64,000 nucleotides of DNA from Sulfobacillus thermotolerans (GTDB lineage: Bacteria > Bacillota > Sulfobacillia > Sulfobacillales > Sulfobacillaceae), in the NCBI GenBank assembly GCA_002951815.1, contig CP019454.1, forward strand, positions 806,001-870,000, read 5' to 3'. The position numbers and the translations under genes are program-made. The notes beneath the pieces are model-generated. The model had not been told where the DNA came from. It searched no databases and saw nothing but the letters and a program-made list of their open reading frames with translations. This document shows positions 1 to 64,000 of the stretch, piece after piece (the stretch's first letter is position 1; each line of letters begins with the position of its first letter).

Positions 1-1005
1 GGGGCCATGTGGTTGATCTTGGTGCTAGGGATTGGCATGGTCACTCGGGGGGCATTGCCTCCTGTACTCTTACCGGTCGTGGTGTTATTAACATTGGCTA
101 GCTTTGAAGCGGTCAACGCCTTGCCACCAGCCTTTCAAATGCGGGGTCAGATTTCCGCCGCACGCACGCGAATCAATGAAATCGTTGATCAAACGCCTCC
201 CATGTTTGCGGGACAGAAGACGTTGGAGGCAGCAGGTCTTGACGGTAAAGCGCCTGCTGTCCAGCTTCACGATGTGCGGTTTCGTTATCACTCCACCACG
301 CCATGGGTTTTAGATAAGACCTCTTTTGATGTGTTGCCTATGCAACATGTAGCGGTGGTTGGCCCTAGTGGTGCCGGGAAGAGTACGCTGTCAGGGGTTT
401 TGTCGCAACTGTGGCCCTATGAGGAGGGGCATATTCTCATTAATGGTGTGGAACTCTCGGATCTGCGGGTGGATGCCATGCCCCATCTCATCGGGGTCGT
501 TGACCAAGAACCGCATCTTTTTGATACAACATTGCGGGAGAACCTATTGCTAGCGAATCCATCAGCGACCCCGACGCAGCTCCAAGAGGCTTTACGCATT
601 GCACAGTTGGAGAGTTTGGTCAATGAATTACCGGACGGACTCGAGACGCCCGTCGGTGAACATGGGTTCAACTTCTCAGGCGGTGAGCGCAAACGCGTGG
701 CGATTGCCCGGGTTATCTTGCAAAATGCCCCGATTCTGGTGTTTGATGAGGCCACGGAAGGTCTTGATGCGTTGACTGAACGTCGGCTGATTCAAGAACT
801 GCGGCAATGGGCGAAAAATAAGACGGTGTTATGGATTACGCACCGTCTCGTCAACTTGGATGTGATGGATCAAGTGGTGGTGCTAGCGCAAGGCCGTGTT
901 GTAGAACAAGGACCGGCAGAGACGTTGGGGCGCCAAAGAGGTCTCTTCCAGCGCATGCGAGAATCTGAAATTCAGACCTTTGCATGGAATGCCGATGCCG
1001 TCTAA
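1..1005 (+). CDS. ABC transporter, CydC-like ATPase/permease (5' end cut off)
   Basis: C-terminal part of a fused membrane/ATPase ABC half-transporter; the frame is open to the window edge, so the N-terminus lies outside. About 40 residues of the last membrane region are followed by a complete nucleotide-binding domain. Counting from the first Met at base 7, Walker A GPSGAGKS is at about 119-126. The signature FSGGERKRVAIAR, Walker B ILVFDEATEGLD and the switch His in ITHRL follow. The single FSGGE signature and overall layout fit CydC, the partner of CydD, which exports cysteine/glutathione to the cell exterior for cytochrome bd assembly. That substrate is inferred because cydD is not visible. 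The 3' end overlaps the convergent SQR-like gene by 4 bases. Confidence 0.8.
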   Translation, partial: GAMWLILVLGIGMVTRGALPPVLLPVVVLLTLASFEAVNALPPAFQMRGQISAARTRINEIVDQTPPMFAGQKTLEAAGLDGKAPAVQLHDVRFRYHSTTPWVLDKTSFDVLPMQHVAVVGPSGAGKSTLSGVLSQLWPYEEGHILINGVELSDLRVDAMPHLIGVVDQEPHLFDTTLRENLLLANPSATPTQLQEALRIAQLESLVNELPDGLETPVGEHGFNFSGGERKRVAIARVILQNAPILVFDEATEGLDALTERRLIQELRQWAKNKTVLWITHRLVNLDVMDQVVVLAQGRVVEQGPAETLGRQRGLFQRMRESEIQTFAWNADAV

Positions 1006-2249
1006 AGACGCGGTCGCTTAATGTTGACATGCCCCAACACGGATTCTAACCCGACTTGCACCAGGTCGGGAGGCAAATGACCATGAGAGTAGAAATAATA
1101 GCTGTCAAAGCTCCATTTCATCAGGTGAGCACTGACTCCGTGGAGCGCGATGTCCGTTTGGCCTCCGTACATGGTGTCCGACAATATGAGGGTAGCTTCA
1201 CTGCCGCCTTCATACATGATGCAAAAGACTTCGGGCTTATAGAGCGGAACGTCGCCCGTATTGGTCAATTCTTTGACGACTGTGGCGGCGGCGATATCGG
1301 CCTGAATAATCGCTAGGTGGCCTAGTTTAGGAATGGTTAGAGCATTAACGTCGCCCGCTGCAAAAATGTTGCGGTGGGTTAAATGGCGCATGGTATGGTC
1401 TGTCGGGACAAACCCTTTTTCATCGCCGAGTCCAGAGTATTTAATGACCGAAGGTCCTGCGTAGGGCGGAATGACAATGGTCAGCGCGCTCGGTAATGTT
1501 GTACCATCACTAAACACGACGTGATCGGCAGCGATGGCCACAATGGTTTGTCTGCGCAAAACCGTAATATTTTTCACCGTCATGCGTTCGTGTAAGATAT
1601 GATGCACGGTCGTGCCGACATCTTCTAAAAAGTCTTGGCCTGGTGTGAACAAGGTGATTGAGCTCTTATCGCGCAAGCCGAGCCGTCTAAGGTCGTGGTC
1701 GAGCATGAACGTGACTTCTCCCATCGGGCCTTCGCACGCCACGTCTAAATGGGGGATTTGGACGGTATGCCCCCAATGCGTTTTAGCGGTCCCCAGTACT
1801 ATAGGGCCGCCTTTAAATTTTTTTAAGGCCTCTTGTAGGCGCGGTGCTTCGGTATCGTCACACATGGAATACCCAAAGTTGCGAAAGCCTTCGATGGCTT
1901 CGTAGTCCTTAACAATTCCCATGGTCAAAAAAAGGTAATCGTAATGTAGGACCTGACCATTGGACAAGGCAACCGTTTGTTTGTGGGGATCGATATATTG
2001 AGCGGCTGCTTGAATGAACCGGGCGTTAGCGCGATCCGCAATCGGTTGCAACGGGTGACGAAACTGGGCGACGGGCTTGCCTGCCATAGCGACATCAGGC
2101 ATCCCAGGTTTTTGCAAGGTTGTTGCCCGTGGGTCAACCAGAACGATGTCGGCGTGCGGGTGAAGTGCATTATGCAACCGATATAACAGCCGCAGACCGG
2201 CAAATCCTCCTCCGAGTATGACGATACGTGTTTGCGGTGTTGCAGCCAT
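1002..2249 (-). CDS. Sulfide:quinone oxidoreductase-like flavoprotein
   Basis: 415-residue FAD protein of the two-dinucleotide-binding-domain family. The N-terminal Rossmann motif is ILGGGFAGLRLL (about 11-22) and the second FAD-contact motif is NIFAAGDVNAL (about 294-304). Three cysteines sit where classical SQRs carry catalytic ones: Cys130 (YSMCDD), Cys172 (VACEGP) and Cys343 (EVFCIMYEGG). This supports sulfide oxidation with transfer of electrons to membrane quinone. The start ATG has AAGGAG seven bases upstream. It runs convergent to the ABC gene and is apparently monocistronic. A second, less canonical family member lies at 31676-32938. SQR type and substrate are inferred from motifs only; other NDH-2-like enzymes share the fold. 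Confidence 0.75.
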   Translation of the reverse strand: MAATPQTRIVILGGGFAGLRLLYRLHNALHPHADIVLVDPRATTLQKPGMPDVAMAGKPVAQFRHPLQPIADRANARFIQAAAQYIDPHKQTVALSNGQVLHYDYLFLTMGIVKDYEAIEGFRNFGYSMCDDTEAPRLQEALKKFKGGPIVLGTAKTHWGHTVQIPHLDVACEGPMGEVTFMLDHDLRRLGLRDKSSITLFTPGQDFLEDVGTTVHHILHERMTVKNITVLRRQTIVAIAADHVVFSDGTTLPSALTIVIPPYAGPSVIKYSGLGDEKGFVPTDHTMRHLTHRNIFAAGDVNALTIPKLGHLAIIQADIAAATVVKELTNTGDVPLYKPEVFCIMYEGGSEATLILSDTMYGGQTDIALHGVSAHLMKWSFDSYYFYSHGHLPPDLVQVGLESVLGHVNIKRPRL

Positions 2250-2341
2250 TCGTTAACTCCTTACTTGCTGAATAATAAATAATGATATGAGTGTTGCAAA
2301 TTATTGTACGCTACTCATCCTCGCAACTGACTTGCAAATGT

Positions 2342-2602
2342 TTAAGGCTTGAGCGCTTTATGATGGTTCGGCAATGAAAAATACGTTATCGCGCCACCGC
2401 CAACCGCCCAGATCCACACGATACCAATAAGAGGCCACGTGAGAGGGGCAAGAAGTCCGAATGTGATAGCTTTAAGCAACCATGCCGCGGCTAGTAGACC
2501 CAGTTGAATCAATCCACTTGAGAATTTGCCCATGACTAACGAGCCAATGCCCGGAGCAAAGACATTAATGATGGTGCCGACGAGCGCTAAAGTTTTTCGC
2601 AT
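2342..2602 (-). CDS. Small two-helix membrane protein, unknown function
   Basis: 86 residues from the ATG at 2602, chosen because GAAAGGATGG lies just upstream; an in-frame ATG 27 bases earlier has no ribosome site. Two hydrophobic segments (about 6-25 and 30-65, the latter broken by glycine and proline) suggest a short integral membrane protein. It contains a Gly-rich APGIGSLVMGKF stretch. The C-terminal tail is basic (NHHKALKP). It lies 92 bases upstream of the SQR-like gene on the same strand, so the two could share a transcript. The family was not recognised. Confidence 0.6.
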   Translation of the reverse strand: MRKTLALVGTIINVFAPGIGSLVMGKFSSGLIQLGLLAAAWLLKAITFGLLAPLTWPLIGIVWIWAVGGGAITYFSLPNHHKALKP

Positions 2603-2783
2603 TTGAACCATCCTTTCTGATGTCATCACACAGGGTGTCTAGTCTCGGTGGAATCTGGTTCTTAATACCAACACACGCGTGAATGGATGGAAAAAACGTC
2701 ACAACCCGAACGGATATGGTGCCTAAGAATTAGTATAGCACAGGATAAATTGTGGAGAAAAACCGTCGTGCGGGAAGGGGGTG

Positions 2784-2814
2784 TTGCCGACAAGGTCGTG
2801 GAATCTTGTATAAT
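2784..2814 (+). promoter_or_regulatory. Candidate promoter of the DMT transporter leader
   Basis: A perfect TATAAT lies at 2809-2814. The -35 could be TTGCCG at 2784 (19-base spacer) or CCGACA at 2787 (16-base spacer). Transcription from here would give a leader of about 170 bases before the transporter start at 2988, long enough for the small reading frame and hairpin described next. Confidence 0.45.
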
Positions 2815-2894
2815 GATGAAGAATTTTTCCGCGGCATGTGTTTTTTGAGCACGAACTTTTATAACGGGGTGTTTAAATGGAAGGAGGAGATTTG

Positions 2895-2942
2895 GTGTTA
2901 ACATTATATGAATGTGATGTTCCTGCGTACCCTGCGCACTAA
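2895..2942 (+). CDS. Possible 15-residue leader peptide upstream of the DMT transporter
   Basis: GTG-started frame of 15 codons ending in TAA (MLTLYECDVPAYPAH), preceded by a very strong AAGGAGGA Shine-Dalgarno sequence six bases upstream. The stop codon abuts the hairpin at 2942-2961, and the transporter starts 45 bases later. A strong ribosome site in front of a tiny frame that ends on a hairpin is the layout of a translational leader or attenuator. No functional evidence exists beyond the layout, and chance is possible. Confidence 0.4.
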   Translation: MLTLYECDVPAYPAH

Positions 2943-2961
2943 GGCAGGGCACTCCCTGCCT
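2942..2961 (+). promoter_or_regulatory. Hairpin between leader peptide and DMT transporter
   Basis: Perfect 8-bp stem (AGGCAGGG / CCCTGCCT) with a CACT loop. It begins at the last base of the leader stop codon. There is no long T-run (only TCATTTGTTG follows), so it is a weak terminator at best and may act at the level of translation. Confidence 0.45.
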
Positions 2962-2987
2962 CATTTGTTGACAGGGGGATTAATAAA

Positions 2988-3863
2988 TTGCGAACACAAC
3001 GATTTTGGGGTGGAGTATTTTTGGCTATCGCCGCCAGCATTTGGGGTGGCATGTATGTCGTCAGCAAAGTAGTCTTGGAGGTTATTCCTCCCTTGTCACT
3101 TATGTGGATTCGCTATGTGTTGGCTGTCATCGCCCTTGTGTCATTAGGGCTCCTTCGTCGCGAATCGTGGCGTCTTCCCCGGCAATATTGGGGGCTCGTT
3201 GCGGCAATTGGTGTGATCGGCTATATCGTATCTATTTGGGCGCAATTTCTTGGCACTGCACTTTCAACCGCGCAAATGGGGTCTGTGATTACCGCCGCAA
3301 CGCCAGCCTTTATGGTGGTCTTTGCCCATGTGCTATTACGGGAGCGTATCACCCGCCAAGGGCTAGGGTCCGTCCTATTGGCTATGGCAGGAGTGTGGCT
3401 CATTGTAGGCTGGAGTGCAAGAGGGCCGCACAGCATTACGGGAGGCGTTGTCCTCTTTGTGGCGGCTGTGACATGGGCGTTGATGTCGGTTTTGATTAAG
3501 AAGGTGCCTTCTAGCGTGTCACTGTTGGTCGTAACGGTCTATGCGCTTGCTATCGCGTTTTTGCTGCTGTCACCAATGGCATGGCTTCAGTTGCACCATG
3601 TGAGTGTGAGTCAACTTCAGCCTTTTAAAATTTGGGGAGGCTTATTGTATTTAGGGGTTATCTCGACGGCGGTAGCGTTCTTTTTGTGGAATGAAGGGTT
3701 GAAACGTGTCGACGCGGCGACCGGGGGGATTTATTTCTTCTTCCAACCCGTGGCGGGCAGCCTTTTGGGATGGCTATTATTGGGTGAACAGGTCTCTGCA
3801 GCTTTTTGGCTAGGCGCTGCTCTGATTGCAGGTGGCGTCATGTTCGCAATCCGTACCGCGTAA
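2988..3863 (+). CDS. DMT superfamily (EamA) transporter
   Basis: 291-residue protein with about ten hydrophobic helices in two EamA repeats (about 8-140 and 150-288), the usual size for the drug/metabolite transporter family. The N-terminal repeat has the characteristic WGGMYVVSKVVLE and PLSLMWIRYVLA segments. The second ends near PVAGSLLGWLLLGEQ, the family hallmark around the last loops. It starts at TTG 2988 with AGGGGG about 11 bases upstream. Family members export amino acids, nucleosides or other small metabolites, and the substrate cannot be read from sequence. The next gene starts 23 bases downstream and is likely co-transcribed. Confidence 0.85.
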   Translation: MRTQRFWGGVFLAIAASIWGGMYVVSKVVLEVIPPLSLMWIRYVLAVIALVSLGLLRRESWRLPRQYWGLVAAIGVIGYIVSIWAQFLGTALSTAQMGSVITAATPAFMVVFAHVLLRERITRQGLGSVLLAMAGVWLIVGWSARGPHSITGGVVLFVAAVTWALMSVLIKKVPSSVSLLVVTVYALAIAFLLLSPMAWLQLHHVSVSQLQPFKIWGGLLYLGVISTAVAFFLWNEGLKRVDAATGGIYFFFQPVAGSLLGWLLLGEQVSAAFWLGAALIAGGVMFAIRTA

Positions 3864-3886
3864 GGCTAGGAGAGGAGCAAAGGACA

Positions 3887-4675
3887 GTGGGTTCGTGGCT
3901 CAGTTGGCTCGGGCAATCGGGATTTTTATTGGAACATCAAGGCGTGCGCATGGTCATCGACCCTTTTTTGTCTGAAACACCCGGTGCCATGTCGCCGCAT
4001 TTTGATGTGTATGATTTAGGATCAGTTCATTGGATCCTGAGTACGCATGAGCACCTTGACCATTGGGATCATGAGACCATTGCACGGTTGAAAGAGGCAA
4101 ATCCCCAAGCGCGTATTGTCGCACCCGGTCATTTGCGGTCGCGAGCAGCGGATGCTGGGTTTTTGGAGGAGGAATTTGTGGTTCCTTCACTGACCCATCC
4201 TGTGCATTTGACTCCAGACGTGGCAGTGCAAGCGGTGTCTGCGGTACATGCAGTACACTCTCAAGACGGCTACGGATCTGGGGAAAAGGATCAGTTCTTG
4301 GGATACATTCTGTCTTTGGAAGGTCTCACATTATATCATAGCGGGGATACCATATTGTCTCAGGCTTTGTTGGATCGGCTCATGGATGCGCACATCGATA
4401 TTGCTATGTTGCCCATTAACGGCCGGGACTTTTTTCGTGATGCGCTGGATATTGTTGGGAATCTTGGGGCGTGTGAAGCGGTGGATTTGGCTGGCCGCAT
4501 TGGAGCCAGTATTCTCATTCCCATGCATTACGATGCGTTTGCAGGCAACCTAGGGGACGTCGGCCAAGCGGCGCGGTATGCCCATGAGCGCTGGCCGTAC
4601 ATGACGGTCGCGGTATTAGGGTATGGTCAGAAGTGGCCCATGGAAAAGCCCATAGCGTTGCCTCATCACCGGTAA
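3887..4675 (+). CDS. UlaG-like metallo-beta-lactamase-fold hydrolase
   Basis: 262 residues from GTG 3887, chosen because AGGAGAGGAG lies about 10 bases upstream; an earlier in-frame ATG falls inside the preceding gene. The metal-binding motif THEHLDHWD (about 60-68) plus later GDT, LPINGRD and PMHYD segments fit the UlaG / L-ascorbate-6-phosphate-lactonase-like branch of the fold. These are cytoplasmic metal-dependent hydrolases of lactones or phosphodiesters. No other ascorbate genes are nearby, so the true substrate is unknown. It probably forms a two-gene operon with the DMT transporter. Confidence 0.75.
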   Translation: MGSWLSWLGQSGFLLEHQGVRMVIDPFLSETPGAMSPHFDVYDLGSVHWILSTHEHLDHWDHETIARLKEANPQARIVAPGHLRSRAADAGFLEEEFVVPSLTHPVHLTPDVAVQAVSAVHAVHSQDGYGSGEKDQFLGYILSLEGLTLYHSGDTILSQALLDRLMDAHIDIAMLPINGRDFFRDALDIVGNLGACEAVDLAGRIGASILIPMHYDAFAGNLGDVGQAARYAHERWPYMTVAVLGYGQKWPMEKPIALPHHR

Positions 4676-4680
4676 CTTGC

Positions 4681-4711
4681 AGCGGCAACGAGCTTGTCTC
4701 TCGTTGCCGCT
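4681..4711. terminator. Hairpin between convergent genes
   Basis: Perfect 12-bp stem AGCGGCAACGAG / CTCGTTGCCGCT with a 7-base loop, six bases after the UlaG-like stop and 14 bases beyond the convergent hydrolase stop. No T-run on either side, so termination is inferred from position and stem strength. Confidence 0.6.
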
Positions 4712-4725
4712 GGCATTGGGTGCTT

Positions 4726-5577
4726 TTAAAGCAAGGATGTCGAGGAGGGGAGGCGCTCGATGTGTTGTTGGTACCAATGAAGAAAGAGAGGGACAACGCG
4801 TTCGGGAGAATCAGCCACTAAGCTATGTAGGGCCTTGTCCAAAAATTGCGTGTCATTAAGCCCGGCCTTTTCCAAGAGCGCTGCGGACTGGGACACATCA
4901 ACAATCGGATCCTGGGCGCTAAAAAGAGCCAGACTGCGGCATGATAGAGTCTGGGGCTGGAGCAGGCGATGTTGTGCGTCCAAAAGGTTTAAAAGAAAGC
5001 TTAGGGTGTAATAGCGATTGGTTAAGGGATCGCCCTCAATCAGGTCGACGACTTGGGAGTTGTTGCTGACGCCCGTCATGGGCAACGGCTTTAAAGGTCG
5101 GGCTCGCCCAAGGACCTTACGCAAGCTCCATAGCAGACGAAAAGCTACGGGATGAAACTGGAAGTGCAACCGTAGCGCAGGGGACACTAAAAAGAGACCG
5201 TCAGGTCGGACTTGGGCTTGGGACGTCAGTAAAGCAATGAGTGCGCCTAAGCTTTCACCGCCAAGCAAAGACGGCGTCGACGCCGTGTTGGTTGCTAGAA
5301 AGGCTGACCAAATGGCGGATAAATCGTTTATATAGTCTTGAAACTGGACAACGTGGCCCCTTGCTCCGTGCGACCGTCCATGCCCTCGCAAGTCGGGCAA
5401 CCACACACGAATCCCTGCTTCGGCTAAGTTGATAGCCAAGGGCAAATAATAATCTGAGTGAACCGCCGAGGCGTGCAAAAACATCAGCTGGGCATGGGCA
5501 TGTGAGACGTCAACCGTTCGCACATATATACGCGGCTGCATAGGCAGATACTGAGCAAATACCGAAATTTTAGCCAT
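4726..5577 (-). CDS. Alpha/beta hydrolase, monoacylglycerol-lipase-like
   Basis: 283 residues with a full alpha/beta-hydrolase triad. The nucleophile elbow is GGESLGAL (Ser about 109), the acid is in SAQDPIVDV, and the His is in ALHSLVADSPER. The oxyanion-side motif FLHASAVHSDYY and the LPDLRGHGRSHG segment are typical of the lysophospholipase/monoacylglycerol lipase group, which cleaves acyl esters of glycerol. There is no signal peptide, so it is cytoplasmic. The ATG start lacks a clear Shine-Dalgarno sequence. It lies downstream of the broken LysR gene on the same strand, separated by 189 bases with no visible feature. Confidence 0.75.
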   Translation of the reverse strand: MAKISVFAQYLPMQPRIYVRTVDVSHAHAQLMFLHASAVHSDYYLPLAINLAEAGIRVWLPDLRGHGRSHGARGHVVQFQDYINDLSAIWSAFLATNTASTPSLLGGESLGALIALLTSQAQVRPDGLFLVSPALRLHFQFHPVAFRLLWSLRKVLGRARPLKPLPMTGVSNNSQVVDLIEGDPLTNRYYTLSFLLNLLDAQHRLLQPQTLSCRSLALFSAQDPIVDVSQSAALLEKAGLNDTQFLDKALHSLVADSPERVVPLFLHWYQQHIERLPSSTSLL

Positions 5578-5766
5578 GGATGTCCGATCCCGTCCCTAAA
5601 TGCTGTAATCTTGGCATAAAATCTGCCATGATACGCTCCCCCTCACCGTTTCCACATATCGTTCCCCCATAGAACTTGAGAATGCATATCTGCGGGAAAT
5701 TTTTCCTTGAAACCCTCCCTATTATTATGCGGGAGATGCGTCTAAATGTCTTAACGACTTTTAGAC

Positions 5767-6495
5767 TTACAAGGTTTGTTGTAAATAGCGAAGAATGCGG
5801 CGTGCCCATATATCGAGCCACGGCGGTGCCTTGGACACATATATCAGGGCCATGGTGCGTACCGGCCATATCACGCCGGGTGTTTCCACAGAGGCCAAAG
5901 TGTTTTGGAGCATATCCGCATAGACTAACGAGCGCGGCATGACGACAACGCCTCGTCCAGCGCGAATGAGGGCTTGAGCTGATTGTAAGGAATCCACGAT
6001 GATTTCATGAAGAGGATGGATGTTGAGCGTTGCCAACACCGTGCGGACGGTATACCCATGGCTAAGCGTTGGAGAAAATCCAATCCATGGCCAACTTTCG
6101 AGCGAAGACTCAAGAGTTTCGATGATATCGGGGCGTGCGATGGGGACCAATGGATCCTGATAAAGGGTCTTTAACGTCACTGTCGTCCCGAAACCATGGG
6201 TGGTGCGAATCAGGCCGGCTTTAAGCTCACCATTTTCCACACGGCGGATAATATCGTTGGAAGTTCCCGTTTGAATTTGCCATAGGAGACGATGCGACTG
6301 GTATGCATCTGGTAGAAGTTGTTCGGCCCAGCCACTAAAAATTCGGGCGATGCCGACCGCTTGGTATGAAGGTTGCGGCATGGTTAACAGCCGGTGGGCC
6401 TGACTCCAATGACTCAGACTAGATTTCAGCCATGGCAATGCCGGAATGAGAACGCTGCGTAGGCTTTGGGGATCGGTCCCCCAAGAGGGGTTCAA
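5767..6495 (-). pseudogene. LysR-family regulator, C-terminal part (gene split by IS607 element)
   Basis: About 240 residues resembling only the ligand-binding half of a LysR regulator (segments such as LIRTTHGFG, LVPIARPDIIE and ALIRAGRGVVVMPRSL). It has no DNA-binding domain of its own. The frame runs back to an in-frame stop at 6496-6498, right at the left end of the IS607 element. The missing helix-turn-helix half is on the far side of the element, same strand, at about 8690-8845. Joining the two flanks restores one continuous frame. A TTG at 6495 could in principle start a truncated protein, but it has no ribosome site and the product would lack DNA binding. Confidence 0.85.
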
Positions 6496-6555
6496 TCAGT
6501 ACCTAAAATATTGCTTTTTCTTCACTAAATCATATTTTTATGGTATAATTTAGAT

Positions 6556-7203
6556 ATGCTATTAAGTTTAGAAGAAGCAGCGAAAGTCTTAGGGGTATCC
6601 AAAAGCACCATGCGCCGTTGGGAAGCGGAAGGGCGTCTGAAACCCGAGCGAACGCCGGGCGGACATCGCCGGTATCGGTCTGAAGAGTTAACGCAAATGG
6701 CCGTGCATCCTCTGCCCAAAACAGATCGTGTGACCATCGCGTATGCTCGTGTGTCGAGTCACGACCAGAAAGCCGACTTGGAAAGGCAGGCCATGGTGTT
6801 ATCCGAGTTCTGCACAAAGAACGGCTGGACTCATGAGGTGATTCGTGATCTGGGATCCGGTCTGAATTACCACAAGAAAGGATTGCGTGAGCTTTTACAG
6901 CGCATTATGCGCAATGATGTGGAACGGCTCGTCGTCACCCATAAAGATCGGCTGTTGCGATTCGGCGCGGAACTGGTCTTTGCTCTCTGTGAAGAGTTCC
7001 ACACCGAAGTGGTGATCGTCAATAAATCAGAAGAGATGTGCTACGAAGAAGAACTGACGCAGGACGTGCTCGAAATCATTACGGTGTTTTCCGCGAGACT
7101 GTATGGTTCCCGGAGCCACAAGAATAAAAAATTGATTGAACGCATGAAAGAGGCGACGCAAGATGATGCGAACCAGGCGGAGGATGACCCGACAACCGAA
7201 TGA
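6556..7203 (+). CDS. tnpA: IS607 TnpA serine recombinase
   Basis: 215 residues. A MerR-like winged helix-turn-helix (about 1-45, LSLEEAAKVLGVSKSTMRRW then GRLKPERTPGGHRRY) precedes a small serine-recombinase catalytic domain. The catalytic Ser67 is in YARVSS, with the conserved THKDRLLRFG segment at about 128-137. This N-terminal-HTH order is diagnostic of IS607 TnpA, which moves the element through a double-stranded circular form. An AT-rich stretch ending TATAATTTAGATATG precedes the ATG, giving a -10-like sequence but no strong Shine-Dalgarno, so the transcript may be nearly leaderless. It overlaps tnpB by 41 bases. Confidence 0.92.
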   Translation: MLLSLEEAAKVLGVSKSTMRRWEAEGRLKPERTPGGHRRYRSEELTQMAVHPLPKTDRVTIAYARVSSHDQKADLERQAMVLSEFCTKNGWTHEVIRDLGSGLNYHKKGLRELLQRIMRNDVERLVVTHKDRLLRFGAELVFALCEEFHTEVVIVNKSEEMCYEEELTQDVLEIITVFSARLYGSRSHKNKKLIERMKEATQDDANQAEDDPTTE

Positions 7204-8566
7204 ACGCAAGGCCGTTTTGCTCCATGACCTCATCGACCGGTACGCCAAGCAGAAAGATGCGTACCTGGTGGCACTCGCCCAAACGAAGAACTGGTGCATT
7301 TGGCAATCGCCGCGCAAGGTCAAGCGCCGATTTGCCCGTCAGTACAGTCATCACACGTTACCGATTCACGTCGAAGATCAATGTTTTTTTGATGCCGTCA
7401 CGACGATGGTGGCATGGGTGGAGAGTGCCAAAGCTCTCAATCACTGGACGAGCCAAGTCTTCGCGCACACGGAGGATGAGAATGCGCGCATCCACTACTT
7501 TAAGGCATTCAAGTCCTATGCTGAACTGGCCCAGGGGCTGTCTGGCGAATGGCACGATCCGTGGTTGTTCCACTTGATGCGCAATTCCTTGATGCACCCA
7601 CCGCGGGTTCACAATCGGCATAGTGCCATGCTGGACGACAGTAGCTATCGCGTGTTCATCGAGAAAGGAAAACAATATATTAGCCTCACGAGTCTTGTCA
7701 AAGGTCAGCGTATCGTGTTACCCCTTCTGGGTAATGCAGGCATCCGTGGGACTATTCGCGTGGTGTACGCGGCCGATCACTGGGAGATTCATACGATGAC
7801 CCAGGTCAAAGTCCAGAAGATGTCCCCTCGCATCAAAAATATTGCGCTAGATGCGGGCACCACGGAAGTCTATACCGATCAGAATAACCGACGCTATGGC
7901 ACTGACTTTGGACGTATCCTCGCTAAGGTAGACGCGCAGGTGACGGATAAAGGCAAGAAGCGCAATCAAATTCGTGATGCCGCGAAGAATCAAGTGTTTG
8001 TCAGTGAAGAAGAACGCCAGGCACACCTCAAGAAAGTGCATCGAAACAATCTGGGCAAGAAGAAACAAAACATGCGGCGTACCACAGCCAGAGCAGCGTT
8101 TGCCACGGAAATTAACCATGCGCTCAACGATGTATTGGAACAGAGACCGCAACGGATCATTGTCGAAGATTTAAGCCACATGCGCGGCAAGGCCCAAGGT
8201 AAGACAATGTCCCGTCAAGTGTCCTTGTGGATGCGTAGCGTCCTGGCCGAACGATTAGATTTTAAAACCACGGCGAGAGGTTCTCGCCGACAAGCGGTTG
8301 CGTCAGCGTATACGAGTCAGGAGTGCTCTCATTGCGGTTTCACGGCCAAAGATAACCGCAAAGGGGATCATTTCAGGTGCGTGTTTTGTGGCACGGTCGA
8401 TACCGCCGATGGCAATGCAGCGAAGGTGATTTTAAAGCGGAGCACCGATCCCGAGATCAAACTGTGGATGACTAAAGAGGCCATTAAAAAGATCTTGGAC
8501 CAGCGCAACGCCCAAATCACGGGGGCAACCCCAGCGCCGGTTGTGAAGGTCGCATCGCTTGTCTAG
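7163..8566 (+). CDS. tnpB: TnpB RNA-guided nuclease (IS607-associated)
   Basis: 467 residues. The RuvC-like triad is complete: Asp230 (IALDAGTTEVYTD), Glu335 (IIVEDLSHM) and Asp416 (DTADGNAAK). The inserted zinc ribbon has Cys388/Cys391 (CSHC) and Cys406/Cys409 (CVFC). TnpB proteins, the ancestors of Cas12, cut DNA guided by an RNA made from the transposon right end and help retain the element at its donor site. The protein is on the long side because of an N-terminal region of about 220 residues before the first RuvC motif. The start at 7163 lies inside tnpA, suggesting translational coupling. No frameshift or stop was seen. Confidence 0.92.
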   Translation: MMRTRRRMTRQPNERKAVLLHDLIDRYAKQKDAYLVALAQTKNWCIWQSPRKVKRRFARQYSHHTLPIHVEDQCFFDAVTTMVAWVESAKALNHWTSQVFAHTEDENARIHYFKAFKSYAELAQGLSGEWHDPWLFHLMRNSLMHPPRVHNRHSAMLDDSSYRVFIEKGKQYISLTSLVKGQRIVLPLLGNAGIRGTIRVVYAADHWEIHTMTQVKVQKMSPRIKNIALDAGTTEVYTDQNNRRYGTDFGRILAKVDAQVTDKGKKRNQIRDAAKNQVFVSEEERQAHLKKVHRNNLGKKKQNMRRTTARAAFATEINHALNDVLEQRPQRIIVEDLSHMRGKAQGKTMSRQVSLWMRSVLAERLDFKTTARGSRRQAVASAYTSQECSHCGFTAKDNRKGDHFRCVFCGTVDTADGNAAKVILKRSTDPEIKLWMTKEAIKKILDQRNAQITGATPAPVVKVASLV

Positions 8567-8689
8567 GATGTGACTCACCGTTAACGGCCTGACTCTAGCA
8601 ACGGCAGACTGTCGTGGAAAGCCGTTCAGAGAGCGAACAATAAGACGAAAACTCCCCGTGAGTAGGTTTAGGGAAGTTTTTTGTAACGG
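8567..8689 (+). ncRNA. Putative omega (guide) RNA scaffold at the IS607 right end
   Basis: About 120 non-coding bases between the tnpB stop and the element end. They contain a 6-bp stem (AACGGC / GCCGTT, 15-base loop, about 8598-8625) and a second hairpin at 8648-8682. In characterised TnpB systems the guide RNA covers the 3' end of tnpB and the right end, and its guide is the flanking DNA just outside. Here that flank starts about 8690 and lies in the disrupted LysR gene. Scaffold limits and expression are inferred from position, not measured. Confidence 0.5.
8648..8682 (+). terminator. Terminator-like hairpin at the IS607 right end
   Basis: Stem AAAACTCCC pairing with GGG-A-AGTTTT (one bulged A) around a loop of about 14 bases, ending in TTTTTT. 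It could end tnpA-tnpB transcripts or be the terminal stem of the guide RNA. If it terminated efficiently, RNA would stop a few bases before the flank, so read-through would be needed to include a guide. Confidence 0.5.
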
Positions 8690-8845
8690 AAGATTCATTC
8701 TCTGACAAAGGCGTGACAAACGGGGGGATAGTGCCGAAGGAGAGAGGTTCAATTGGCGGCTGGCGCCAGCAAGACTATGTCCTTCTGCGAGCAAAACCAA
8801 AAGGTGCAAGTCGAACAAATCCATCTCGGGGAAACTCGCGTCCAT
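8690..8845 (-). pseudogene. LysR-family regulator, N-terminal HTH part (gene split by IS607 element)
   Basis: About 50 residues of a typical LysR winged helix-turn-helix: MDLFDLHLLVLLAEGHSLAG followed by the recognition region LNLSPSALSPRLSRLCQRMN. Homology stops at LP, where the IS607 right end begins; the downstream residues are element sequence. The start is placed at ATG 8845, with GAAGGA 13 bases upstream, while ATG 8824 begins at the more usual MDLF position. The ligand-binding half is at 5767-6495. It lies divergently from the broken methyltransferase gene, the classic position of a LysR regulator relative to its target. Confidence 0.8.
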
Positions 8846-8949
8846 TGTGGCATGCACATCCTTCACGGTCATCGTGTCTATCCTTCATGTGTCGAATGCC
8901 CGTCAGCCTGTATTATAGAGCAAACCCATACAGGGGGGAATTTACCATA

Positions 8950-9689
8950 ATGAACGAGTCCAACCAAAAAATTCGAGATTTTTTAGCCAACACCACCACG
9001 ATTACCAGCAAAGTGCGGCCCACGCCCGTGGTGCGGACTTGCAGGAGCTGCTTACCCAGCTGGCTATGCCTACGGGCGCCCAAATACTTGACGCAGCGTG
9101 TGGAACCGGTCATACGGCGTGAGCCGCTGCAGCTCAGGGCTATAAAGTGACAGGGCTAGACCTGACCCTGGCCATGTTAGAGGAGGGGCGGGCTGTGGCT
9201 AAGCAGCAGGGTCTTGCAGTGGAGTGGGTCGTGGGTGATGTGCATCACTTGCCGTGGCCCGAGGGGACTTTTGATGCGGTAACGTGCCGGCGAGCGGCGC
9301 ACCATTTTCGTGATTTGCCGAAGTTTCTTCAAGAGTGTCTTCGCGTTCTAAGACCGGGCGGTCATCTGGGCATTTCGGACATGACGGCCCCTTCACACGC
9401 TGTAGCCGACCTTAATGCGATTGAACGTTTGCGAGATACCTCGCATTGGGCGGCGCGCTCAGCCAATGAGTGGGCCCAATTGCTAGCGGACGTGGGATTT
9501 GACCTGATATACCTGCGCGTATCCGAGGAAGTCATGAGTCCACAGCAATGGCTATCACCTGTGCTGCCCGAAAGTCAACCAGGCCATGCGGCGCTACAAC
9601 GTCTTGAATCCCCTGACCTCGCGCCGGGCATTGTGGTGAAGGGACAATTTATCAAGTACCGGCTTGTGGCCGTGGCCAAAAAACCATAG
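8950..9689 (+). pseudogene. SAM-dependent methyltransferase (frameshift plus in-frame stop)
   Basis: A class I methyltransferase of the UbiE/Methyltransf_11 type read across three segments. ATG 8950 (AGGGGGGAA upstream) opens a frame reading MNESNQKIRDF. The frame is lost at a six-T run (8979-8984); adding one base continues it as SQHHHDYQQSAAHARGADLQ and the SAM motif ILDAACGTGHTA. A TGA at 9120-9122 then interrupts it. The same frame continues with AAAAQGYKVTGLDLT and later CLRVLRPGGHLGISDMT, to the stop at 9689. The second half alone (from GTG 9147) lacks the SAM-binding glycine loop, so it should be inactive. A sequencing error could explain one lesion, but hardly both. Confidence 0.75.
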
Positions 9690-9762
9690 GGCTATTTGCG
9701 CTAAAGCAGGGATTTGTCATGCATCCGTCGAATTACTCATGATAGGGACAGGAGGAATGGCC

Positions 9763-10176
9763 GTGAGTTCCTATTGGTTTTGGTACAAAGTGCAAAGAAC
9801 GGTGATGTGGTTAGCGCTTTTGTCGATGTCGAGCCTAGCATTGCTAGGGCTTGTCATCGGAGGCTTTTTGTTTTGGATTCAACGGTCCCACTGGATTCCT
9901 TGTGAACAAGATGTCATATCTCCAGAGTGGCAGAGGCACTTGGCAGATTACGCGCAGGCCATGGGCGCTTCGCAAGTGAGCTGTCAGGTCTATTGGATAG
10001 ACAATGAGCCGAACGCTAAACGGGAACGGCGTCGGGGCAATTACCGTGTGGGTATTTCGCAGGGGAAGCACCGTATTCAGTGGAGTTATTGGAGTTTGAA
10101 TAGCGATGGATCGTTGCGCCCCGAATCACCTGGTGCGTACGCTCTGGTGCGCCATAGCTCACTCGCACACGCCTAA
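9763..10176 (+). CDS. Membrane-anchored protein of unknown function
   Basis: 137 residues from GTG 9763, chosen because AGGAGG at 9750 is seven bases upstream; an ATG at 9757 is too close to it. One strong N-terminal membrane helix (about 13-37, VMWLALLSMSSLALLGLVIG) is followed by a soluble domain of about 100 residues. That domain has a lone Cys pair (IPCEQD and VSCQVYW) and a basic patch KRERRRGNYRV. The orientation suggests a membrane-tethered extracytoplasmic domain. No family was recognised. It lies between the broken methyltransferase and a MetE-like gene. Confidence 0.6.
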   Translation: MSSYWFWYKVQRTVMWLALLSMSSLALLGLVIGGFLFWIQRSHWIPCEQDVISPEWQRHLADYAQAMGASQVSCQVYWIDNEPNAKRERRRGNYRVGISQGKHRIQWSYWSLNSDGSLRPESPGAYALVRHSSLAHA

Positions 10177-10249
10177 CGAAGCCGCTTGCAGGAATACGTG
10201 GATAAGCCTATGATATCTGTCATTCGAAGGCGAAGGGAGTAAGAAATCG

Positions 10250-11365
10250 GTGACAGATAACCAGCATCAGTGGCGGCACGAACCGCCTTTTCGGGCAGAC
10301 CAAGTGGGCAGCTTGTTGCGGACACCGCGAATTAAAGAGGCGCGGCAACAACGTGCGGCGGGCGAATTGACTGCAGAACAGTTGCGCCAAGTGGAAAACG
10401 AGGAAATTGATCGCGTGGTCGCGAAACAAAAGGCGATTGGATTGCAAGCCGTGACGGATGGAGAGTTTCGTCGTGCATGGTGGCATTATGATTTTCTGGA
10501 ACAGTTAGTCGGCGTGCAAGGTTATGATGCGGACTCGGGAATTCAATTTCACAACATGGCGACCAAGTCACGAGGCATCCGCGTGGTGGACCGTGTGGAT
10601 TTTGCGGGGCATCCCATGATCGAGGACTTTAAATACCTGAAGCAGATCGCAGGAGACCACGTGGCGAAGATGACGATTCCGAGCCCTAGTATGCTGCACT
10701 TTCGTGCCACCATGGCAGAAGGAGTCTATCCAGACCAAGAGACCTTTTTTAACGACTTAGGGCAAGCTTATGCGAAAGCCATTGCCGCCTTTTATGAGGC
10801 AGGCTGTCGATATCTGCAATTGGACGATACGGCATGGGCTTACTTATGCTCCACAGAGCAAACAGACCAATTGCGTGCGCGAGGGTTGCAGCCTGAGCGC
10901 TTGCAAGCGCTATATGCGCAGACGATTAATCAAGCCGTGGAACATAAGCCGGACGACATGAAAATTACGATGCATATTTGCCGCGGGAATTTCCGGTCGA
11001 CATGGATAGCGTCAGGGGGATATGAGCCAGTTGCGGAAACCTTATTTCAAGGGTTAAAGATTGACGGGCTCTTTCTAGAATATGATAGTGATCGGGCCGG
11101 CGGGTTTGAGCCGCTGCGCTTCGTCCAGCGTCCCGACCTTGAAATCGTGCTAGGCCTTATCACCACCAAAGAAGGCACGCTGGAAAGTGCTGATGACATC
11201 AAACGCCGTATTGATGAGGCGGCCCGTTATGTCAATCCCGAGCAACTGTGTTTAAGCCCCCAATGTGGATTCGCGTCGACGGAGGAAGGCAATTTGCTAA
11301 CCGAGGACGAGCAGTGGGATAAACTGCGGCGCGTGGTGGAAGTCGCCCACGCCGTATGGGAATAA
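10250..11365 (+). CDS. MetE-like cobalamin-independent methionine synthase (short YxjG/YxjH type)
   Basis: 371 residues, corresponding to the catalytic C-terminal barrel of MetE without the N-terminal half. The opening FRADQVGSLLRTPRIKEAR is typical of this short family. Candidate zinc ligands are His and Cys in MHICRGN, Glu in FLEYD and Cys in LSPQCGFAS. These match the His-Cys-Glu-Cys set that activates homocysteine or another thiol for methyl transfer. Short MetE-like enzymes may use methyl donors other than methyltetrahydrofolate-polyglutamate. GTG start with AAGGGAG upstream. No SAM riboswitch or T-box was seen in the 73-base leader. Confidence 0.8.
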   Translation: MTDNQHQWRHEPPFRADQVGSLLRTPRIKEARQQRAAGELTAEQLRQVENEEIDRVVAKQKAIGLQAVTDGEFRRAWWHYDFLEQLVGVQGYDADSGIQFHNMATKSRGIRVVDRVDFAGHPMIEDFKYLKQIAGDHVAKMTIPSPSMLHFRATMAEGVYPDQETFFNDLGQAYAKAIAAFYEAGCRYLQLDDTAWAYLCSTEQTDQLRARGLQPERLQALYAQTINQAVEHKPDDMKITMHICRGNFRSTWIASGGYEPVAETLFQGLKIDGLFLEYDSDRAGGFEPLRFVQRPDLEIVLGLITTKEGTLESADDIKRRIDEAARYVNPEQLCLSPQCGFASTEEGNLLTEDEQWDKLRRVVEVAHAVWE

Positions 11366-11389
11366 AAACCGCTACGGGTGTACGATTGT

Positions 11390-11424
11390 GGCAGACGAGG
11401 GGCGAATCAGTGTCTCTCGTCTGC
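11390..11424. terminator. Terminator hairpin between convergent genes
   Basis: Perfect 10-bp stem GGCAGACGAG / CTCGTCTGCC with a 15-base loop, 24 bases past the MetE-like stop. CCCTTTC follows on the plus strand. It probably serves both convergent genes. Confidence 0.65.
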
Positions 11425-11437
11425 CCTTTCAGATCAA

Positions 11438-11929
11438 TCAGGAAGGCGAAGAATTTTGTAGCATCGAGGCTGGAGCAGTGACTAATACGGCTTCACAACG
11501 AGCACAGAGAACATCTTTCGCCCATAATTCACTGACCACGACGACTTTCTTGCGGCCGATTTCGGCAATGCGTCCAATCACGCGTAAGGTGGGGCCTAAG
11601 GGAGTCGGCTTGAGGTAATCGACCTTCAATGAGGCGGTGACGCAGCGGGGGACAGGCGTCTCGTCTCCCAATGCATGTCCTGCCTGGCGATAGAAGGCCA
11701 GCGAAGCCGACCCTGTACTGTGGCAATCAAACAGGGATGCGATAAGTCCACCATAGACAAACCCGGGAATCGCCATATGTTCGGGGCCGGGTTGATATTC
11801 GGTCAGGGTCTCTTCTTCATTCCAGCGGGTCCGAAAATGATGGCCCGAGCTATTCATACGCCCACAACCATAACACCATGCGAAATCCTCGGGATAAAAG
11901 TCTTGAACTGCAAGAAAATCCATTGCCAC
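11438..11929 (-). CDS. Hotdog-fold thioesterase, PaaI-like
   Basis: 163 residues. A CYGCG motif (about 19-23) and GFVYGGLIASLFDCHSTG (about 56-73, with the usual GG and Asp) match the PaaI/YbaW hotdog thioesterases. Strand segments TASLKVDYLKPTPLGPTL and GRKKVVVVSELW continue the fold. These enzymes hydrolyse acyl- or aryl-CoA thioesters in the cytoplasm; the substrate is not predictable. The CysxxxCys opening is common in the subgroup. GTG start with GAGGAGG seven bases upstream. Convergent to the MetE-like gene. Confidence 0.75.
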   Translation of the reverse strand: MAMDFLAVQDFYPEDFAWCYGCGRMNSSGHHFRTRWNEEETLTEYQPGPEHMAIPGFVYGGLIASLFDCHSTGSASLAFYRQAGHALGDETPVPRCVTASLKVDYLKPTPLGPTLRVIGRIAEIGRKKVVVVSELWAKDVLCARCEAVLVTAPASMLQNSSPS

Positions 11930-12155
11930 CGTTTTGCCTCCTCGTCCGTCTCTTAAGCGTATTATAACGGGTTAGGGCATGGATGAGGAAAAATTTCCTT
12001 ATATAGTCCGGTGCGGTCGTGACCACGATGGTATCGCCTTGAATAGTTTGCCCGGCTATACGCCCTGTAACAGGTTCAATGTAATAGGGATGATTACCCT
12101 TCCTTGCTCATTATAGGCGACCGTTTAGCATCTCAAGGTTAAGGCTCGGTGAACT
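11930..12155 (-). other. Intergenic stretch with an orphan protein-like reading
   Basis: No complete gene. On the minus strand, from about 12107 down to 11990, an uninterrupted frame reads ARKGNHPYYIEPVTGRIAGQ and then TIQGDTIVVTTAPDYIRKFF. It has no start codon and an in-frame stop directly upstream. It looks like the tail of an enzyme whose front is gone. It sits between the thioesterase gene and a TnpB-element remnant, so it may be debris from an insertion or deletion. Confidence 0.3.
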
Positions 12156-12300
12156 GCTCCCGCCTTCGCTTCGCTTAGAGGCGAGAGCTTCTTGCTTCAT
12201 CGACCACCGCCTGCTGTCGCAGGTCTTACATGATCTCTACCAGCGTGGATTCGGCCTGTTCCATGCCTACATGACGCATATCCGTTAGCTCACTGGCAAA
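12156..12300 (-). mobile_element. Remnant right end of a TnpB-type (IS200/IS605-like) element
   Basis: Minus-strand sequence contains a 10-bp hairpin (GCTCTCGCCT / AGGCGGGAGC, one G-T pair, at 12156-12188) flanked by AAGCAAGAA before it and AGTTCACC after it. This resembles the structured right end of many TnpB-carrying elements. Upstream in the same frame are about 40 codons ending QQAVVDEARSSRL and stop, with one in-frame TAA. Such a tail, with EARS-type residues encoded by the hairpin itself, is common at TnpB C-termini. No TnpB core remains, so this is a decayed fragment. The identification rests on pattern recall. Confidence 0.45.
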
Positions 12301-12454
12301 TACGTTAAATTTTGCAATGATTCTTAAATATGGTTCGCGATGGACCTTTCATTAAATAGGATATGGTGACGTCAGGTTGTTTCTTTTCATCGTCTTCATG
12401 CGTTTTCCGTATAAGGTGTTCGCGAGTGAGAGATACAGAAGGGGGGTAAATTAG

Positions 12455-13732
12455 ATGGATGCGTCGCTGATGGAACGCGATAATATGCCGATTGACCGAT
12501 CTCATGTTCGGGTCACGGTACTAACGGTAGCTGGATACTTTCTCGATGGATTTGACCTGCTGGTCATATCGGTTGCATTATTGACCATCGTGCCGGCTTT
12601 TCATCCAACGGCTGTCGCGACCGGATTAATTGGCTCGGCAACCATTGCGGGGATGTTTTTTGGTGGTCTGGGAGCAGGATTTTTGGTGGATCGCCTGGGA
12701 CGTCGACGGATTTACTTGTGGGATTTAATCGTGTTCATTATTTTTACAATCGGGGCAGCGGTAGCCCAAAATATTTGGCAGCTAATCCTTTTTCGCGGGC
12801 TCCTGGGTGTCGGAATTGGGGCGGATTACGCCTTAACTCTGACAATAGTCAGTGAATTTGCGCCTATTAAAGGGCGCGGGACGTTAATGGGGGCGGGCCT
12901 ATTGGCCTATTGGATCGGGGCCGTAGCCTCGATTTTTTTAGGCCTGTTATTCTTTTTAATAGCCGGCGGACTCGCGTGGCGGTTGACGCTCTTAGTTGGC
13001 GTCATTCCTGCGATTATCGTGTTAATCCTACGTCACACGGTACCAGAGAGTCCTCGGTGGAAAGCGGTTACAGAGGGCAACAAGATCGGGGCGTCCCAAA
13101 TATCTTTGAAAAGCCTTATGCGCCCCCCTTTTGCACGGCGCGTGTGGTTATCCTACGCTAATTGGTTTATTAACGACATTATCTTTTACGGCATTGGGAT
13201 TTACACACCGATTTTATTGTTGGGAATGGGACTAAAAACGCATATCGCATCCATAGCCGGTTCAGGAATTTTGGATGTCATGGGGATGTTCGGCGCTTTA
13301 GCCGGAATGACCTTACTGGATCGATGGGGAAGGCGCCCGTTACAGGTCTGGGGATTTCTCTTGCAAGGTGCCACCTTATTGGTGTTTGCATTTAATCCCA
13401 AACCGTCTCTCCTTCTCTTAAGTATTGCCTTTGCTGTGTTCTATATCGCCAATGCAGGAGGCACGGGACAGACCACGGGGATTTTCGTGTCTGAGTTAGT
13501 CCCTACCCGAGTGCGAGGGACAGCGATGGGACTAGGCACTGCGATTAGTCGCATCGGTGCTTTTGTTAGTGCATTTCTGCTGCCTGTCATTCTTAAGGCG
13601 GAGGGAATTGAGGTGATATTAGTTTTAACGGGGCTTTGTGCGCTAATCGGGGTGGCTCTAACCTTAGGACTTCCTGAGACCCGGTACCAATCTTTGGAGA
13701 ATCTGAACGAAAATATCGCAAACGCACACTAA
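12455..13732 (+). CDS. MFS transporter, sugar/phosphate-porter type
   Basis: 425 residues with about 12 hydrophobic helices. Family motifs include GAGFLVDRLGRRRIYLWD (loop 2-3), a central VPESPRWK after helix 6, GMTLLDRWGRRPLQ (loop 8-9), and TRVRGTAMG with a final LPETRYQSLENL tail. These are marks of the sugar-porter/phosphate:H+ symporter/aromatic-acid symporter cluster. DGFDLLVISVAL in helix 1 is frequent in carboxylate and phosphate carriers. It probably imports an organic acid, sugar or phosphate with protons; the substrate is undetermined. ATG start with AAGGGGGG eight bases upstream. Stands alone. Confidence 0.85.
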   Translation: MDASLMERDNMPIDRSHVRVTVLTVAGYFLDGFDLLVISVALLTIVPAFHPTAVATGLIGSATIAGMFFGGLGAGFLVDRLGRRRIYLWDLIVFIIFTIGAAVAQNIWQLILFRGLLGVGIGADYALTLTIVSEFAPIKGRGTLMGAGLLAYWIGAVASIFLGLLFFLIAGGLAWRLTLLVGVIPAIIVLILRHTVPESPRWKAVTEGNKIGASQISLKSLMRPPFARRVWLSYANWFINDIIFYGIGIYTPILLLGMGLKTHIASIAGSGILDVMGMFGALAGMTLLDRWGRRPLQVWGFLLQGATLLVFAFNPKPSLLLLSIAFAVFYIANAGGTGQTTGIFVSELVPTRVRGTAMGLGTAISRIGAFVSAFLLPVILKAEGIEVILVLTGLCALIGVALTLGLPETRYQSLENLNENIANAH

Positions 13733-13750
13733 AACCATGGTCATAAATCT

Positions 13751-13776
13751 AGAGGGGCAATGCAAGGCGCCCCTCT
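13751..13776. terminator. Hairpin between MFS gene and convergent gene
   Basis: 8-bp stem AGAGGGGC / GCCCCTCT with a 10-base loop, 18 bases after the MFS stop and 11 bases beyond the convergent stop. Followed by AAAAATTATT on plus rather than a T-run. Confidence 0.5.
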
Positions 13777-13786
13777 AAAAATTATT

Positions 13787-14143
13787 CTAGCCGGGCCCCA
13801 ATTGTTTTAATGACGCTATAACCTCCTCCGGTTTTGGCGTTCCGATGATCAGGGTATCATATGGCTCACCGAGCAATGTGACTTTGATTCCACGTGGAGT
13901 GTGATGATGAACCGCGGCAAACAGGGTACCGTCGGCCGATTTAAAGGTTCCTATAGCAAATACCCCTGGCAACCGACTGCCGGGTAATTTGAGACCGTGT
14001 ACGGCGTGGATGGCATCATCTAAAACCGTTATGGATTGCACCGCACTCCACGGAATCCGAATGTCGTTATGGAAAGCCTCGGCTTTTTCAACGGCACTCA
14101 ATTTGACCACTAAATTGGGCCCCTCGCGCACTAACTCTGCCAT
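13787..14143 (-). CDS. Small PH-domain-like protein, unknown function
   Basis: 118 residues from ATG 14143, with GGGAGAGAGAG upstream; an in-frame ATG 33 bases earlier lacks a ribosome site. The alternating hydrophobic pattern (LVVKLSAVEKAEAF, IRIPWSAVQSITVLDD, GIKVTLLGEPYDTLIIG) and the IPWSAVQSI element resemble the bacterial PH-like fold, where a strand-turn-strand opening precedes a final helix (PKPEEVIASLKQL). No signal peptide or membrane helix. Fold assignment is tentative and the function unknown. Confidence 0.55.
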   Translation of the reverse strand: MAELVREGPNLVVKLSAVEKAEAFHNDIRIPWSAVQSITVLDDAIHAVHGLKLPGSRLPGVFAIGTFKSADGTLFAAVHHHTPRGIKVTLLGEPYDTLIIGTPKPEEVIASLKQLGPG

Positions 14144-14350
14144 TGCTTCTCTCTCTCTCCCGTCCTTAAAGCGCACTGACTTCCGTCTCCATGATAATCC
14201 GTGCTTGTCGCTTTAGTGCCAATGATTTGTAAAATTCAGCTGGACTGGACTTTATCGCGTGACATTGGTAGGGCTTTTGGTCAAAGGGCAAGACGACTAG
14301 ACGAGAAATAGGGGATGAGAAGTGAGGTAGGTATGGTGCAATCATGGGAG

Positions 14351-14380
14351 AACCCCATCCACTGTTTAGTGGATGGGGTT
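14351..14380 (-). terminator. Strong hairpin downstream of the tRNA cluster
   Basis: Perfect 13-bp stem AACCCCATCCACT / AGTGGATGGGGTT with a 4-base loop, five bases past the CCA end of tRNA-Val on the minus strand. No T-run follows, but position and stability suggest termination or 3' processing of the three-tRNA transcript. Confidence 0.65.
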
Positions 14381-14384
14381 CATA

Positions 14385-14459
14385 TGGTGGGCACGACAGG
14401 TATCGAACCTGTGACCTCTTGCGTGTGAAGCAAGCGCTCTACCACTGAGCTACGCGCCC
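14385..14459 (-). tRNA. tRNA-Val (anticodon CAC)
   Basis: 75 bases including an encoded CCA. Acceptor stem GGGCGCG / CGTGCCC, D-loop AGTGGTA, anticodon stem CTTGC / GCAAG around the loop TTCACAC, T-loop TTCGATA. The anticodon CAC reads GTG. It is the last of three tRNA genes on this strand. Confidence 0.95.
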
Positions 14460-14507
14460 GAAACAACGAAAGTTATTTTAGCATAGCCATGGATATGAGT
14501 CAACTGG

Positions 14508-14582
14508 TGGTGGGCCCAGAAGGATTCGAACCTACGACCAACCGGTTATGAGCCGGCAGCTCTACCGCTGAGCTATGGGCCC
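14508..14582 (-). tRNA. tRNA with CAU anticodon (Ile2 or elongator Met)
   Basis: 75 bases including an encoded CCA. Acceptor GGGCCCA / TGGGCCC, anticodon stem GCCGG / CCGGT around CTCATAA. The anticodon CAU is used by Met tRNAs and by the lysidine-modified Ile2 tRNA. The paired first base rules out initiator tRNA. The GGTCGTAGGTTCGA block resembles Bacillus Ile2 more than Met, but this is not decisive. The T stem has one T-T mismatch. Confidence 0.9.
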
Positions 14583-14590
14583 AATAAAAA

Positions 14591-14666
14591 TGGCTCCCCG
14601 AGCAGGACTCGAACCTGCAACCACCCGGTTAACAGCCGGGTGCTCTACCAATTGAGCTATCGAGGA
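14591..14666 (-). tRNA. tRNA-Asn (anticodon GTT)
   Basis: 76 bases including an encoded CCA. Acceptor TCCTCGA / TCGGGGA, D-arm AGCTCAATTGGTAGAGC, anticodon stem CCCGG / CCGGG around CTGTTAA, T-arm GCAGGTTCGAGTCCTGC. First gene of the three-tRNA cluster. Confidence 0.95.
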
Positions 14667-14815
14667 ATGCCGACATCAAAGATAATAGCAGGCGAAAGCA
14701 GTCACGTCAAGAGATCTGAAACGATTTTTTCTCTAAACGCACAGGTTACTTTATTAGCAGGATTCGAAGGGTGGTTGTCGAATATAACCACGGAAGGTTT
14801 TAAGGGGGAAACGGT

Positions 14816-15421
14816 GTGGCAGGATATATTAAGGTGATCACCGGGGGAATGTTCTCTGGGAAATCGCAGGAATTAACGCGGTTGATTGAACGAGCATTAA
14901 TTGCAGAGTTATCAGTTGAAATTTTTTACCCGCGTGTGGCAGAACGTGTGAGTGTTAGGGATATCCGAACCCGGCTGGACAAAAAGCGCCATGCGGTCAC
15001 ATTTCATGAAATCGAAACGACGCAGTTTGCGTCAATCGGATCTTGGGATTCTGCTGATGTTATCGCGGTGGATGAAGCCCAATTTTTTTCTCCCCAAATT
15101 GTGGAGGCCGTTAAACGTTGGCGCCACCACGGCAAAACGGTATATATTGCCGGCTTGGATATGGATTATCAGGAAAATCCTTTTGGCTCCATGGGGGCCT
15201 TAATGTGTTTAGCGGATGATGTCGTAAAACTACATGCGGTGTGTACGCAATGCAAACAACATCCGGCTATGATATCCTATCGTTTGACCCAAGATGCTGA
15301 ACAAATTGTGGTGGGCGAATCGAATTACACGGCGCTTTGTCTGCAATGCTACGATCGGGTACAGATGGCAGAAGGAGGACTCCGATATTCCGCGGTTGGA
15401 AGCGCGCTTAGCGTTGATTAA
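14816..15421 (+). CDS. tdk: Thymidine kinase (type II)
   Basis: 201 residues. Phosphorylates thymidine with ATP in pyrimidine salvage. The P-loop GGMFSGKS is at about 10-17, VIAVDEAQFF at about 82-91 carries the Walker-B Asp and the catalytic region, and the zinc lasso has two Cys pairs (CTQC and CLQC). These, with the length, define the tetrameric type II enzyme. GTG start six bases after AAGGGGG. The downstream TrmK-like gene begins inside its 3' end, so the two are likely translationally coupled. Confidence 0.95.
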   Translation: MAGYIKVITGGMFSGKSQELTRLIERALIAELSVEIFYPRVAERVSVRDIRTRLDKKRHAVTFHEIETTQFASIGSWDSADVIAVDEAQFFSPQIVEAVKRWRHHGKTVYIAGLDMDYQENPFGSMGALMCLADDVVKLHAVCTQCKQHPAMISYRLTQDAEQIVVGESNYTALCLQCYDRVQMAEGGLRYSAVGSALSVD

Positions 15422-16019
15422 GGAGTGGTGTAGACCGTTTAGGGTCATTGCTGATATCGGAGCCGGGTACGGCCATTTGGCAAAAGCTCTAGCTCGCGAG
15501 CACCATAGGGTCTATGCGATTGAATATCCTCGCGGGGCCTATCTAGACCTATTACAGGGTATTGAGGGATGTCTTGGCATTACGCCGCTGCAAGGAGATG
15601 GCTTAACGCCGCTGGGCGAGCGGCCCATTGATGTGGCGGTGATAGCGGGCATGGGCCCGAACTCTATTCGCCACATTATGCAGCGGCGCTATTCTTTGCC
15701 TTTTATTATTCAGCCGATGCAAGGAATTTTTCGAGTGCATCGCCAACTGGTCGAGGATGGGTGGAGCATCCAAAAAGCGCAATTGATCGATCAAGGTGGA
15801 CGCCTTTATGCAACGTGGCTCGTAGGCCAGAGCGGGATAGATGGTCAAAACACAAACAAACGCCTGGTACCCGATGAATTTTGTCAAGATCCCTTCTTTC
15901 CTCGATTAGTAGAGCAGCGAATTCGGGAATTACAAAAACGCTTGACGGCCTCCGTGACTCCCCCGGGAGCTTCGTGGGATGAGGAGCTTCAGCAATTGAA
16001 AGCCTTGCAGTTGTGTTGA
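15387..16019 (+). CDS. TrmK-like tRNA (adenine-N1)-methyltransferase
   Basis: About 210 residues. The order VIADIGAGYGHLAKALA (SAM-binding loop), GDGLTPLGERPIDVAVIAGMG (motifs equivalent to the ADGL and IAGMGG of TrmK) and FIIQPMQG fits the TrmK/YqfN family, which methylates adenine 22 of tRNAs. AAGGAGG at 15371-15378 lies eight bases before an in-frame ATT (15387), while the first conventional candidate is TTG 15396. The start is therefore uncertain, and ATT would be a rare initiator. It overlaps thymidine kinase by about 35 bases. Located in a nucleotide/RNA gene cluster with RNase H and RNase P RNA. Confidence 0.75.
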   Translation: MPRLEARLALIKEWCRPFRVIADIGAGYGHLAKALAREHHRVYAIEYPRGAYLDLLQGIEGCLGITPLQGDGLTPLGERPIDVAVIAGMGPNSIRHIMQRRYSLPFIIQPMQGIFRVHRQLVEDGWSIQKAQLIDQGGRLYATWLVGQSGIDGQNTNKRLVPDEFCQDPFFPRLVEQRIRELQKRLTASVTPPGASWDEELQQLKALQLC

Positions 16020-16057
16020 TCCATAACAGGAAGACAATGTGGCAGAGGGAGACAAAC

Positions 16058-16525
16058 ATGGCAGACACGATGTATAACGTCTATACCGATGGAGCCTGCG
16101 CGAATAATCAGGCGCCCGGCGGTCAATTGGGAGGATGGGCATGTGTTTTTGTTGACGGTCCGTCTTACGCAGGAGCCGAACTTTCGACGACGAATAACCG
16201 GATGGAAATGACGGCCGTGATTGAAGCATTAAAACATACGCCGCCAGGGTCGACGGTGCGGATATTTAGTGATTCGGCGTATGTTATTAACGCGTTTGTA
16301 CAAAACTGGTTTCAAGGCTGGGAACGGCGTGGGTGGAAAAATGCAAAGGGACAACCTGTTGAAAATCAAGATTTGTGGCGCATAATGCGGGCACTGGTCG
16401 ATGAGCGCAAGGTGATGTGGACGAAAGTCAAAGGACATGCCGGTGTGATCCACAATGAAATGGCAGACCGTTTGGCCGTTCAGGCTATGGAAAAACTGCG
16501 TCAAGGACAGGTAGAGGTGGAATAA
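16058..16525 (+). CDS. rnhA: Ribonuclease HI
   Basis: 155 residues, the size of E. coli RNase HI. Degrades RNA in RNA-DNA hybrids. All four acidic catalytic residues are visible: Asp in VYTDGACANN, Glu in NNRMEMTA, Asp in IFSDSAYV and Asp in NEMADRLA. The basic handle region WERRGWKNAKG is also present. The start ATG follows AGAGGGA by seven bases; an upstream in-frame start overlaps the previous gene's stop and is less likely. Last protein gene before rnpB. Confidence 0.95.
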   Translation: MADTMYNVYTDGACANNQAPGGQLGGWACVFVDGPSYAGAELSTTNNRMEMTAVIEALKHTPPGSTVRIFSDSAYVINAFVQNWFQGWERRGWKNAKGQPVENQDLWRIMRALVDERKVMWTKVKGHAGVIHNEMADRLAVQAMEKLRQGQVEVE

Positions 16526-16575
16526 TCCACTAGTTGACGAAATGCACCTATCGCAGGATAATAGATATCTGAAAT

Positions 16576-16928
16576 GCGAGCCGATATGATGACCGCGGGT
16601 GCCAGGCCGAAAGGCGGCATCTGAGGAAAGTCCGAGCTGCATAGAGCAGGGTGCTGGATAACGTCCAGTGGGGGCGACCCTAAGGAAAGTGCCACAGAAA
16701 ACAAACCGCCTAAAGCGTCGCTTTAGGTAAGGATGAAACGGTGCGGTAAGAGCGCACCAGAGGCCAGGTGACTGGTCTGCTTGGTAAACCCCACCCGCAG
16801 CAAGACCGAATAGGGGCAGGATGAAGTTGCTCGCTGAGCTGCCCGGGTAGGTCGCTTGAGGCGACAGGTAACTGTCGTCCCAGATAAATGGTCATCCACG
16901 ACAGAACTCGGCTTATAAGTTGACTCGC
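16576..16928 (+). ncRNA. rnpB: RNase P RNA
   Basis: About 353 bases with the universal RNase P RNA blocks in order: GAGGAAAGTCCGAGC near the 5' end, ACAGAAAACA, GAAACGGTGCGGTAAGAGCG, CCCGGGTAGG, AGATAAATGGTC and the terminal ACAGAACTCGGCTTAT. Ends were set by pairing GCGAG (16576) with CTCGC (16924-16928) as the P1 stem. The CGGTAAGAGCGCACC block and overall order resemble the ancestral (A-type) architecture more than the Bacillus B type; a covariance search would settle this. It is followed immediately by a T-run terminator. Confidence 0.95.
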
Positions 16929-16961
16929 AAAAAAACACCTACCAGCGGGTAGGTGTTTTTT
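16929..16961 (+). terminator. Rho-independent terminator of rnpB
   Basis: 8-bp stem CACCTACC / GGTAGGTG with loop AGCG, an upstream A-run and six Ts downstream. Textbook intrinsic terminator starting one base after the RNase P RNA. Confidence 0.9.
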
Positions 16962-17024
16962 GCGCCCGTAAAACCCAAAATTTCAAGGCGGGGATATAAG
17001 GTGCTTGCCGTGAGGCGACAGTCT

Positions 17025-17053
17025 TTAAGCTTTACATGATAATTGAGTATAAT
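17025..17053 (+). promoter_or_regulatory. Candidate promoter of the DUF190 gene
   Basis: TATAAT at 17048-17053 with a weak -35 TTAAGC at 17025 and a 17-base spacer. Confidence 0.5.
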
Positions 17054-17118
17054 GTAAGTATAAAGACCAAAAGCCTACACACATCGTTTCTATCATGGCC
17101 AAAAAGGAGACGGTAGGC

Positions 17119-17499
17119 ATGTCTGCGAAGATTTCGGGAGAAGCCTTGCGGATTCGCATATTTATTGGAGAAGATGCCCATTGGCACCATAAGCCGTTGT
17201 ATCATGCCATTGTTGTTAAAGCCCGGGAGATGGGGATGGCAGGAGCCACTGTCACCCGGGCGCTTGAAGGCTTTGGGGCAACGTCACGCATTCACACGAT
17301 TAATTTGCTCGATTTATCAGATGATTTGCCTGTGGTCGTCGAGATAGTCGATAGCAAAGAGTACATTGAACGATTTTTACCTGTCCTTGATACGATGGTG
17401 GAGGGTGGGCTGATTACGATTGATCCGGTACGCATTGTAAAATACACGCATTCGCCCAGTCCCGATCCCCATGTCGACGAGTCTAAGGACTTGGGATAA
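17119..17499 (+). CDS. DUF190 family protein (PII-like fold)
   Basis: 126 residues from ATG 17119, preceded by AAGGAG nine bases upstream; an earlier ATG at 17095 lacks a ribosome site. The LRIRIFIGEDAHWHHKPLYH opening, the GMAGATVTRALEGFG core and PVVVEIVDSKEYIERFLPVL are characteristic of DUF190, whose members have a PII/CutA-like ferredoxin fold. In other genomes the family is often next to the fluoride channel CrcB; no CrcB gene or fluoride riboswitch is visible here. The C-terminal tail (SPSPDPHVDESKDLG) is acidic and probably disordered. Function unknown, possibly nucleotide-responsive regulation. Confidence 0.8.
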   Translation: MSAKISGEALRIRIFIGEDAHWHHKPLYHAIVVKAREMGMAGATVTRALEGFGATSRIHTINLLDLSDDLPVVVEIVDSKEYIERFLPVLDTMVEGGLITIDPVRIVKYTHSPSPDPHVDESKDLG

Positions 17500-17646
17500 T
17501 GTCATGTATAGCTCAATGGACAGGGCCTCTGGTTTTTATTCGACCCTGACGGATTGGGTGTACCGGTCTCGCTTTTCCCATATCGGGTGTTGCCGCTTGT
17601 TTAACACACCCCTAAAGAGATTAAAACGAGCATCATTGAGTGAATG

Positions 17647-17687
17647 CCCACATCATCGGGGGGCTAGTGATCCCCCGATGATGTGGG
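17647..17687. terminator. Long hairpin between convergent genes
   Basis: Perfect 16-bp stem CCCACATCATCGGGGG / CCCCCGATGATGTGGG with a 9-base loop. It overlaps the last codons of the convergent LysR gene (stop at 17664). No T-run. The region 17500-17646 has no gene. Confidence 0.7.
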
Positions 17688-18611
17688 TGATTGGTTGAAA
17701 GCGCGTGCTGCACTGACAAGTGTCCGGATTAGTTGGTCCATGGCCGGGCGAATATCGCTAGTTGGGTGTTGAATGAGATGAATACGGCGGGTCAGTGGCA
17801 GGTCAGGAATGGGGATAAAGACGACTTCGGGGACATCGCGCGTGATCATCCAAGACATGACAGAACAGCCAACGTTGTTTTTGACGAGATCCAAAATGGC
17901 GCGAATAGAGGACAACTCGGCGTTGACGCGCAGAGCGGATACACTGAGCCCATGATGAGCTAAGGCTTGATCTAAAATGCCACGGGTGCCCGAGCCCTCC
18001 TCACGCAAAATAAGGTCGACCTCGGTTAAGTCGCTCACGGAAACTGCAGTTCGTGACGCCCACGGATGCGAACGGGGCACAATCAGACCTAATTGATCTT
18101 GCCAGAGATTCGTCACCTTTAAGTCACGGTGTCCGATGCGGCCTTCGGCAATCCCGAAATCAACTCGTCCGGTTTCGACCTGACTAATAACGTCCGCACT
18201 ATTGGCCATAGACAGATGAATGTGCACGTCGGGATGATGTTGACGAAATTGGCCTAAGGGCGATGGAAGAAAAAATTCGGTTACCGTATGGCTGGCGGCC
18301 AAATGTACCCATTGTTCTCCCTCTGCGGTTTGATGCACTTCGCGGTAGGCGGTTTGCCAAAGTGCCTCAATTTGATTAGCGTAAACAAATAAGACTTCTC
18401 CTGCAGGAGTTAGCCGCATCCCGCGGTTGCCACGAATAAATAGGGGCGTACTGAATTCCAATTCCAGTTGGGCAATTTGATGGGAGGCAGCGGACACCGA
18501 CAAATTCAAGAGGCGGGCAGCGCCGGTGATATGCCCTTCCCGGGCCGTGGCTAAAAAGACCAATAACCGGTTATCGATGACGAAACGCCTGCCTTTCGTG
18601 AGGGATTCCAT
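17664..18611 (-). CDS. LysR-family transcriptional regulator
   Basis: 315 residues from ATG 18611, with AAAAGGA upstream. The N-terminal winged helix-turn-helix (about 12-75, RLLVFLATAREGHITGAARL, then LNLSVSAASHQIAQLE and RGMRLTPAGEVLF) is followed by a two-lobed substrate-binding domain with AASHTVTEFFLPSPLGQFRQ and VDFGIAEGRIGHRDL. The pattern is closest to the CysL/CbbR/YeiE-like branch, often involved in sulfur or carbon metabolism; this is inference. It lies downstream of, and on the same strand as, the TDT-family carrier, which may be its target. The long hairpin at 17647-17687 overlaps its stop region. Confidence 0.85.
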   Translation of the reverse strand: MESLTKGRRFVIDNRLLVFLATAREGHITGAARLLNLSVSAASHQIAQLELEFSTPLFIRGNRGMRLTPAGEVLFVYANQIEALWQTAYREVHQTAEGEQWVHLAASHTVTEFFLPSPLGQFRQHHPDVHIHLSMANSADVISQVETGRVDFGIAEGRIGHRDLKVTNLWQDQLGLIVPRSHPWASRTAVSVSDLTEVDLILREEGSGTRGILDQALAHHGLSVSALRVNAELSSIRAILDLVKNNVGCSVMSWMITRDVPEVVFIPIPDLPLTRRIHLIQHPTSDIRPAMDQLIRTLVSAARAFNQSPTSSGDH

Positions 18612-18798
18612 TGAGCATGTCCTTTTCGCACAAGGGCCCACAATGAGCACTTGGAGACTGTGCTCGGCTTCTTGGCGAAGAAGGGCAAAAAATCGTGCCC
18701 GCTTCCCGCGAATAAATTCTGGGATGCGTGCGCGACATCTACGGCATAAAGCGTACATACAGTCTATGCTGATACTAAATTATTGCGGTATAACGTTC

Positions 18799-18844
18799 AA
18801 GCGCACAAGATCGTTCGGGCTTTACGTGGCCATCTTGTGCGCTT
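18799..18844 (-). terminator. Hairpin after the TDT carrier gene
   Basis: Perfect 13-bp stem AAGCGCACAAGAT / ATCTTGTGCGCTT with a 20-base loop, nine bases past the carrier stop. It separates the carrier from the LysR gene, which therefore probably has its own promoter. Confidence 0.65.
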
Positions 18845-18852
18845 ACGTTAGA

Positions 18853-19953
18853 TTAATTTACGGCCCGCGTTTCGTGGAGCACCACTTTTTTAGGGGCTCC
18901 AGAAAACGTTAAGCGACCGGTGAGCACAGCACGAAACGTGCGTAGGGCAACCATGGCCCAAAATAGCGCTAGCATGACGAAGAAGAGATGAGCAAAGAAA
19001 GCGATTAACCCCACGTGCATTTGCCCATAGAGCATATCGGTTCCTCCGGTAAACACCCCCAAGGGGAAGGTCAGTCCCCACCAGCCCAGATTAAAGGGCA
19101 ATCCGCGCCGCGCATGGACGACCGTGAGCAATATGCTAAGCGCCAGCCACCAAAGTCCAAAACCCCACAGGGCAAACGATCCCAGCACGGCAGCGCCATC
19201 CATGGCGTGCCCCAAGCTGCCAAACAACAAGGGTAAGGATTTTCCAAGACCAATTAATCCCATGATTCCCGTTCCTAAGGTTCCCAAAGAAATCCATGTG
19301 GAAATAGCCATTTCAGCAGGAGGCAATTTGTGTACCGCTAAGCGCAAGAACAAGAAGCCGAGCATTAGAAAGGCTAAGGGCACACTGAGAGCCCAGAGTC
19401 CAAGATTAATCACCATCATCGTCTGAGCCGTTGCGGTGTGAGCGAGATGGGGAATAATCAAACTGCCGCTCGCGGCAGCCACTTCAGCAGGAACCACGGG
19501 CATCAGCCAAATGCCTGTCATCTTATCCAAGCGGTGGTCATGGGAGATAAACATCATGAAGGGCACAACAATCCCCGAAGCCAAAGCCATCATGACATTG
19601 ATCACCCACAAGGAAAATCCGATGGCGATTGCGGTATGTCCAATAAGTCTAGAACCCATATCAATAAACCCGTTAATGACTGTCGTCAGAGCCATGGGGA
19701 CAGCACCAAGAAACATTGATTGAATAGGGTCGTGCAATAAGGCTATAGAACCCTTCCAATTAACAATCCACTTCAGCACCATCATGACGAGCAAAATGCC
19801 CACAATAACGACATTAACCAACCATAATCCGGTGCCGGCCTCTTTAAGCCAAAGGGGACCACCCGGATACAAATAGGCACCTAAGGCAGTGATGCCTGTG
19901 CCCATGCCGACCGTAAACCAATTCGGCGTGAAATTTTTCACAAAATTTAGCAT
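18853..19953 (-). CDS. TDT-family transporter (TehA/SLAC1/sulfite-exporter type)
   Basis: 366 residues, about ten membrane helices, starting MLNFVKNFTPNWFTVGMGTG, the typical opening of the tellurite-resistance/dicarboxylate transporter family. Repeated short hydrophobic hairpins and conserved phrases such as MPVVPAEVAAASG and WWGLTFPLGVFTGGTD fit the SLAC1-like channel fold. Members move dicarboxylates, sulfite, nitrate or other anions. Sulfite export would suit a sulfur oxidiser but is only inference. The start at ATG 19953 follows AAAGGAGGGGATCAT; an upstream in-frame ATG lacks a ribosome site. Flanked by hairpins on both sides. Confidence 0.85.
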   Translation of the reverse strand: MLNFVKNFTPNWFTVGMGTGITALGAYLYPGGPLWLKEAGTGLWLVNVVIVGILLVMMVLKWIVNWKGSIALLHDPIQSMFLGAVPMALTTVINGFIDMGSRLIGHTAIAIGFSLWVINVMMALASGIVVPFMMFISHDHRLDKMTGIWLMPVVPAEVAAASGSLIIPHLAHTATAQTMMVINLGLWALSVPLAFLMLGFLFLRLAVHKLPPAEMAISTWISLGTLGTGIMGLIGLGKSLPLLFGSLGHAMDGAAVLGSFALWGFGLWWLALSILLTVVHARRGLPFNLGWWGLTFPLGVFTGGTDMLYGQMHVGLIAFFAHLFFVMLALFWAMVALRTFRAVLTGRLTFSGAPKKVVLHETRAVN

Positions 19954-20028
19954 ATGATCCCCTCCTTTGATCTGGCGACATGCAAATTCCCTATGTGAAA
20001 AGAGTAACATGCGGCAGACCTGACAGCT

Positions 20029-20071
20029 TATGGCTTTGCATGTGGTGCTTTCACAATGTTGCAAAGCCATA
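20029..20071 (-). terminator. Inverted repeat between the cysteine-rich gene and the TDT carrier
   Basis: Perfect 12-bp repeat TATGGCTTTGCA / TGCAAAGCCATA with a 19-base loop, 34 bases past the stop of the cysteine-rich gene and 75 bases before the carrier start on the same strand. It could terminate the first, attenuate the second, or be an operator. Confidence 0.5.
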
Positions 20072-20105
20072 CACCGGAAGGGACTAAGTCGTTGGAACTA
20101 TATGA

Positions 20106-20270
20106 CTAGATGAAGAGATCTGGGGTCCACCAGAGTAATCGGCATATGCAGTCGTCTTCGCAACGGCCGCATTGGCTGCACGTATCATCGAAACATAAAG
20201 GCTTTTGGCAGTCTACACAGTGCGTAGTAGCAGGTTGACCACAAATGCACGAGGGCGTATCGATATTCAT
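20106..20270 (-). CDS. Cysteine-rich mini-protein (B-box/zinc-finger-like)
   Basis: 54 residues from ATG 20270 with AAGGAG upstream. Nine cysteines are spread through a short chain: CICG, HCVDC, LCFDDTC, CGRC, CICR. The CxC...HCxxC...LC...C spacing resembles a B-box or similar small zinc-binding module. The C-terminus RLLWWTPDLFI is hydrophobic and aromatic. It probably binds one or two zinc ions in the cytoplasm. No family assignment is claimed. It lies just downstream of the dehydratase operon, and its ribosome site is partly enclosed in a hairpin (20273-20305). Confidence 0.65.
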   Translation of the reverse strand: MNIDTPSCICGQPATTHCVDCQKPLCFDDTCSQCGRCEDDCICRLLWWTPDLFI

Positions 20271-20272
20271 AG

Positions 20273-20305
20273 GGCTTGTCTCCTTTTTAGTATTTGAGAC
20301 AAGCC
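20273..20305 (-). promoter_or_regulatory. Hairpin enclosing the ribosome site of the cysteine-rich gene
   Basis: On the minus strand a perfect 10-bp stem GGCTTGTCTC / GAGACAAGCC encloses a 13-base A-rich loop. The second arm starts within the Shine-Dalgarno AAGGAG and ends two bases before the ATG. Folding would hide half of the ribosome site, suggesting translational control or read-through-dependent expression. Confidence 0.5.
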
Positions 20306-20335
20306 TTTCCACTGTGTTGCAGATTTATGCGGGCG

Positions 20336-21292
20336 TCAGGGATTCAATTGGTGACACAATGTGGGAACATCAATATTTCCGCCGCTGATGAGGGCCACCA
20401 CTTTTTGTCCCCGGATTTGGGCTGGACGTCTTAAGGCATAGGCGGTCGTAGCGGCACCGGAAGGTTCGGTTAAAAGTTTTTGTCGTGTAAGCAATAGACC
20501 CATAGCATAACGAATCTCGTCGTCATCCACAGTGACCAGGTCGTCAACGAGTCGTTCAATAATAGGATAAGTTTGCGTGCCTAATGCCAAGCTTTTCAGG
20601 CCATCGGCAATCGTGTCTGTGCTTGGGAGCGTGATGCGCGCATGTGCTTGGCGGGACTGATAGGCCTTCGGAGCACCCAAAGGTTCCACGCCGATGACGC
20701 GAATATCGGGACGCAGGCTTTTTATGGCCGTGGCAATGCCTGAAATTAGCCCTCCACCTCCGATCGGAATGAGCACGGTTTGCACATCAGGTCGTTGTTC
20801 CAATATTTCAAGACCAATCGTGCCTTGCCCAGCCATAACGAGAGGGTCATCATATGGAGGGACAAAGGTCATGCCCGTGTCCTTAGCAATTTGTTGCGCG
20901 CGCTCCAATCGTTCGTGGCTTGTGGTGCCGCAGTATTCGACCTGTGCACCGTAAGACAGGGCCGCTTCAACTTTTGCAGCAGGCGCTGTCGTAGGGACCA
21001 CAATCTGGGCGGTAAGGTGCATGAAACGGGCGGCCCAAGCGACTGCTTGCCCGTGATTGCCAGAGGAACCTGTGACAACGCCGGACGCGTTTGTTTGAGC
21101 GACCGCTGACACTTTGTTTAGGGCTCCCCGAATTTTAAAGGAGCCCGTAATTTGCAGGTTTTCCGCTTTCAAATAGAGATCGCAATCGGTCAGCTGCGAT
21201 AATAGGCGATTGGAAAACAACGGTGTTTGATGCACGACAGGCCGGAGCTTGGCGTATGCATCCTGAATCAGAGCGAGATCCAGGGATGTCAT
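20336..21292 (-). CDS. Threonine/serine dehydratase (PLP fold type II)
   Basis: 318 residues. Deaminates threonine to 2-oxobutanoate (or serine to pyruvate) using PLP. The lysine motif is GSFKIRGA, the substrate/phosphate loops are TGSSGNHGQ and IPIGGGGLISG, and a late SGGNID segment is present. No C-terminal ACT regulatory domain is present, so it resembles the short catabolic TdcB type or a serine-racemase-like enzyme rather than full-length IlvA. ATG 21292 overlaps the upstream stop as ATGA, indicating translational coupling. Last gene of the operon with M20 dipeptidase and cysE. Confidence 0.85.
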   Translation of the reverse strand: MTSLDLALIQDAYAKLRPVVHQTPLFSNRLLSQLTDCDLYLKAENLQITGSFKIRGALNKVSAVAQTNASGVVTGSSGNHGQAVAWAARFMHLTAQIVVPTTAPAAKVEAALSYGAQVEYCGTTSHERLERAQQIAKDTGMTFVPPYDDPLVMAGQGTIGLEILEQRPDVQTVLIPIGGGGLISGIATAIKSLRPDIRVIGVEPLGAPKAYQSRQAHARITLPSTDTIADGLKSLALGTQTYPIIERLVDDLVTVDDDEIRYAMGLLLTRQKLLTEPSGAATTAYALRRPAQIRGQKVVALISGGNIDVPTLCHQLNP

Positions 21293-21744
21293 GGAGTAAT
21301 CACCCACCACACTGGGTTATTCGATTGCGGTTGGGGAATCGTCAACTGGCTTATCGTGACCTTTTGGCGATGCACCTTGCGAGTCAGCCCTACAGTAAAT
21401 GCTCGTGTATCATATTCGGCTTTGGGGATGCGGTAGTATTCCATGGTCTTAGCAATAAAGGTTTGCAAATCCTTTTGGGCTTGGGGCCAGTATTCAGTGG
21501 GAAGGTCTGCTAGGTATGTCCCGTTCCACATGCTGAGGCGCACTGTAATCTTATTCAACCACAAAACAGTTTGAGAACGTTCGCCTAAACGGGTCTCTTG
21601 GAGAAATGCCGTAAGAGGGGCCATGTCCGTGGCTTTGGGTTTCCAAAAAATCAAATCCACAAATATACTGCCGGTTCCGGTCGACAATGCGGGTTTGTTG
21701 TCATGAATGGTTTGCATCTTTTCGTCGTCCTCTCTATAAGTCAT
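21289..21744 (-). CDS. Conserved-looking protein of unknown function in the cysE operon
   Basis: 151 residues, soluble, without a signal peptide or obvious motif. Aromatic-rich strands (SIFVDLIFWKPK, TVLWLNKITVRLSMWNGTYL) and a final pair of tryptophans suggest a small beta-sheet protein. Its ATG overlaps the cysE stop as ATGA, and its own stop overlaps the dehydratase start in the same way. Expression therefore seems tied to both neighbours. An internal ATG at 21717 has a weak ribosome site and is an alternative start. I do not recognise the family. Confidence 0.6.
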   Translation of the reverse strand: MTYREDDEKMQTIHDNKPALSTGTGSIFVDLIFWKPKATDMAPLTAFLQETRLGERSQTVLWLNKITVRLSMWNGTYLADLPTEYWPQAQKDLQTFIAKTMEYYRIPKAEYDTRAFTVGLTRKVHRQKVTISQLTIPQPQSNNPVWWVITP

Positions 21745-22658
21745 TTTAATGGTTTAGATGTTTTGGGAGCGGCTTTTTTGACGTCAACCAGTGGCTGAGT
21801 CATGACCCGGGAATTTTCTGGGACACTAGTGGTAAGCCAGACGCCGCCACCAATCACACTGCCAGCCCCTACCGTGGTCGTTCCGCCAAGAATTGTTGCG
21901 CCCGAGTAAATAACCACACGGTTGCCGATGGTGGGGTGTCTTTTTTGCCCCCGAATAATTTGGCCTTGAAGGTCCCTGGGGAAGTTTAGAGCCCCTAACG
22001 TCACACCCTGGTAGAGCGTGACCTGATCGCCGACTTCAGCGGTTTCGCCGATGACGACGCCGGTTCCGTGGTCGATGAAGAAACTCGACCCAATATGGGC
22101 GCCGGGATGGATGTCGATACCAGTCTGGCTATGGGCAATTTCCGTCATCAGCCGTGGGAGAAGCGGTACGTCTAACGTAAACAGGACATGGGCGAGTCGG
22201 TAGACCATAATCGCATAGAGTCCCGGATAGGTGGAGAGCACCTCCGAACGGTTGCGGGCGGCAGGATCCCCTTGATAAGCAGCGTCAGCATCGAGGTAGA
22301 GCAGCCGCTGCACTTCGGGCAGTTTTTGACTAAATTGCTGGGCAAGGTCAAAGGCCTCGGATAAACCTGTGCACGGATCGCCTTGGCATTCATGGGGACG
22401 AATGCGGTGGATCTGGTGGGTAAGATCCCAAATAATGCGGCCCAACAGTTCAAGACGAGCCGCCGTGCGCGATGCTTCGACCGCTTCTTCCCATGGATGC
22501 TCGAACGGGAAGAGCAAGCTCTCTAAACGGTGAATCAGGTGTTCCGTGGCATGCCGGGTGGCGGGCGGCATGGGGTTCGGGTAGTCCCCCACATCTTCAG
22601 GCCCCAATTCACGCACAATACGGGCGAGGTTCTCAATAGTGAATGCTAAACGAGACAT
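21741..22658 (-). CDS. cysE: Serine O-acetyltransferase, long form
   Basis: 305 residues from ATG 22658, preceded by AAGGCAGG. Transfers acetyl from acetyl-CoA to serine, the first step of cysteine synthesis. The C-terminal left-handed beta-helix carries hexapeptide repeats and catalytic segments: IDIHPGAHIGSSFFIDHGTG, VVIGETAEVGDQVTLYQGVT and IYSGATILGGTTTVGAGSVI. The helical N-terminal region is about 150 residues, longer than in ordinary CysE, as in the long EpsC-like forms. Downstream of an M20 dipeptidase (48-base gap) and coupled to the next gene by an ATGA overlap. Confidence 0.9.
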   Translation of the reverse strand: MSRLAFTIENLARIVRELGPEDVGDYPNPMPPATRHATEHLIHRLESLLFPFEHPWEEAVEASRTAARLELLGRIIWDLTHQIHRIRPHECQGDPCTGLSEAFDLAQQFSQKLPEVQRLLYLDADAAYQGDPAARNRSEVLSTYPGLYAIMVYRLAHVLFTLDVPLLPRLMTEIAHSQTGIDIHPGAHIGSSFFIDHGTGVVIGETAEVGDQVTLYQGVTLGALNFPRDLQGQIIRGQKRHPTIGNRVVIYSGATILGGTTTVGAGSVIGGGVWLTTSVPENSRVMTQPLVDVKKAAPKTSKPLK

Positions 22659-22706
22659 GATGGCCTGCCTTTCTATTTCATGAATTTCAAAACATGTCAT
22701 GTGGCC

Positions 22707-24089
22707 TTATGATTCGGCGCGTTCTCCTAAGTAATGCCATAAAGTGGCCACCGTCTCCGCTCCTTTGTAGAAATTGTCCAAGTGAAAATGTTCATTGGGG
22801 GCGTGAAAATTCTCATTGGGCAGCGCGAAGCCTAATAAGACCGTGGGAATGTGCAATACGGTGTCAAATGTGACGACAACGGGAATGGATCCGCCCATGC
22901 GGATATACGCGGCCTCTTTGTGATAGATGTCGCGAATCGCCTGCACGGCCGCTTGGGTTGCGGGATGATCGAGCGGCGTCACGCTGCCAGGAGCTCCTTC
23001 TCCACGTTCAATGCGCAGGCGGACGGTGGGAGGACATTGCTGGCGCAGATACTCCTCTACGCGGTCGAGAATGTCATCAGGGTCTTGGTGCGGAACCAAG
23101 CGGCAGGATATTTTTGCGTGCGCACTCTGGGGGATAATGGTCTTGCGGCCTTCGCCAATAAAACCAGACCACATGCCGTTAACTTCTAATGTGGGGCGCG
23201 TCCAAATACGTTCAAGCGTGGTATATCCGCTTTCCCCATAGAGTGCGGGACTTCCTGTCGAGGCCAAAAACTCTGTGGCGTCAAAAGGTAACGATCCGAA
23301 ATTTTCCCGCTCGGTCGCGCTTAAAGTATCCACTGCATCATAAAAACCTGGTACGGTCACGCGTCCTTCGCTGTCGTGTAACGACGCCAAAATTTGGGCC
23401 AACACATGGGCCGGATTGGCCACGGCGCCTCCAAAAACTCCCGAGTGTAGGTCTTGACGTGGTCCTTCGATATGCACTTCTAGAGCCGCTAGCCCGCGTA
23501 ACCCATAGCAGACGGCTGGGACCCCGTCCGCAAACATCGGCGTATCGGAGATTACTGCGACGTCAGCGTGCAGTTGGTCCTGATGGGAGCGGATATAATC
23601 GTCCAAGTGAATGCTCCCGATTTCCTCTTCCCCTTCAAAAAGGAATTTGAGATTAACAGGGAGCGTGCCTGTTTTCATCCAGGCTTCTGCGGCAATAAGC
23701 TGCATGTAGACTTGCCCTTTATCGTCGCTGGCGCCTCGGGCATAGAGGATGTTGTCGGTGATGGTCGGAGTAAAGGGAGGATGGGTCCATTGGTCAAGCG
23801 GGTCAACCGGTTGGACATCATAATGGCCATAGACTAAAATTGTCGGTTTGGTAGGATCTTGGTCCGTTTCGGCATAGACGATGGGATTGCCTTCGGTTTC
23901 GTCCACACGGCTTACCACCATTCCAGCTTGGTGGAGACGTTCTTTAAGCCAAATTGCGGTATCTTTGACCGCGCTTTTGTAATCTGATAAGGCTGAGATG
24001 CTAGGTAGACGGAGAAACGCTTGCAGTTCTTCAAGATATTGGGCATGGTGGTCTTTTAAATAGGATAACGCTTGGGTTGCGTGTGACAT
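22707..24089 (-). CDS. M20-family metallopeptidase (dipeptidase)
   Basis: 460 residues. Two-zinc aminoacyl-dipeptidase type. VYGHYDVQPVD holds the first metal His and Asp, ASDDKG the bridging Asp, FEGEEEIGS the catalytic Glu pair, DLHSGVFGG belongs to the dimerisation (lid) domain, and HAPNEHF supplies the last metal His. There is no signal peptide, so it is cytoplasmic, releasing amino acids from small peptides. First gene of the operon with cysE and a threonine/serine dehydratase, suggesting a link to serine/cysteine supply. The divergent neighbour is thiol peroxidase, so the 177 bases between them should hold both promoters. Confidence 0.9.
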   Translation of the reverse strand: MSHATQALSYLKDHHAQYLEELQAFLRLPSISALSDYKSAVKDTAIWLKERLHQAGMVVSRVDETEGNPIVYAETDQDPTKPTILVYGHYDVQPVDPLDQWTHPPFTPTITDNILYARGASDDKGQVYMQLIAAEAWMKTGTLPVNLKFLFEGEEEIGSIHLDDYIRSHQDQLHADVAVISDTPMFADGVPAVCYGLRGLAALEVHIEGPRQDLHSGVFGGAVANPAHVLAQILASLHDSEGRVTVPGFYDAVDTLSATERENFGSLPFDATEFLASTGSPALYGESGYTTLERIWTRPTLEVNGMWSGFIGEGRKTIIPQSAHAKISCRLVPHQDPDDILDRVEEYLRQQCPPTVRLRIERGEGAPGSVTPLDHPATQAAVQAIRDIYHKEAAYIRMGGSIPVVVTFDTVLHIPTVLLGFALPNENFHAPNEHFHLDNFYKGAETVATLWHYLGERAES

Positions 24090-24266
24090 GGATATCCTCC
24101 CCGCATGTTGAGATCTTCTCTATCATAGCGAAAATTGGTGGCGTCGGCGAACGTTCTTTCATCCCTGAAGAAAACTAAGATCCTGGCTATTCGTCTTTAG
24201 GACAGGGATGCCAAAACGGTATAATAAGGAAGACTCAGGCATCTTAATAGGAAAGGTGGTTCAAGC

Positions 24267-24782
24267 GTGGAAGAACGAGCACATGCGGTGCGATTTAAGG
24301 ATCAAGCGATGACGTTGATTGGTCCCGAACTGCTAGTGGGTGAGAAAGCGCCAGACTTTGCAGCAGTCGCCAAAGATTTGTCATCGGCTAGCTTACGTGA
24401 TTTTTTGGGCAAAGTGGTGGTCATTTTATCTGTTCCGTCGCTGGATACGCCGGTATGCGATCAAGAAACCCGCCGCTTCAATGAAGAAGCGGCGCGCCTT
24501 AATGGGGCCGTGGCAATTGTGACGATTTCTATGGACTTGCCGTTTGCTCAAAATCGTTGGTGTGGAGCAACCGGGGTAGACCAAGTGACCCTGTTGAGTG
24601 ATTACAAGGATCGTGAATTTGGTGTGAACTATGGGGTCTACATTAAAGAATTAGGCCTCTTATCCCGTGCCGTTTTCATCATCGACCCCCAAGGGATTGT
24701 ACGGTATGTCGAATATGTGCCTGAAGTGGGCATGCATCCCGATTATGATAAAGCGTTTGCCGCCATTCAAGCGCTCATCTAA
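24267..24782 (+). CDS. tpx: Thiol peroxidase
   Basis: 171 residues, the normal length for atypical two-Cys peroxiredoxin Tpx. Reduces hydroperoxides using thioredoxin. The peroxidatic Cys64 is in SLDTPVCDQETR and the resolving Cys99 in NRWCGATGV. The spacing of about 35 residues is diagnostic of Tpx. GTG start with AAAGG upstream. A TATAAT lies at 24220-24225, consistent with a promoter about 45 bases before the start. Confidence 0.93.
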   Translation: MEERAHAVRFKDQAMTLIGPELLVGEKAPDFAAVAKDLSSASLRDFLGKVVVILSVPSLDTPVCDQETRRFNEEAARLNGAVAIVTISMDLPFAQNRWCGATGVDQVTLLSDYKDREFGVNYGVYIKELGLLSRAVFIIDPQGIVRYVEYVPEVGMHPDYDKAFAAIQALI

Positions 24783-24803
24783 CCGCTTTCATTGACCAAA
24801 GGC

Positions 24804-24842
24804 TGCCGCGTGGGCAGAGTGTGCCCTGCCCGCGTCGCGGCA
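24804..24842 (+). terminator. Hairpin downstream of tpx
   Basis: Stem of about 14 bp with a 3-base bulge (TGCCG + CGTGGGCAG pairing with CTGCCCGCG + CGGCA), 21 bases past the tpx stop, no T-run. The remaining bases to 24956 show no gene. Confidence 0.5.
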
Positions 24843-24956
24843 ATAGGGAGCAAGAGGTGTGAGCGAAAGGCGTTGAACATGCTCTTAAAAAGTGTCCATT
24901 AACGGATCCCGGCAAGACGCGGGCACGAACATGATGAGACAGGCGGGGGGAGCCGT

Positions 24957-26207
24957 ATGTTGAGCGAAGAAAAAGTGTTTAAAGATCCGGTACATGGATA
25001 TATTTATGTCAATGATCCGTTAATTTGGGCCTTAATCAATACCAAGGAAATGCAACGTCTGCGACGTATTCGGCAGTTGGGCACCTCGTATGTCACGTAC
25101 CCCGGAGGAGAGCATTCCCGTTTCTCCCATTCGCTGGGGGTGTATGAAGTCGTGCGCCAAATCGTGCAAGCGTTTGCGCGCAACGGATATCCATGGCCGT
25201 CGGAAATGGATCGTTTGGTGATGGTCGCGGGCTTATTGCATGATATTGGCCATGCCCCCTTTTCGCATGCGTTGGAGAAGGTTATTGGATTGCGTCATGA
25301 AGTGTGGAGTGAGCGCATTATTTTGGATCCGACAACGGAAGTGCATCAAGCGCTTGAAGCGTATGATCCGGGGTTGGCAAAAGACGTTGCTGCTATTATC
25401 GATAAGTCTCACCCCAGCAAGCTCGCCGTGTCGCTGGTGAGCGGTCAGCTGGATGCCGATCGTCTCGACTATTTAATGCGGGATTCGATTTTTACCGGGG
25501 TGGACTATGGGAAGTTTGACTTGGCGCGCATCATTCGCATTATGCGACCCCATGAAGGCCGGATTGTGGTCAAGCGGTCAGGTTTGCATACGGTGGAAGC
25601 CTATTTATTGGCACGCTACTTTATGTATTGGCAAGTCTACTTTCATCCCGTCAGTCGGTCGGCAGAAGTGATTCTGAAAGCCATTTTGCGACGGGCTAAG
25701 GATTTAGTCGACCAGGGGCAAGACCCCGCGCCCACACATTTTGCGCTGAAGCAGTTGTTTCACAATCAGCTAGACATGGCCAGTTACTGTGCTCTGGATG
25801 ACACCGTGTTGTTCAATGCCTTTAATGTCTGGCAATACGGACCCGATAAGATTTTGGCCGATTTGTGCCGTCGCTTTCTCGATCGCCATTTATTCAGCTA
25901 TACAGATGCTCCCGGGCATGATGAAGATGCATACCAAGCGATGGTGTCAAAGGTGCGTGCGGCGGGATTCGACCCCTCCTATTACGTGGCCATCGACGAG
26001 ACGGCCACGGTGTACTATGATTACTATCTTGGCGCGGATCACAACGGATCGGGTGACGGAGCTCTTTTTTTGTGGGATGAAAACCAACAGCAATTAATAG
26101 AGATGTCGCGCTTATCGGAGCCCATTCAAGCGATAGCACGGGACCGGCAAGCGCTTAGACGGTTGTATTTTCCCCCAGAAGTCTTAACACACCCAGTGCA
26201 CGGATAA
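24957..26207 (+). CDS. HD-superfamily phosphohydrolase (dNTPase-like)
   Basis: 416 residues. The HD metal site is assembled from EHSRFSHSLG (His), LLHDIGHAPFSH (His-Asp plus further His) and DADRLDYLMRD (final Asp). The KDPVHGYIYV opening marks the COG1078-type branch related to SAMHD1 and dGTPases, which hydrolyse (deoxy)nucleotides. A helical C-terminal region of about 200 residues follows. ATG start after GGCGGGGGG. The CsaA-like gene starts 29 bases downstream and is probably co-transcribed. The substrate is uncertain. Confidence 0.85.
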   Translation: MLSEEKVFKDPVHGYIYVNDPLIWALINTKEMQRLRRIRQLGTSYVTYPGGEHSRFSHSLGVYEVVRQIVQAFARNGYPWPSEMDRLVMVAGLLHDIGHAPFSHALEKVIGLRHEVWSERIILDPTTEVHQALEAYDPGLAKDVAAIIDKSHPSKLAVSLVSGQLDADRLDYLMRDSIFTGVDYGKFDLARIIRIMRPHEGRIVVKRSGLHTVEAYLLARYFMYWQVYFHPVSRSAEVILKAILRRAKDLVDQGQDPAPTHFALKQLFHNQLDMASYCALDDTVLFNAFNVWQYGPDKILADLCRRFLDRHLFSYTDAPGHDEDAYQAMVSKVRAAGFDPSYYVAIDETATVYYDYYLGADHNGSGDGALFLWDENQQQLIEMSRLSEPIQAIARDRQALRRLYFPPEVLTHPVHG

Positions 26208-26236
26208 GTTTCGATACGGAAGAAGGAGGGAATGGC

Positions 26237-26557
26237 GTGGACGAGGTACAACTTCTGACCTGCCACGTGGGCACTATTATTTCAGCGGAATGGAATGCCC
26301 GTGCCAAAAAACCTGCATACCATATGGTAATCGATTTTGGACCACTGGGCCACAAACACACATCGGCGCAAATTACCCGGCGATACCGTCCGGAAGACTT
26401 AATCGGCCGACAAATTATTGCCGCCACCAATTTGCCCCCTAAGCGTGTAGCTGGTGTCGTTTCCGAAGTATTAGTGCTAGGCGCCGAACTCGAGGGGAAT
26501 GACGTGATATTATTAAACCTTGATAGTCCTGTGCCCAATGGGACCCCCATTAGCTAG
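26237..26557 (+). CDS. CsaA-like tRNA-binding-domain protein
   Basis: 106 residues consisting of one OB-fold tRNA-binding domain: CHVGTIISAEWNARAKKPAY, then TSAQITRRYRPEDLIGRQII and ATNLPPKRVAGVVSEVLVLG. The length and arrangement match CsaA, a chaperone-like/tRNA-binding protein linked to protein secretion in Bacillus. GTG start with GAAGGAGGG upstream. Sits between the HD hydrolase and a glycosyltransferase on the same strand. Confidence 0.85.
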   Translation: MDEVQLLTCHVGTIISAEWNARAKKPAYHMVIDFGPLGHKHTSAQITRRYRPEDLIGRQIIAATNLPPKRVAGVVSEVLVLGAELEGNDVILLNLDSPVPNGTPIS

Positions 26558-26604
26558 GACGAAAGAGCCACTGATGATCTGCATCAGGGAAAGGCGGAGA
26601 ACGC

Positions 26605-27609
26605 ATGAAAGTAGGTTTGGTCGTCCCGTCGGATACACCGCCGACGGGGGGCAATATGATTTCCGCACAGCGGCTTCAATCAGGGCTGCAAAAATTGGGA
26701 ATTACGGCGGTGGTTGAGCGGTTTCGGCCGCAACTGCCTGCCTACGACGTCTACCATGCGTGGAATGCTGTACAAGTAGGGCAGGCATTGTTGCGCGAGG
26801 GTGTGGAACCGGAACGGATCGTCATTACTTGGACGGGAACCGACCTCTGGGGTGATTGGATTCGCGACAGCCAACCCATACGGCGAACATTGCAAGTGGT
26901 GAAGCAACAAGTCGTGTTTACCCCTAACGCTAGGCTTAGGTTGTTGCAAGACGCTCCGGATTGGGAAGATATCGTCCATGTGATTCCACCTTCGGTCGAT
27001 GACGCTATTTTTTCACCCGAGAAGACGCCCGTTAACCCTACAGATTCGCCTCTCGTTGTCATAGCTGGCGGCGTTCGCCCGGTTAAACGTAGTGCCTGGG
27101 CTATCGACTTGGTGGACCGTGCGCGCCGTGTGTTGGGAATGGATTTGCGGCTAGCCATGTTGGGCCCAGTGCGAGATCCGGGTGAATGGGAACGTGTAGT
27201 GCAAGGAGCGGAAGGCCGCTCGTGGGTTGAATTGGTCGGGGAAGTTCCCAAAGAGGCGATGGCCGATTGGTATCGCCGGGCTTCAGTGGTTCTCAACACC
27301 AGTCAGATCGAAGGGGTCTCCAATGCGTTAATGGAGGCCATGGCGTGTGGGGCCCTGATAGTCGCCACCAATATTCACGGCAATCGATATTTGATTGATT
27401 CCCATAAAACGGGAATACTTTTTGATGATGAAGGAGATTTTATTCGAGAGATGCAGTGGATTTTTTCACATCCCGCGGAATCTAATATTTTGCGTCATAA
27501 TGCCCGGATGCGTATCTTGTCTCAGCACTTGTTGATTCAAGAAGCCGAAGCGTATCACGCGTTATATGACGTGGCTATGAATTCTTGCCCGAAGGGGTGC
27601 GGGATATGA
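26605..27609 (+). CDS. GT4-family glycosyltransferase
   Basis: 334 residues. GT-B fold with a short N-terminal domain (MKVGLVVPSDTPPTGGNMIS opening) and the C-terminal nucleotide-sugar region: VVIAGGVRPVKRSAWAIDLV, VELVGEVPKEAMADWYRRA and the donor-binding EGVSNALMEAMACG with its conserved Glu. Retaining transferases of this group add sugars to lipids, polysaccharides or small molecules. No membrane segment. Its stop overlaps the next gene's start (ATGA), so it likely works with the deacetylase-like protein. Confidence 0.85.
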   Translation: MKVGLVVPSDTPPTGGNMISAQRLQSGLQKLGITAVVERFRPQLPAYDVYHAWNAVQVGQALLREGVEPERIVITWTGTDLWGDWIRDSQPIRRTLQVVKQQVVFTPNARLRLLQDAPDWEDIVHVIPPSVDDAIFSPEKTPVNPTDSPLVVIAGGVRPVKRSAWAIDLVDRARRVLGMDLRLAMLGPVRDPGEWERVVQGAEGRSWVELVGEVPKEAMADWYRRASVVLNTSQIEGVSNALMEAMACGALIVATNIHGNRYLIDSHKTGILFDDEGDFIREMQWIFSHPAESNILRHNARMRILSQHLLIQEAEAYHALYDVAMNSCPKGCGI

Positions 27610-28970
27610 GCGTGTATGGACTCATACGGTTTGATATTGAGGATTTCATTACGCCCGAATCTGATGAAGGATTGGCTGCGGTGCTGGCTGCTATGGAAGC
27701 ATTTGATATGCCGGGTAGTTATGGGCTGGTAGGGAAAAAGGTTCAGAGCTTAAAAAGCCATCACCGGGAAGATTTGCTTGCGAAATTAGGAAAACAGCCG
27801 TCGATTGGGTTTCACTCATTGAGCCATAGTGAGCATCCAACGCTCTCCGAAGACCTCGCCGATAGGCCTTACGAGGAGGGGGTCGAGCGTTTCATTGCGC
27901 GGGAAAAACCCGGTGTGCAATGGGTAACGGAGTTGGTGGGGCCTCCCGCGTATTTTACGCAACCCGGCGGGAACTGGGTGCCGCAAGCCTGTGACGCCTT
28001 GCCCCAATTGCAGATGCCTATATTCTTCAGCGATGCATGGAACAGTTATTTGGTGACCTCTCCCCAACCGATGTGGATTGAGGACATTTTGCACTTATCG
28101 CCGCCTGTGGCGACGCCTAAACCGTTTGCTATGAATCTGCCCGATAATTTGGAGGACGCTGTGGCCATGATCCACCGAGAGGCCCAAATGCGGCGTTCCG
28201 GGGATATCTTTATGGTCATGGTGCATCCCACTGAATTGATGACTACCAAATTTTGGGATGCGGTTAATTTCTCGTTTGGGGCAACGAACAGCACTTTGAG
28301 GCCTGCGCCGCTGCGTTCACGTACAGATCGGGATCAAGCGGCACGCGCTTTTTATGCCTATATTAAGGAAATTCACCAAATTTCGGGGATTGAATGGTTG
28401 GATGTGAACAGTTTGGCGAACCGCTTAGTGCCTTTGGGAGCGCCTCGGTTGCTCGACCTCACAACATTGCGGACGTCTGTGGCATCCCATGGATTGGGTC
28501 CGGTTGTGATCGCCGATGAGAGCTATAGCGCGGCTGATCTCGTTGTGGCAACAGCGCTTAGCATGACAGGGGCGCCTTTAGGAACCCGGTTACCGCGGGT
28601 ACGGGCGCCACGGGACTGGAGAAGTGAAGAAAATCGCCAGTCAGCGGATGGGGAAAGAATGCCCATTGATACCGTATTATCAGGTGCGCGGCAAATTGTG
28701 AATCACGTCGAAAAGACTCATCGGCTACCGGGGACCGTAATCCTTGGAACGAGCGCGGTGACGATTCAGGACTGGATGCGGACGGCGTTGGCCCAGTTCG
28801 CCCCCCATACGACGTCAACGGTGCCCTTAACCTTTTTGAATTTCGTTAAAGAACCCAACGCATTACACTGGGATTGGCCGATCTTTCCACCAGATTTTCG
28901 ACCGGTTGGGCTGTGGGAAGACACGCGTCGCCTGGCGTGGTCCTTGAAATATTCTCAATATCGAACTTAA
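27606..28970 (+). CDS. Polysaccharide-deacetylase-like protein with C-terminal repeat domain
   Basis: 454 residues from ATG 27606, with AAGGGG eight bases upstream and an ATGA overlap with the glycosyltransferase. The first half (about 1-280) resembles the NodB-type deacetylase barrel: LIRFDIEDFITPES supplies the Asp pair and GFHSLSHSEHPT the metal His residues. The second half (about 290-454) has two segments of the form VVIADESYSAADLVVATALS and RLPGTVILGTSAVTIQDWMR. These resemble pseudomurein-binding-type repeats (helix, LPxxV strand, turn, helix). No signal peptide is visible, which is odd for a wall-acting enzyme. The substrate is unknown; a role with the neighbouring glycosyltransferase is inferred. 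Confidence 0.6.
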   Translation: MSVYGLIRFDIEDFITPESDEGLAAVLAAMEAFDMPGSYGLVGKKVQSLKSHHREDLLAKLGKQPSIGFHSLSHSEHPTLSEDLADRPYEEGVERFIAREKPGVQWVTELVGPPAYFTQPGGNWVPQACDALPQLQMPIFFSDAWNSYLVTSPQPMWIEDILHLSPPVATPKPFAMNLPDNLEDAVAMIHREAQMRRSGDIFMVMVHPTELMTTKFWDAVNFSFGATNSTLRPAPLRSRTDRDQAARAFYAYIKEIHQISGIEWLDVNSLANRLVPLGAPRLLDLTTLRTSVASHGLGPVVIADESYSAADLVVATALSMTGAPLGTRLPRVRAPRDWRSEENRQSADGERMPIDTVLSGARQIVNHVEKTHRLPGTVILGTSAVTIQDWMRTALAQFAPHTTSTVPLTFLNFVKEPNALHWDWPIFPPDFRPVGLWEDTRRLAWSLKYSQYRT

Positions 28971-28988
28971 TGTGAGGAGGATTTAGCT

Positions 28989-30002
28989 GTGTATGCGATT
29001 CGAATTCATGAGCCGGGGGCTGCGCCAGTACTGCAGTATGAAGAGGTTGCGAGTCCAGAGCCAGGACCTGGAGAGGTCAGGGTACGCCTTCGAGCTGCTG
29101 GGGTCAACCACCGTGACATTTGGGTTCGTGAAGGCGCCTTTGGGGCGTTTCCGGAACCTCTGATCCCCGGGTCTGATGGTGCTGGAGAAATTGATGCGTT
29201 GGGGCCTGGCGCGCGTGATTACCCCGTGGGACAAAAGGTTGTGATTAATCCTGGACTCAGTTGTGGGCGTTGTATCTATTGCTTGTCCGGGCAACAAAAT
29301 AGTTGCCCTCATTACCGGATATTGGATGGTACGTATGCGGAGCAAGTCGTGGTACCTGTCGTGAACGTGGTTCCGATGCCGAGTGGCTTGACATTCTTAG
29401 AGGCGGCATCGATTGGTATTCCATTTGTGACGGCGGAGGACTTTCTGATTCGCGCCCAAGCGGCGGCTGGTCAGACGATTGTCGTGTGGGGAGCCAATGG
29501 CGGCTTGGGATTGGCGACGATACAGTTGGCGCATATGCGCCGCATGCGTGTCATCGCGGTGGTTCGGCATGCCAATTACATTGATCGCTTGAAGCAATAT
29601 GGTGCAACCGACGTGTTGGTATGGGACGGAGCGTCTTTATTGGCGTCGGATATTTTAACCATGACGAATTCGCGTGGCGCCGACATTGTCGTCGACTCCT
29701 TGGGACAAGCGACATTTGGGCAGTCCTTGGACATGCTGCGGCGTGGGGGCACCGTGGTGACGGTGGGCGGCACAACAGGGGGGAAAGTGACGATCGACTT
29801 AGGTCAAGTGTTTCGGCGCCGACTTACGGTCCTCGGGGCGTATATGGGATCGTCATCGATTTTACCGAGACTGCTGCCCCTGTTTGCTCGAGGCGTGCTC
29901 ATCCCAATTATTGACCGCACATTTCCCTTAGAACAGGCTGCTCAGGCCCATCAGCGCATGGAAGAGCATGGGCTATTTGGGAATATCGTCTTGGATATTT
30001 AA
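28989..30002 (+). CDS. Zinc-type alcohol dehydrogenase / quinone reductase (MDR family)
   Basis: 337 residues, NAD(P)H-dependent medium-chain dehydrogenase/reductase. The structural zinc lobe has four Cys in SCGRCIYCLSGQQNSC. The Rossmann motif is GANGGLGLATIQLA. The usual catalytic-zinc Cys near residue 40 is replaced (GVNHRDIWVREGAFG), as in quinone-reductase-like members, so it may lack the catalytic zinc. GTG start with GAGGAGG upstream, 18 bases after the deacetylase-like gene, so likely the last gene of that operon. Closed by the hairpin at 30024-30050. Confidence 0.85.
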   Translation: MYAIRIHEPGAAPVLQYEEVASPEPGPGEVRVRLRAAGVNHRDIWVREGAFGAFPEPLIPGSDGAGEIDALGPGARDYPVGQKVVINPGLSCGRCIYCLSGQQNSCPHYRILDGTYAEQVVVPVVNVVPMPSGLTFLEAASIGIPFVTAEDFLIRAQAAAGQTIVVWGANGGLGLATIQLAHMRRMRVIAVVRHANYIDRLKQYGATDVLVWDGASLLASDILTMTNSRGADIVVDSLGQATFGQSLDMLRRGGTVVTVGGTTGGKVTIDLGQVFRRRLTVLGAYMGSSSILPRLLPLFARGVLIPIIDRTFPLEQAAQAHQRMEEHGLFGNIVLDI

Positions 30003-30023
30003 AAATATGATGACATTAAAATG

Positions 30024-30050
30024 AAGGCTTGCCGTGAACCGGCAAGCCTT
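30024..30050. terminator. Terminator hairpin between MDR gene and convergent SASP gene
   Basis: Perfect 10-bp stem AAGGCTTGCC / GGCAAGCCTT with a 7-base loop, 21 bases after the MDR stop and 25 beyond the convergent stop. Probably bidirectional. Confidence 0.65.
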
Positions 30051-30075
30051 GTTAACCATTGCGTGATATGTTGTC

Positions 30076-30294
30076 TTACCGGCGTCCAGCCATTTGCTGT
30101 TCAGCCATTTCAATCATCTTGCGCACCATGTGGCCACCTACTGCCCCACACTGCCGTGAAGGAATTTCACCCCAGTAGCCATCCTCGACACCTTGCAGGC
30201 CGAGTTCGCGGGCCACTTCGTACTTAAATTGGTCAAGTGCCCTTGCGGCTCCCTGTACTAGTGCCCGATTGCCAGTGTTGCTTCCACGAGCCAT
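30076..30294 (-). CDS. Alpha/beta-type small acid-soluble spore protein
   Basis: 72 residues. The family core is clear: ALDQFKYEVARELGL, where the germination protease normally cuts near the Tyr-Glu, then GYWGEIPSRQCGAVGGHMVR and KMIEMAEQQM. These proteins coat and protect DNA in dormant spores. The presence of this gene marks the organism as an endospore former. ATG start after GGAGGTG. Expression is expected late in the forespore (sigma-G), although I could not identify a confident sigma-G promoter. Confidence 0.93.
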   Translation of the reverse strand: MARGSNTGNRALVQGAARALDQFKYEVARELGLQGVEDGYWGEIPSRQCGAVGGHMVRKMIEMAEQQMAGRR

Positions 30295-30390
30295 GTTTTC
30301 ACCTCCGTCTTTCCAACATGGAGGTATTATTGCCGCCGCAGTGGGAGTTTAGCCGCATTTGGCTCGAAAGGAGGCGTGCCAATTTCCGGA

Positions 30391-30423
30391 AAAAAAGCAC
30401 CAGCCGCACAAAACGGCTGGTGC
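30391..30423 (-). terminator. Rho-independent terminator of the SQR-like/DUF1641 operon
   Basis: 10-bp stem GCACCAGCCG / CGGCTGGTGC with a 7-base loop, followed on the minus strand by a run of Ts. It lies 12 bases past the DUF1641 stop. Classic intrinsic terminator. Confidence 0.9.
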
Positions 30424-30435
30424 GAAGAGCGGTAG

Positions 30436-31644
30436 TTAATTTGACCGTGGCGGAAGAAACTTAGTGCCGAGAGTGAGACCAAACTGCATGAGGCGCTGCA
30501 CCTCTTTGTCCTTCATAATGCGCATTAACCCACCAATACCGCCCAAGTGCGCGGCCTTCTGTTCAGTTTCTGCCGAAGCTTCTTTGACTTTCTCCATAAT
30601 GCCGGAAATGTCCAGTTTTTCAGCTTTGTGAACTAATCCCGTGATATACTCGTTCCACGGCAGGCTGGCTAGATTAGGATAGGCAATTAACACATTTTGC
30701 AGCGACTTGAGAAGACCGGTCTTGCGCAACATGACCACGGTATTCAACAAATCGGGGAGTGTGTCTAAGAATTGCTTATCAAAAATAATGCCTGTGACTT
30801 TAATAAAATCAGACATAAACTCATTGGCTAAATCGCCGTTGCGCAACAAGCGAGCCAAGCGCAAGGCATCTGCCAATACAGCCGTCGTTTCCGGATCGGT
30901 GGCTTCCGCCGCCAACAGAGCAAGATTTTCCGGACGAATCTGCTTGACGTGCTCCATGAGTTTGCTGGAGTTTAAGTACTCTAACATGCTTTGAATGACG
31001 GGGCCAATGTCCAGCATAGGCGCTAGCGCTTGATAGTAGGCTAAAACGTCTAGAAGCTTATCAAGCAATCCACTGTGCTGAAGCTTGACCAATAAATCGG
31101 TGTACACGGGGAGAACCTTCAGCAAATCAGGGTTGTTGAGGACCGGGGACAATTGGTTAACAAAAGCCGTCACATCACTCAGAAATTCGGGAGGCGCTTC
31201 TTGCGTGACATAACGCAAGAGTGCCAATGCAGCATTTAGAGCACGCGTTTTGCTAGCGGACTCGCCGAGAGCCAAGGCGCCTTTAAAGTCGACCTGGCTC
31301 ACGTCTTCAGCAACCTTCAGCAATTGTTCCGGTACCACCTCTTGCCAGAATTCCGGCATTTGGCTCGCCATGCGTAGTAGCATGTCAAGCTGATTGAGGA
31401 GTCCTGAACGATGCAAAGTGGTCAAGGTTTCAGTTGCCGCTTTAATCGAAGCCGGCAAGTCGCTCGGAAGAGCTTGACTCAGCGTCAAGACGTTTTCTGT
31501 GATGGCGGAACCAAAGTCTCCTTTGAGACCTTGATCGACGGCTTGGATGAGTTCACCGAGGCGTGCTAAACCTTGCCATTGCTCTGCCGTGAGGGCAATA
31601 GGCGTAGCAGGCTCGGGGTTGTGCGCCATTTCATTTACGGCCAT
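30436..31644 (-). CDS. DUF1641-domain protein with internal helical repeats
   Basis: 402 residues, almost wholly alpha-helical, no membrane segment. A repeated unit of the form SGLLNQLDMLLRMA, SGLLDKLLDVLAYY and TGLLKSLQNVLIAY is spaced through the chain, which is characteristic of tandem DUF1641 regions. A central LARLLRNGDLANEFMSDFI and a C-terminal GGIGGLMRIMKDKEVQRLMQ segment also fit the family. In other sulfur-oxidising or archaeal genomes DUF1641 genes neighbour SQR-like flavoproteins, as here (31-base gap, same strand). It may be a partner or scaffold of that enzyme; its biochemical role is unknown. ATG with AAGGAG upstream. Confidence 0.8.
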   Translation of the reverse strand: MAVNEMAHNPEPATPIALTAEQWQGLARLGELIQAVDQGLKGDFGSAITENVLTLSQALPSDLPASIKAATETLTTLHRSGLLNQLDMLLRMASQMPEFWQEVVPEQLLKVAEDVSQVDFKGALALGESASKTRALNAALALLRYVTQEAPPEFLSDVTAFVNQLSPVLNNPDLLKVLPVYTDLLVKLQHSGLLDKLLDVLAYYQALAPMLDIGPVIQSMLEYLNSSKLMEHVKQIRPENLALLAAEATDPETTAVLADALRLARLLRNGDLANEFMSDFIKVTGIIFDKQFLDTLPDLLNTVVMLRKTGLLKSLQNVLIAYPNLASLPWNEYITGLVHKAEKLDISGIMEKVKEASAETEQKAAHLGGIGGLMRIMKDKEVQRLMQFGLTLGTKFLPPRSN

Positions 31645-31675
31645 CGCAAGCGCTCCTTATCTCAGACTGCGTATT

Positions 31676-32938
31676 TTAGCTGAGTTTATCAATGAGGAAG
31701 TCAGCGGCAGGAATACCCCAATCGGGGACTTTGCCACGGGTACGGAAGAACATCTCTTTGTACTGCATCTTCATCAGGAAGGGAATGTGTCCCATCTTGA
31801 GTTCAGACTTGGTACCGCCATACCAGGTATCCGAGTTGATAGCAAATCCTTTGTTGCCACCCATGTCGCCTAGACAATTGACAACAAAGTGCATCGGCAC
31901 GTTGGCCTTTTCTGGCGCCATGCGGCCCATATCCATCGCAATTTGTTTACCGACCGTTTCGGCTCCCATGTGCGCCAAGATGCCTAGCTTGGGCACCGTG
32001 ACGGCTGCCGCATCACCGCACGCAAACACATTGCGGTATTTGGGGTTACGGGTTGTCATGTCGGTCAAAACAAATCCTTGGTCGTCAGAAATGGGAAGAT
32101 CCTTCATAAAGCTGTGTGCTTTCCAATCTGGAAATACAATTTTGAGTTCAGCTTCTACCGACTGGCCATTGGCAAATTCAATACCATCTTTGGTAAGACG
32201 CTTGATGTCATGGACGTTGTTCATATAGTGGTATCCCATCGAACTTGCTGCGGCCAGTAATTGGTTAACAACACCAATACCTGCATCTTCTGCAATGACA
32301 GCCGCTGGAGTGAAAACAGTCACCTTTTCTGGGCCGCCCATGCCGTGGCTTTGCAACCAATGTCCAAACGATAGCATGACTTCAACCGGCGGGCCTTCAC
32401 AAGCAGCTTCTGCCGTGGGAACCAAATCGGTGGACATTGTGCCTTGATGGAACCGCGCTGATCCGACGGCGACGGGGCCGCCTTTGTATTCGTTGGCTAA
32501 GAACAAACGTAGCTTTTCTCCGTAAAAGGTGTCACTGACAGTCTGTCCGTATTCGGCAAAGCCTTCGATCTCATCATAGGCAAGACGAGCTCCAATGGCG
32601 ACAACCACATAGTCATAGTGGATAGTCTCCGGGGCCGAACCGACCCGCTCCGAGGGCACATACTCAACGGTTTGCGCGTCCGGATCAAGGGCCTTGACCT
32701 CTCCCTGAATAAAGCGGATATTGTCTTCATGCAATACGTCGACAATCGGCATATGCAAGGTAAGTCCAGGATTGCGGTTTTCAAACACTTCATAAGGAAT
32801 GTTTGGTACGAATAGGAGATATGGTTTACGGTCGATGACGGTAATGTCTACCGTATCGTGGGCATATTCGCGAATTTTTTGCGCGGCACCTAAGCCGGCA
32901 AAGTTTGCACCCAACACAAGTACGTGGGGTTTTCCCAT
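31676..32938 (-). CDS. SQR-like/NDH-2-like flavoprotein paired with DUF1641
   Basis: 420 residues from ATG 32938, which follows AAGGAGG; an in-frame ATG 69 bases earlier has no ribosome site. FAD motifs: VLVLGANFAGLGAAQKI (about 6-22) and RNVFACGDAAAV (about 301-312). Two of the three SQR cysteines are present (Cys180 in AACEGPPVEV, Cys354 in VVNCLGDMGG), but the first position is Thr/Ser (GQTVSDTFYG, about 131-140). It oxidises a reduced sulfur compound or NADH and reduces quinone; lack of the first Cys suggests chemistry unlike classical SQR. First gene of the operon with DUF1641. A TTGACA-type promoter with direct repeats lies upstream. Confidence 0.75.
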   Translation of the reverse strand: MGKPHVLVLGANFAGLGAAQKIREYAHDTVDITVIDRKPYLLFVPNIPYEVFENRNPGLTLHMPIVDVLHEDNIRFIQGEVKALDPDAQTVEYVPSERVGSAPETIHYDYVVVAIGARLAYDEIEGFAEYGQTVSDTFYGEKLRLFLANEYKGGPVAVGSARFHQGTMSTDLVPTAEAACEGPPVEVMLSFGHWLQSHGMGGPEKVTVFTPAAVIAEDAGIGVVNQLLAAASSMGYHYMNNVHDIKRLTKDGIEFANGQSVEAELKIVFPDWKAHSFMKDLPISDDQGFVLTDMTTRNPKYRNVFACGDAAAVTVPKLGILAHMGAETVGKQIAMDMGRMAPEKANVPMHFVVNCLGDMGGNKGFAINSDTWYGGTKSELKMGHIPFLMKMQYKEMFFRTRGKVPDWGIPAADFLIDKLS

Positions 32939-33039
32939 TGAATGAGGCCTCCTTGCCTTCCGGTTGACCCGGTGTTTCAAAGCACTTGTATGGTAACCTT
33001 GTCGCATTGGTGCTCTCTATCGTACTTTTGGGGGAATGT

Positions 33040-33080
33040 TGTCAACTAGCTGGACACTCTTGTGCACTTTACAACTAGCT
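33040..33080 (-). promoter_or_regulatory. Promoter region of the SQR-like operon with direct repeats
   Basis: Minus-strand TTGACA at 33045-33040 with a GATAGA -10-like box 18 bases downstream. The 9-base word AGCTAGTTG occurs twice, at 33051-33043 (running into the -35) and at 33080-33072, 29 bases apart. This could be a regulator site. The rest of 32939-33366 shows only poly-G-rich sequence before the MFS start. Confidence 0.45.
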
Positions 33081-33366
33081 CCTAAGGACCAATCCGTTGG
33101 GAAGTTATGGAGCGACTGCGCAAGGTGGTTAAATGTTTCACAAATAGTGATAGAGGATGGCGACAAGGCTTTTTAAGCGCGATCTGAGCGCAGTTACTCA
33201 TAGGGATGAGGGATTGGTCCGCCCTAACTGGTTTGAGCGGGGGGGAGGGGGGGATGAGGACCTCTTCCTTTATAGTGAAAAAAGCAGTAAACTGATACTG
33301 TTGGTAATGAGACGAGATGCGGTGCAGTAAAATAGGACGGTTGGGTTTAAAGGGAGTGAGGAAACG

Positions 33367-34611
33367 GTGAGGCGATTTTCACGGACAGCTTGGTCTCAAG
33401 GGTCGATCGTGATTTATCTTATTTTAATTTTGACGTTTATGGCGCGAGCTATTTCGTCTATGATGCAGGCAAATAATCCACTGTACGCGCATTCGCTAGG
33501 GGTCCGATTAGCGGAAGTGGGCTTGACCACCTCGGTCTATGCCGTCGTGACCATGGTCGTACGTTTTGGATATAGTGCGCGCGTGCGGCTCCATGACGTG
33601 CCCCGGGTGATGACAATAGGATTTGTCTTGCTAACCCTTGCGATTGCCGGCGTGCTTTGGAGTCACACGTTCGTCGAATTTCTTATTGCGATCGCGTTAG
33701 CAGGGGTGTCCACGGCCCTCATCATGCCGCACCTATTGTCCCTGATGGGGGCTTTGTCGCCAGCCGAGGAACGCGAGAAAAATTTAAGCTATTACTCTTT
33801 AGCGCTCTCGACCAGTTTAGTGGTGGCTCCGGTCTTGGGAACACTGGTGCTCACGCATTTTCGACTTGGCGGTATTTATGGGCTGCTGCTAGTGTTCGCC
33901 TTGATTGGGCTTTTCGTGATGGGTTCCAATTTTAAACGGTTTCAGGACAGGCTTGCCAAGGATGCGAAAGCGCCGGCGTTAAAATTGCGCCATGCTTTGT
34001 CCGATTTGAGTCATAACGGCGTGTACAGGCGGAGCTTCGCTGCCCTCTTTTTATTTAACTTGTCGTTTGCTGCAGCGATGTCGTATGGCGGTTTGGATAT
34101 TAAGGACCGATTTCATTTGCCGTATAGTCTGGTTGAGCTTGTCTTGACGAGTTTTTTTGTGGCCTCATTGTTAGGGCGTTTGGTTGTATCACGAGCGGTT
34201 CACCACAAAAGACTGGAACGTAAGGCGACGTGGATGTTTTGGTCTTTAGGGATTGGTGGCGCGGGGTTGGGCCTGATGGGGTGGGCTCCCTCACTGCTGG
34301 TGTTTTTGGTCGGGTTTTGGCTATTGGCATGGCCTCACGCCGTGCTGTTTCCGTTAGTCTCGATGCGTATTGCGAGCAGTGTGGAGCGTCCTCTTCTGGT
34401 GGCCGCTAATACCGTCGCGCAATCCTCATTTGACCTATCGGGAACGTTTGGGCCCCTGGTTCTCAGTGTGATCATTAGTCATGCGAATATGGGATGGGGA
34501 TTTTGGCTGATTGGTGTCTTTCAGTTTGTAGGGATGGCCATTTTTGTTGCAGAGATGCGCCAAGAATTGCTACACCATCGACAGGTGGGACAACGGCCTA
34601 TGGCTGGATAA
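33367..34611 (+). CDS. MFS transporter
   Basis: 414 residues with about 12 hydrophobic helices in two halves of six. The opening FMARAISSMMQANNPLYAHS and the loop FGYSARVRLHDVPR lie where other MFS carriers have motif A. The chain resembles YfkF/SetA-like drug or sugar efflux carriers, but the match is loose. GTG start with AAGGGAG upstream. Monocistronic, ended by the strong terminator at 34637-34683, and divergent from the SQR-like operon. The substrate cannot be predicted. Confidence 0.8.
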   Translation: MRRFSRTAWSQGSIVIYLILILTFMARAISSMMQANNPLYAHSLGVRLAEVGLTTSVYAVVTMVVRFGYSARVRLHDVPRVMTIGFVLLTLAIAGVLWSHTFVEFLIAIALAGVSTALIMPHLLSLMGALSPAEEREKNLSYYSLALSTSLVVAPVLGTLVLTHFRLGGIYGLLLVFALIGLFVMGSNFKRFQDRLAKDAKAPALKLRHALSDLSHNGVYRRSFAALFLFNLSFAAAMSYGGLDIKDRFHLPYSLVELVLTSFFVASLLGRLVVSRAVHHKRLERKATWMFWSLGIGGAGLGLMGWAPSLLVFLVGFWLLAWPHAVLFPLVSMRIASSVERPLLVAANTVAQSSFDLSGTFGPLVLSVIISHANMGWGFWLIGVFQFVGMAIFVAEMRQELLHHRQVGQRPMAG

Positions 34612-34636
34612 TCACATAGGCAGTTAGCGTCAGCAG

Positions 34637-34683
34637 GCCTTTGGGGATTGGCCATGCCAGTCCCCAAAGGCGTATTGCTTTTT
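34637..34683 (+). terminator. Terminator of the MFS gene
   Basis: Perfect 11-bp stem GCCTTTGGGGA / TCCCCAAAGGC with a 13-base loop, followed by GTATTGCTTTTT. It lies 26 bases after the MFS stop and may also serve the convergent secreted-protein gene. Confidence 0.75.
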
Positions 34684-34699
34684 GGGGAAGTCCGCCCGG

Positions 34700-35704
34700 T
34701 TAAGGCTGTGAGTGTGGCAATACCCGAATGACCACGGTTTTCAACGGGGAGTCTACATGCACCCAGACCGGTGCCCCAGTAGGCAAGGCGGTCACAAAGG
34801 CGCCTTGATGGCCGGGCCATATGACACGAAGGGTGAGTCCTTGAAGTGTAACGGTTTGTTCGCCCCATGCGGTTTGCAAACGCAGAAACGACGGCGTCGC
34901 TTTGAGCACAGTACCATAGGCATTGTGTTCCAAAATGTCACGACGGTCTCTGCCGGGCGGAGTCGGCATGAGCGCTAATACCTGGCGGTTCATTAAGTTG
35001 ACAAAAATGGTGACTTCTTGAGCTTTTTTGAGCGTTTGGAGCGTGTGGGCAGGCTGTGGGAATAGAGGCCAAGACTCTAATGAATAGGTAAACGGGCCGT
35101 GGTAGGCGGTCTGCAATGTGACTGTGCTCCCTTGGATAGCCGTGATGGTGGCAGCGAATTTGGCCGGAGGAGCGGCGATAAGGGTCGGCATAAGGCGTGT
35201 CCCGTTTTTCGTTCCGAAGACCATCGCGCGTTGACCGTCTTTCAACTGGGACATGCCGACGAGATCGACGCCCCTAGTGGGTAGGGAAAAGGACGTGCCA
35301 CGCCAGGGAGATTCGATAGACCATTGTTGGCCGGTGTGGTGAAGCTGGCCGCGCGCAACGGGCAAGACCATAAGGTGCGCTTGTTGGTTGGCCTTCCATA
35401 AGAGGACCTGCTCGCCTGGACGCAAGATTTTAGCAGTCGCAGGATAAAGGCCTGCTTGGATAGTCGTTTTGGTCAAGGAGACTGTGGACGAGGAGTCGGA
35501 CGCTTGTAACATCACGGTGACGGATCCGGCTGAGAGCTGGGTAATTTGTCCTTTCCACTTGAGACAAGACCCGACCATCTTGTCATGGCGCGTTTGCAAA
35601 AACATTGCAGGACTGGGCGATGCCGTGCGGCTTGTGGGCGCTAAAGGGCTTAAAGACAGTAGACTGGCCAAGGGCATGACCAATTTGGCGAGAGAATTCA
35701 ACAT
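34700..35704 (-). CDS. Secreted protein of unknown function, downstream of a two-component system
   Basis: 334 residues from ATG 35704, with TAGGAGG five bases upstream. The N-terminal signal peptide (MLNSLAKLVMPLASLLSLSP, then SRTASPSPA) implies export; no lipobox Cys follows. The mature part is beta-rich with recurring segments of the form GQITQLSAGSVTVMLQ, ATITAIQGSTVTLQTAYHG and GTVLKATPSFLRLQTAWGE. These look like three copies of one small barrel, each stating a G-x-(I/V) strand then a (S/T)-x-L-x-LQ strand. I do not recognise the family. Same strand and 76 bases after the histidine kinase, so plausibly controlled by it. Confidence 0.65.
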   Translation of the reverse strand: MLNSLAKLVMPLASLLSLSPLAPTSRTASPSPAMFLQTRHDKMVGSCLKWKGQITQLSAGSVTVMLQASDSSSTVSLTKTTIQAGLYPATAKILRPGEQVLLWKANQQAHLMVLPVARGQLHHTGQQWSIESPWRGTSFSLPTRGVDLVGMSQLKDGQRAMVFGTKNGTRLMPTLIAAPPAKFAATITAIQGSTVTLQTAYHGPFTYSLESWPLFPQPAHTLQTLKKAQEVTIFVNLMNRQVLALMPTPPGRDRRDILEHNAYGTVLKATPSFLRLQTAWGEQTVTLQGLTLRVIWPGHQGAFVTALPTGAPVWVHVDSPLKTVVIRVLPHSQP

Positions 35705-35780
35705 ACCGCCTCCTAAGGGTATTTTTGGTATACACGGTGTTATGCACAAAAAATCAGCAAAGTATGTATGGGTTTCGAAT

Positions 35781-37175
35781 TTAATGGGAAGAGGACAGGG
35801 GAAGCCAAATGGTAAATATGGCTCCGTGTTGGGGACTTGGTGCATTCGCTACGGTGACATGCCCGTTAAAGGCTTCGGCTAACGCTTGGACAATGGACAG
35901 CCCTAGGCCGCTGCCGCCAGATTTCGATGTCCTGGATCGGTCTCCACGATAAAAACGGTCAAAAATGTGGGGCAAGTCCGCCTCTTTGATACCGGGGCCG
36001 TTGTCGGTAACCTCGATGTAGCCCTTATCCATGTGTCGCCCAATCCGCACAGTAATATGTGAACCAGGTGGGGTGTACCGCGCGGCATTTTCGACTAAGT
36101 TGAAGACCATCTCGGTCAGTCGATCACGGTCAACGCTTACGACCACCGCGGCTGGGACAAGTTGCAAGAGATGGTCGTGGGTCAGTGGCTCTAACAAAGG
36201 CCGTACGGAGGCGATCCACTCTCCAAGATCCACCTCGGAACTGTGGGTGGCAGTGTCTTTCGCATTGTCCAGCCGGGAAAGTGTTAGCAACTGATTCACC
36301 AAACGTGCCATTCGTTGTCCTTCTTGGCGCATCGCGTGAAATCCTTGCTTGACTTCTGCCTCGGTGAGATTATCTTCTGAGATTAAGGTGAGAAACCCGT
36401 TGAGGGCTGTTAAAGGGGTGCGTAATTCATGGGACGCATCTGCCACAAAACGCCGCATTTGCTCCGAGAGCATTTTCTCTTGGTCAAGGAGCTCTTTGAT
36501 TGACAAAGACATGGTGTTAATGGCGTCTCCCAATTCGGCCAGTTCCTTTGGCGGATTTTTCAATGTGGTAATGTGACCAATTTCGCCATGCGCAATGCGT
36601 GCGGTTCCATCCCGGATCTGTTCTAAAGGGGCTAAACTGTTTTTGACCGAGAGGGAGCCCAACCATCCTGTAATGGCGAGGGAGAGGAATCCGAGAAAAG
36701 AAAAAAATTCGATATCGCGAATGAGAATGCGATTTAACGCATGAGACTGGGCCATGAGCCAAACATAGCCCGAGGGATGCAGTGGTGAACCTAACGGAGC
36801 ATCCACCACCACGTGCTCATGCCAGATAAAGTAGCTTTGTGTGAAGTTAATCGGGGGCACTTGTGGTATCAGTGTAGATGAGTTAGCAATGATGACCCCA
36901 AACCGGTTCGTAATCATCACTTCAACGCCGGGCGCCTTGAGGCGGCTGACAAGTAAGGTAGCCAAAGAGTGAAAATGGGCTGCGCTGTCCTTTACCATGG
37001 CCCGATGAATAATCGGAGCGAGGACCGAGATCTCTTGGTGAAGCGATCGTGCTTCGGAATGAAACAGCACAATCCGTAAGGTTAAATATTGGCTGACTCC
37101 GATTACCACGAGCAGAATAGCCAATAGCAAAATTTGGCGACCAATGAGTTCATCGGTCAAAGTTTTCTGGGCCAT
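35781..37175 (-). CDS. Sensor histidine kinase
   Basis: 464 residues. Two membrane helices (about 13-37 and 158-182) bracket an extracytoplasmic sensor of about 120 residues. A HAMP-like linker (NSLAPLEQIRDGTARIAHGE) follows, then the dimerisation domain with the phospho-His in SHELRTPLTALNGF. The ATPase domain has N box NLVENAARYTPPG, G1 DNGPGI, F box DRFYRGDRSR and G2 GSGLGLSIV. It autophosphorylates and passes phosphate to the response regulator immediately upstream, whose stop directly abuts this start. The signal is unknown. Confidence 0.92.
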   Translation of the reverse strand: MAQKTLTDELIGRQILLLAILLVVIGVSQYLTLRIVLFHSEARSLHQEISVLAPIIHRAMVKDSAAHFHSLATLLVSRLKAPGVEVMITNRFGVIIANSSTLIPQVPPINFTQSYFIWHEHVVVDAPLGSPLHPSGYVWLMAQSHALNRILIRDIEFFSFLGFLSLAITGWLGSLSVKNSLAPLEQIRDGTARIAHGEIGHITTLKNPPKELAELGDAINTMSLSIKELLDQEKMLSEQMRRFVADASHELRTPLTALNGFLTLISEDNLTEAEVKQGFHAMRQEGQRMARLVNQLLTLSRLDNAKDTATHSSEVDLGEWIASVRPLLEPLTHDHLLQLVPAAVVVSVDRDRLTEMVFNLVENAARYTPPGSHITVRIGRHMDKGYIEVTDNGPGIKEADLPHIFDRFYRGDRSRTSKSGGSGLGLSIVQALAEAFNGHVTVANAPSPQHGAIFTIWLPLSSSH

Positions 37176-37847
37176 TTAACTGCCTAACCGGTAACCAAAA
37201 CCGCGGACAGTTTGAATGAGCTGGCGCGATCGATCTTGCAACTTGTCGCGTAGGCTGGAAATGTGCACTTCCACGAGATTGTCGTCGCCAGGATAATCAT
37301 ACCCCCACACATGCTGCAAAATCTGGACTTTGGACAGGACAATGCCCGGATTAAGGAGAAGATATCGCAGAAGCTCATATTCTTTTGCGGTTAGGGTAAT
37401 GGCCGTGTTTTGCAAGGACACTTTGTGAGCGGCATCGTCCATCATAAGGTCTCCAAATTGAATGGCGGCGTGGTCATCATGGCGAACACGCCGGAGGCCG
37501 GCGCGCAGTCTGGCGACCAATTCGTCAAAGTCAAAGGGCTTGATGACGTAATCATCGGCTCCGCCTTCTAAGCCTTGAATGCGGTCAGATACCGCATCAC
37601 GCGCTGTCAACATGAGAATAAACAAATCAGGATTCTGGCGCAGACGGCGGCTTAATTGAAACCCATCTTCCCCTGGCATCATCACATCAATAATGGCGGC
37701 ATGAGGCTGAAATCCGCCTATCGCCTCCATTGCCGTTTGACTATCTTCGCAGGTTAGGACCTCAAAACCCCGGTGGGACAGCCCAATTTTCAGGACATCG
37801 CGAATGACCTCTTCGTCATCGACGACTAACACCCGGAAAGAATCCAT
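37176..37847 (-). CDS. OmpR/PhoB-family response regulator
   Basis: 223 residues. The receiver domain has the acidic pocket (VVDDEE), phospho-acceptor Asp in AIIDVMMPGEDGF (about 54) and the Lys in DDYVIKPFDFDEL. The C-terminal winged helix has ITLTAKEYELLRYLLLNPG and RDKLQDRSRQLIQTVRGFGY. It binds DNA on phosphorylation by the adjacent kinase. Stop and start codons of this gene directly abut those of its neighbours on both sides, giving a compact operon. Confidence 0.93.
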   Translation of the reverse strand: MDSFRVLVVDDEEVIRDVLKIGLSHRGFEVLTCEDSQTAMEAIGGFQPHAAIIDVMMPGEDGFQLSRRLRQNPDLFILMLTARDAVSDRIQGLEGGADDYVIKPFDFDELVARLRAGLRRVRHDDHAAIQFGDLMMDDAAHKVSLQNTAITLTAKEYELLRYLLLNPGIVLSKVQILQHVWGYDYPGDDNLVEVHISSLRDKLQDRSRQLIQTVRGFGYRLGS

Positions 37848-38249
37848 TTATTTTTTCACAAGCTCCTTATCTAACGGATGAGGTGATAGGAAATATTCTC
37901 CCGTATCCCATCCGGCCCGTGCGATGACCCGATTGAGCAAGGGACGATCATTGTCCAACCATTGGGTTTCATGGGCAAAGTCCGGGGGGGGAGAGGGCAG
38001 ATAATCTGCAAAATAAGTGTGAAGCGCGATACGGACATTGAGGTGAGCCGCGACTTTATTGGCTTCAGCCACGCGAAGTTCGCTGAAGGGCACCTTGCGG
38101 CCGATAATGGCCTCCGTGATGTCCAATTCATCGACGAAGTTTTGATGTTGTACGGCGTGGTAACGGTCCACTAACGCATTTAAATGTTGTTCCTGGTACG
38201 AGGTGAGGGGGCGATCCTTCGCATAACCCCATGACCTTAGAAATGCCAT
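37848..38249 (-). CDS. Unknown protein directly upstream of the response regulator
   Basis: 133 residues from ATG 38249, with GAAGGA nine bases upstream; an in-frame ATG at 38279 has a weaker, too-close site. Soluble, mixed charge, mostly helical, with segments YQEQHLNALVDRYHAVQHQN and ELRVAEANKVAAHLNVRIAL, and a proline-rich PSPPPDF. No motif recognised. Its stop abuts the response-regulator ATG, so it is the first gene of a four-gene unit with the two-component system and the secreted protein. Confidence 0.6.
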   Translation of the reverse strand: MAFLRSWGYAKDRPLTSYQEQHLNALVDRYHAVQHQNFVDELDITEAIIGRKVPFSELRVAEANKVAAHLNVRIALHTYFADYLPSPPPDFAHETQWLDNDRPLLNRVIARAGWDTGEYFLSPHPLDKELVKK

Positions 38250-38406
38250 TGTTATCGCATCCTTCCCAAATTCACTCATATCCTTACCAGTATTGTGCCC
38301 TGTAACCGGCAAAGTGTCTAGATTTCTTGCTGGAAATTTCCCAATGGCCCATAATTCCCATTACAATAGAAAAATGGTGAAGGCAACGAGAGAAGGGGGT
38401 AACACC

Positions 38407-39711
38407 GTGGCGGTAACCCAAAGCTGGCGGGCAGCAAGCCCGGAGTTAGTTGAACAAATGCGCCAATTATTGCCACATCAGGTGGAGGATTGGGCGACGG
38501 AATGGCGCCAGCGCAATTTGCCACTTCAAGAGTTTCTTCGGGCCTTGTGGCGTTTTGCGAGTATGCCACGCATCCGGGAAAATGAGCGCATCCTTTACGA
38601 GCGCGTCGACGCCGGACTTATCATCTTGTCATTATCCGTGCTTCCAAGCGATTCGAGCTGGGCGGCCGCGGTGCGGCTTATGCAACGTTTGCTGGTCATG
38701 TTAGGCGGCGATAGCATTCCGGAGCCGCGTCCGTCCAATGTGGCAGGCAACCTGCATGATGCGTGGTATCAAGGGCACATGGATCAGGCCGAAGCAAGAA
38801 CCGTGCAATTGGTTCGCCAAGCGGGGATTCGTGGACTGCTCGTTCAGCTTATGGCGCCTTCAGCCCCAGCAACAGTGCCGAGTATGCTGCCATCGCTGTG
38901 GCGTGTGAGCACGCGCATGGTTCAGCGATGGAGCGGCCAGGATTTGGCGCTGGGATTTCGGCTGGCGACGCGGGCACAAGCTTCGTGGGTCAGCAATCGC
39001 CACCGACTGCAGGTGTTAACGCCTGAATCCGAACAGGCCCGGTACCGCACATGGAATGATACGGCTTATGTCGTCGACTTAATTCGTGAAATGCGGCCCA
39101 TGGCAGCTTTGGGGGACGTGCTAGCGTGTTATCAACCTCATCTGGCGGGGGCTTTGTTAGCACGGATTGCGCAAGGGGCGGCAGGATTAAGCAATCGGCG
39201 TCTGGCCAGCTTGCTCGTGGAAGTCTCAGCCGTCACAGTGGCCACAACTCCGGCGATGGATGCCGACCAAGTGTCCCGGCATCTTCTCGCGATAATGGAT
39301 TGGCTGCACTTGTCTCGGTACGCACCCTCGGAAACCGATGAGCGAATCGCCATCTGGACAGCTTGGGGATGGTTTTTGGCCGTGGCATTGGCTTTCTTGT
39401 CGCCAGATGGGGCGATTGCTGGTGCAGTCCCTGTCGAACCGATCGATGATGACTGTGCCCTGTGGGGGGCGTTGCAGACGGGGAATGCCGACGAGGCGGT
39501 TGCACAGGCCTGGGCGTTCGGCGATGTGGCCGAAGTTTGGCACGCCATCATCGACGAAGCAGCGGTGGTAGCAGCGCCTGACACCTTGCGCATGGTGTGG
39601 GCGTATAAGCCGTGGCTGTCCGACGCCGCTTTTGGGGTGCCTCTTCTTCCGGCCGTCGTCCGCATTATGTCGCAGATGCGGCCCGCGCTAGTTATTCGTG
39701 GCGGCGTATGA
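38407..39711 (+). CDS. Unknown protein, convergent with and overlapping the his operon
   Basis: 434 residues from GTG 38407 (GAAGGGGG upstream). A TACAAT box at about 38362 would put the transcript start near 38370. Rich in Ala, Leu, Trp and Arg and almost entirely helical, with moderately hydrophobic stretches (GWFLAVALAFLSPDGAIAGAV) but no clear membrane helix or signal peptide. Tryptophan content is high. No catalytic or binding motif was recognised. The last 20 bases overlap the end of hisIE on the other strand, so the two transcripts collide. Confidence 0.6.
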   Translation: MAVTQSWRAASPELVEQMRQLLPHQVEDWATEWRQRNLPLQEFLRALWRFASMPRIRENERILYERVDAGLIILSLSVLPSDSSWAAAVRLMQRLLVMLGGDSIPEPRPSNVAGNLHDAWYQGHMDQAEARTVQLVRQAGIRGLLVQLMAPSAPATVPSMLPSLWRVSTRMVQRWSGQDLALGFRLATRAQASWVSNRHRLQVLTPESEQARYRTWNDTAYVVDLIREMRPMAALGDVLACYQPHLAGALLARIAQGAAGLSNRRLASLLVEVSAVTVATTPAMDADQVSRHLLAIMDWLHLSRYAPSETDERIAIWTAWGWFLAVALAFLSPDGAIAGAVPVEPIDDDCALWGALQTGNADEAVAQAWAFGDVAEVWHAIIDEAAVVAAPDTLRMVWAYKPWLSDAAFGVPLLPAVVRIMSQMRPALVIRGGV

Positions 39712-40294
39712 GTTCCTGGTCGAGGGATTGCAAAGTAACTCCGGTGCGGGTTAATAAAACGCTCAGATGATAGAGCAGGTCGGCGCTTTCCCAGACCATG
39801 TCGGCGCCTTGCGTCTGGGTGTTTGTAGCCGCCGCGACGATTACCTCAATAGCTTCCTCTCCTATCTTTTTTAATAGGCGCTCCAGGGGTCCTTGCAATA
39901 ATTGAGCGGTATAAGAGGTGTCTGCAGAGGCATGCAGGCGTTCGCCAATATACGACTGCAAGCGGGCCAGCGGATTAGGAGCGGCAGCGGGACTTTGGTC
40001 AAAACACGACGTGGTGCCGCGGTGACAGGCAGGATTGTAGTTGGTGACGAGATAGATAAAACTGTCGTTGTCGCAGTCCGGAATGATGTCTTGCACCGCC
40101 AGCACATTTCCGGAGGTCAATCCTTTTTCCCACAAGGCGTGGCGCGACCTGCTGTAAAAATGTGCTCGACCAGTGGAGCGCGTTAAGGTTAACGCCTCTT
40201 CATCGGCGAATGCCATCATGAGAATTTGCAAGGTTTCAGCGTGCTGCACCACCACCGGATAGAGAGTTTTGTCATTTTCGATTAAAGGGGCCAC
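39692..40294 (-). CDS. hisIE: Bifunctional phosphoribosyl-AMP cyclohydrolase / phosphoribosyl-ATP pyrophosphatase
   Basis: 200 residues. The N-terminal HisI domain (about 1-105) has the zinc/magnesium ligands in IIPDCDNDSF and CHRGTTSCF. The C-terminal HisE domain (about 110-200) has the MazG-like acidic motif KKIGEEAIEVIVAA and ESADLLYHLSVLL. Performs the second and third steps of histidine synthesis. GTG start overlapping hisF by 13 bases. Last gene of the his operon. Confidence 0.95.
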   Translation of the reverse strand: MAPLIENDKTLYPVVVQHAETLQILMMAFADEEALTLTRSTGRAHFYSRSRHALWEKGLTSGNVLAVQDIIPDCDNDSFIYLVTNYNPACHRGTTSCFDQSPAAAPNPLARLQSYIGERLHASADTSYTAQLLQGPLERLLKKIGEEAIEVIVAAATNTQTQGADMVWESADLLYHLSVLLTRTGVTLQSLDQELIRRHE

Positions 40295-41040
40295 CGTACA
40301 TCAATTCCTTCCTCTAAGAGAGATTGCTTGATTGTTCCCACGGTCGTCTGATTTTGATGCAGTAATGAGGCGAGCAACACCGCTTGTTGCCCCTCCCGAA
40401 TGGCTTCGGTTAAATGCTCGACGCGTCCGGCACCGCCCGATGCAATGATCGGACGTGACACGTGTTGACGGGCATAACGGAGCATAGGCAGGTCATAGCC
40501 ATTTTGTGTACCATCACGGTCAATGCTGGTCAATAAAAATTCCCCGGCGCCTAAGTCTTGGGCGCGCCGCATCCAATCTCCTAGTTCGTGCTCTGTGCGG
40601 GTACGTCCCCCGTGCACGTATACTTGATAGTGATCTTCTTCCCACTTTGCATCGATCGCTACAACAAGGCATTGCGAACCCCAACGGCGCGATACGTGGC
40701 TTAAAATTTCAGGATGTTCAATCCCGTACGTATTGATGGACACTTTGTCGGCTCCGTGTTCCAGTAGTTCTTCCACATGGCGGATGGACCGAATGCCTCC
40801 ACCTACGGTTAAGGGGATAGTTAAAACTTCCCGAGCTCGTTGAATAAGCGCTAAGCTTAATTCTTCCTCCTCTACCGTGGCGATGATGTCGAGCCAGACC
40901 AACTCATCCGCACCGTCGTCACAGTATTTGACGGCTAGCGCCACGGGGTCCCCGGCATCTTTTAGGTCTTGGAAGTGAACCCCTTTGACAACGCGCCCAT
41001 GTTTAACGTCTAGGCAGGGAATAATGCGTGGTTTGACCAT
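40282..41040 (-). CDS. hisF: Imidazole glycerol-phosphate synthase, cyclase subunit
   Basis: 252 residues from ATG 41040, the usual HisF start (MVKPRIIPCLDVKHG). TIM barrel with the catalytic Asp pair in IPCLDVKHGRVVKG and LLTSIDRDGTQNGYD. Uses ammonia from HisH to close the imidazole ring. AAGGGG lies about 11 bases upstream. Follows hisA directly. Confidence 0.95.
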   Translation of the reverse strand: MVKPRIIPCLDVKHGRVVKGVHFQDLKDAGDPVALAVKYCDDGADELVWLDIIATVEEEELSLALIQRAREVLTIPLTVGGGIRSIRHVEELLEHGADKVSINTYGIEHPEILSHVSRRWGSQCLVVAIDAKWEEDHYQVYVHGGRTRTEHELGDWMRRAQDLGAGEFLLTSIDRDGTQNGYDLPMLRYARQHVSRPIIASGGAGRVEHLTEAIREGQQAVLLASLLHQNQTTVGTIKQSLLEEGIDVRWPL

Positions 41041-41042
41041 CT

Positions 41043-41747
41043 TTAGAACACCCCTTTGCATTGGTGAAGATCAATTTGCCCAGAGACCCACGCTTTTCCG
41101 ATAACCGCACGTCCAATACCCATCGCCTCTAGCAGGGCGAGATCTTCCATATGGGCGATGCCTCCCCCGGCGCCAATTTCGCCTGGGTACTGCCCCGTTT
41201 CGCGCCAGAATGCAGGGTCTAGCCCAATAAGCGTCCCGTCTCGGGAGATGTCGGTAATATTACAAAGCGTAAAACCCATGTGATATAAGGTGAACCATTC
41301 TGTATCAGCGGCTAGACCGTTGGTGGTCCAGCCACGCAGCATAGCGCGACCGTCCTTGATGTCAATACTCGCAACCAGCTTATGCGGACCAAATTGATGG
41401 AGGAGGTCTTGGGCCCACGCTTTGTCTTCGATTAGGCGCGTTCCCAACACAACGCGGCATGCACCAGAATCCAGGGCCTTTTGAACCTGCTGGGTCTCGC
41501 GAAACCCACCACCCACTTCGACATCAATTCCTAAGCGAGCCATACGTTCCAACAGTGGCCACGCGGAAAAGGATCCGTCTTTGGCGCCCTTAAGGTCGAC
41601 TAAATGAATGCGCTTGGGGAGGGCATGATAACGCTCTTGAAAAAGTGCGAGGGGATCGTCGGTGTACGCGGTAACACGGTTATATGACCCGCGTTCTAAT
41701 CGCACCATCTGCCCATCAAACCAATCAACGGCTGGCCATATTTCCAT
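41043..41747 (-). CDS. hisA: ProFAR isomerase
   Basis: 234 residues. Half-barrel duplication related to HisF: IWPAVDWFDGQMVRLERG holds the first catalytic Asp, GGGFRE the phosphate site and ITDISRDGTLIGLD the second Asp. Isomerises the aminoaldose ProFAR to the ketose PRFAR. Overlaps hisH by 23 bases. Confidence 0.95.
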   Translation of the reverse strand: MEIWPAVDWFDGQMVRLERGSYNRVTAYTDDPLALFQERYHALPKRIHLVDLKGAKDGSFSAWPLLERMARLGIDVEVGGGFRETQQVQKALDSGACRVVLGTRLIEDKAWAQDLLHQFGPHKLVASIDIKDGRAMLRGWTTNGLAADTEWFTLYHMGFTLCNITDISRDGTLIGLDPAFWRETGQYPGEIGAGGGIAHMEDLALLEAMGIGRAVIGKAWVSGQIDLHQCKGVF

Positions 41748-42345
41748 AAGTTTCCACCACTTCTAAAAAGTTTTGTAACAATCTCGTACCGTTTGGACCA
41801 CTCAGTTCGGGATGAAATTGGACGCCATATAACGAGCCGGATTCAATGGCCACGGGGAAGCTCTCATAATAATCGGTGATGCCCCGTACAATGGCTGCTT
41901 CGTGTGGCTGAATGCGGTACGTATGCACAAAATAAAAAATGGGACGAACAATGTTATGCCATAAAAAAGGGTGATCGGTGACGGTGACATCATTCCACCC
42001 AATATGAGGCAACACAGGCGCTTGAAGACTTGGCACATTGCCCTTGAGCCACCCGAGTCCTTCGCCTCCCTCATCTCCTTGCTCAAAAAAGAGCTGCATG
42101 CCGAGACAAATGCCTAAAATCGGGGTGGATTGGGCGCGCAAATCCGTTAACCATGGCAATAGGCCATTATGGCGTAGACGGTTGACGACCTCTTCAAGGG
42201 ACCCCACTCCGGGAAAGATAACACCCTCCACCGGAACAATATCCGTTGTTTGGTGAATGACGTGAGGATTCTGTCCGAGACGGTGCAAAGCGGCTAGGAG
42301 GCTACCAAGATTGCCATTGCCGTAATCGATGACGGCCAATTCCAT
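41725..42345 (-). CDS. hisH: Imidazole glycerol-phosphate synthase, glutaminase subunit
   Basis: 206 residues. Class I glutamine amidotransferase: nucleophile Cys in GICLGMQLFFE, His and Glu in GVQFHPELSGPNG. Supplies ammonia to HisF. Its start directly follows the hisB stop. Confidence 0.95.
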   Translation of the reverse strand: MELAVIDYGNGNLGSLLAALHRLGQNPHVIHQTTDIVPVEGVIFPGVGSLEEVVNRLRHNGLLPWLTDLRAQSTPILGICLGMQLFFEQGDEGGEGLGWLKGNVPSLQAPVLPHIGWNDVTVTDHPFLWHNIVRPIFYFVHTYRIQPHEAAIVRGITDYYESFPVAIESGSLYGVQFHPELSGPNGTRLLQNFLEVVETYGNMASR

Positions 42346-42927
42346 TTACAACACCCCTTTAGTCGAGGGAATTCCCCACTCTGGATTAATCCGCACGGCT
42401 TCCCACAAGGCTTGCCCCAGCGCTTTAAAGGTCGCTTCGTAGACATGGTGCGCGTTATGGCCCGCTTGGCAAACCAAATGCAAGGTGATGCCACTATGGG
42501 CGGCAAAGGCCCGAAAAAATTCCGGCCAGACTTCGGCGTTAACGCCGTTGACCATCCGGTCAGGAAAGTCTCCTGAGAGATATAATTGGCCGCGGCCAGA
42601 GATATCGAGAGCACACAGTACCAACGCATCATCCATGGGCACGTACCGCTGACCATACCGGTAAATGCCGTGGCCATCCCCGACGGCTTCGCGTAGCACT
42701 TGACCCATAACAATCCCCACATCTTCTACAAGGTGATGGGGATCCACCTCGATGTCCCCGGTGGCTTGAATCTGCCATCGCGTATGTCCGTGCTTTCCCA
42801 TCGCCGTTAGAAAATGGGTAAACAGTGGGAGGTTCGTTGAAATTTCCAAGGGCCTATCGGTGTCAAGGTTGACAGCGACTACGACATCTGTTTCGAAGGT
42901 TTTGCGGTGTTTTTGGCTTTCTCTCAT
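42346..42927 (-). CDS. hisB: Imidazoleglycerol-phosphate dehydratase
   Basis: 193 residues, monofunctional HisB. Two half-repeats each carry metal-binding histidines: DPHHLVEDVGIVMG and CQAGHNAHHVYEATFKALG. No histidinol-phosphatase domain is attached, unlike the enteric fusion. ATGA overlap with hisD. Confidence 0.95.
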   Translation of the reverse strand: MRESQKHRKTFETDVVVAVNLDTDRPLEISTNLPLFTHFLTAMGKHGHTRWQIQATGDIEVDPHHLVEDVGIVMGQVLREAVGDGHGIYRYGQRYVPMDDALVLCALDISGRGQLYLSGDFPDRMVNGVNAEVWPEFFRAFAAHSGITLHLVCQAGHNAHHVYEATFKALGQALWEAVRINPEWGIPSTKGVL

Positions 42928-44147
42928 AACGGCACATCCTTGGATTGGCTACGCAAAGCGTGTCGGGTTTGGAGGGATTGTTCATGGAATTGCAGACCCT
43001 CCATGGCGGCAAGGACTTGGCCATAGGATAAATACGCATCAGGCATAGTCTCTTGCGCTTTAATAATCGACATCCGCCGCGTGAAAGTGCGAGTGGATAA
43101 TCCGGGCAAAAAGCGTCCGGTGCCTGCAGTCGGTAAGACGTGGCTAGGACCGGCCACGTAGTCACCTAGGGCTTGGCCCGCTAACCACCCCACGAATAAC
43201 GCACCGGCAGTACGGATTTGGGGGGCTAGGGCTTCAGCTTCTTTTCCAATCAGACCTAAGTGTTCAGGAGCTGTACGATTGGCAAACGCGACCGCTTCCC
43301 AAGGAGATGAGACGGTGATCCAGTCGATAGGACCTAAGGGCGCGTTACGGTGCATGGTGGCAGTGGTGACAACACGTTGCACCTCTGCCATTAACGGGGC
43401 ATCCCAGGAAACCATGTAGGCGTGTGCATCACGTGCATGTTCGGCTTGAGCCAGGAGGTCCATGGCCACAACCTCTGGCGGAGCGCCAGGGGATGCAATG
43501 ATGAGAACTTCTGACGGTCCCGCAATCACATCAATGCCGGTCACTTTGCGACGGAATAGCTCTTGTTTGGCTTCAGCAACATATTGGTTACCAGGCCCTG
43601 CAATTAAATCCACAGGGTCCAGAAGGCCGGCAAGCCCATACCCTAAGGCGGCGATAGCTTGGGCACCGCCTAATCTGACCACAGTTCGAATACCCAGCGC
43701 CTGCAGCGCATAAATCCAAACGGGGTCAGGATCTTGCGCCTTGGGGGCAATAGCGACCACGATGTCTTGAACGCCGGCCACTTGCGCAGGAATTGCCGTC
43801 ATGAAAAGACTGGAGATGAGGGGATATTGGCCATTGGGAACGTAGATTCCGACTCGCTCTAATGGCACCATGCGTTCCGTCAAAATTAAGCCAGGGGCTT
43901 GTTCCACCTGAATGTCATGCGGTTTAGTCGCTTCGTGAAAGGCACGGATTTGGGTGATAGCAAAATCCATGGCGTCTTTTTGTAAGGGGTCGATGGCTGC
44001 GGGGGGGAGCGTGGTAATGTCCCAAATGACCGCGTCTGGGGCTAGCTCAATGCCATCAAAACGGGCGGTGTATTCTAATGCTTTGGAAATGCCATTGTCG
44101 CGAATGTCGTCTAGAATTTGACGCACCGTAGCAGATACCGTGTCCAT
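42924..44147 (-). CDS. hisD: Histidinol dehydrogenase
   Basis: 407 residues, slightly short for the family (usually about 430). Oxidises histidinol to histidine in two NAD steps. Motifs: GPGNQYVAEAKQELF, IAGPSEVLI, LLAQAEHARDAHAY (metal-binding Gln and His), NRTAPEHLGLIG (catalytic Glu-His) and YVAGPSHVLPTAGTGRF. In-frame between hisG (31-base gap) and hisB (ATGA overlap). Confidence 0.95.
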   Translation of the reverse strand: MDTVSATVRQILDDIRDNGISKALEYTARFDGIELAPDAVIWDITTLPPAAIDPLQKDAMDFAITQIRAFHEATKPHDIQVEQAPGLILTERMVPLERVGIYVPNGQYPLISSLFMTAIPAQVAGVQDIVVAIAPKAQDPDPVWIYALQALGIRTVVRLGGAQAIAALGYGLAGLLDPVDLIAGPGNQYVAEAKQELFRRKVTGIDVIAGPSEVLIIASPGAPPEVVAMDLLAQAEHARDAHAYMVSWDAPLMAEVQRVVTTATMHRNAPLGPIDWITVSSPWEAVAFANRTAPEHLGLIGKEAEALAPQIRTAGALFVGWLAGQALGDYVAGPSHVLPTAGTGRFLPGLSTRTFTRRMSIIKAQETMPDAYLSYGQVLAAMEGLQFHEQSLQTRHALRSQSKDVPL

Positions 44148-44178
44148 GAGAAAGCCTCCTGATAAAGTGAAAGGTCGT

Positions 44179-44793
44179 TTACGGATTAAGCCTGTTTCTC
44201 AGCTGCTCGAGAGCTGGCTTTGTACGCCAGTGTGACGGGTTTGCAATCAAACGGGCGCTTGATTCCATGATTGTGGCGATTTCCACTAATTGGTGTTGGC
44301 GTAGAGTGCTCCCTGTGTCCACAATATCAACGATGTATGGTGCCAGTCCAATGACAGGTGCTAACTCGAGACTCCCGGACAAGGGAACAATTTCGACGGG
44401 GTGATGGTGGACGGCAAAATACGCCTGCGCGATTCGTTGGTATTTCGTGGCGATCCGGGTAGGACCGGCTGGCCACTGACGTTCTTTACCGGCCAAGACC
44501 ACACGGCACGTCGCAAAATGGAGGTCGGCCACTTGGATGATTTGCGCATTGGGATGTTCTTCGAGAACGTCGAGCCCGACAATGCCGAGATCAGCGATGC
44601 CCATAGCGACAAACGTCGGAATATCTCGCGCGCGGGCAATGAGCATTCCAGGCCGGGCCGCTTCAGGGGAGAACCAGAGTTTGCGTGATTCTTTGTCAAT
44701 AGGCCACGGGAGACCTTGCTGCTCCCACAATGTTTCAGCGCCCTCGAGGATTCGGCCTTTAGCAACTGCAACGGTCACGTTATCAAAGGTCAT
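44179..44793 (-). CDS. hisG: ATP phosphoribosyltransferase, short catalytic subunit
   Basis: 204 residues from ATG 44793, chosen because VTVAVAKGRILEGAETLWEQ is the family N-terminus; earlier in-frame starts lie deep in hisZ. It carries the phosphoribosyl site IVDIVDTGSTLRQHQL. The short HisG form lacks the C-terminal histidine-sensing domain and needs HisZ for activity. hisZ is the overlapping upstream gene (11-base overlap). Confidence 0.95.
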   Translation of the reverse strand: MTFDNVTVAVAKGRILEGAETLWEQQGLPWPIDKESRKLWFSPEAARPGMLIARARDIPTFVAMGIADLGIVGLDVLEEHPNAQIIQVADLHFATCRVVLAGKERQWPAGPTRIATKYQRIAQAYFAVHHHPVEIVPLSGSLELAPVIGLAPYIVDIVDTGSTLRQHQLVEIATIMESSARLIANPSHWRTKPALEQLRNRLNP

Positions 44794-45625
44794 GAGATTC
44801 TTGCTCCATTTCTTGCTGGACGGCTTGATACAGAGAGTCCAGATATAAGGTAAAGCCGACACCGTGCCATGTGCGACCATGCACGTCGGCCATGAAGCGG
44901 CCGCCATTTAATAGAGGTTGGCCAATATCTTTCAAATATAAAGAGAATACGAGGTCGGTGTAATAGGGCCAATTGCCGGTGAGCGATAAATCCCAGCGGG
45001 TAGCCATATGTTGGTCGATAGCATTTTGAAGCCGCGCTATATGGTCAAAATCCGCCTCGGGCAGCGTGTCTTGGAGTGCACGAACAAAGTCGTCATACGT
45101 CTTGGGTAACAACAAGCGCCGAGTTTTGGGCGAGGTGGGGGCTAACAGTGATTCCGCTTGGACGAGGTTGCCCGCACGCAAGGCATCACGAACGGAATGG
45201 CGCACGACAGGAAGGACGGCTTCAGCGGCCATGGCCTGATCCAGAAGGCCTAAGTGTCCCATCACCATCACCGTTTTCTCTGCGAGACGGGGCCACTGCT
45301 CAATGAGTTGCATAATGAGTTGCACCGCCATCAGTTCATGCTGGGGGCCGCCTTCTCCAAGAATTTCCACATCAACTGTTTCGGCCCAACGTCCGTGACC
45401 GGGGTCGTAGACAGGCCCAAGGGAAAACACTTTGAGGGGTAAATTGAGATGGCTTTCCGGAAACGAGCTTAAGAGTTCCAAGATGGATTGAGTATGGTCC
45501 TCACGATAATGACCGGATTGCGCCGGCGCCGTCGGCACCGGAAAAAAGCTTTGGGCTAAGAACTGATTGATGACCCTAATCATCAACGCGTATTCACTAC
45601 GGTTCTGTTTTAACCATTCGTCCAC
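44783..45625 (-). CDS. hisZ: ATP phosphoribosyltransferase regulatory subunit, short
   Basis: 280 residues, resembling the catalytic core of histidyl-tRNA synthetase as all HisZ proteins do (VFSLGPVYDPGHGRWAETVD, then EILGEGGPQHELMAVQLIMQ in the motif 2 region; GVGFTLYLDSLYQAV near the motif 3 position). About 100 residues shorter than many HisZ, with the N-terminal motif-1 part reduced. The identity rests mostly on its place directly before short hisG. GTG start with GAGGTG upstream. Confidence 0.75.
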   Translation of the reverse strand: MDEWLKQNRSEYALMIRVINQFLAQSFFPVPTAPAQSGHYREDHTQSILELLSSFPESHLNLPLKVFSLGPVYDPGHGRWAETVDVEILGEGGPQHELMAVQLIMQLIEQWPRLAEKTVMVMGHLGLLDQAMAAEAVLPVVRHSVRDALRAGNLVQAESLLAPTSPKTRRLLLPKTYDDFVRALQDTLPEADFDHIARLQNAIDQHMATRWDLSLTGNWPYYTDLVFSLYLKDIGQPLLNGGRFMADVHGRTWHGVGFTLYLDSLYQAVQQEMEQESHDL

Positions 45626-45699
45626 CCTAGCACCTCATTACATTAGCGATTCAGCGAACTAAAGTACTTGTAAGACAATAGCCAACTTTAGACGATTTG

Positions 45700-46794
45700 T
45701 CAACCCCGGCCAATGGCGTCAAACGCGGCAAAGAATTGTTCTAGGATGGGAATGGGCGCTACAGTTACCCGCAGATGATGAGGAAGTCCCCAGGCGCTGG
45801 CTGGGCGTGTAATGAATCCCGCCTGTTCCAATTTAGCAGCCCACACACGCGCATCAGATTTCAGATCGACCGTGACGAAGTTAGCATACGATGGCCAAAA
45901 CGAATAGCCGCGCGTTTGCCATTGCCTGGCCATGTATTGCCTGGCTGTTATCGTTTCCGATAAGACATTCTGGATGTAGGTTTGATCTTCAAGCGCGGCT
46001 TGGGCAGCGCTTAATGCCACCCGATTGACAGAGAAAGGCTGTCGAGCGGTTTTCAAAGGGCTAATAATATAATCAGGGGCGGCAGCCCAGCCAATGCGAA
46101 GGCCGGCTAATGCATAGATTTTGGAAAGGGTTCGCACCATAATAACGGGATGGCCTTTGGCGATCGATTCTTGAGCTTGTAAATGCTCTGTATGGTTGGC
46201 AAATTCAACGTAGGCTTGGTCTAGCACCACTAAGATGTTATCCGGCAATGCGGCCAGAAAAGATTCCCATGCGGTATGTTTAATAATCCCTCCCGTGGGG
46301 TTGTTGGGGGTGCAAAGAAAAATGATGCGAGTTCTATCAGTCACTTGATTCAAGACATCTTCGAGGTCGACGGCTCCCTCAGGTGTCAACTGGGCTGTAA
46401 CACCCCGGGCTCCTGTCATCAAGGTTCCGTGTCGATAGGCCGAAAAGCTTGGAACAGGATAGATGACTTCATCGTTGGCCCCTGCGTAGGTGACCGTAAT
46501 CAGTTCCAACAACTCGTCGGCGCCATTTCCCACAATAAGCTGGGTCGGTGCGAAGTGGTGAATGCGGCCTAACGTTTCATAAAGGCTCGCCGGGTCGCTT
46601 TCAGGATAAAATGTCAAGCCTGAAGCCACCGCCTGTTGAGCGGCTTCGATGGCGCGTGGAGAAGGTCCCCATAAACTCTCATTGGATGATAATTTGACGA
46701 GGGTGGATATGCCGGTGTCTTTCATGACGGACTCAATGGAACGGCCGGGAACATAAGGATTTAGTTGCTTAATGCTAGGTTTGGGTGCAATCAC
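45700..46794 (-). CDS. hisC: Histidinol-phosphate aminotransferase
   Basis: 364 residues from GTG 46794, which follows GAGGGG by seven bases; ATG 46818 is an alternative without a good ribosome site. PLP aminotransferase fold I: KLSSNESLWGPSPRA opening, CTPNNPTGG, and the PLP Lys in VRTLSKIYALAGLRIGWA with the conserved Arg. Opens the his operon, 74 bases before hisZ. Its leader holds an imperfect hairpin near 46849-46883, but no T-box sequence or His-codon leader peptide was recognised. Confidence 0.92.
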   Translation of the reverse strand: MIAPKPSIKQLNPYVPGRSIESVMKDTGISTLVKLSSNESLWGPSPRAIEAAQQAVASGLTFYPESDPASLYETLGRIHHFAPTQLIVGNGADELLELITVTYAGANDEVIYPVPSFSAYRHGTLMTGARGVTAQLTPEGAVDLEDVLNQVTDRTRIIFLCTPNNPTGGIIKHTAWESFLAALPDNILVVLDQAYVEFANHTEHLQAQESIAKGHPVIMVRTLSKIYALAGLRIGWAAAPDYIISPLKTARQPFSVNRVALSAAQAALEDQTYIQNVLSETITARQYMARQWQTRGYSFWPSYANFVTVDLKSDARVWAAKLEQAGFITRPASAWGLPHHLRVTVAPIPILEQFFAAFDAIGRG

Positions 46795-47010
46795 TGCACT
46801 ACCCCTCTTTCTGCCCATGAATTGGGCAAGCTTTCTCAGGAGGCAAGAGGACTGTTCCTGATATTTATTTCAGAATAGTCCTAGTAGCCCCTTGGGGGCA
46901 AGTTGTCCAAATTCTGTTATACTAATAGGGGCCAATAATGCCAAGAACTACAAACGATGGCGGCTAACGGCATGGACTGCGAAACTTCTTAAACGACAGG
47001 AGGATGTTGA

Positions 47011-47610
47011 ATGGCAGAGGAGCGTAAATACCGCGACCTTAAAGAGAGCTGCTTAAGCATGGAAGGCATCAGCAAAGAAGAAATTGAGCAGCATTACGGG
47101 ATTTTGTATAAAGGATATGTTAACAAGCTAAACGAAATTCGAAACAAGATGGAATCGGTCGACCTGTCTACCGCGAACCAATCTTACAGTGAATTGCGGG
47201 CGTTGAAGACCGAGGAAAGCTTTTGCCTTAACGGGTCAAAATTGCACGAATGGTATTTTGACAATATGGGAGGTAAAGGCGGCGAACCAACGGGGCGTGC
47301 CAAAGAATTAATTGATCGGGACTTTGGCTCGTTTCAAAAATTTGAAGCGGAATTCAAAGCAACAGGGTTAGCCGTGCGCGGATGGGTTGTGCTAGCCTAT
47401 GACCTCGATGATGAAAAATTGCACATCGTCGGTCAAGATGCGCACAACGTGGGTGTGCCATGGGGAGCCTATCCCTTGTTTGTGATGGACGTGTATGAGC
47501 ACTCGTACGGGCTAGATTATGGGGTGAAGCGCGCACCTTACATAGACGCATTCATGAAGAATGTCGACTGGGATGAGGTTAACGCGCGTTTAGCCAAATA
47601 TCACATCTAA
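47011..47610 (+). CDS. Fe/Mn-type superoxide dismutase, divergent
   Basis: 199 residues. The four metal ligands align as His28 (EQHYGILYKGYVNKLN), His79 (GSKLHEWYFDNMGG), Asp160 and His164 (MDVYEHSYGLDYG). Tyr36 of the active-site gateway is kept, but the second conserved His (His30 of E. coli MnSOD) is Leu32. The second-shell region reads GQDAHN, with a His often seen in archaeal and cambialistic enzymes. The N-terminus lacks the usual LPYAYDAL segment. It should convert superoxide to oxygen and peroxide; metal preference is uncertain. ATG after GGAGGA, with a strong terminator downstream. Confidence 0.85.
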   Translation: MAEERKYRDLKESCLSMEGISKEEIEQHYGILYKGYVNKLNEIRNKMESVDLSTANQSYSELRALKTEESFCLNGSKLHEWYFDNMGGKGGEPTGRAKELIDRDFGSFQKFEAEFKATGLAVRGWVVLAYDLDDEKLHIVGQDAHNVGVPWGAYPLFVMDVYEHSYGLDYGVKRAPYIDAFMKNVDWDEVNARLAKYHI

Positions 47611-47624
47611 AAGAGAACCAACGA

Positions 47625-47660
47625 AACAGGCCCAGAAGAAGCGATTCTGGGCCTGTTTTT
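47625..47660 (+). terminator. Rho-independent terminator of the superoxide dismutase gene
   Basis: Perfect 13-bp stem AACAGGCCCAGAA / TTCTGGGCCTGTT with a 7-base loop ending in a T-run. Confidence 0.92.
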
Positions 47661-47730
47661 GCATAAGGATAGGACCTCAGGGCATAGTAAAGAGGTCTGT
47701 AAGATTTGAGCAAAAAGCTTACAAGCTGTA

Positions 47731-47760
47731 TTGACATACCGGCAGATACATTCATATACT
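47731..47760 (+). promoter_or_regulatory. Promoter of glnA
   Basis: Consensus TTGACA (47731-47736), 18-base spacer, TATACT (47755-47760). Leaves a leader of about 60 bases before the GTG start. A second TTGACA at about 47770 overlaps the expected transcript start; no GlnR-type TGTNAN7TNACA palindrome was evident. Confidence 0.75.
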
Positions 47761-47826
47761 TAACAACGTATTGACATGTGTTCCGTCAAAGAGAACATTT
47801 CTTGTAAATTTAGAGGGGGATTTCAG

Positions 47827-49248
47827 GTGAAAGCTGAGGACGTGTTGCGCACCATCCGTGAAAAGCAAATTGAAATGATAGATGTGCATATTATTGACAT
47901 GCCAGGAATTTGGCAACATGTAACGATTCCCGTGAGTGAAGTAGACGAAGAGACCTTTTCTCATGGCATTCCCTTTGACGGGTCCAGTATAAGAGGGTTC
48001 CGCGGCATTGAAGAAAGCGACATGCTCATGGTGCCCGATCCGGACACGGCGGTGATTGACCCGTTTGCACCTGTCCCCACGCTTAGCCTTGTGGCCGATG
48101 TGTACGATCCGAAACATGTCGCATATCAAAGAGATCCCCGGCGTGTCGCACAAAATGCGGAAGCATACTTAAAGGCTTCAGGCATTGCGGATACATCTTT
48201 TTGGGGGCCAGAACTGGAGTTTTTCATCTTTGATAGCGTACGCTATATCAATCAAGGGCATCATGCCGCTTACATGGTGGACTCGGGGGAAGGATTTTGG
48301 AATTCGTTTCAGGAAGGTAGTCTAGGCCACACCATTCGCACTAAAGAAGGCTATTTCCCCGTTCCGCCTCTAGACAGCACGGCCGCTTTGCGTACAGCGA
48401 TGGTGAAAGCGTTACAAAGCGTGGGAATTCGTGTGGAAATGCACCATCATGAGGTGGCGACAGCGGGCCAGGGAGAAATTGATTTACGGTTCAATACCCT
48501 AACAAAGCAGGCGGACACCGTGATGATGTACAAATATGTGGTCCGTAATGTGGCCCAGCAGCACGGCAAGACGGTCACCTTCATGCCCAAGCCCATATTC
48601 GGGGACAACGGCAATGGGATGCATGTCCACCAGTCTTTATGGAAAGATGGAAAGCCGTTGTTTTATGCCGAGGAGCCCGACGCATACGCGCATATGTCAC
48701 CATTGGCGTTAAGTTATATTGCCGGCGTGCTCAAGCATGCCAGGGCTCTGTTAGCCTTCACTAATCCCTCTACCAACAGTTACCGTCGTCTAGTGCCGGG
48801 CTACGAGGCGCCTGTGAACATTGTGTTCTCGCATGGTAACCGTTCTGCAGCTATTCGTATCCCCGTCAACAACAATGCGAAAGCCAGTCGGATTGAGTTC
48901 CGCACTCCTGACGCCACATCCAATCCGTATTTGGCGTTCGCCGCTTTGCTAATGGCTGGCCTTGATGGTATTCGTAAAGGCTTGGATCCGGTGAAGGAAG
49001 GCTTCGGTCCCATGGATAAGAATATCTATGCACTCAGCGCGGCCGAATTGGCGACGATCCAAAGTGTTCCAGGATCTCTGGGCGAATCTCTTGATGCCTT
49101 GGAGCAAGACCACGAATTCTTGCTGCAAGGGGATGTCTTCAGTGAGGATTTAATCCGCACGTGGATTGATTACAAGCGAGCCAATGAAGTAGATGCGGTG
49201 AATCTTCGTCCTCATCCCATGGAGTTCGAATTGTATTTCAATAGTTAA
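47827..49248 (+). CDS. glnA: Glutamine synthetase type I
   Basis: 473 residues from GTG 47827 with GAGGGGG seven bases upstream; an earlier in-frame ATG has no ribosome site. Joins ammonia and glutamate using ATP. Motifs: FDGSSIRGF, FWGPELEFFIFD (metal Glu), NGNGMHVHQSLWKDG (metal His and ATP), VPGYEAPVNIVFSHGNRSAA with the substrate Arg, and IEFRTPDATSNPYLAFAAL. The length and KNIYALSAAE near the tail are closer to the GSI-beta length class, whose Tyr can be adenylylated; whether that control exists here is unknown. Monocistronic, with its own promoter and terminator. Confidence 0.95.
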   Translation: MKAEDVLRTIREKQIEMIDVHIIDMPGIWQHVTIPVSEVDEETFSHGIPFDGSSIRGFRGIEESDMLMVPDPDTAVIDPFAPVPTLSLVADVYDPKHVAYQRDPRRVAQNAEAYLKASGIADTSFWGPELEFFIFDSVRYINQGHHAAYMVDSGEGFWNSFQEGSLGHTIRTKEGYFPVPPLDSTAALRTAMVKALQSVGIRVEMHHHEVATAGQGEIDLRFNTLTKQADTVMMYKYVVRNVAQQHGKTVTFMPKPIFGDNGNGMHVHQSLWKDGKPLFYAEEPDAYAHMSPLALSYIAGVLKHARALLAFTNPSTNSYRRLVPGYEAPVNIVFSHGNRSAAIRIPVNNNAKASRIEFRTPDATSNPYLAFAALLMAGLDGIRKGLDPVKEGFGPMDKNIYALSAAELATIQSVPGSLGESLDALEQDHEFLLQGDVFSEDLIRTWIDYKRANEVDAVNLRPHPMEFELYFNS

Positions 49249-49265
49249 GGGTATCGCTGTGTTGA

Positions 49266-49296
49266 GGGTCGAGCGAAATGGCTCGGCCCTGTTTTT
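49266..49296 (+). terminator. Rho-independent terminator of glnA
   Basis: 9-bp stem GGGTCGAGC / GCTCGGCCC with a 6-base loop, followed by TGTTTTT. Confidence 0.9.
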
Positions 49297-49310
49297 AATT
49301 TCATGGGGGA

Positions 49311-49339
49311 TTGAAGTGCTTGCGCAAAGGTGCTATACT
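49311..49339 (+). promoter_or_regulatory. Promoter of tRNA-Leu
   Basis: TTGAAG (49311-49316), 17-base spacer, TATACT (49334-49339), 12 bases before the mature tRNA. Independent of the glnA transcript. Confidence 0.8.
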
Positions 49340-49351
49340 AGCAATGTCGCT

Positions 49352-49438
49352 GCCGGAGTGGCGGAATTGGCAGACGCGTGCGACTCAAAATCGTATGAGG
49401 TTACCCTCGTGCCGGTTCAAGTCCGGCCTTCGGCACCA
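49352..49438 (+). tRNA. tRNA-Leu (anticodon CAA)
   Basis: 87 bases including an encoded CCA. Acceptor GCCGGAG / CTTCGGC, anticodon loop CTCAAAA (CAA, reads TTG), a long variable arm as required for Leu, and T-arm GCCGGTTCAAGTCCGGC. Has its own promoter and terminator. Confidence 0.95.
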
Positions 49439-49446
49439 AGTTTTCT

Positions 49447-49470
49447 ACGGCCTTGTCAGGCCGTTTTTTT
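49447..49470 (+). terminator. Rho-independent terminator of tRNA-Leu
   Basis: 7-bp stem ACGGCCT / AGGCCGT with a 4-base loop and seven Ts. Confidence 0.9.
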
Positions 49471-49481
49471 ATTTTTCATAA

Positions 49482-49508
49482 AGCCCTCAGACTGTAAGGT
49501 CTGGGGGC
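49482..49508 (-). terminator. Hairpin downstream of the convergent alpha/beta hydrolase
   Basis: 11-bp stem with one G-T pair (AGCCCTCAGAC / GTCTGGGGGCT), 13 bases past the hydrolase stop on the minus strand, followed there by TTATGAAAAA. Confidence 0.55.
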
Positions 49509-49521
49509 TATGTATATAGAA

Positions 49522-50205
49522 TTACAGAGGCAATGTCTCATATATAGACCGCATAATGGCATTGAACGTGTCCGGAGATTCAAGCATCATGAGGTGGCCT
49601 GCCTTAGGGATGGTATAAACCGGCAGCTGAGGCCAGATGCTTAAAAACTCTTGAGATAAGCTCTCTGGCGTCATTCGGTCCTCTGCCCCGCGAATCAGAA
49701 ATGCGGGACCGTGGTAGGTATGAAGACGACTACGTACATCGAAAAGACTGCAGGCTGTCATTTCATGCAGAATACGATCCGGAGAAATTTGGCGTAGTAG
49801 GCGTAAATTCGCCTCATAAAGTGCCGGATCAAACTGCCGTGCAAGAGACCAACGAGCAATATTGGCTGTCGCGGCATCGGGATCGACGGCCAGTTTGTTT
49901 AACAGATCAGGATTCACAGGGAGCCTAGGACCAGTTCCTACCAAGACCAACGCTGCCACCTTGTCAGGAACTAATAATGCGAGCGTCTGGGCGATAGCGC
50001 CTCCCATGGAATGACCAACGAGAACGGCGGGTTCGTGAATTTGCGGCACAATCCAATCTGCGAGGGCAGCAATCAAATGATCCGGCAATATTTGGGGTTT
50101 CGCGGGCAAATTGAGAAACATCGTGGGCCAAGGCAATCGGTGTTGACGAGACCACGTGTGTGCGGTCGAACCGGCTCCATGAATAAAAATCCACGGCTGT
50201 GGCAA
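49522..50205 (-). CDS. Alpha/beta hydrolase
   Basis: 227 residues, small esterase/lipase-type hydrolase. Oxyanion loop FIHGAGSTAHTW, nucleophile elbow VGHSMGGAIAQ, acid in IRGAEDRMTP and His in AGHLMMLESP; all four are present. Cytoplasmic. TTG start seven bases after GAGGAGG. Divergent from polA; the 174 bases between hold both control regions. The natural substrate cannot be inferred. Confidence 0.85.
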   Translation of the reverse strand: MPQPWIFIHGAGSTAHTWSRQHRLPWPTMFLNLPAKPQILPDHLIAALADWIVPQIHEPAVLVGHSMGGAIAQTLALLVPDKVAALVLVGTGPRLPVNPDLLNKLAVDPDAATANIARWSLARQFDPALYEANLRLLRQISPDRILHEMTACSLFDVRSRLHTYHGPAFLIRGAEDRMTPESLSQEFLSIWPQLPVYTIPKAGHLMMLESPDTFNAIMRSIYETLPL

Positions 50206-50379
50206 AAGTAGACCTCCTCGCCTCGTATGGCGTATGAGATAGGTTTGTGAGCGTAGTCGATATCAGTTACTATAGTATAGATCACTTTTTGCGAAGATGC
50301 CGAAGTGCTGAGAATAGACCGCTACACTTGTGGCAGCCAATCTTTCGGGGATTTTTAGTGAAGGAGCCCACATAATTCC

Positions 50380-52935
50380 ATGCCTACGCAACTACTCATA
50401 GATGGCCATAGCCTTCTTTTTCGAGCATATCATGCGCTTTCAGCTCAAAATTTGCAGGCGGCGGACGGAACGCCGACGGGTGCAATTCATGGGTTTTTGG
50501 CGATGGTGCTCAAAGTTATTGGTCAAGAACATCCGGACCGGGTGATTATTGCCTATGATGGTCCCCACAAGACCTTTCGCCACGCGCAATATGCTGAGTA
50601 CAAGGGAACGCGTAAAGAAGCTCCCGACGACTTTCGCGTTCAAGTTCCTTTAGCGCTGGAAATTGCCAGTCACCTCGGGATTCCTACGATTATGGTTGAT
50701 GGCTACGAGGCGGACGATGTGATTGGTACGTTGTCCGACATGGGGCGTGCACGCCATTACCGTACCTTGATTGTGACGGGAGACCGCGATTTGTTGCAAC
50801 TCGTGGATGATGATACCACGGTGCTTCTGACGTCACGAACAGGCATTAGTGATATGGATCGCATGGACGCTCAAAAAGTGGAGGAAAAATTGGGCGTGGC
50901 CCCGGTGCAAGTGCCTGATTTGAAAGGGCTCATGGGGGATAGCTCAGACAATATACCGGGAGTCAAAGGGATTGGAGAGCAGTCGGCGCGGGAATTAATT
51001 CGCCGGTATGGATCCGTGGACAACCTTTTAGAACATGTGGATACACTGGATAACACGCGGTGGATAAAGGCACTTAAGGGCCACGAAGAGGATGCCCGAA
51101 CGAGTCGAGATTTAGCGACCATTATCCGCGATGTTCCCCTTCAGTGGCCTGACGTGGCAGAACCCTTTACGCCTGCGCCCGATGCCCACGCGTCAGAACT
51201 GCTCAACCGTCTAGCGCTACATGCTATAGAAAGACGGTTAGGCCAGGCGCCGCGTTCGGCGGACGAGGTGGCCACCGCCGCAGAGCAGACAGTCCCGCAT
51301 GCGGTAACCCGGCATCAAGAGCGGGTCTTGTGGAGCCAATTAGCTGCCAATCCAAAATATTTGGTGGTGCATAGCGACGACACCGGCATTTGGGTTATGG
51401 ACCCTGAAGGGCATATGGCCCCGTGGCAAAATGAGCCGTGGCCCGATGTGCCATTATGGACATGGGATAGTAAGGCGCTCTATCATAAAATCCGGGCCTT
51501 AGGTGAAAGGTGTCCAGACTTTGCCGAAGATGGGCAACTGCAGGCGTATTTGCTCGATGCGGAACGTGGCCACTATGACTTGGCGTCTGTGGCTCAGAGC
51601 CAGGATATTGTGCCTCCCCGGTCGACAGAAGAGGTGTTAGCGGTAGCAGAGACTTTGATTGCCAAGCAACGACAAGCGGTGGCAGCGCAAGGATTGGACG
51701 ATCTCTACCGGCGCATCGAAGTGCCTTTAAGCCGCGTCTTGGCAGACATGGAATCTGTGGGGATGCGGGTAGACCGCCAGCAACTGGCGTTATTAGGGCA
51801 AGAACTAGATGGGTCTTTGGTTCAGATCCAAGCCGACATCTACCAGTTAGCCGGCACGGAGTTTAACATTAATTCTCCACAGCAGTTGGGTGAAGTTCTC
51901 TTTGGCAAGCTGGGATTGCCCAGCACTAAAAAGACGAAATCGGGAAGTTATGCCACGGACGCGGATACGTTGGAAAAGATAGCGCCGTTGCATCCGGTGG
52001 TGGAACACGTTTTGCTGTACCGTCAGTTGATGAAAATCAAGGGCACGTATGTCGATGGGTTATTACCGTTAATTGGCTCTGACGAGCGAGTACACACTAC
52101 CTTTCACCAAACCGGCACGGCCACGGGACGTTTGTCGTCTAGTGATCCCAACTTGCAAAATATTCCGGTGCGGCTACCGCTAGGGCGGCGTGTGCGCAGT
52201 GTATTTGTGCCCAGTCCTCACCGCATTTTAATAGCGGCCGACTATTCTCAAATTGAGTTGCGTCTTTTGGCCCATCTATCGGGCGATGAACATCTTATCG
52301 AGGCTTTTTGGCATGGTGAAGATATTCATCGCCGGACGGCAGCCGAAATCTTTAACATACCGTTTGATGAGGTCGATAGTACCTGGCGCAGTCGAGCCAA
52401 AGCGGTCAATTTTGGTATTGTGTACGGCATTTCTGATTTCGGGTTGGCTCGCGATACTGGAGTCAGTCAACGAGAAGCTAAAGATTATATTGCGCGGTAC
52501 TTTGCGCGCTATCCTAAGCTGAAAGAGTACTTTGACCGTGTCATCGAATCGGCGCGGGAGGAGGGATTGGTCCGCACCATTATGGGACGTATCCGCCCTC
52601 TTCGCGATATTCATTCCAAAAATCGCGCGCGGCGCCAGTATGCCGAGCGTATGGCGATGAATACAGCCATTCAGGGAAGTGCCGCTGACTTAATTAAGAT
52701 TGCGATGGTGAACTTGGGGAAACGCCTGCGCCAAGAGTCGTTTCAAAGCCAATTGGTACTGCAGGTGCATGATGAACTCATCTGGGACGCAACGGAAGAA
52801 GAAAAGTATTCTCTGGCGCGGTTGGCGAAAGAGTATATGACGAGCGCTATGCAGCTGAAAGTGCCTTTGGAAGTAGAATTTAAGCAGGGAACAACATGGG
52901 AAAGTATGACGTCATGGGAGATTCCTGATGCCTGA
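50380..52935 (+). CDS. polA: DNA polymerase I
   Basis: 851 residues. The 5' nuclease domain (about 1-290: LLIDGHSLLFRAYHAL, DGYEADDVIGTLS, VTGDRDLLQLV, LMGDSSDNIPGVKGIG) is complete. The middle 3'-5' exonuclease-like domain (about 300-460) has lost the Asp-x-Glu metal pair (YLVVHSDDTGIWVMDP instead), so proofreading should be absent, as in Bacillus and Thermus PolA. The polymerase domain has motif A DYSQIELRLLAHLSGD, motif B RSRAKAVNFGIVYG and motif C QVHDELIWD. It fills gaps in repair and removes RNA primers. AAGGAG lies 13 bases before ATG. mutM overlaps its end by 8 bases. Confidence 0.97.
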   Translation: MPTQLLIDGHSLLFRAYHALSAQNLQAADGTPTGAIHGFLAMVLKVIGQEHPDRVIIAYDGPHKTFRHAQYAEYKGTRKEAPDDFRVQVPLALEIASHLGIPTIMVDGYEADDVIGTLSDMGRARHYRTLIVTGDRDLLQLVDDDTTVLLTSRTGISDMDRMDAQKVEEKLGVAPVQVPDLKGLMGDSSDNIPGVKGIGEQSARELIRRYGSVDNLLEHVDTLDNTRWIKALKGHEEDARTSRDLATIIRDVPLQWPDVAEPFTPAPDAHASELLNRLALHAIERRLGQAPRSADEVATAAEQTVPHAVTRHQERVLWSQLAANPKYLVVHSDDTGIWVMDPEGHMAPWQNEPWPDVPLWTWDSKALYHKIRALGERCPDFAEDGQLQAYLLDAERGHYDLASVAQSQDIVPPRSTEEVLAVAETLIAKQRQAVAAQGLDDLYRRIEVPLSRVLADMESVGMRVDRQQLALLGQELDGSLVQIQADIYQLAGTEFNINSPQQLGEVLFGKLGLPSTKKTKSGSYATDADTLEKIAPLHPVVEHVLLYRQLMKIKGTYVDGLLPLIGSDERVHTTFHQTGTATGRLSSSDPNLQNIPVRLPLGRRVRSVFVPSPHRILIAADYSQIELRLLAHLSGDEHLIEAFWHGEDIHRRTAAEIFNIPFDEVDSTWRSRAKAVNFGIVYGISDFGLARDTGVSQREAKDYIARYFARYPKLKEYFDRVIESAREEGLVRTIMGRIRPLRDIHSKNRARRQYAERMAMNTAIQGSAADLIKIAMVNLGKRLRQESFQSQLVLQVHDELIWDATEEEKYSLARLAKEYMTSAMQLKVPLEVEFKQGTTWESMTSWEIPDA

Positions 52936-53743
52936 GTTGCCAGAGGTCGAAACAATTCGCTTCTATTTAACCGAGACGGTATTAGGCCAACGGGTTAATA
53001 CGGTCAAGCATTTAGACCAACGCATGGTGAAAACTGGCTCAGCCAGCGCAGAGGAAATCACTCGTCGTTTGCCGGGGCGCATGGTAAAATCCATAAAGCG
53101 GCGGGGCAAGTTTCTTTTCCTTGAGTGGGATACCCAAGATCATTTGCTGGTGCATCTCGGGATGTCGGGGCGCTTAATTTGGATCCCCGAAAGTGCACCA
53201 TGGGTAACCCATACACATATGGTGTTGGGCTTTCGAGATTTTGACCTGCGCTTGAGTGACCCACGGCGTTTTGGGCGAATTGGGTGGCTCCCAGCGGGCG
53301 AGGAGCCCGGGGCGCAATTGGGCGTTGAGCCTCTTGGCCGGCGGTTGACCCGTCAATTTCTCGCCCAAAAGCTTAAAGGGCGCTCTGCGCCGATAAAAGC
53401 TCTACTGCTCGATCAGCGGATTATTGCGGGATTGGGCAACATTTATGTGGATGAATCGTTGTTTCAGGCTCGCATTAGACCGGATCGCCCAGGCAGCAGT
53501 TTGACCCCTGCCGAGATCACGCGAATGATTCGTGCAATTCGGGCGGTCCTGAAACAGGCTATTATGCACCGCGGCACAACATTTTCCGATTATGTCGACG
53601 CCCTAGGACATCCTGGTGAAAACCAGGCCTATCTCTGGGTCTATGGGCGCAGTGGGCAGGAATGCCGCCGTTGCGGTCATCTTTTGGCACAGCAGGTTAT
53701 TGCGGGCCGCACGAGCCACTTTTGTGGGCACTGTCAATCATGA
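52928..53743 (+). CDS. mutM: Formamidopyrimidine-DNA glycosylase
   Basis: 271 residues. Removes 8-oxoguanine and related lesions from DNA. N-terminal PELPEVETIR gives the catalytic Pro/Glu, and the helix-two-turn-helix segment LLLDQRIIAGLGNIYVDESL follows. The C-terminal zinc finger has Cys pairs in ECRRCGH and FCGHC. All expected residues are present. Overlaps polA by 8 bases, forming a repair unit. Confidence 0.97.
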   Translation: MPELPEVETIRFYLTETVLGQRVNTVKHLDQRMVKTGSASAEEITRRLPGRMVKSIKRRGKFLFLEWDTQDHLLVHLGMSGRLIWIPESAPWVTHTHMVLGFRDFDLRLSDPRRFGRIGWLPAGEEPGAQLGVEPLGRRLTRQFLAQKLKGRSAPIKALLLDQRIIAGLGNIYVDESLFQARIRPDRPGSSLTPAEITRMIRAIRAVLKQAIMHRGTTFSDYVDALGHPGENQAYLWVYGRSGQECRRCGHLLAQQVIAGRTSHFCGHCQS

Positions 53744-53765
53744 GACGGATGAGGAGGAATTTTTC

Positions 53766-53960
53766 TTGCAACATCTGACATTTGGGGTGGATTCGTTAAC
53801 GGAGGCCCAGAATTTGAAAAATATCTTGTGGGACTCGTATCAGGTTCGGGGAGAAGTTGAGATAATTCCTCAAGAACACGACAAATACCGTGTGAATGTC
53901 ATTTCAGAAAAGGATTTAACGCCATCGCAGTTGGAAAAACTGCCTGGGAAACAAGGCTGA
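53766..53960 (+). CDS. Small soluble protein of unknown function
   Basis: 64 residues from TTG 53766, chosen because GAGGAGG lies eight bases upstream and an earlier in-frame ATG is inside mutM. Sequence begins MQHLTFGVDSLTEAQNLKNI, is acidic overall, and suggests a single beta-alpha-beta unit (VRGEVEIIPQEHDKYRVNVI). The stop overlaps the next start as TGATG. No family recognised. Confidence 0.6.
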   Translation: MQHLTFGVDSLTEAQNLKNILWDSYQVRGEVEIIPQEHDKYRVNVISEKDLTPSQLEKLPGKQG

Positions 53961-55228
53961 TGCGGGGGCGGATATGGCCATGGTTGTTGCTGGTACTGGC
54001 CTTTCTACCGGCGCTGCTGATTCAACGACCGCAGGAAAGACTCGCGCCGGTAACGAGTCATGTTTTTACCGAAGTGATTTTTCAAAGTCCCGGTAATGTT
54101 GATCCTGCTTTAGCGTCGTCGCCTGCCGATTGGCAGGTGGCAAGCAATGTATTTCAAACGTTGCTGACGGTGTCTCCTACGGGACGCCTTGAGCCAGGGC
54201 TAGCTAGCGCTGTCAGTTATCAAGGCAATACGGTGAACATTGAACTGCGTCCCGCCCGCTTATCCAATGGCCGACGCATAACAGCCGACCTTGTCGCGGA
54301 GGCCCTCGTCAGGCCTTTGGTAGCCCCTGTGAATTCATCGGCGGCGCAACATCTATTGGCCGAGGTGGTTGGGACCAACCGATTTGAACATGGACAAGCT
54401 CATTATGTTCAAGGGATTGCGGTCAACGGGCCCTTAAGTCTGCAATTAACCTTAAAAAAGCCGGTGACGACGACATTCTTACAAAATTTGGCGAATCCGG
54501 TTCTGGCTATCGTTCCGGTATCGGATCAAAGCCAGGGCGGCCAAAATTGGCAGTTCACCAATTTGATTGGCACGGGTGGCTACGCCCTGACGCAATGGAC
54601 TCCAGGGGATCATTTGAGTTTTTCTAAGGTTTCGGGCTCTGGGCCGCAGGCGGTCAATCTCGAGGTCTATTCCCAGCTGAATCAGGCCTTACTAGCGTAT
54701 CAGAATGGCTTGGTCAATGCGGTGCCGATTGCTCCAACGGCCCTATCCCGTCTAACCCGGCGAGAATTAACACATGTGCAGGCGTTAACTCAGCCGGGGG
54801 TTGTGACCTTGTACATCAATGGGCATCAGTCCACGGCGGCCATGTCCCGTATTAATATCAAGCATTGGGTCCACAACGCGTTCCGAGGTTTGCTGCCGCC
54901 ATTATCACCATCAACTCGCCTCTCATCTCACGGGCAGGGGCCATTTGTTGTATGGGTAGACCGGACAGATTCCCAAGCGGTCCAATTAGCCCAATCATTG
55001 GTGACGTTGTCGCGAGGACGCATTGCCATACAGCAGACGACGGCGGCTCATTTGGCTACGGTAGCGAAAAATGGACAAATCGGAGCGTATATTGGGCAGC
55101 ATCGCTGGTTTACTCACGGAACATCTGTAGAATTGGTAAAGCGTCGCTCTTTTTGGCTCTTTTCCCAATCGATGCCCCATGCGGAGGTATTGTCTCATCA
55201 AGTATTGTCGTGGCATTCTGTTCCGTAA
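53960..55228 (+). CDS. Family-5-like extracellular solute-binding protein without permease genes
   Basis: 422 residues. One N-terminal hydrophobic segment (WPWLLLVLAFLPALLI) acts as membrane anchor or uncleaved signal; there is no lipobox Cys. The body follows the peptide/nickel-binding SBP family 5 pattern: PGNVDPALASSPADWQVASN, VFQTLLTVSPTGRLEPGLA, LSNGRRITADLVAEALVRPL, and LIGTGGYALTQWTPGDHLSF. It is about 100 residues shorter than typical OppA-type proteins. No ABC permease or ATPase is adjacent; instead it is embedded between mutM and coaE. It may be a lone sensor or scavenging receptor; ligand unknown. Confidence 0.7.
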   Translation: MRGRIWPWLLLVLAFLPALLIQRPQERLAPVTSHVFTEVIFQSPGNVDPALASSPADWQVASNVFQTLLTVSPTGRLEPGLASAVSYQGNTVNIELRPARLSNGRRITADLVAEALVRPLVAPVNSSAAQHLLAEVVGTNRFEHGQAHYVQGIAVNGPLSLQLTLKKPVTTTFLQNLANPVLAIVPVSDQSQGGQNWQFTNLIGTGGYALTQWTPGDHLSFSKVSGSGPQAVNLEVYSQLNQALLAYQNGLVNAVPIAPTALSRLTRRELTHVQALTQPGVVTLYINGHQSTAAMSRINIKHWVHNAFRGLLPPLSPSTRLSSHGQGPFVVWVDRTDSQAVQLAQSLVTLSRGRIAIQQTTAAHLATVAKNGQIGAYIGQHRWFTHGTSVELVKRRSFWLFSQSMPHAEVLSHQVLSWHSVP

Positions 55229-55272
55229 AGACCGACCATATGGTAAGGGTGAGACAGGCTGGAGGTGATGAC

Positions 55273-55872
55273 ATGCGTGTCGTGGGGCTAACAGGGGGCA
55301 TCGGCAGTGGAAAATCAGAGGTCAGCCGGATATTGAAAGAGTTGGGGGCACCTGTCATTGATGCGGATGCGTTAACACACCAGTGTCAAAGGCGAGGCCA
55401 GCTGGTGTGGCGTGCGGTGTGGGATCGTTACGGGTGGGGTATTCTGGGACCGGATGGCGAACTTTTACGTCGGAAGTTGGGTCACATCATTTTTCATGAG
55501 GCTTCTGAACGTGAAGCATTGAATCGTATCGTTCATCCGGCCGTGAAGCGGCAAATTCAGGAGAGGCTTGCGGAGCTTGAAAGGCAAGGCTCCAAGGTTG
55601 TAGTCTTGGATATTCCGTTATTAATTGAAGGAGAATGGCGAACCCAGGTGGACGAGATCTGGGTTGTATATTCTGATCCGCATCAGCAACTTGCTCGGGT
55701 GATGGCACGGGATCATATTGGCCCGGATGAAGCGCGGCGACGTATTGCCGCACAAATGCCGTTAGCGGAGAAAGTTCAATATGCCGATCATGTAATTGAC
55801 AACCAAGGAACGTTGTTGTCTTTAAGGGAACAGGTGACGCAACTATGGCGCAACGCACACACTATCGCCTAA
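55273..55872 (+). CDS. coaE: Dephospho-CoA kinase
   Basis: 199 residues from ATG 55273, six bases after GGAGGTG; upstream in-frame ATGs lie in the preceding gene. Final step of coenzyme A synthesis. P-loop LTGGIGSGKSEVSRIL, APVIDADALTHQ with the catalytic Asp, VVVLDIPLLIEG, and the lid arginines in DEARRRIAAQMP. Polymerase-glycosylase-CoaE clustering (polA-mutM-coaE) is common in Firmicutes. Confidence 0.95.
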   Translation: MRVVGLTGGIGSGKSEVSRILKELGAPVIDADALTHQCQRRGQLVWRAVWDRYGWGILGPDGELLRRKLGHIIFHEASEREALNRIVHPAVKRQIQERLAELERQGSKVVVLDIPLLIEGEWRTQVDEIWVVYSDPHQQLARVMARDHIGPDEARRRIAAQMPLAEKVQYADHVIDNQGTLLSLREQVTQLWRNAHTIA

Positions 55873-56486
55873 ATCCCAAGCGCAGCGCGGGTTTGTGGCT
55901 GCTGGTGATCATTTTCATGATTTTTGGCGCGTACCATTATGTAGCTCCGCTCCCCTACCGAGCGATTGTGTGGAAAGAGGCGCGCGCCCATTCGGTTAGT
56001 CCTTATTTGGTCGCTGCCGTTATTCGGGTTGAGAGTAGCTACCGTCCTGATGCCGTCAGCGCAAAAGGCGCGGTGGGGCTCATGCAGTTAATGCCTGCGA
56101 CGGCGCAGTGGGCTAGCCAAAAAGCGGATAAGCGCTCGATTAAAACACAAGACTTGAACAATCCGGCACTCAATATCCACCTCGGCACATGGTACCTTAG
56201 CCAGTTGCTGGGCAATTTTTATGGGAATCCCGTTCTTGGATTAGCGGCATATAACGCGGGAGGACGCAATGTCGCACGGTGGATAGCAGAGGGGAGATTG
56301 CAGCCGACATCCACCACTTCAGATCAAATCCCCTTTCCAGAAACCAAGAATTTTGTGACCCGCGTGCTCTTTTATGAAAAAGTCTATCATTTTCTCTACG
56401 GGGCGTTTCCGGCGATGCAGCCACCATTATCACGCGACCTCGCAGAGGGTCTAAAAGTCTGGCATCAGATTATGGGGCGTGAATGA
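55845..56486 (+). CDS. Membrane-anchored lytic transglycosylase (SLT domain)
   Basis: 213 residues. One N-terminal membrane helix (about 16-34) and an SLT domain: catalytic Glu in AAVIRVESSYRPDAVS, then GAVGLMQLMPATAQWA, NIHLGTWYLSQLL and GLAAYNAGGRNVARW. Cleaves peptidoglycan between MurNAc and GlcNAc outside the membrane. Overlaps coaE by 28 bases and the downstream spore-protein gene by an ATGA. Confidence 0.92.
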   Translation: MAQRTHYRLNPKRSAGLWLLVIIFMIFGAYHYVAPLPYRAIVWKEARAHSVSPYLVAAVIRVESSYRPDAVSAKGAVGLMQLMPATAQWASQKADKRSIKTQDLNNPALNIHLGTWYLSQLLGNFYGNPVLGLAAYNAGGRNVARWIAEGRLQPTSTTSDQIPFPETKNFVTRVLFYEKVYHFLYGAFPAMQPPLSRDLAEGLKVWHQIMGRE

Positions 56487-56692
56487 AAACACGCGCAGAA
56501 GCCACACTAGTTGTGGGGGGTGGTATCTTGGCAAAAATCTTGTCCGAGGCCACAAAAATGAAATTGAGTGAACGGTTGGGTGTCGATGACATTGTTCGCC
56601 GTGAAGGATGGGGTGCCGTACCGGCACGCGAATGCGGCAATTTGGTCCGCGAAGCCATCCGCATGGCGGAGGAACAGCTTCAGCATCAATAG
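56483..56692 (+). CDS. Divergent alpha/beta-type SASP-like protein
   Basis: 69 residues. The second half matches the spore protein core: KMKLSERLGVDDIVRREGWG, VPARECGNLVREAIRMAEEQ. The first half (RAEATLVVGGGILAKILSEA) departs from the family and the usual cleavage site is not obvious, so it may have a specialised role or resist germination protease. It starts as ATGA overlap with the lytic transglycosylase. Fusion to a transglycosylase operon, rather than a standalone sigma-G unit, is unusual. Confidence 0.75.
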   Translation: MKTRAEATLVVGGGILAKILSEATKMKLSERLGVDDIVRREGWGAVPARECGNLVREAIRMAEEQLQHQ

Positions 56693-56696
56693 AGCC

Positions 56697-56728
56697 CCAT
56701 GAGGACGGCCTAGGCCGTCCTCATTTTG
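56697..56728. terminator. Palindromic terminator between SASP-like gene and hom
   Basis: TGAGGACGGCC TA GGCCGTCCTCA, an 11-bp perfect palindrome arm each side, followed by TTTTGCG on plus. It overlaps the last codons of the convergent hom gene. Confidence 0.7.
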
Positions 56729-57842
56729 CGCGGTATCGGTATTGGATGATGCTAGGGTCCTCCGGTAACTTGTGGGGAGCGACAATAAAGCCTGGGCCGC
56801 TGCGCAGGGCATCTGCGATGTGCGGTAAAGGCTTGTCAGGGTTGTCCATGAAGATGAAATAGGCATCATCAACATTTTCCGCATAGGATGGCGAAAAAAA
56901 GAGCGGATTACGGTCGGGAACGGACATACGGATCCGTTGAATATCGGCGACAATGCTAGTGGCCGTGGCAATCCCACCCGCTCCTGGCCCTTCAATCCAG
57001 GTCCAGCCAGCTTCTGACAGAAAGCCAATCGCATTCTGTGAGCCATGCAATTGGAGATAGCGGTGGTCCTGAGGATAGACAGTGGGGGCTACCACAAACC
57101 CAATGCTCCCAGGGTGGCGTTCAGCGCGTGCGACAAGCCGCATGCCAAAGCCCATTTGGCGCAGGCGCGTCAGATGCTCGGCGTCAATCTGACGGATCCC
57201 TTCTACGAAGCCTTCTTCCGCATCAACCCAGGCATGAAAGGCTAACCCCGCTAGAATCGTCAGCTTGCGGGCACTATCCCAGCCATCAACATCGGCTGAC
57301 GGATCTTGTTCGGCAAATCCTAGGGCTTGAGCGCGCTCTAGTGCATGGTGATATGACATGCCTTGGTCCATTTGGTCAAGGATAAAATTGGTCGTGCCGT
57401 TCACAACGCCTTCGACAACGTGAATGGGTACGGTGCTTAAGTGCTGTGACAACGCATCAAGTACTGGAATGCCGCCTCCAACACTGGCCTCAAATAGGAA
57501 ATTTTGTCGGGCTTCTCGAGCACGACTCATCAATTCTGGACCATAACGGGCCACAACGGCTTTGTTTGCGGTCACAACGGATTTGCGTTGTCCCAACGCT
57601 GCGACAATAAGGTCGTAGGCAGGATGAAGGCCACCCATGACCTCTACGATGACGTCAATATCCGGATCGGACAAAATGTCGTCGGGATTAGAGGTAAAGG
57701 GGACAGCATACTTTCCCTGATAGTTTTCAGGATGACGTACAAGGGCTTTTGCGACATGGAGTCCTTCCCGTCTGTTGACCACGTCCAGCACGCCCTGACC
57801 TACGGTGCCAAACCCCAATAATCCAATCTGTGTGTTTTCCAT
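56721..57842 (-). CDS. hom: Homoserine dehydrogenase, short form without ACT domain
   Basis: 373 residues from ATG 57842. NAD(P)-binding IGLLGFGTVGQGVLDV, SVVTANKAVVARYGPEL, FEASVGGGIPVLDAL, and the substrate loop NGTTNFILDQM with AQALGFAEQDPSADVDGWDS carrying the catalytic Asp/Lys region. Reduces aspartate semialdehyde to homoserine for threonine and methionine. The chain ends after the catalytic domain, so the threonine-binding ACT tail found in many Firmicutes is missing; feedback control would differ. AAGGAA just upstream. No T-box or riboswitch recognised in the leader. Confidence 0.92.
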   Translation of the reverse strand: MENTQIGLLGFGTVGQGVLDVVNRREGLHVAKALVRHPENYQGKYAVPFTSNPDDILSDPDIDVIVEVMGGLHPAYDLIVAALGQRKSVVTANKAVVARYGPELMSRAREARQNFLFEASVGGGIPVLDALSQHLSTVPIHVVEGVVNGTTNFILDQMDQGMSYHHALERAQALGFAEQDPSADVDGWDSARKLTILAGLAFHAWVDAEEGFVEGIRQIDAEHLTRLRQMGFGMRLVARAERHPGSIGFVVAPTVYPQDHRYLQLHGSQNAIGFLSEAGWTWIEGPGAGGIATATSIVADIQRIRMSVPDRNPLFFSPSYAENVDDAYFIFMDNPDKPLPHIADALRSGPGFIVAPHKLPEDPSIIQYRYRAK

Positions 57843-58212
57843 AATTCCTTGGCGGAGGGCTTGCACCGCCTTCCTCCCTTCTCACGCATTGCAACGGTAG
57901 GGATACTCCTATCCGTCTTGGCGTTGAACGACACGGCAGTATTTGCACGGTTATGTTGCGAACGTCGTGGTAGTAGCCTTCACACAAGCGTCATTGGCAC
58001 AGAGGGATAGTAGACCCTGTTTTACCTTGAGCTTCATGTGCGCATGGCATGCGGCAAAGACTGCTTGTCTTCCTCATAGTGTGCCACAACTTGGCGGATT
58101 GTGCACAAAATGCACGAGATAACATTCTTGGGAAAGGGTGGCAATGCGTGGCGAGGAGTGGAAACCCTACGTCTGGGGCAAGATACCGTCAAATAGGGAG
58201 GGATTAAAACTT
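57843..58212. other. Intergenic region between hom and the VanW gene
   Basis: 370 bases between divergent genes. Short frames exist but none has a ribosome site plus recognisable product. An imperfect GTGCA-N4-TGCAC palindrome lies near 58101. No riboswitch class was identified. Confidence 0.4.
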
Positions 58213-59082
58213 ATGTTGCGTTTTTGGCTATTGGCGGCTTGGCTAGGGCTTTTTCCGGGGGTTTCGGCACCTGCGGTCATTGCTCCGCATGGTGGGGCGC
58301 TGTGGGCACGGTTGGAATATCACGCACAGGCTCCCTTGGTCACAGAGCAAGAACCTGGGGGAGATAAGGTGATTCCCTTGCATTATTTGCTTGGGCAACA
58401 GACGACCAATTATTTTCATGCGACACCGAGTCAAGCTAAAAATATTGAGCTCGCGGCAAGCCGGATTAACGGTACGGTCATTCAGCCTGGTCACATCTTT
58501 TCATATTATAAGGTGGTGGGACCTTACACCGCGGAGAATGGGTATGGGTGGGGGCGTGCTTTTGTGGGAGACCGTATCGTGCCTTCGGTGGGTGGCGGCG
58601 TGTGCCAAGGCTCATCAACCTTGTATTCGGCTTTGTTACGGACAGGATTGCCCATTATTGAGCGCCATAACCACGGGTTAACGGTCCCGTATTTGCCACC
58701 GGGAGAGGATGCCACAGTTGCGAGTGATTACCTCAATTTTCAATTTCGAAACAATCGCTCGACACCTATTCTTCTCAGTGCACAAGCTGGGCAGCGCCAT
58801 TTGACGGTAAAAATTTGGGGTGCCTCGGCTGGACCCGAAATTATTGTGCACCATAAAACGTTGCAAACGTATCCCTACCGGACGATAGTCCGCCACAATT
58901 CAAAGCTCAAGCCCGGTGAAGAAAAAATATTAGCGCCGGGGCAGCCTGGTGTTCGGGTTGAGACCTGGCTAGAAATTAAAGAGCCTCAAGGAACTCGCAC
59001 AAAAGTGATAGGGATTGACCATTATCGCCCGAGTCCTCGCATTATTGAAAAAGGGCCAGCCGTGAGCTCCCCCACGCCTTAA
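58213..59082 (+). CDS. VanW-family secreted protein
   Basis: 289 residues from ATG 58213 (GGGAGGGA nine bases upstream); this start exposes a signal peptide LRFWLLAAWLGLFPGVSAPA, whereas the earlier GTG at 58138 would bury it. The VanW core is clear: SRINGTVIQPGHIFSYYKVV, GWGRAFVGDRIVPSVGGGVC followed by QGSSTLYSALLRTGL, and ERHNHGLTVPYLPPGEDATV. The C-terminal part resembles the G5-like stalk. VanW proteins are exported, linked to cell-wall or spore processes; exact activity is unknown. Confidence 0.88.
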   Translation: MLRFWLLAAWLGLFPGVSAPAVIAPHGGALWARLEYHAQAPLVTEQEPGGDKVIPLHYLLGQQTTNYFHATPSQAKNIELAASRINGTVIQPGHIFSYYKVVGPYTAENGYGWGRAFVGDRIVPSVGGGVCQGSSTLYSALLRTGLPIIERHNHGLTVPYLPPGEDATVASDYLNFQFRNNRSTPILLSAQAGQRHLTVKIWGASAGPEIIVHHKTLQTYPYRTIVRHNSKLKPGEEKILAPGQPGVRVETWLEIKEPQGTRTKVIGIDHYRPSPRIIEKGPAVSSPTP

Positions 59083-59092
59083 GACTAGTTCA

Positions 59093-59122
59093 CCCCCTCG
59101 TCCCATAGAATGGGACAGGGGG
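59093..59122 (+). promoter_or_regulatory. Hairpin overlapping the ribosome site of the next gene
   Basis: Stem CCCCC + GTCCCAT pairing with ATGGGAC + GGGGG (loop AGA, small internal bulge). The GGGGG arm is the Shine-Dalgarno sequence for the ATG at 59129, so the structure would sequester it. It may equally be the terminator of the VanW gene (11 bases upstream). Confidence 0.5.
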
Positions 59123-59128
59123 ACGGCT

Positions 59129-59971
59129 ATGGACCTGTGGATTGTACTTCGCATTGTTAGCTTAACAGGAGAACGGCTGGCTTACCGCGTGTTTGGACGC
59201 GACCGAGCCAGCCCTTGGGCCGTTATGGGGCTTTCCTACGTGGGTGCCGCAGTCTGGCTGTGGGCGATTGCTGCATGGAAGGGCACGAGTGGGTTCGATT
59301 GGCAGGCCTTAGGCCCTGGCACGCTTTATGCTGGAGCATTTGCCTTATCTACGATGTCTTTGGTGATTGGGGAAGCGAGTCAGGTGAGCCCGTGGTCCAA
59401 TGCCACAACACTCTTATTGTTTTTGATTCATCCAGCCCATTTACCCCCCACGTCATGGCTCCTCATTGGATTGTTTGCCGTCGGAGCGTGGTGGCAGGTT
59501 CAAGGCCATTTATCAAAACCCGTGTGGATGATGTTAGCCAGTGACGGCCTCCTCGCTATGGGCCGTTTGGCAGATGTCCACGTGCAGTCCCCTGATCCGT
59601 GGACATATGGTGCCAGTCTTATGACCTGTGTTGCATCATGGATGATTGCTGCTGTATTTTGGCACCAAGAAGGCAAAGCTGTTTTTCGTGTCGCAAAGGC
59701 AATGCCTGTAACCACAGGCATTGTGGGCCTGTTAAACGCGATCGCGTATGTCAGTGTGGTCATTCTTTTAAAGAGATGGCCGGCGAGTCTCGTTGAGGCC
59801 TCGTCGGCGGTTGCAGCATTCTTTGCCGCGCTGATCGCCGTCTATTTGTTTCGAGAAGCGGCTAATTCTCGTAGAATAGGAGGAGCCGCTATCATGACAG
59901 TCACCGCTGTGCTGTTAATCCTTGATTATAGCCGGGTAGCAGGACATCAAGGTCTAGGAGATCCGTGGTGA
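59129..59971 (+). CDS. EamA-like membrane protein of unknown function
   Basis: 280 residues with about nine to ten hydrophobic helices, in the size class and arrangement of DMT/EamA permeases: a first repeat (about 1-120) and a second (about 130-270). The match to the family is weak in detail, and the conserved P-x-x-x-x-L-x-x-L-L-x-E ending is replaced by VAAFFAALIAVYLFREAANS. Likely a small-molecule permease. Its ribosome site is inside a hairpin. The cobalamin adenosyltransferase gene starts 32 bases downstream, so the two may share a transcript. Confidence 0.65.
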   Translation: MDLWIVLRIVSLTGERLAYRVFGRDRASPWAVMGLSYVGAAVWLWAIAAWKGTSGFDWQALGPGTLYAGAFALSTMSLVIGEASQVSPWSNATTLLLFLIHPAHLPPTSWLLIGLFAVGAWWQVQGHLSKPVWMMLASDGLLAMGRLADVHVQSPDPWTYGASLMTCVASWMIAAVFWHQEGKAVFRVAKAMPVTTGIVGLLNAIAYVSVVILLKRWPASLVEASSAVAAFFAALIAVYLFREAANSRRIGGAAIMTVTAVLLILDYSRVAGHQGLGDPW

Positions 59972-60003
59972 ATAGGGCGTAAGGCGCGCAGGAGGACTGA
60001 CGA

Positions 60004-60546
60004 ATGAAAATTTACACGAAAACAGGCGACACGGGGCTTACTAGCTTATGGGGGCACGGCGGAATGAAGCGCGTGCCAAAAGATGGAGTGCGGGTCGAAT
60101 CCTATGGAGCCGTGGACGAGGCGAATGCGGCTATTGGTGTAGCCCGTGCATACTTGGCGCCTGGACGGCTGGATAACATGCTCAGACAAATTCAGAATGA
60201 TTTGTTTGGCTTGGGGGCGGATTTGTCTAATATCAGCCCGGACCGGACCGACCGACTCTCGGATCAGGCGGTAGAGATGCTAGAACAATGGATTGACTTG
60301 CTTGATCAGGGGTTGCCAGCACTTCGGCAATTTATCTTGCCAGGAGGAGCTCCCGCGGCGGCCTTTTTGCAGCAGGCGCGAACCATTGTGCGCCGGGCAG
60401 AACGCCGCTTAGTGGCCCTCATCCAAGAGGAACCCTCATATGCCTTGCAGTTGAAATATTTAAACCGATTATCCGATTTTTTGTTTGTTGCCGCACGGGA
60501 AGCTAACCAGGTAGCTGGTGTCTCGGACGAGCTGGCGCAATTTTAG
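60004..60546 (+). CDS. Cob(I)alamin adenosyltransferase, PduO type
   Basis: 180 residues. Transfers adenosyl from ATP to cobalamin. The N-terminal KIYTKTGDTGLTSLWGHGG is the ATP-loop signature; VESYGAVDEANAAIGVARA, ILPGGAPAAAFLQQARTIVR and NRLSDFLFVAAREAN (helical bundle motifs) complete the PduO family. ATG with GGAGGA upstream. No other cobalamin genes are in the window. Confidence 0.93.
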   Translation: MKIYTKTGDTGLTSLWGHGGMKRVPKDGVRVESYGAVDEANAAIGVARAYLAPGRLDNMLRQIQNDLFGLGADLSNISPDRTDRLSDQAVEMLEQWIDLLDQGLPALRQFILPGGAPAAAFLQQARTIVRRAERRLVALIQEEPSYALQLKYLNRLSDFLFVAAREANQVAGVSDELAQF

Positions 60547-60564
60547 TGACAGGAGGTTGGGGTA

Positions 60565-60981
60565 ATGGTAGCCAGACAATTTACGGTTGACGAGGCCAAT
60601 CAATTGCTCGAGCCTCTGCGCGAACTTCTCACAACTTTGCAGACGCTGCAGCGACAAGCTCGCTTGAAATATGAAGAAATGCGGGATATTCGAGAGGTCG
60701 GGTACCGCAAAGATGGTAACTTGATCATGCTGAGTGACTACCAATTGGCAAAACAGGAATTTGATCAAGTGGTGGCCGATGCGAATGGCGTCTTAGCGGA
60801 CATCAATCAGATGGGATGTCGGGTAACCGATGTCGAAATGGGATTGGTAGATTTTCCGAGTGAACGGGAGGGGGAGCCCATTTATCTGTGCTGGAAAATG
60901 GATGAACCGTCTGTTCTCTATTATCATGGCGTTGACGAAGGATTTTCAGGACGCAAGCGACTGGAATCCTCCTCGGATTGA
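60565..60981 (+). CDS. DUF2203 family protein
   Basis: 138 residues, helical then beta. It matches the recurring DUF2203 pattern: RQFTVDEANQLLEPLRELL, LADINQMGCRVTDVEMGLVD, DFPSEREGEPIYLCWKMDEP and YYHGVDEGFSGRKRL. Function unknown; the family occurs in many thermophiles and Firmicutes. ATG with GGAGG upstream, 18 bases after the adenosyltransferase, hence same operon. Confidence 0.88.
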   Translation: MVARQFTVDEANQLLEPLRELLTTLQTLQRQARLKYEEMRDIREVGYRKDGNLIMLSDYQLAKQEFDQVVADANGVLADINQMGCRVTDVEMGLVDFPSEREGEPIYLCWKMDEPSVLYYHGVDEGFSGRKRLESSSD

Positions 60982-61003
60982 ACCTCCGAGGAGTTTTCTT
61001 TTT
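60969..61003. terminator. Terminator between DUF2203 and the convergent HD gene
   Basis: 9-bp stem CTCCTCGGA / TCCGAGGAG with a 7-base loop followed by TTTTCTTTTT on plus. It begins within the last codons of the DUF2203 gene. Confidence 0.85.
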
Positions 61004-61577
61004 ACGGGTTCAATCCGAGTGCTTGCGCATGCAAGATCAGTGCGTCGACGATAAAAGCAATGAGCTCCTCAAGAGGAATACCTAATCCTTCGGCGCCTTG
61101 AATTACATCCGTGCGATTGACGCCTTTTGCAAAGCTTTTGTCTTTTAATTTCTTAATAACGGAACGGGGACTGACTTCACTTAAACTCTTAGTGGGGCGA
61201 ACGAGTGTGACGGCCACAACAAACCCGGTCAATTCGTCGGCGGCATAAATGGCACGTTTAAGCACTGAGTCCCGGGGAATGCCATTTTCGGTGACATGCG
61301 AAGCAATCGCTTCGATGATGGTAGGGGGGAACCCTTCCGCTTCTAAAATTTTCCCGCCTTCAATTGTATGTTGCCCAATTTCGGGATAGGCTTCGTAATC
61401 AAAATCATGCAGGAGACCCACCGTACCAAATAGGTCCGCATCTTCGCCATAACGCTCAGCCAATGCCCGCATGACGGCTTCTACCGCTAGTCCATGCTTA
61501 ATAAGCGAAGGATTTTTCGTATAGCGAGTCAGCAAGGCAAGGCTTGTCTCCCGATCGGGTAGCGACGACAGAGACAT
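61002..61577 (-). CDS. HD-domain hydrolase (HDIG type)
   Basis: 191 residues. HD metal site: NPSLIKHGLAVEAVMRALAE (first His), GLLHDFDYEAYPE (His-Asp), GQHTIEGGKIL, IEAIASHV (His) and YAADELTGFVVA (Asp). Such small HD proteins hydrolyse phosphodiesters or nucleotides in the cytoplasm; the substrate is unknown. ATG start; AGGTGG upstream. Confidence 0.85.
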   Translation of the reverse strand: MSLSSLPDRETSLALLTRYTKNPSLIKHGLAVEAVMRALAERYGEDADLFGTVGLLHDFDYEAYPEIGQHTIEGGKILEAEGFPPTIIEAIASHVTENGIPRDSVLKRAIYAADELTGFVVAVTLVRPTKSLSEVSPRSVIKKLKDKSFAKGVNRTDVIQGAEGLGIPLEELIAFIVDALILHAQALGLNP

Positions 61578-61723
61578 CAGAAAACCACCTCCATATTAAT
61601 TAGGAGTTTTCAGACGACAATAACGCGAAATAAGATTTTTGACAAGGAGAAAATCCAGTGGATACACTGATGAAGGAATTCGGAAGGATTTCCATTCGAG
61701 CATACGAACAGTGAGGGAACGCC

Positions 61724-62698
61724 ATGGCAGAGAGCTCGGCAGAAGTGCTTATCGTGGGGGGAGGACCAACAGGTCTTTATGCGCTCTATTTGACAGGGCT
61801 GCATCATCTGAACACGATTTTATTGGAACGCTTGCCTCGTCTTGGGGGCCAGTTAGACCATTTGTATCCAGACAAACCCATTTATGATGTCGGCGGATTT
61901 CCGATGATTACCGGACACAATTTGGTGGAGGCTTTGAAGCAACAAGCGTTGCAGTATCCCAGCCGCGTGTTATTGAATACGACGGCCCAATCTCTCACCG
62001 CCGAAGGCGGTCTTTGGCATATTGAGACAGACCATGGACCTGTGTCGGGCCGCACTGTTATCATTACCGCAGGCATAGGGGAATTTATTCCGAGGCGTTT
62101 TAATGTTGATGCCATCGATCGTTTTGAAGGCCACGGTTTGTATTACGTTGTCAATACGCTGGAAGATTTTCGGGGACACGATGTATTGGTCGTAGGAGGG
62201 GGGGATTCCGCGGCGGACTGGGCCATGGCGGTGGCGCAGGTGGCCCGACAAGTCTGGATGATTCATCGCCGCGATACGTTTCAGTGCCATGCGGACAGTT
62301 TAGCCAAGTTGCAAGCGCTTCCTAACGTCACTTTACTGCCGCGCCACGAATTAGTCGCCATTGAGGGAAGTTCCGGTGGCATTGACTCCGTTAGTCTGCG
62401 TGATAACCAGACACAGACTCAAGCCTCATTAGCCTTAAGTCGCGTCATCGTAGCGATAGGGCTTTTGCCGGGGACGCAAATTTTTCAGCGTTGGAACCTA
62501 CAAGGCAACGGGACAGAGATTCATGTAAATTCGGCGATGCACACGAATTTGCCGGGAGTTTTTGCTGCCGGCGACATCGTGAGTTATCCAGGCAAAGTCA
62601 AGTTGATTTCGGCTGGATTCGGTGAAGCGGCTACGGCCGTAGAGTCGGCACGCCATTATCTGCGAACCGCCTCCACGGTGGAATTAACGAATTTATAA
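61724..62698 (+). CDS. Ferredoxin/flavodoxin-NADP reductase (TrxB-like)
   Basis: 324 residues. Thioredoxin-reductase fold: FAD motif VLIVGGGPTGLYALYL, second glycine motif VLVVGGGDSAADWAMAV for NADPH, and FAAGDIVSYPGKVKLISAGF near the end. The CxxC disulfide of true thioredoxin reductase is absent, which places it in the Firmicute YumC-like ferredoxin-NADP reductase group. Supplies reduced ferredoxin or flavodoxin. ATG with GAGGGA upstream. Convergent to the M61 peptidase, only two bases apart. Confidence 0.9.
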   Translation: MAESSAEVLIVGGGPTGLYALYLTGLHHLNTILLERLPRLGGQLDHLYPDKPIYDVGGFPMITGHNLVEALKQQALQYPSRVLLNTTAQSLTAEGGLWHIETDHGPVSGRTVIITAGIGEFIPRRFNVDAIDRFEGHGLYYVVNTLEDFRGHDVLVVGGGDSAADWAMAVAQVARQVWMIHRRDTFQCHADSLAKLQALPNVTLLPRHELVAIEGSSGGIDSVSLRDNQTQTQASLALSRVIVAIGLLPGTQIFQRWNLQGNGTEIHVNSAMHTNLPGVFAAGDIVSYPGKVKLISAGFGEAATAVESARHYLRTASTVELTNL

Positions 62699-62700
62699 AA

Positions 62701-64000
62701 TCACGGCAAAGGGGCTCCCAACCAGTCGCGAAATTGTTGGCGGGCCTTTTCTGTGCTCTGAGCTTCGGGTTCAAGGGCCCACTTGTCGGGTTTTGGAGCC
62801 TCGGGGATGAGGGTGTAGCTCTGCAATCGTTGGTGACGGAATATGGTGACGGTGACTGGGTGTCCGGGGACGCAATGCGCCAAGCGTGTGTCGAGATCTT
62901 GAAAACGCAAGCGGACTTGATCCCAAGCAATCCATTCGTCGCCGGGAGCCAATCCTGCCGCCTCTCCGGGGCTTCCTTGCAGAACCGACTTAATTTTGAC
63001 ACGATCGGTTTCAGATCGTTCGACGATGAGGCCAGTAAAAGCGGGCGTCATGCGGGGATTTTTCCATTCCTTCTTTAAAGCAAGGCCAAACTCAGGCCAC
63101 AGATCGGTTTCTAAATCATCCGTACCATAGACCCACCGGCTCAGCCATGTGCGGACGATCGGGCCGCCAACCTCCTCTAGGGCGTGGTCCACGGCATTTT
63201 CAGGGTAGCCATGGTCGCCATATTGCTCCCATAATGTTTGCAGTACGGTGTCAAGGCTTCCACGGCCATTCGTGGCATGCCGCAAAGAGAGGTCCATGAA
63301 AAGCGCCACCAAAGCTCCTTTGAGGTAATAGCTGACCGTAATGTTCGGCGTATTTCCATCGGGGCGGTAAAATTTGATCCACGCATCCCATGACGCTTCT
63401 GCCACACTCTGTACCTTGTGGCCGGGAGTCATGTCCAAGATTCGAAGGGATTCGGCAAAATGTTGTAGGACAATGTCTGGGGTGACGGTGCCCGAGCGCG
63501 CTAACAATAGCCATGCGTAATAATCTGTCCAACCTTCTAGTACCCAGAGTAAATGGGTGTAGACTTCGTGTTGATAGTCAAAGGGACCTAAATTCTGTGG
63601 ACGAAGTCGTTTGACATTCCACAAATGGAAATATTCATGAGCAAACAGCGCCAAAATTTTCGGATATTGCTCCGGATTATCGAGTTGTAACGGATCGAAG
63701 ATAATACTGGCTGAGCTGCGGTGTTCGAGCCCACCACCTTGGTCTGGAACCCCCGCCACCAAAAATACGTAGCGAGTGTAGGGTAAAAGACCACCAAAGA
63801 CTGCATGAGCCGCCTCTAAAATGCGTGGGAGGTCACGCAGAAGGTTGGAAAGGTTGGTTCGGTCAAATCCCGTCAGGATGAGCTCATGGCGGACGCCATT
63901 CATTTCAAAGCTTTCTCGGCGAAATGTTCCGCATTCTACAGGACTGTCCACAAGGGTATCATAGTCAGCCGCAGTAAAAACGAAGCCTGGAGCAGCAGAG
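62701..64000 (-). CDS. M61-family peptidase with PDZ domain (5' end beyond the window)
   Basis: At least 433 residues; the frame stays open to the window edge (PGFVFTAADYDTLVDSPVEC), so the N-terminus lies outside. M61 glycyl-aminopeptidase-type: zinc site FAHEYFHLWNVKRLRP (HExxH), followed by WVLEGWTDYYAWLLL with the third ligand Glu. A C-terminal PDZ domain is at about 310-390 of the visible part (LQGSPGEAAGLAPGDEWIAW). Members are metal-dependent aminopeptidases. Export cannot be judged without the N-terminus. Confidence 0.9.
   Translation of the reverse strand, partial: SAAPGFVFTAADYDTLVDSPVECGTFRRESFEMNGVRHELILTGFDRTNLSNLLRDLPRILEAAHAVFGGLLPYTRYVFLVAGVPDQGGGLEHRSSASIIFDPLQLDNPEQYPKILALFAHEYFHLWNVKRLRPQNLGPFDYQHEVYTHLLWVLEGWTDYYAWLLLARSGTVTPDIVLQHFAESLRILDMTPGHKVQSVAEASWDAWIKFYRPDGNTPNITVSYYLKGALVALFMDLSLRHATNGRGSLDTVLQTLWEQYGDHGYPENAVDHALEEVGGPIVRTWLSRWVYGTDDLETDLWPEFGLALKKEWKNPRMTPAFTGLIVERSETDRVKIKSVLQGSPGEAAGLAPGDEWIAWDQVRLRFQDLDTRLAHCVPGHPVTVTIFRHQRLQSYTLIPEAPKPDKWALEPEAQSTEKARQQFRDWLGAPLP

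What the first reader, a model, noticed from the sequence alone, without database searches (positions are those of the whole stretch)
5767..8845. IS607 element has split a LysR regulator gene
The helix-turn-helix half of a LysR protein lies at 8690-8845 and the ligand-binding half at 5767-6495, both on the minus strand, with an intact tnpA-tnpB pair between them. Joining the flanks restores a continuous frame for two possible core dinucleotides (GG or AA), so the ends are known to within a few bases. Both transposon genes look intact, suggesting a recent or active element.
Basis: partly seen in the sequence, partly recalled or inferred. Interest (0 to 1): 0.6.

Follow-up and report, generated by a model that had tools for sequence, protein, structure and literature searches.

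The report
Jumping gene splits a regulator gene
A small, apparently complete mobile DNA element has landed inside a gene-control protein of an acid-loving bacterium and cut it in two; this is a well-documented but ordinary kind of event, and the neighbouring gene that the regulator probably controlled is broken as well.

Summary
In this chromosome (3,317,203 bp, the length published for Sulfobacillus thermotolerans Kr1) an IS607-family element with open tnpA and tnpB frames lies inside one LysR-type regulator gene. A same-genus relative carries an uninterrupted orthologue in the same place, between the same hydrolase and methyltransferase genes. Joining the flanks gives one protein that aligns across the junction with 17 of 17 intact relatives (53% identity with the nearest).

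Other copies of the element settle it. They share sequence up to GG at the right end and GGG at the left end, which excludes AA. Of the three possible GG registers only 6488-6489 / 8688-8689 is in frame. The inferred empty site then reads GGG followed by the guide, agreeing with the published (G)GG target preference of IS607 and the GGG motif of ISXfa1 TnpB.

"Recent or active" is only partly supported. A copy about 98% identical sits in S. benefaciens AMDSBA4, so the element lineage moved between genera recently. The insertion itself is undated: the divergent methyltransferase gene is also broken, and the regulator half carries a proline where 17 of 17 relatives have histidine. New member of a known kind, low to moderate interest.

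The parts
5767..6489 (-). C-terminal (ligand-binding) half of the split LysR-type regulator gene, up to and including the GG core
   Evidence: Pfam LysR_substrate E 3.3e-17; aligned to intact relatives L010-L016
6488..8689 (+). IS607-family element, counted with GG at both ends (2202 bp; 2200 bp are lost when one GG is kept)
   Evidence: Ends shared with other copies and diverging outside; join in frame only in this GG register
6488..6489 (+). left core dinucleotide GG, preceded by G at 6487 (GGG)
   Evidence: GGG at 6487-6489 in 10 of 10 left ends inspected
6521..6549 (+). promoter-like site upstream of tnpA (TTCACT-17-TATAAT, TG before the second hexamer)
   Evidence: consensus scan, (3 found in the region, 2.2 expected by shuffles; not evidence of function)
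6556..7203 (+). tnpA, IS607 serine transposase, 215 aa (N-terminal MerR-type HTH, C-terminal resolvase domain)
   Evidence: NCBIfam transpos_IS607 226 bits; Pfam; phmmer to PDB 3lhk E 4e-35
7163..8566 (+). tnpB, RNA-guided nuclease, 467 aa; candidate RuvC residues D230, E335, D416; zinc finger CxxC at 388 and 406
   Evidence: NCBIfam guided_TnpB E 1.4e-20, below the curated cut-off; Pfam Cas12f1-like_TNB E 4e-12; motif positions
8567..8689 (+). conserved non-coding right end, presumed reRNA (omega-RNA) scaffold; CCGTTA near its start can pair with the terminal TAACGG
   Evidence: 13-copy alignment, mean column identity 80%; consensus fold with 5 of 26 pairs showing double changes. The single-sequence fold is not better than shuffles
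8688..8689 (+). right core dinucleotide GG
   Evidence: copies diverge immediately after it
8690..8709 (+). presumed guide segment of the reRNA (flanking host DNA, antisense to the LysR gene); length taken as about 20 nt by analogy
   Evidence: position next to the right end; guide role inferred from PMC10711439 passages
8690..8845 (-). N-terminal (HTH) half of the split LysR gene (the frame is open to an ATG at 8872)
   Evidence: Pfam HTH_1 E 4.9e-7; aligned to relatives
8950..9690 (+). divergent methyltransferase gene, a pseudogene: frame shift near its start (about 8980-8990) and in-frame TGA at 9120
   Evidence: the orthologue in L010 is one open frame of 247 aa

Best explanation
An IS607-family element inserted by serine-recombinase exchange into a GGG in the linker region of a LysR-type regulator gene. 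It exchanged at a GG dinucleotide (now 6488-6489 and 8688-8689) without target duplication, and split the regulator after its helix-turn-helix. The TnpB and its right-end RNA probably use the first bases of the split gene (from 8690) as guide. The element's own right junction reads CGG before that guide, so the occupied copy would lack the GGG motif, whereas the inferred empty site reads GGG and would be cut and refilled. Shown here: the split, the synteny, the boundaries and the open frames. Inferred: the transposition chemistry, the reRNA and guide, the GGG motif for this TnpB, and loss of regulator function.
For: Intact orthologue in the same gene order (hydrolase, LysR, methyltransferase) in same-genus genome G001. 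A divergent methyltransferase next to the LysR gene in 18 of 18 loci examined. The joined protein aligns across the junction with 17 of 17 relatives. BLAST matches of five other copies (L030, L031, L035, L036, L038) end at 8689-8691 on the right, and 21 right ends with at most 2 mismatches are followed by differing flanks. GGG at 6487-6489 in 10 of 10 left ends. Only the 6488-6489 GG register is in frame. Published: all IS607 insertions at GG, (G)GG preferred, no duplication (PMC6188088, passages); ISXfa1 TAM depletion gives GGG, and the right-flanking nucleotide belongs to the reRNA scaffold (PMC10711439, passages). In the own genome the 17-base probe GGG plus guide finds the occupied site with one mismatch, exactly in the motif (CGG); the other 4 matches have 3 mismatches, and the reversed control also has 3 matches.
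Against: No empty site of the same species or strain was found; the nearest uninterrupted orthologue is only 53% identical as protein, so the pre-insertion DNA is inferred. By homologue alignment alone the GG and AA joins score alike (311 and 312 bits against L010). The join in the GG register is 1-2 residues shorter in the linker than close relatives. The right-end survey used a pattern that already contained GTAACGG, so only the flanks and the BLAST ends are independent. The right-end RNA has no Rfam match at E up to 1 and its single-sequence fold is no better than shuffles (z 0.70).
Confidence: 0.94

Rival explanations
1. The element used AA as core (6494-6495 / 8685-8686), giving a 304-aa regulator.
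For: The join is in frame and scores as well as GG against relatives.
Against: Different insertions share CGG beyond the AA on the right and GGG plus the following bases outside the AA on the left; those bases would then be host DNA and should differ.
Confidence: 0.02
2. The LysR gene (and the methyltransferase) was already dead when the element arrived, so the insertion was neutral and its GG register is not bound by reading frame (6487-6488 or 6489-6490 possible).
For: The methyltransferase has a frame shift and a stop. The HTH half has proline where 17 of 17 relatives have histidine. The GG run is four long, so three registers exist.
Against: Apart from the insertion both LysR halves are open over their whole length, and one register restores a full-length frame. 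A gapless left-end alignment fits 6488-6489 with a G before it, as in all other copies.
Confidence: 0.15
3. The two halves are two separate genes or unrelated LysR fragments with a transposon between them.
For: Each half is an ORF of its own.
Against: One protein in each of 17 relatives covers both halves in order; neighbour genes match on both sides in L010; the C-half ORF as listed has no start outside element sequence (its TTG lies in the element's left end, with the boundaries).
Confidence: 0.01

Closest known systems
IS607 family (IS607 of Helicobacter pylori, ISXfa1 of Xylella fastidiosa)
   Same: tnpA (MerR-type HTH then serine recombinase domain) followed by overlapping tnpB; GG at both ends; no terminal inverted repeat or target duplication seen; (G)GG target
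   Different: TnpB is distant from the curated models (74 bits against a cut-off of 100 for guided_TnpB; 37.7 against 350 for IS607_TnpB); RuvC1 motif is DAG where the paper gives D-hydrophobic-G (I, L, F, W, Y, M) as typical
Element copy in Sulfobacillus benefaciens AMDSBA4 (PXYW01000039.1; L030/L041)
   Same: 98% identical DNA over 1759 bases and 97% over 311; same left and right ends
   Different: different insertion site; its tnpB has an in-frame stop at codon 424, and its tnpA is interrupted by a run of N in the assembly
Other IS607 elements of the same chromosome (18 places)
   Same: IS607 tnpA followed by tnpB in the 7 read (L002-L008)
   Different: 66-67% DNA identity in tnpA only; the TnpB frames belong to another type
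pro-Fanzor TnpBs (IS607, cyanobacteria)
   Same: IS607-borne TnpB
   Different: here RuvC1 is not DPG, and the RuvC2 glutamate lies 53 residues before the zinc finger (canonical position), not six

Membership tests
IS607 family | TnpA with N-terminal MerR-type HTH and C-terminal serine recombinase catalytic domain | tested here: met
IS607 family | GG (dinucleotide) core at both ends, insertion at GG | tested here: met
   ends compared with other copies; in-frame join
IS607 family | no terminal inverted repeats and no target-site duplication | tested here: met
   no inverted pair joins the two termini among the 12 pairs listed; only GG is shared at the junctions
IS607 family | transposes through a circular double-stranded intermediate | not testable with these tools
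   needs experiment
TnpB RNA-guided nuclease | RuvC catalytic triad D-E-D and zinc finger | tested here: met
   D230, E335, D416 by motif position; CxxC at 388 and 406; Cas12f1-like_TNB. No structure-based check was run
TnpB RNA-guided nuclease | reRNA scaffold at the right end running into the flank as guide | tested here: inconclusive
   conserved non-coding right end with a consensus fold, but no significant single-sequence fold and no Rfam match
TnpB RNA-guided nuclease | curated NCBIfam cut-off for guided_TnpB (a database threshold, not a biological property) | tested here: not met
   74 bits, cut-off 100
LysR-type regulator (split gene) | N-terminal HTH_1 and C-terminal LysR_substrate domain in one protein | tested here: met
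   each half has its domain; the joined frame aligns to 17 of 17 intact relatives
pro-Fanzor / Fanzor-type TnpB | DPG in RuvC1 and alternative glutamate six residues before the zinc finger | tested here: not met
   DAG and canonical glutamate

The most novel reading that the evidence does not exclude
The element represents a little-described IS607 TnpB lineage of Sulfobacillus and relatives (DAG in RuvC1, GGG motif) whose tnpB-less copies keep the reRNA end and may be moved and protected in trans; in S. thermotolerans its insertion knocked out a LysR regulator and led to decay of the divergent methyltransferase gene that the regulator controlled.
Probability: 0.25. Interest if true: 0.4.

Novelty: new member of a known kind. 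Interest (0 to 1): 0.22.

Why it matters
It is a clean natural example in which the boundary, the core dinucleotide and the presumed guide and motif of an IS607 element can be read from sequence. The occupied junction (CGG) and the inferred empty site (GGG) differ exactly at the motif, as the TnpB retention model expects. It also shows a conserved regulator and target pair (LysR and methyltransferase, divergent in 18 of 18 loci examined) with both genes broken in one species. Otherwise it is ordinary insertion-sequence biology.

Tried and rejected
AA as core: rejected, because other copies share sequence outside it. Homologue alignment of the joined protein as a way to choose between GG and AA: no discrimination. 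Empty sites of two other copies were sought with their right flanks: for the S. benefaciens copy only short matches in other genomes; for the G002 copy a partial match in G006, but the matched blocks stop 489 bases to the left and about 145 bases to the right of the element, so the junction is not aligned. Rfam search of the element: no match at E up to 1. Domesticated or Fanzor-like TnpB considered: motifs do not fit. A nuclease-dead TnpB-like repressor was considered from recall only and set aside because the triad is present. TnpB on plasmids: 1882 records match, all below 60% identity, 2 with at least 80% coverage; not informative. PADLOC scan of TnpA and TnpB: weak matches to Cas12f/Cas12u models, as expected for a TnpB. 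Genome-contig scan with TnpB: 3 loci. Papers holding both Sulfobacillus and IS607: 1, on Acidithiobacillus (listing only); Sulfobacillus and TnpB: 0. The genome paper PMC6803676 has no occurrence of IS607 or LysR in its main text. In alignment A1 one row (L074) was given in the wrong stretch; A1 was dropped and A2 made anew with 13 rows.

Full report
What is there. The window is part of a single-contig genome of 3,317,203 bases. Between 6488 and 8689 lies an element with tnpA (215 aa) and tnpB (467 aa), overlapping and both open. TnpA meets the NCBIfam IS607 transposase cut-off (226 bits against 110), has MerR-type and resolvase domains, and matches solved IS607-type catalytic domains. TnpB matches guided_TnpB at E 1.4e-20 but below its cut-off (74 against 100 bits), and has the TNB domain, a D-E-D set by position (D230, E335, D416) and a two-CxxC finger.

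The split gene. On the minus strand, an HTH_1 segment lies to the right of the element and a LysR_substrate segment to the left. Of 61 genomes searched with the C half, 29 matched. In same-genus genome G001 (locus L010) an uninterrupted LysR of 309 codons lies between the same hydrolase and the same methyltransferase. Both window halves align to it in order. A methyltransferase frame, divergent to the LysR gene, was found in 18 of 18 loci tested (L010-L027; L028 was not tested), although in L020 it is only 174 codons long, near the contig end. With the element removed, the regulator frame is continuous and aligns over the junction with 17 of 17 relatives given (L017 was left out as cut by its contig end), at 53% identity with L010 and 27-44% with the others.

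The boundaries. Both keep the frame, and homologues do not choose between them. Other copies do. Without any end pattern, BLAST matches of five other copies (L030, L031, L035, L036, L038) end at 8689 to 8691 on the right. With a right-end pattern that itself holds GTAACGG, 27 places were found in 13 of 34 genomes of the family; 21 have at most 2 mismatches, and 6 have 3, at which level chance matches are expected (the reversed control also matches in many genomes). The sequence right after GG differs among the copies, except for one pair (L083 and L091) that shares its flank and is probably one old insertion. On the left, 10 of 10 ends inspected (L097 = window, L099, L098, L095, L039, L096, L100, L031, L033, L038) have GGG at the positions of 6487-6489, and the bases before it differ. 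The window has four G (6487-6490), so three GG registers exist, and only 6488-6489 is in frame. In that register the empty site reads GGG then 8690. IS607 insertions are all at GG with (G)GG preferred and no duplication (PMC6188088, passages), and ISXfa1 TnpB depletes GGG (PMC10711439, passages). The agreement is good, but the empty site is inferred: no strain without the element was found.

How it probably works. TnpA exchanges GG at the element ends with GG in the target (known for the family, inferred here). The non-coding end 8567-8689 is conserved in 13 aligned copies (mean column identity 80%). The consensus fold pairs CCGTTA near its start with the terminal TAACGG and includes a hairpin with some compensatory changes; 5 of 26 pairs show a double change. 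The window sequence alone folds no better than shuffles, so the reRNA is likely but not proved. By the published model the guide is the flank from 8690. At the occupied site the guide is preceded by CGG, at the inferred empty site by GGG. In the own genome, the probe GGG plus 14 guide bases finds the occupied site with one mismatch, in the motif; the other 4 matches have 3 mismatches, and the reversed control also gives 3. So the nuclease would spare the occupied copy and act on an empty one.

Recent or active? A copy 98% identical over 1759 bases and 97% over 311 is in G026, named as Sulfobacillus benefaciens AMDSBA4, which is in another genus in the table; the regulator proteins of the two genomes are only about 40% identical (L015). 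In tnpB there are 32 differences in 1404 bases, with dN 0.016 and dS 0.047 (NG86), leaving out one codon that is a stop in the other copy. This speaks for recent movement of the element lineage and some constraint on tnpB. It does not date this insertion. The element is single in this genome. The adjacent methyltransferase has a frame shift near its start and an in-frame TGA at 9120, and the HTH half has proline where 17 of 17 relatives have histidine. The locus therefore looks released from selection, before or after the insertion.

Verdict. It is an ordinary IS607 insertion into a regulator gene, with well-resolved ends and a broken neighbour. The searches made here found no paper on IS607 or TnpB in Sulfobacillus, but that library is partial.

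Noticed in passing
8950-9690 (+): The methyltransferase gene divergent to the LysR gene is a pseudogene (frame shift near the start, in-frame TGA at 9120), while the orthologue in L010 is one open frame of 247 aa.
   Followed up: partly
8690-8845 (-): The HTH half reads SALSPRL where 17 of 17 relatives have histidine at the proline position, in what looks like the recognition helix (helix assignment recalled, not computed).
   Followed up: partly
L038/L072 (G021:C79), L079 (G026:C92), L086 (G024:C122): Shortened copies: L038 keeps about 120 bases of the left end next to the last 430 bases of the element; L079 and L086 have tnpA-like sequence joined directly to the last few tens of bases of the right end. 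They may be non-autonomous elements keeping the reRNA end.
   Followed up: partly
L083 (G006:C106) and L091 (G005:C72): Right-end-like sequences with the same flank in two genomes of the genus, probably one shared old insertion of a more distant relative.
   Followed up: no
own genome, 18 places (for example L002-L008): Another IS607 type, 66-67% identical in tnpA, is present in 18 places; the 7 read carry tnpA plus a different tnpB of varying length.
   Followed up: partly
L041 (S. benefaciens AMDSBA4): The near-identical copy has an in-frame stop in tnpB at codon 424 and a run of N in tnpA.
   Followed up: yes
14385-14666 (-) and 16577-16931 (+): Three tRNA genes (Val, Met, Asn) and a class A RNase P RNA gene lie further along the window.
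   Followed up: no

What the first reader, a model, noticed from the sequence alone, without database searches (positions are those of the whole stretch)
8480..8712. Candidate TnpB guide RNA whose guide matches the disrupted LysR gene
TnpB keeps all three RuvC acids and both zinc Cys pairs. The non-coding right end folds into at least two stems, and the base pairs just outside (from about 8690) come from the LysR coding sequence. If this TnpB behaves like characterised ones, it would cut the restored LysR allele and so keep the insertion. A terminator-like hairpin at 8648-8682 sits just before the would-be guide, which is an unusual arrangement worth explaining.
Basis: partly seen in the sequence, partly recalled or inferred. 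Interest (0 to 1): 0.6.

Follow-up and report, generated by a model that had tools for sequence, protein, structure and literature searches.

The report
IS607 TnpB guide RNA targeting LysR
A small jumping gene has landed in a regulator gene and carries a conserved guide RNA whose programmable end is the regulator's own sequence, so its nuclease should cut any copy of the gene that has lost the insert; this is a known selfish trick, found here in a little-studied branch of the family.

Summary
A 2.2-kb IS607-family element (about 6490-8689) carries a serine transposase TnpA and a divergent TnpB, and interrupts a LysR gene. Copies in related genomes fix the right end exactly at ...TAACGG|8689. 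Joining the flanks at GAGGG|AAGATTC (6489/8690) restores a 301-aa LysR frame; shifts of one base either way do not. The empty site therefore has a GGG target-adjacent motif followed directly by the sequence that forms the guide. The right end encodes a conserved right-end RNA (about 8534-8689 plus guide): 61 related loci share it, and covariation supports its last stem and a pseudoknot (8578-8583 with 8684-8689) at the guide boundary. The 'terminator-like' hairpin is that last stem, not a terminator: runs of six or more T occur in only 3 of 61 loci. The element's own right junction reads CGG, not GGG, so it should not be cut. RNA expression and cleavage are inferred. It is a new member of a known kind (IS607 TnpB with its guide RNA), in a clade whose RNA is not in Rfam.

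The parts
6490..8689 (+). IS607-family element (2.2 kb); GG crossover dinucleotide at 6488-6489 and again at 8688-8689
   Evidence: ends fixed by copies with different flanks; joining 6489 to 8690 restores the LysR frame
6485..6489 (+). left flank GAGGG: GGG target-adjacent motif (TAM)
   Evidence: GGG in all recognised left ends; GAGGG and GGG are measured TAMs of other IS607 TnpBs (PMC11061315; PMC10711439)
6521..6549 (+). promoter-like site (TTCACT-17-TATAAT, TG before -10) before tnpA
   Evidence: consensus scan only, number of sites not above shuffles
6556..7203 (+). tnpA, IS607 serine recombinase with MerR-type HTH
   Evidence: NCBIfam NF033518 226 bits, cut-off 110; Pfam Resolvase and MerR
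7163..8566 (+). tnpB, RuvC nuclease of the TnpB/Cas12f kind; D230, E335, D416 and four zinc Cys intact
   Evidence: Pfam PF07282; PDB sequence and top fold matches are Cas12f/TnpB/Fanzor; dN/dS 0.13 against the 81% relative
8534..8689 (+). right-end RNA (reRNA, omega RNA) scaffold, overlapping the 3' end of tnpB
   Evidence: covariance model R1 matches 61 related loci; in 43 of 43 matches in TnpB-fetched loci it lies on the TnpB strand at its 3' end
8578..8583 (+). pseudoknot strand CCGTTA, pairs with 8684-8689
   Evidence: CCGTTA/TAACGG, CCGCTC/GAGCGG and CCGCTA/TAGCGG in different clades; 94.4% of cells paired, covariation 0.295 against 0.125 in shuffles
   Evidence: 11 of 12 pairs show changes on both sides (also 7 of 12 on a plain MAFFT alignment); not a terminator
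8684..8689 (+). TAACGG: end of the element, second pseudoknot strand, GG crossover core
8690..8709 (+). guide segment (16-20 nt) copied from the LysR target
   Evidence: first base outside the element; its 16-mer has no other exact match in the genome
8690..8872 (-). 5' fragment of the interrupted LysR gene (HTH)
   Evidence: Pfam HTH_1
5767..6489 (-). 3' fragment of the interrupted LysR gene (substrate-binding domain)
   Evidence: Pfam LysR_substrate; restored frame

Best explanation
This is an IS607-family insertion sequence whose TnpB is an RNA-guided nuclease. Transcription through tnpB and past the right end gives an RNA that is trimmed to a scaffold of about 155 nt (8534-8689), with a pseudoknot closing on the element's last six bases, followed by a guide of about 16-20 nt read from the LysR gene (8690 on). 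TnpA excises the element by crossover at GG, which regenerates GAGGG plus the guide match. TnpB then cuts that empty LysR allele next to the GGG motif, and repair from a sister copy restores the insertion. The occupied site is spared because its guide match is preceded by CGG rather than GGG. Shown: element boundaries, empty site, motif, conserved RNA with covariation, intact active-site residues, purifying selection. Inferred: transcription, processing, cutting, self-sparing and retention.
For: Right end fixed at 8689 in copies with unrelated flanks; left flank GGG in all 17 recognised left ends; joined flanks restore LysR only at 6489/8690, collinear with intact orthologues. The reRNA model finds 61 loci, among them Actinomycetes; all 43 matches in TnpB-fetched loci lie on the TnpB strand at its 3' end. 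The pseudoknot, which was not in the model, pairs in 94.4% of cells with 46 double-changed cells; no shuffle of 500 reaches its score and slid controls fall to 34-65% paired. The last stem covaries likewise. RuvC and zinc residues intact, dN/dS 0.13, top structural and sequence matches are Cas12f/TnpB/Fanzor. Published IS607 TnpBs use GGG, GAGGG or AGGAG motifs and ISXfa1 needs such a pseudoknot.
Against: No RNA or cleavage data. TnpB scores below NCBIfam's guided_TnpB cut-off (74 against 100 bits) and far below the IS607_TnpB one, so it is divergent from the tested enzymes. This genome holds one intact copy and one decayed relative, so present activity is uncertain. The right end does not fold better than shuffles by energy.
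Confidence: 0.85

Rival explanations
1. The right-end structure is only a TnpA recognition end or an mRNA 3' structure, and TnpB is an inactive passenger.
For: IS607 ends are bound by TnpA, so end sequences are conserved for that reason too; only one intact copy in this genome.
Against: The pseudoknot and stem keep pairing through compensatory changes in bases 100 apart, which DNA-end binding does not explain; TnpB is under purifying selection and keeps its active site.
Confidence: 0.1
2. The hairpin at 8647-8681 is an intrinsic terminator that stops tnpAB transcription before the flank, so no guide is made from this copy.
For: This copy and two relatives have six T in the 3' arm.
Against: The T run is inside the stem and not after it; the scan does not call it; most relatives have an interrupted run there; the same stem is conserved and covaries.
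Confidence: 0.05

Closest known systems
ISXfa1 TnpB/reRNA (IS607 family, PMC10711439)
   Same: serine TnpA, GG crossover, GGG motif, reRNA running past the right end, scaffold that includes the crossover base next to the guide, three stems and a guide-flanking pseudoknot
   Different: sequence-divergent TnpB; the pseudoknot partner here lies between the two 3' halves of the first stem-loop, not in an apical loop of stem-loop 3; not tested biochemically
ISFba1 TnpB with RAGATH-18 reRNA (IS607 family, PMC11061315)
   Same: IS607 TnpB with AGGAG or GAGGG motif; reRNA at the right end
   Different: no RAGATH-18 match by Rfam; here the scaffold overlaps the end of tnpB, whereas those reRNAs lie wholly outside it
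IS200/IS605 TnpB (ISDra2)
   Same: RuvC nuclease, right-end RNA with pseudoknot, guide from the flank
   Different: HUH transposase there, serine recombinase here; AT-rich motif there, GGG here

Membership tests
IS607 family of insertion sequences | TnpA serine recombinase with N-terminal HTH | tested here: met
   NF033518 226 bits against cut-off 110; MerR HTH at residues 7-40, Resolvase at 61-192
IS607 family of insertion sequences | GG crossover and no target duplication beyond it | tested here: met
   ends and empty site; GG at both junctions
TnpB RNA-guided nuclease | RuvC D-E-D and four-Cys zinc ribbon | tested here: met
   D230, E335, D416, C388, C391, C406, C409
TnpB RNA-guided nuclease | NCBIfam curated TnpB cut-offs | tested here: not met
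   guided_TnpB 74 of 100 bits; IS607_TnpB 37.7 of 350. These are name-giving thresholds rather than defining features; profile and fold matches are to TnpB/Cas12f
TnpB reRNA (omega RNA) | conserved structured RNA ending at the element's right end, with guide-flanking pseudoknot | tested here: met
TnpB reRNA (omega RNA) | guide match lies next to the TAM in the empty target site | tested here: met
   GAGGG|AAGATTC... in the joined flanks
TnpB reRNA (omega RNA) | RNA made, bound by TnpB, directs cutting | not testable with these tools
   needs RNA sequencing and cleavage assays
RAGATH-18 reRNA | match to an Rfam model | tested here: not met
   no Rfam match at the right end

The most novel reading that the evidence does not exclude
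A separate, biochemically unstudied clade of TnpBs in acidophilic Firmicutes and Actinomycetes with its own reRNA family, in which deletion derivatives that keep the guide RNA but have lost TnpB are served in trans by one intact copy.
Probability: 0.35. Interest if true: 0.45.

Novelty: new member of a known kind. Interest (0 to 1): 0.33.

Why it matters
It is a clean, fully bounded natural example of the TnpB retention arrangement: element, empty site, motif and guide can all be read off. The covarying pseudoknot shows that the transposase's crossover bases and the RNA's guide boundary are the same six bases, and the CGG/GGG difference offers a simple self/non-self rule to test. The model gives a way to find guide RNAs of this clade, which Rfam does not hold.

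Tried and rejected
Rfam: no reRNA family matches. Folding energy of the right end: no better than shuffles, so not used as evidence. Terminator reading: rejected. Alternative junctions at 6487, 6488 and 6490: LysR out of frame. Off-target search of the 16-nt guide in the genome: only the flank itself matches exactly; the next best has two mismatches. Plasmid collection: only relatives below 60% identity. AlphaFold model: mean pLDDT 72.6, pTM 0.46 and low global TM-scores, so used only for the family-level match, not for details. The first base after the right end is never C in the near relatives (0 of 23) but often C in distant ones; noticed after the fact, so not built on.

Full report
What is there. 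The window lies in a 3.3-Mb genome held as one contig. Named relatives with the closest copies are Sulfobacillus and other acidophile Bacillota. Around the finding sits one insertion sequence. TnpA (6556-7203) is an IS607 serine recombinase well over its curated cut-off. TnpB (7163-8566) overlaps it and matches the Cas12f1-like TNB zinc domain. It is divergent: NCBIfam's TnpB models score below their cut-offs, but profile and top fold matches are to Cas12f, TnpB and Fanzor structures. D230, E335, D416 and the four zinc cysteines are present, and dN/dS against an 81% identical relative is 0.13.

Boundaries. Copies in related genomes with unrelated flanks end at the same base...TAACGG|, window position 8689. 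At the left, each recognised copy begins right after GGG (17 of 17 left ends, judged by eye from the conserved left-end motif). The flanks joined at 6489/8690 (GAGGG|AAGATTC) give an unbroken 301-aa LysR protein; joins at 6487, 6488 or 6490 break the frame. The restored protein aligns end to end with intact LysR orthologues of relatives. This fixes the crossover at the last two G of GGG, in keeping with the GG crossover of IS607 (PMC10711439). A second IS607 family in the same genome, with 18 near-identical copies, shows the same flanks: GGG on the left in 17 of 18 and an ACGG right end in 17 of 18.

The guide RNA. A covariance model built from 19 right ends matches 61 related loci. In loci fetched by their TnpB, all 43 matches lie on the TnpB strand at its 3' end, and they reach Actinomycetes such as Acidithrix. 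A pseudoknot pairs 8578-8583 with the element's last six bases, 8684-8689. It was left out of the model, yet it pairs in 94.4% of cells, with CCGTTA/TAACGG replaced by CCGCTC/GAGCGG and CCGCTA/TAGCGG in other clades. No shuffle of 500 reaches its covariation score, and sliding the strands destroys it. Relatedness inflates such shuffle tests, so the sliding control and the clade-specific pairings carry the weight. The last stem, 8647-8681, also covaries; that stem was in the model, which leans the count towards it, but a first count on a plain MAFFT alignment already showed it. A fold with the pseudoknot strands held open gives three stems, as described for ISXfa1, where breaking the pseudoknot nearly abolishes activity and restoring it rescues in part (PMC10711439).

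The hairpin before the guide. It is the last scaffold stem. The T run is its 3' arm and is interrupted in most relatives; six or more T occur in 3 of 61, and the scan does not call a terminator there on the + strand.

How it likely works. Known IS607 TnpBs cut DNA next to AGGAG, GAGGG or GGG motifs (PMC11061315; PMC10711439). The empty LysR allele has exactly GAGGG followed by the guide match. The occupied right junction has CGG before the guide match; 56 of 61 right ends finish in CGG and none in GGG, which should protect the element from its own nuclease. TnpB processing of its own mRNA into guide RNA is known (PMC10278001), as is the retention and gene-drive role of TnpB (PMC11870625). For this element transcription, processing and cutting remain inferred.

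Verdict. The finding is correct and ordinary in kind: a new member of the IS607 TnpB/reRNA systems, in a divergent clade whose RNA is not in Rfam. The added value is the exact empty site, the covariation evidence, the explanation of the hairpin, and the CGG/GGG rule. No paper linking Sulfobacillus to TnpB or IS607 was among the top listed in the held library, which is a weak statement, since only part of the literature is held.

Noticed in passing
G000:C1, 18 places (loci L010-L027): A second IS607 family with 18 copies 98-99.5% identical, suggesting recent activity; left flank GGG in 17 of 18.
   Followed up: partly
G000:C1:1271452-1271604 (-), locus L222: A decayed relative: reRNA match and a TnpA fragment, no TnpB match.
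   Followed up: partly
L061, L072, L223, L230: Deletion derivatives that keep the guide RNA but lack most or all of TnpB; L061 and L230 share a genome with the intact copy L060. L224 and L225 look similar but sit at contig ends.
   Followed up: partly
window 8690 and equivalent positions in alignment A4: First base after the right end is A, T or G but never C in 23 near relatives, while C is common in distant ones; seen after the fact.
   Followed up: no
L059 (same record as L089, Sulfobacillus benefaciens AMDSBA4): A copy 97-98% identical in DNA, at an unrelated site, in a genome of another genus of the family, suggesting recent horizontal transfer.
   Followed up: no
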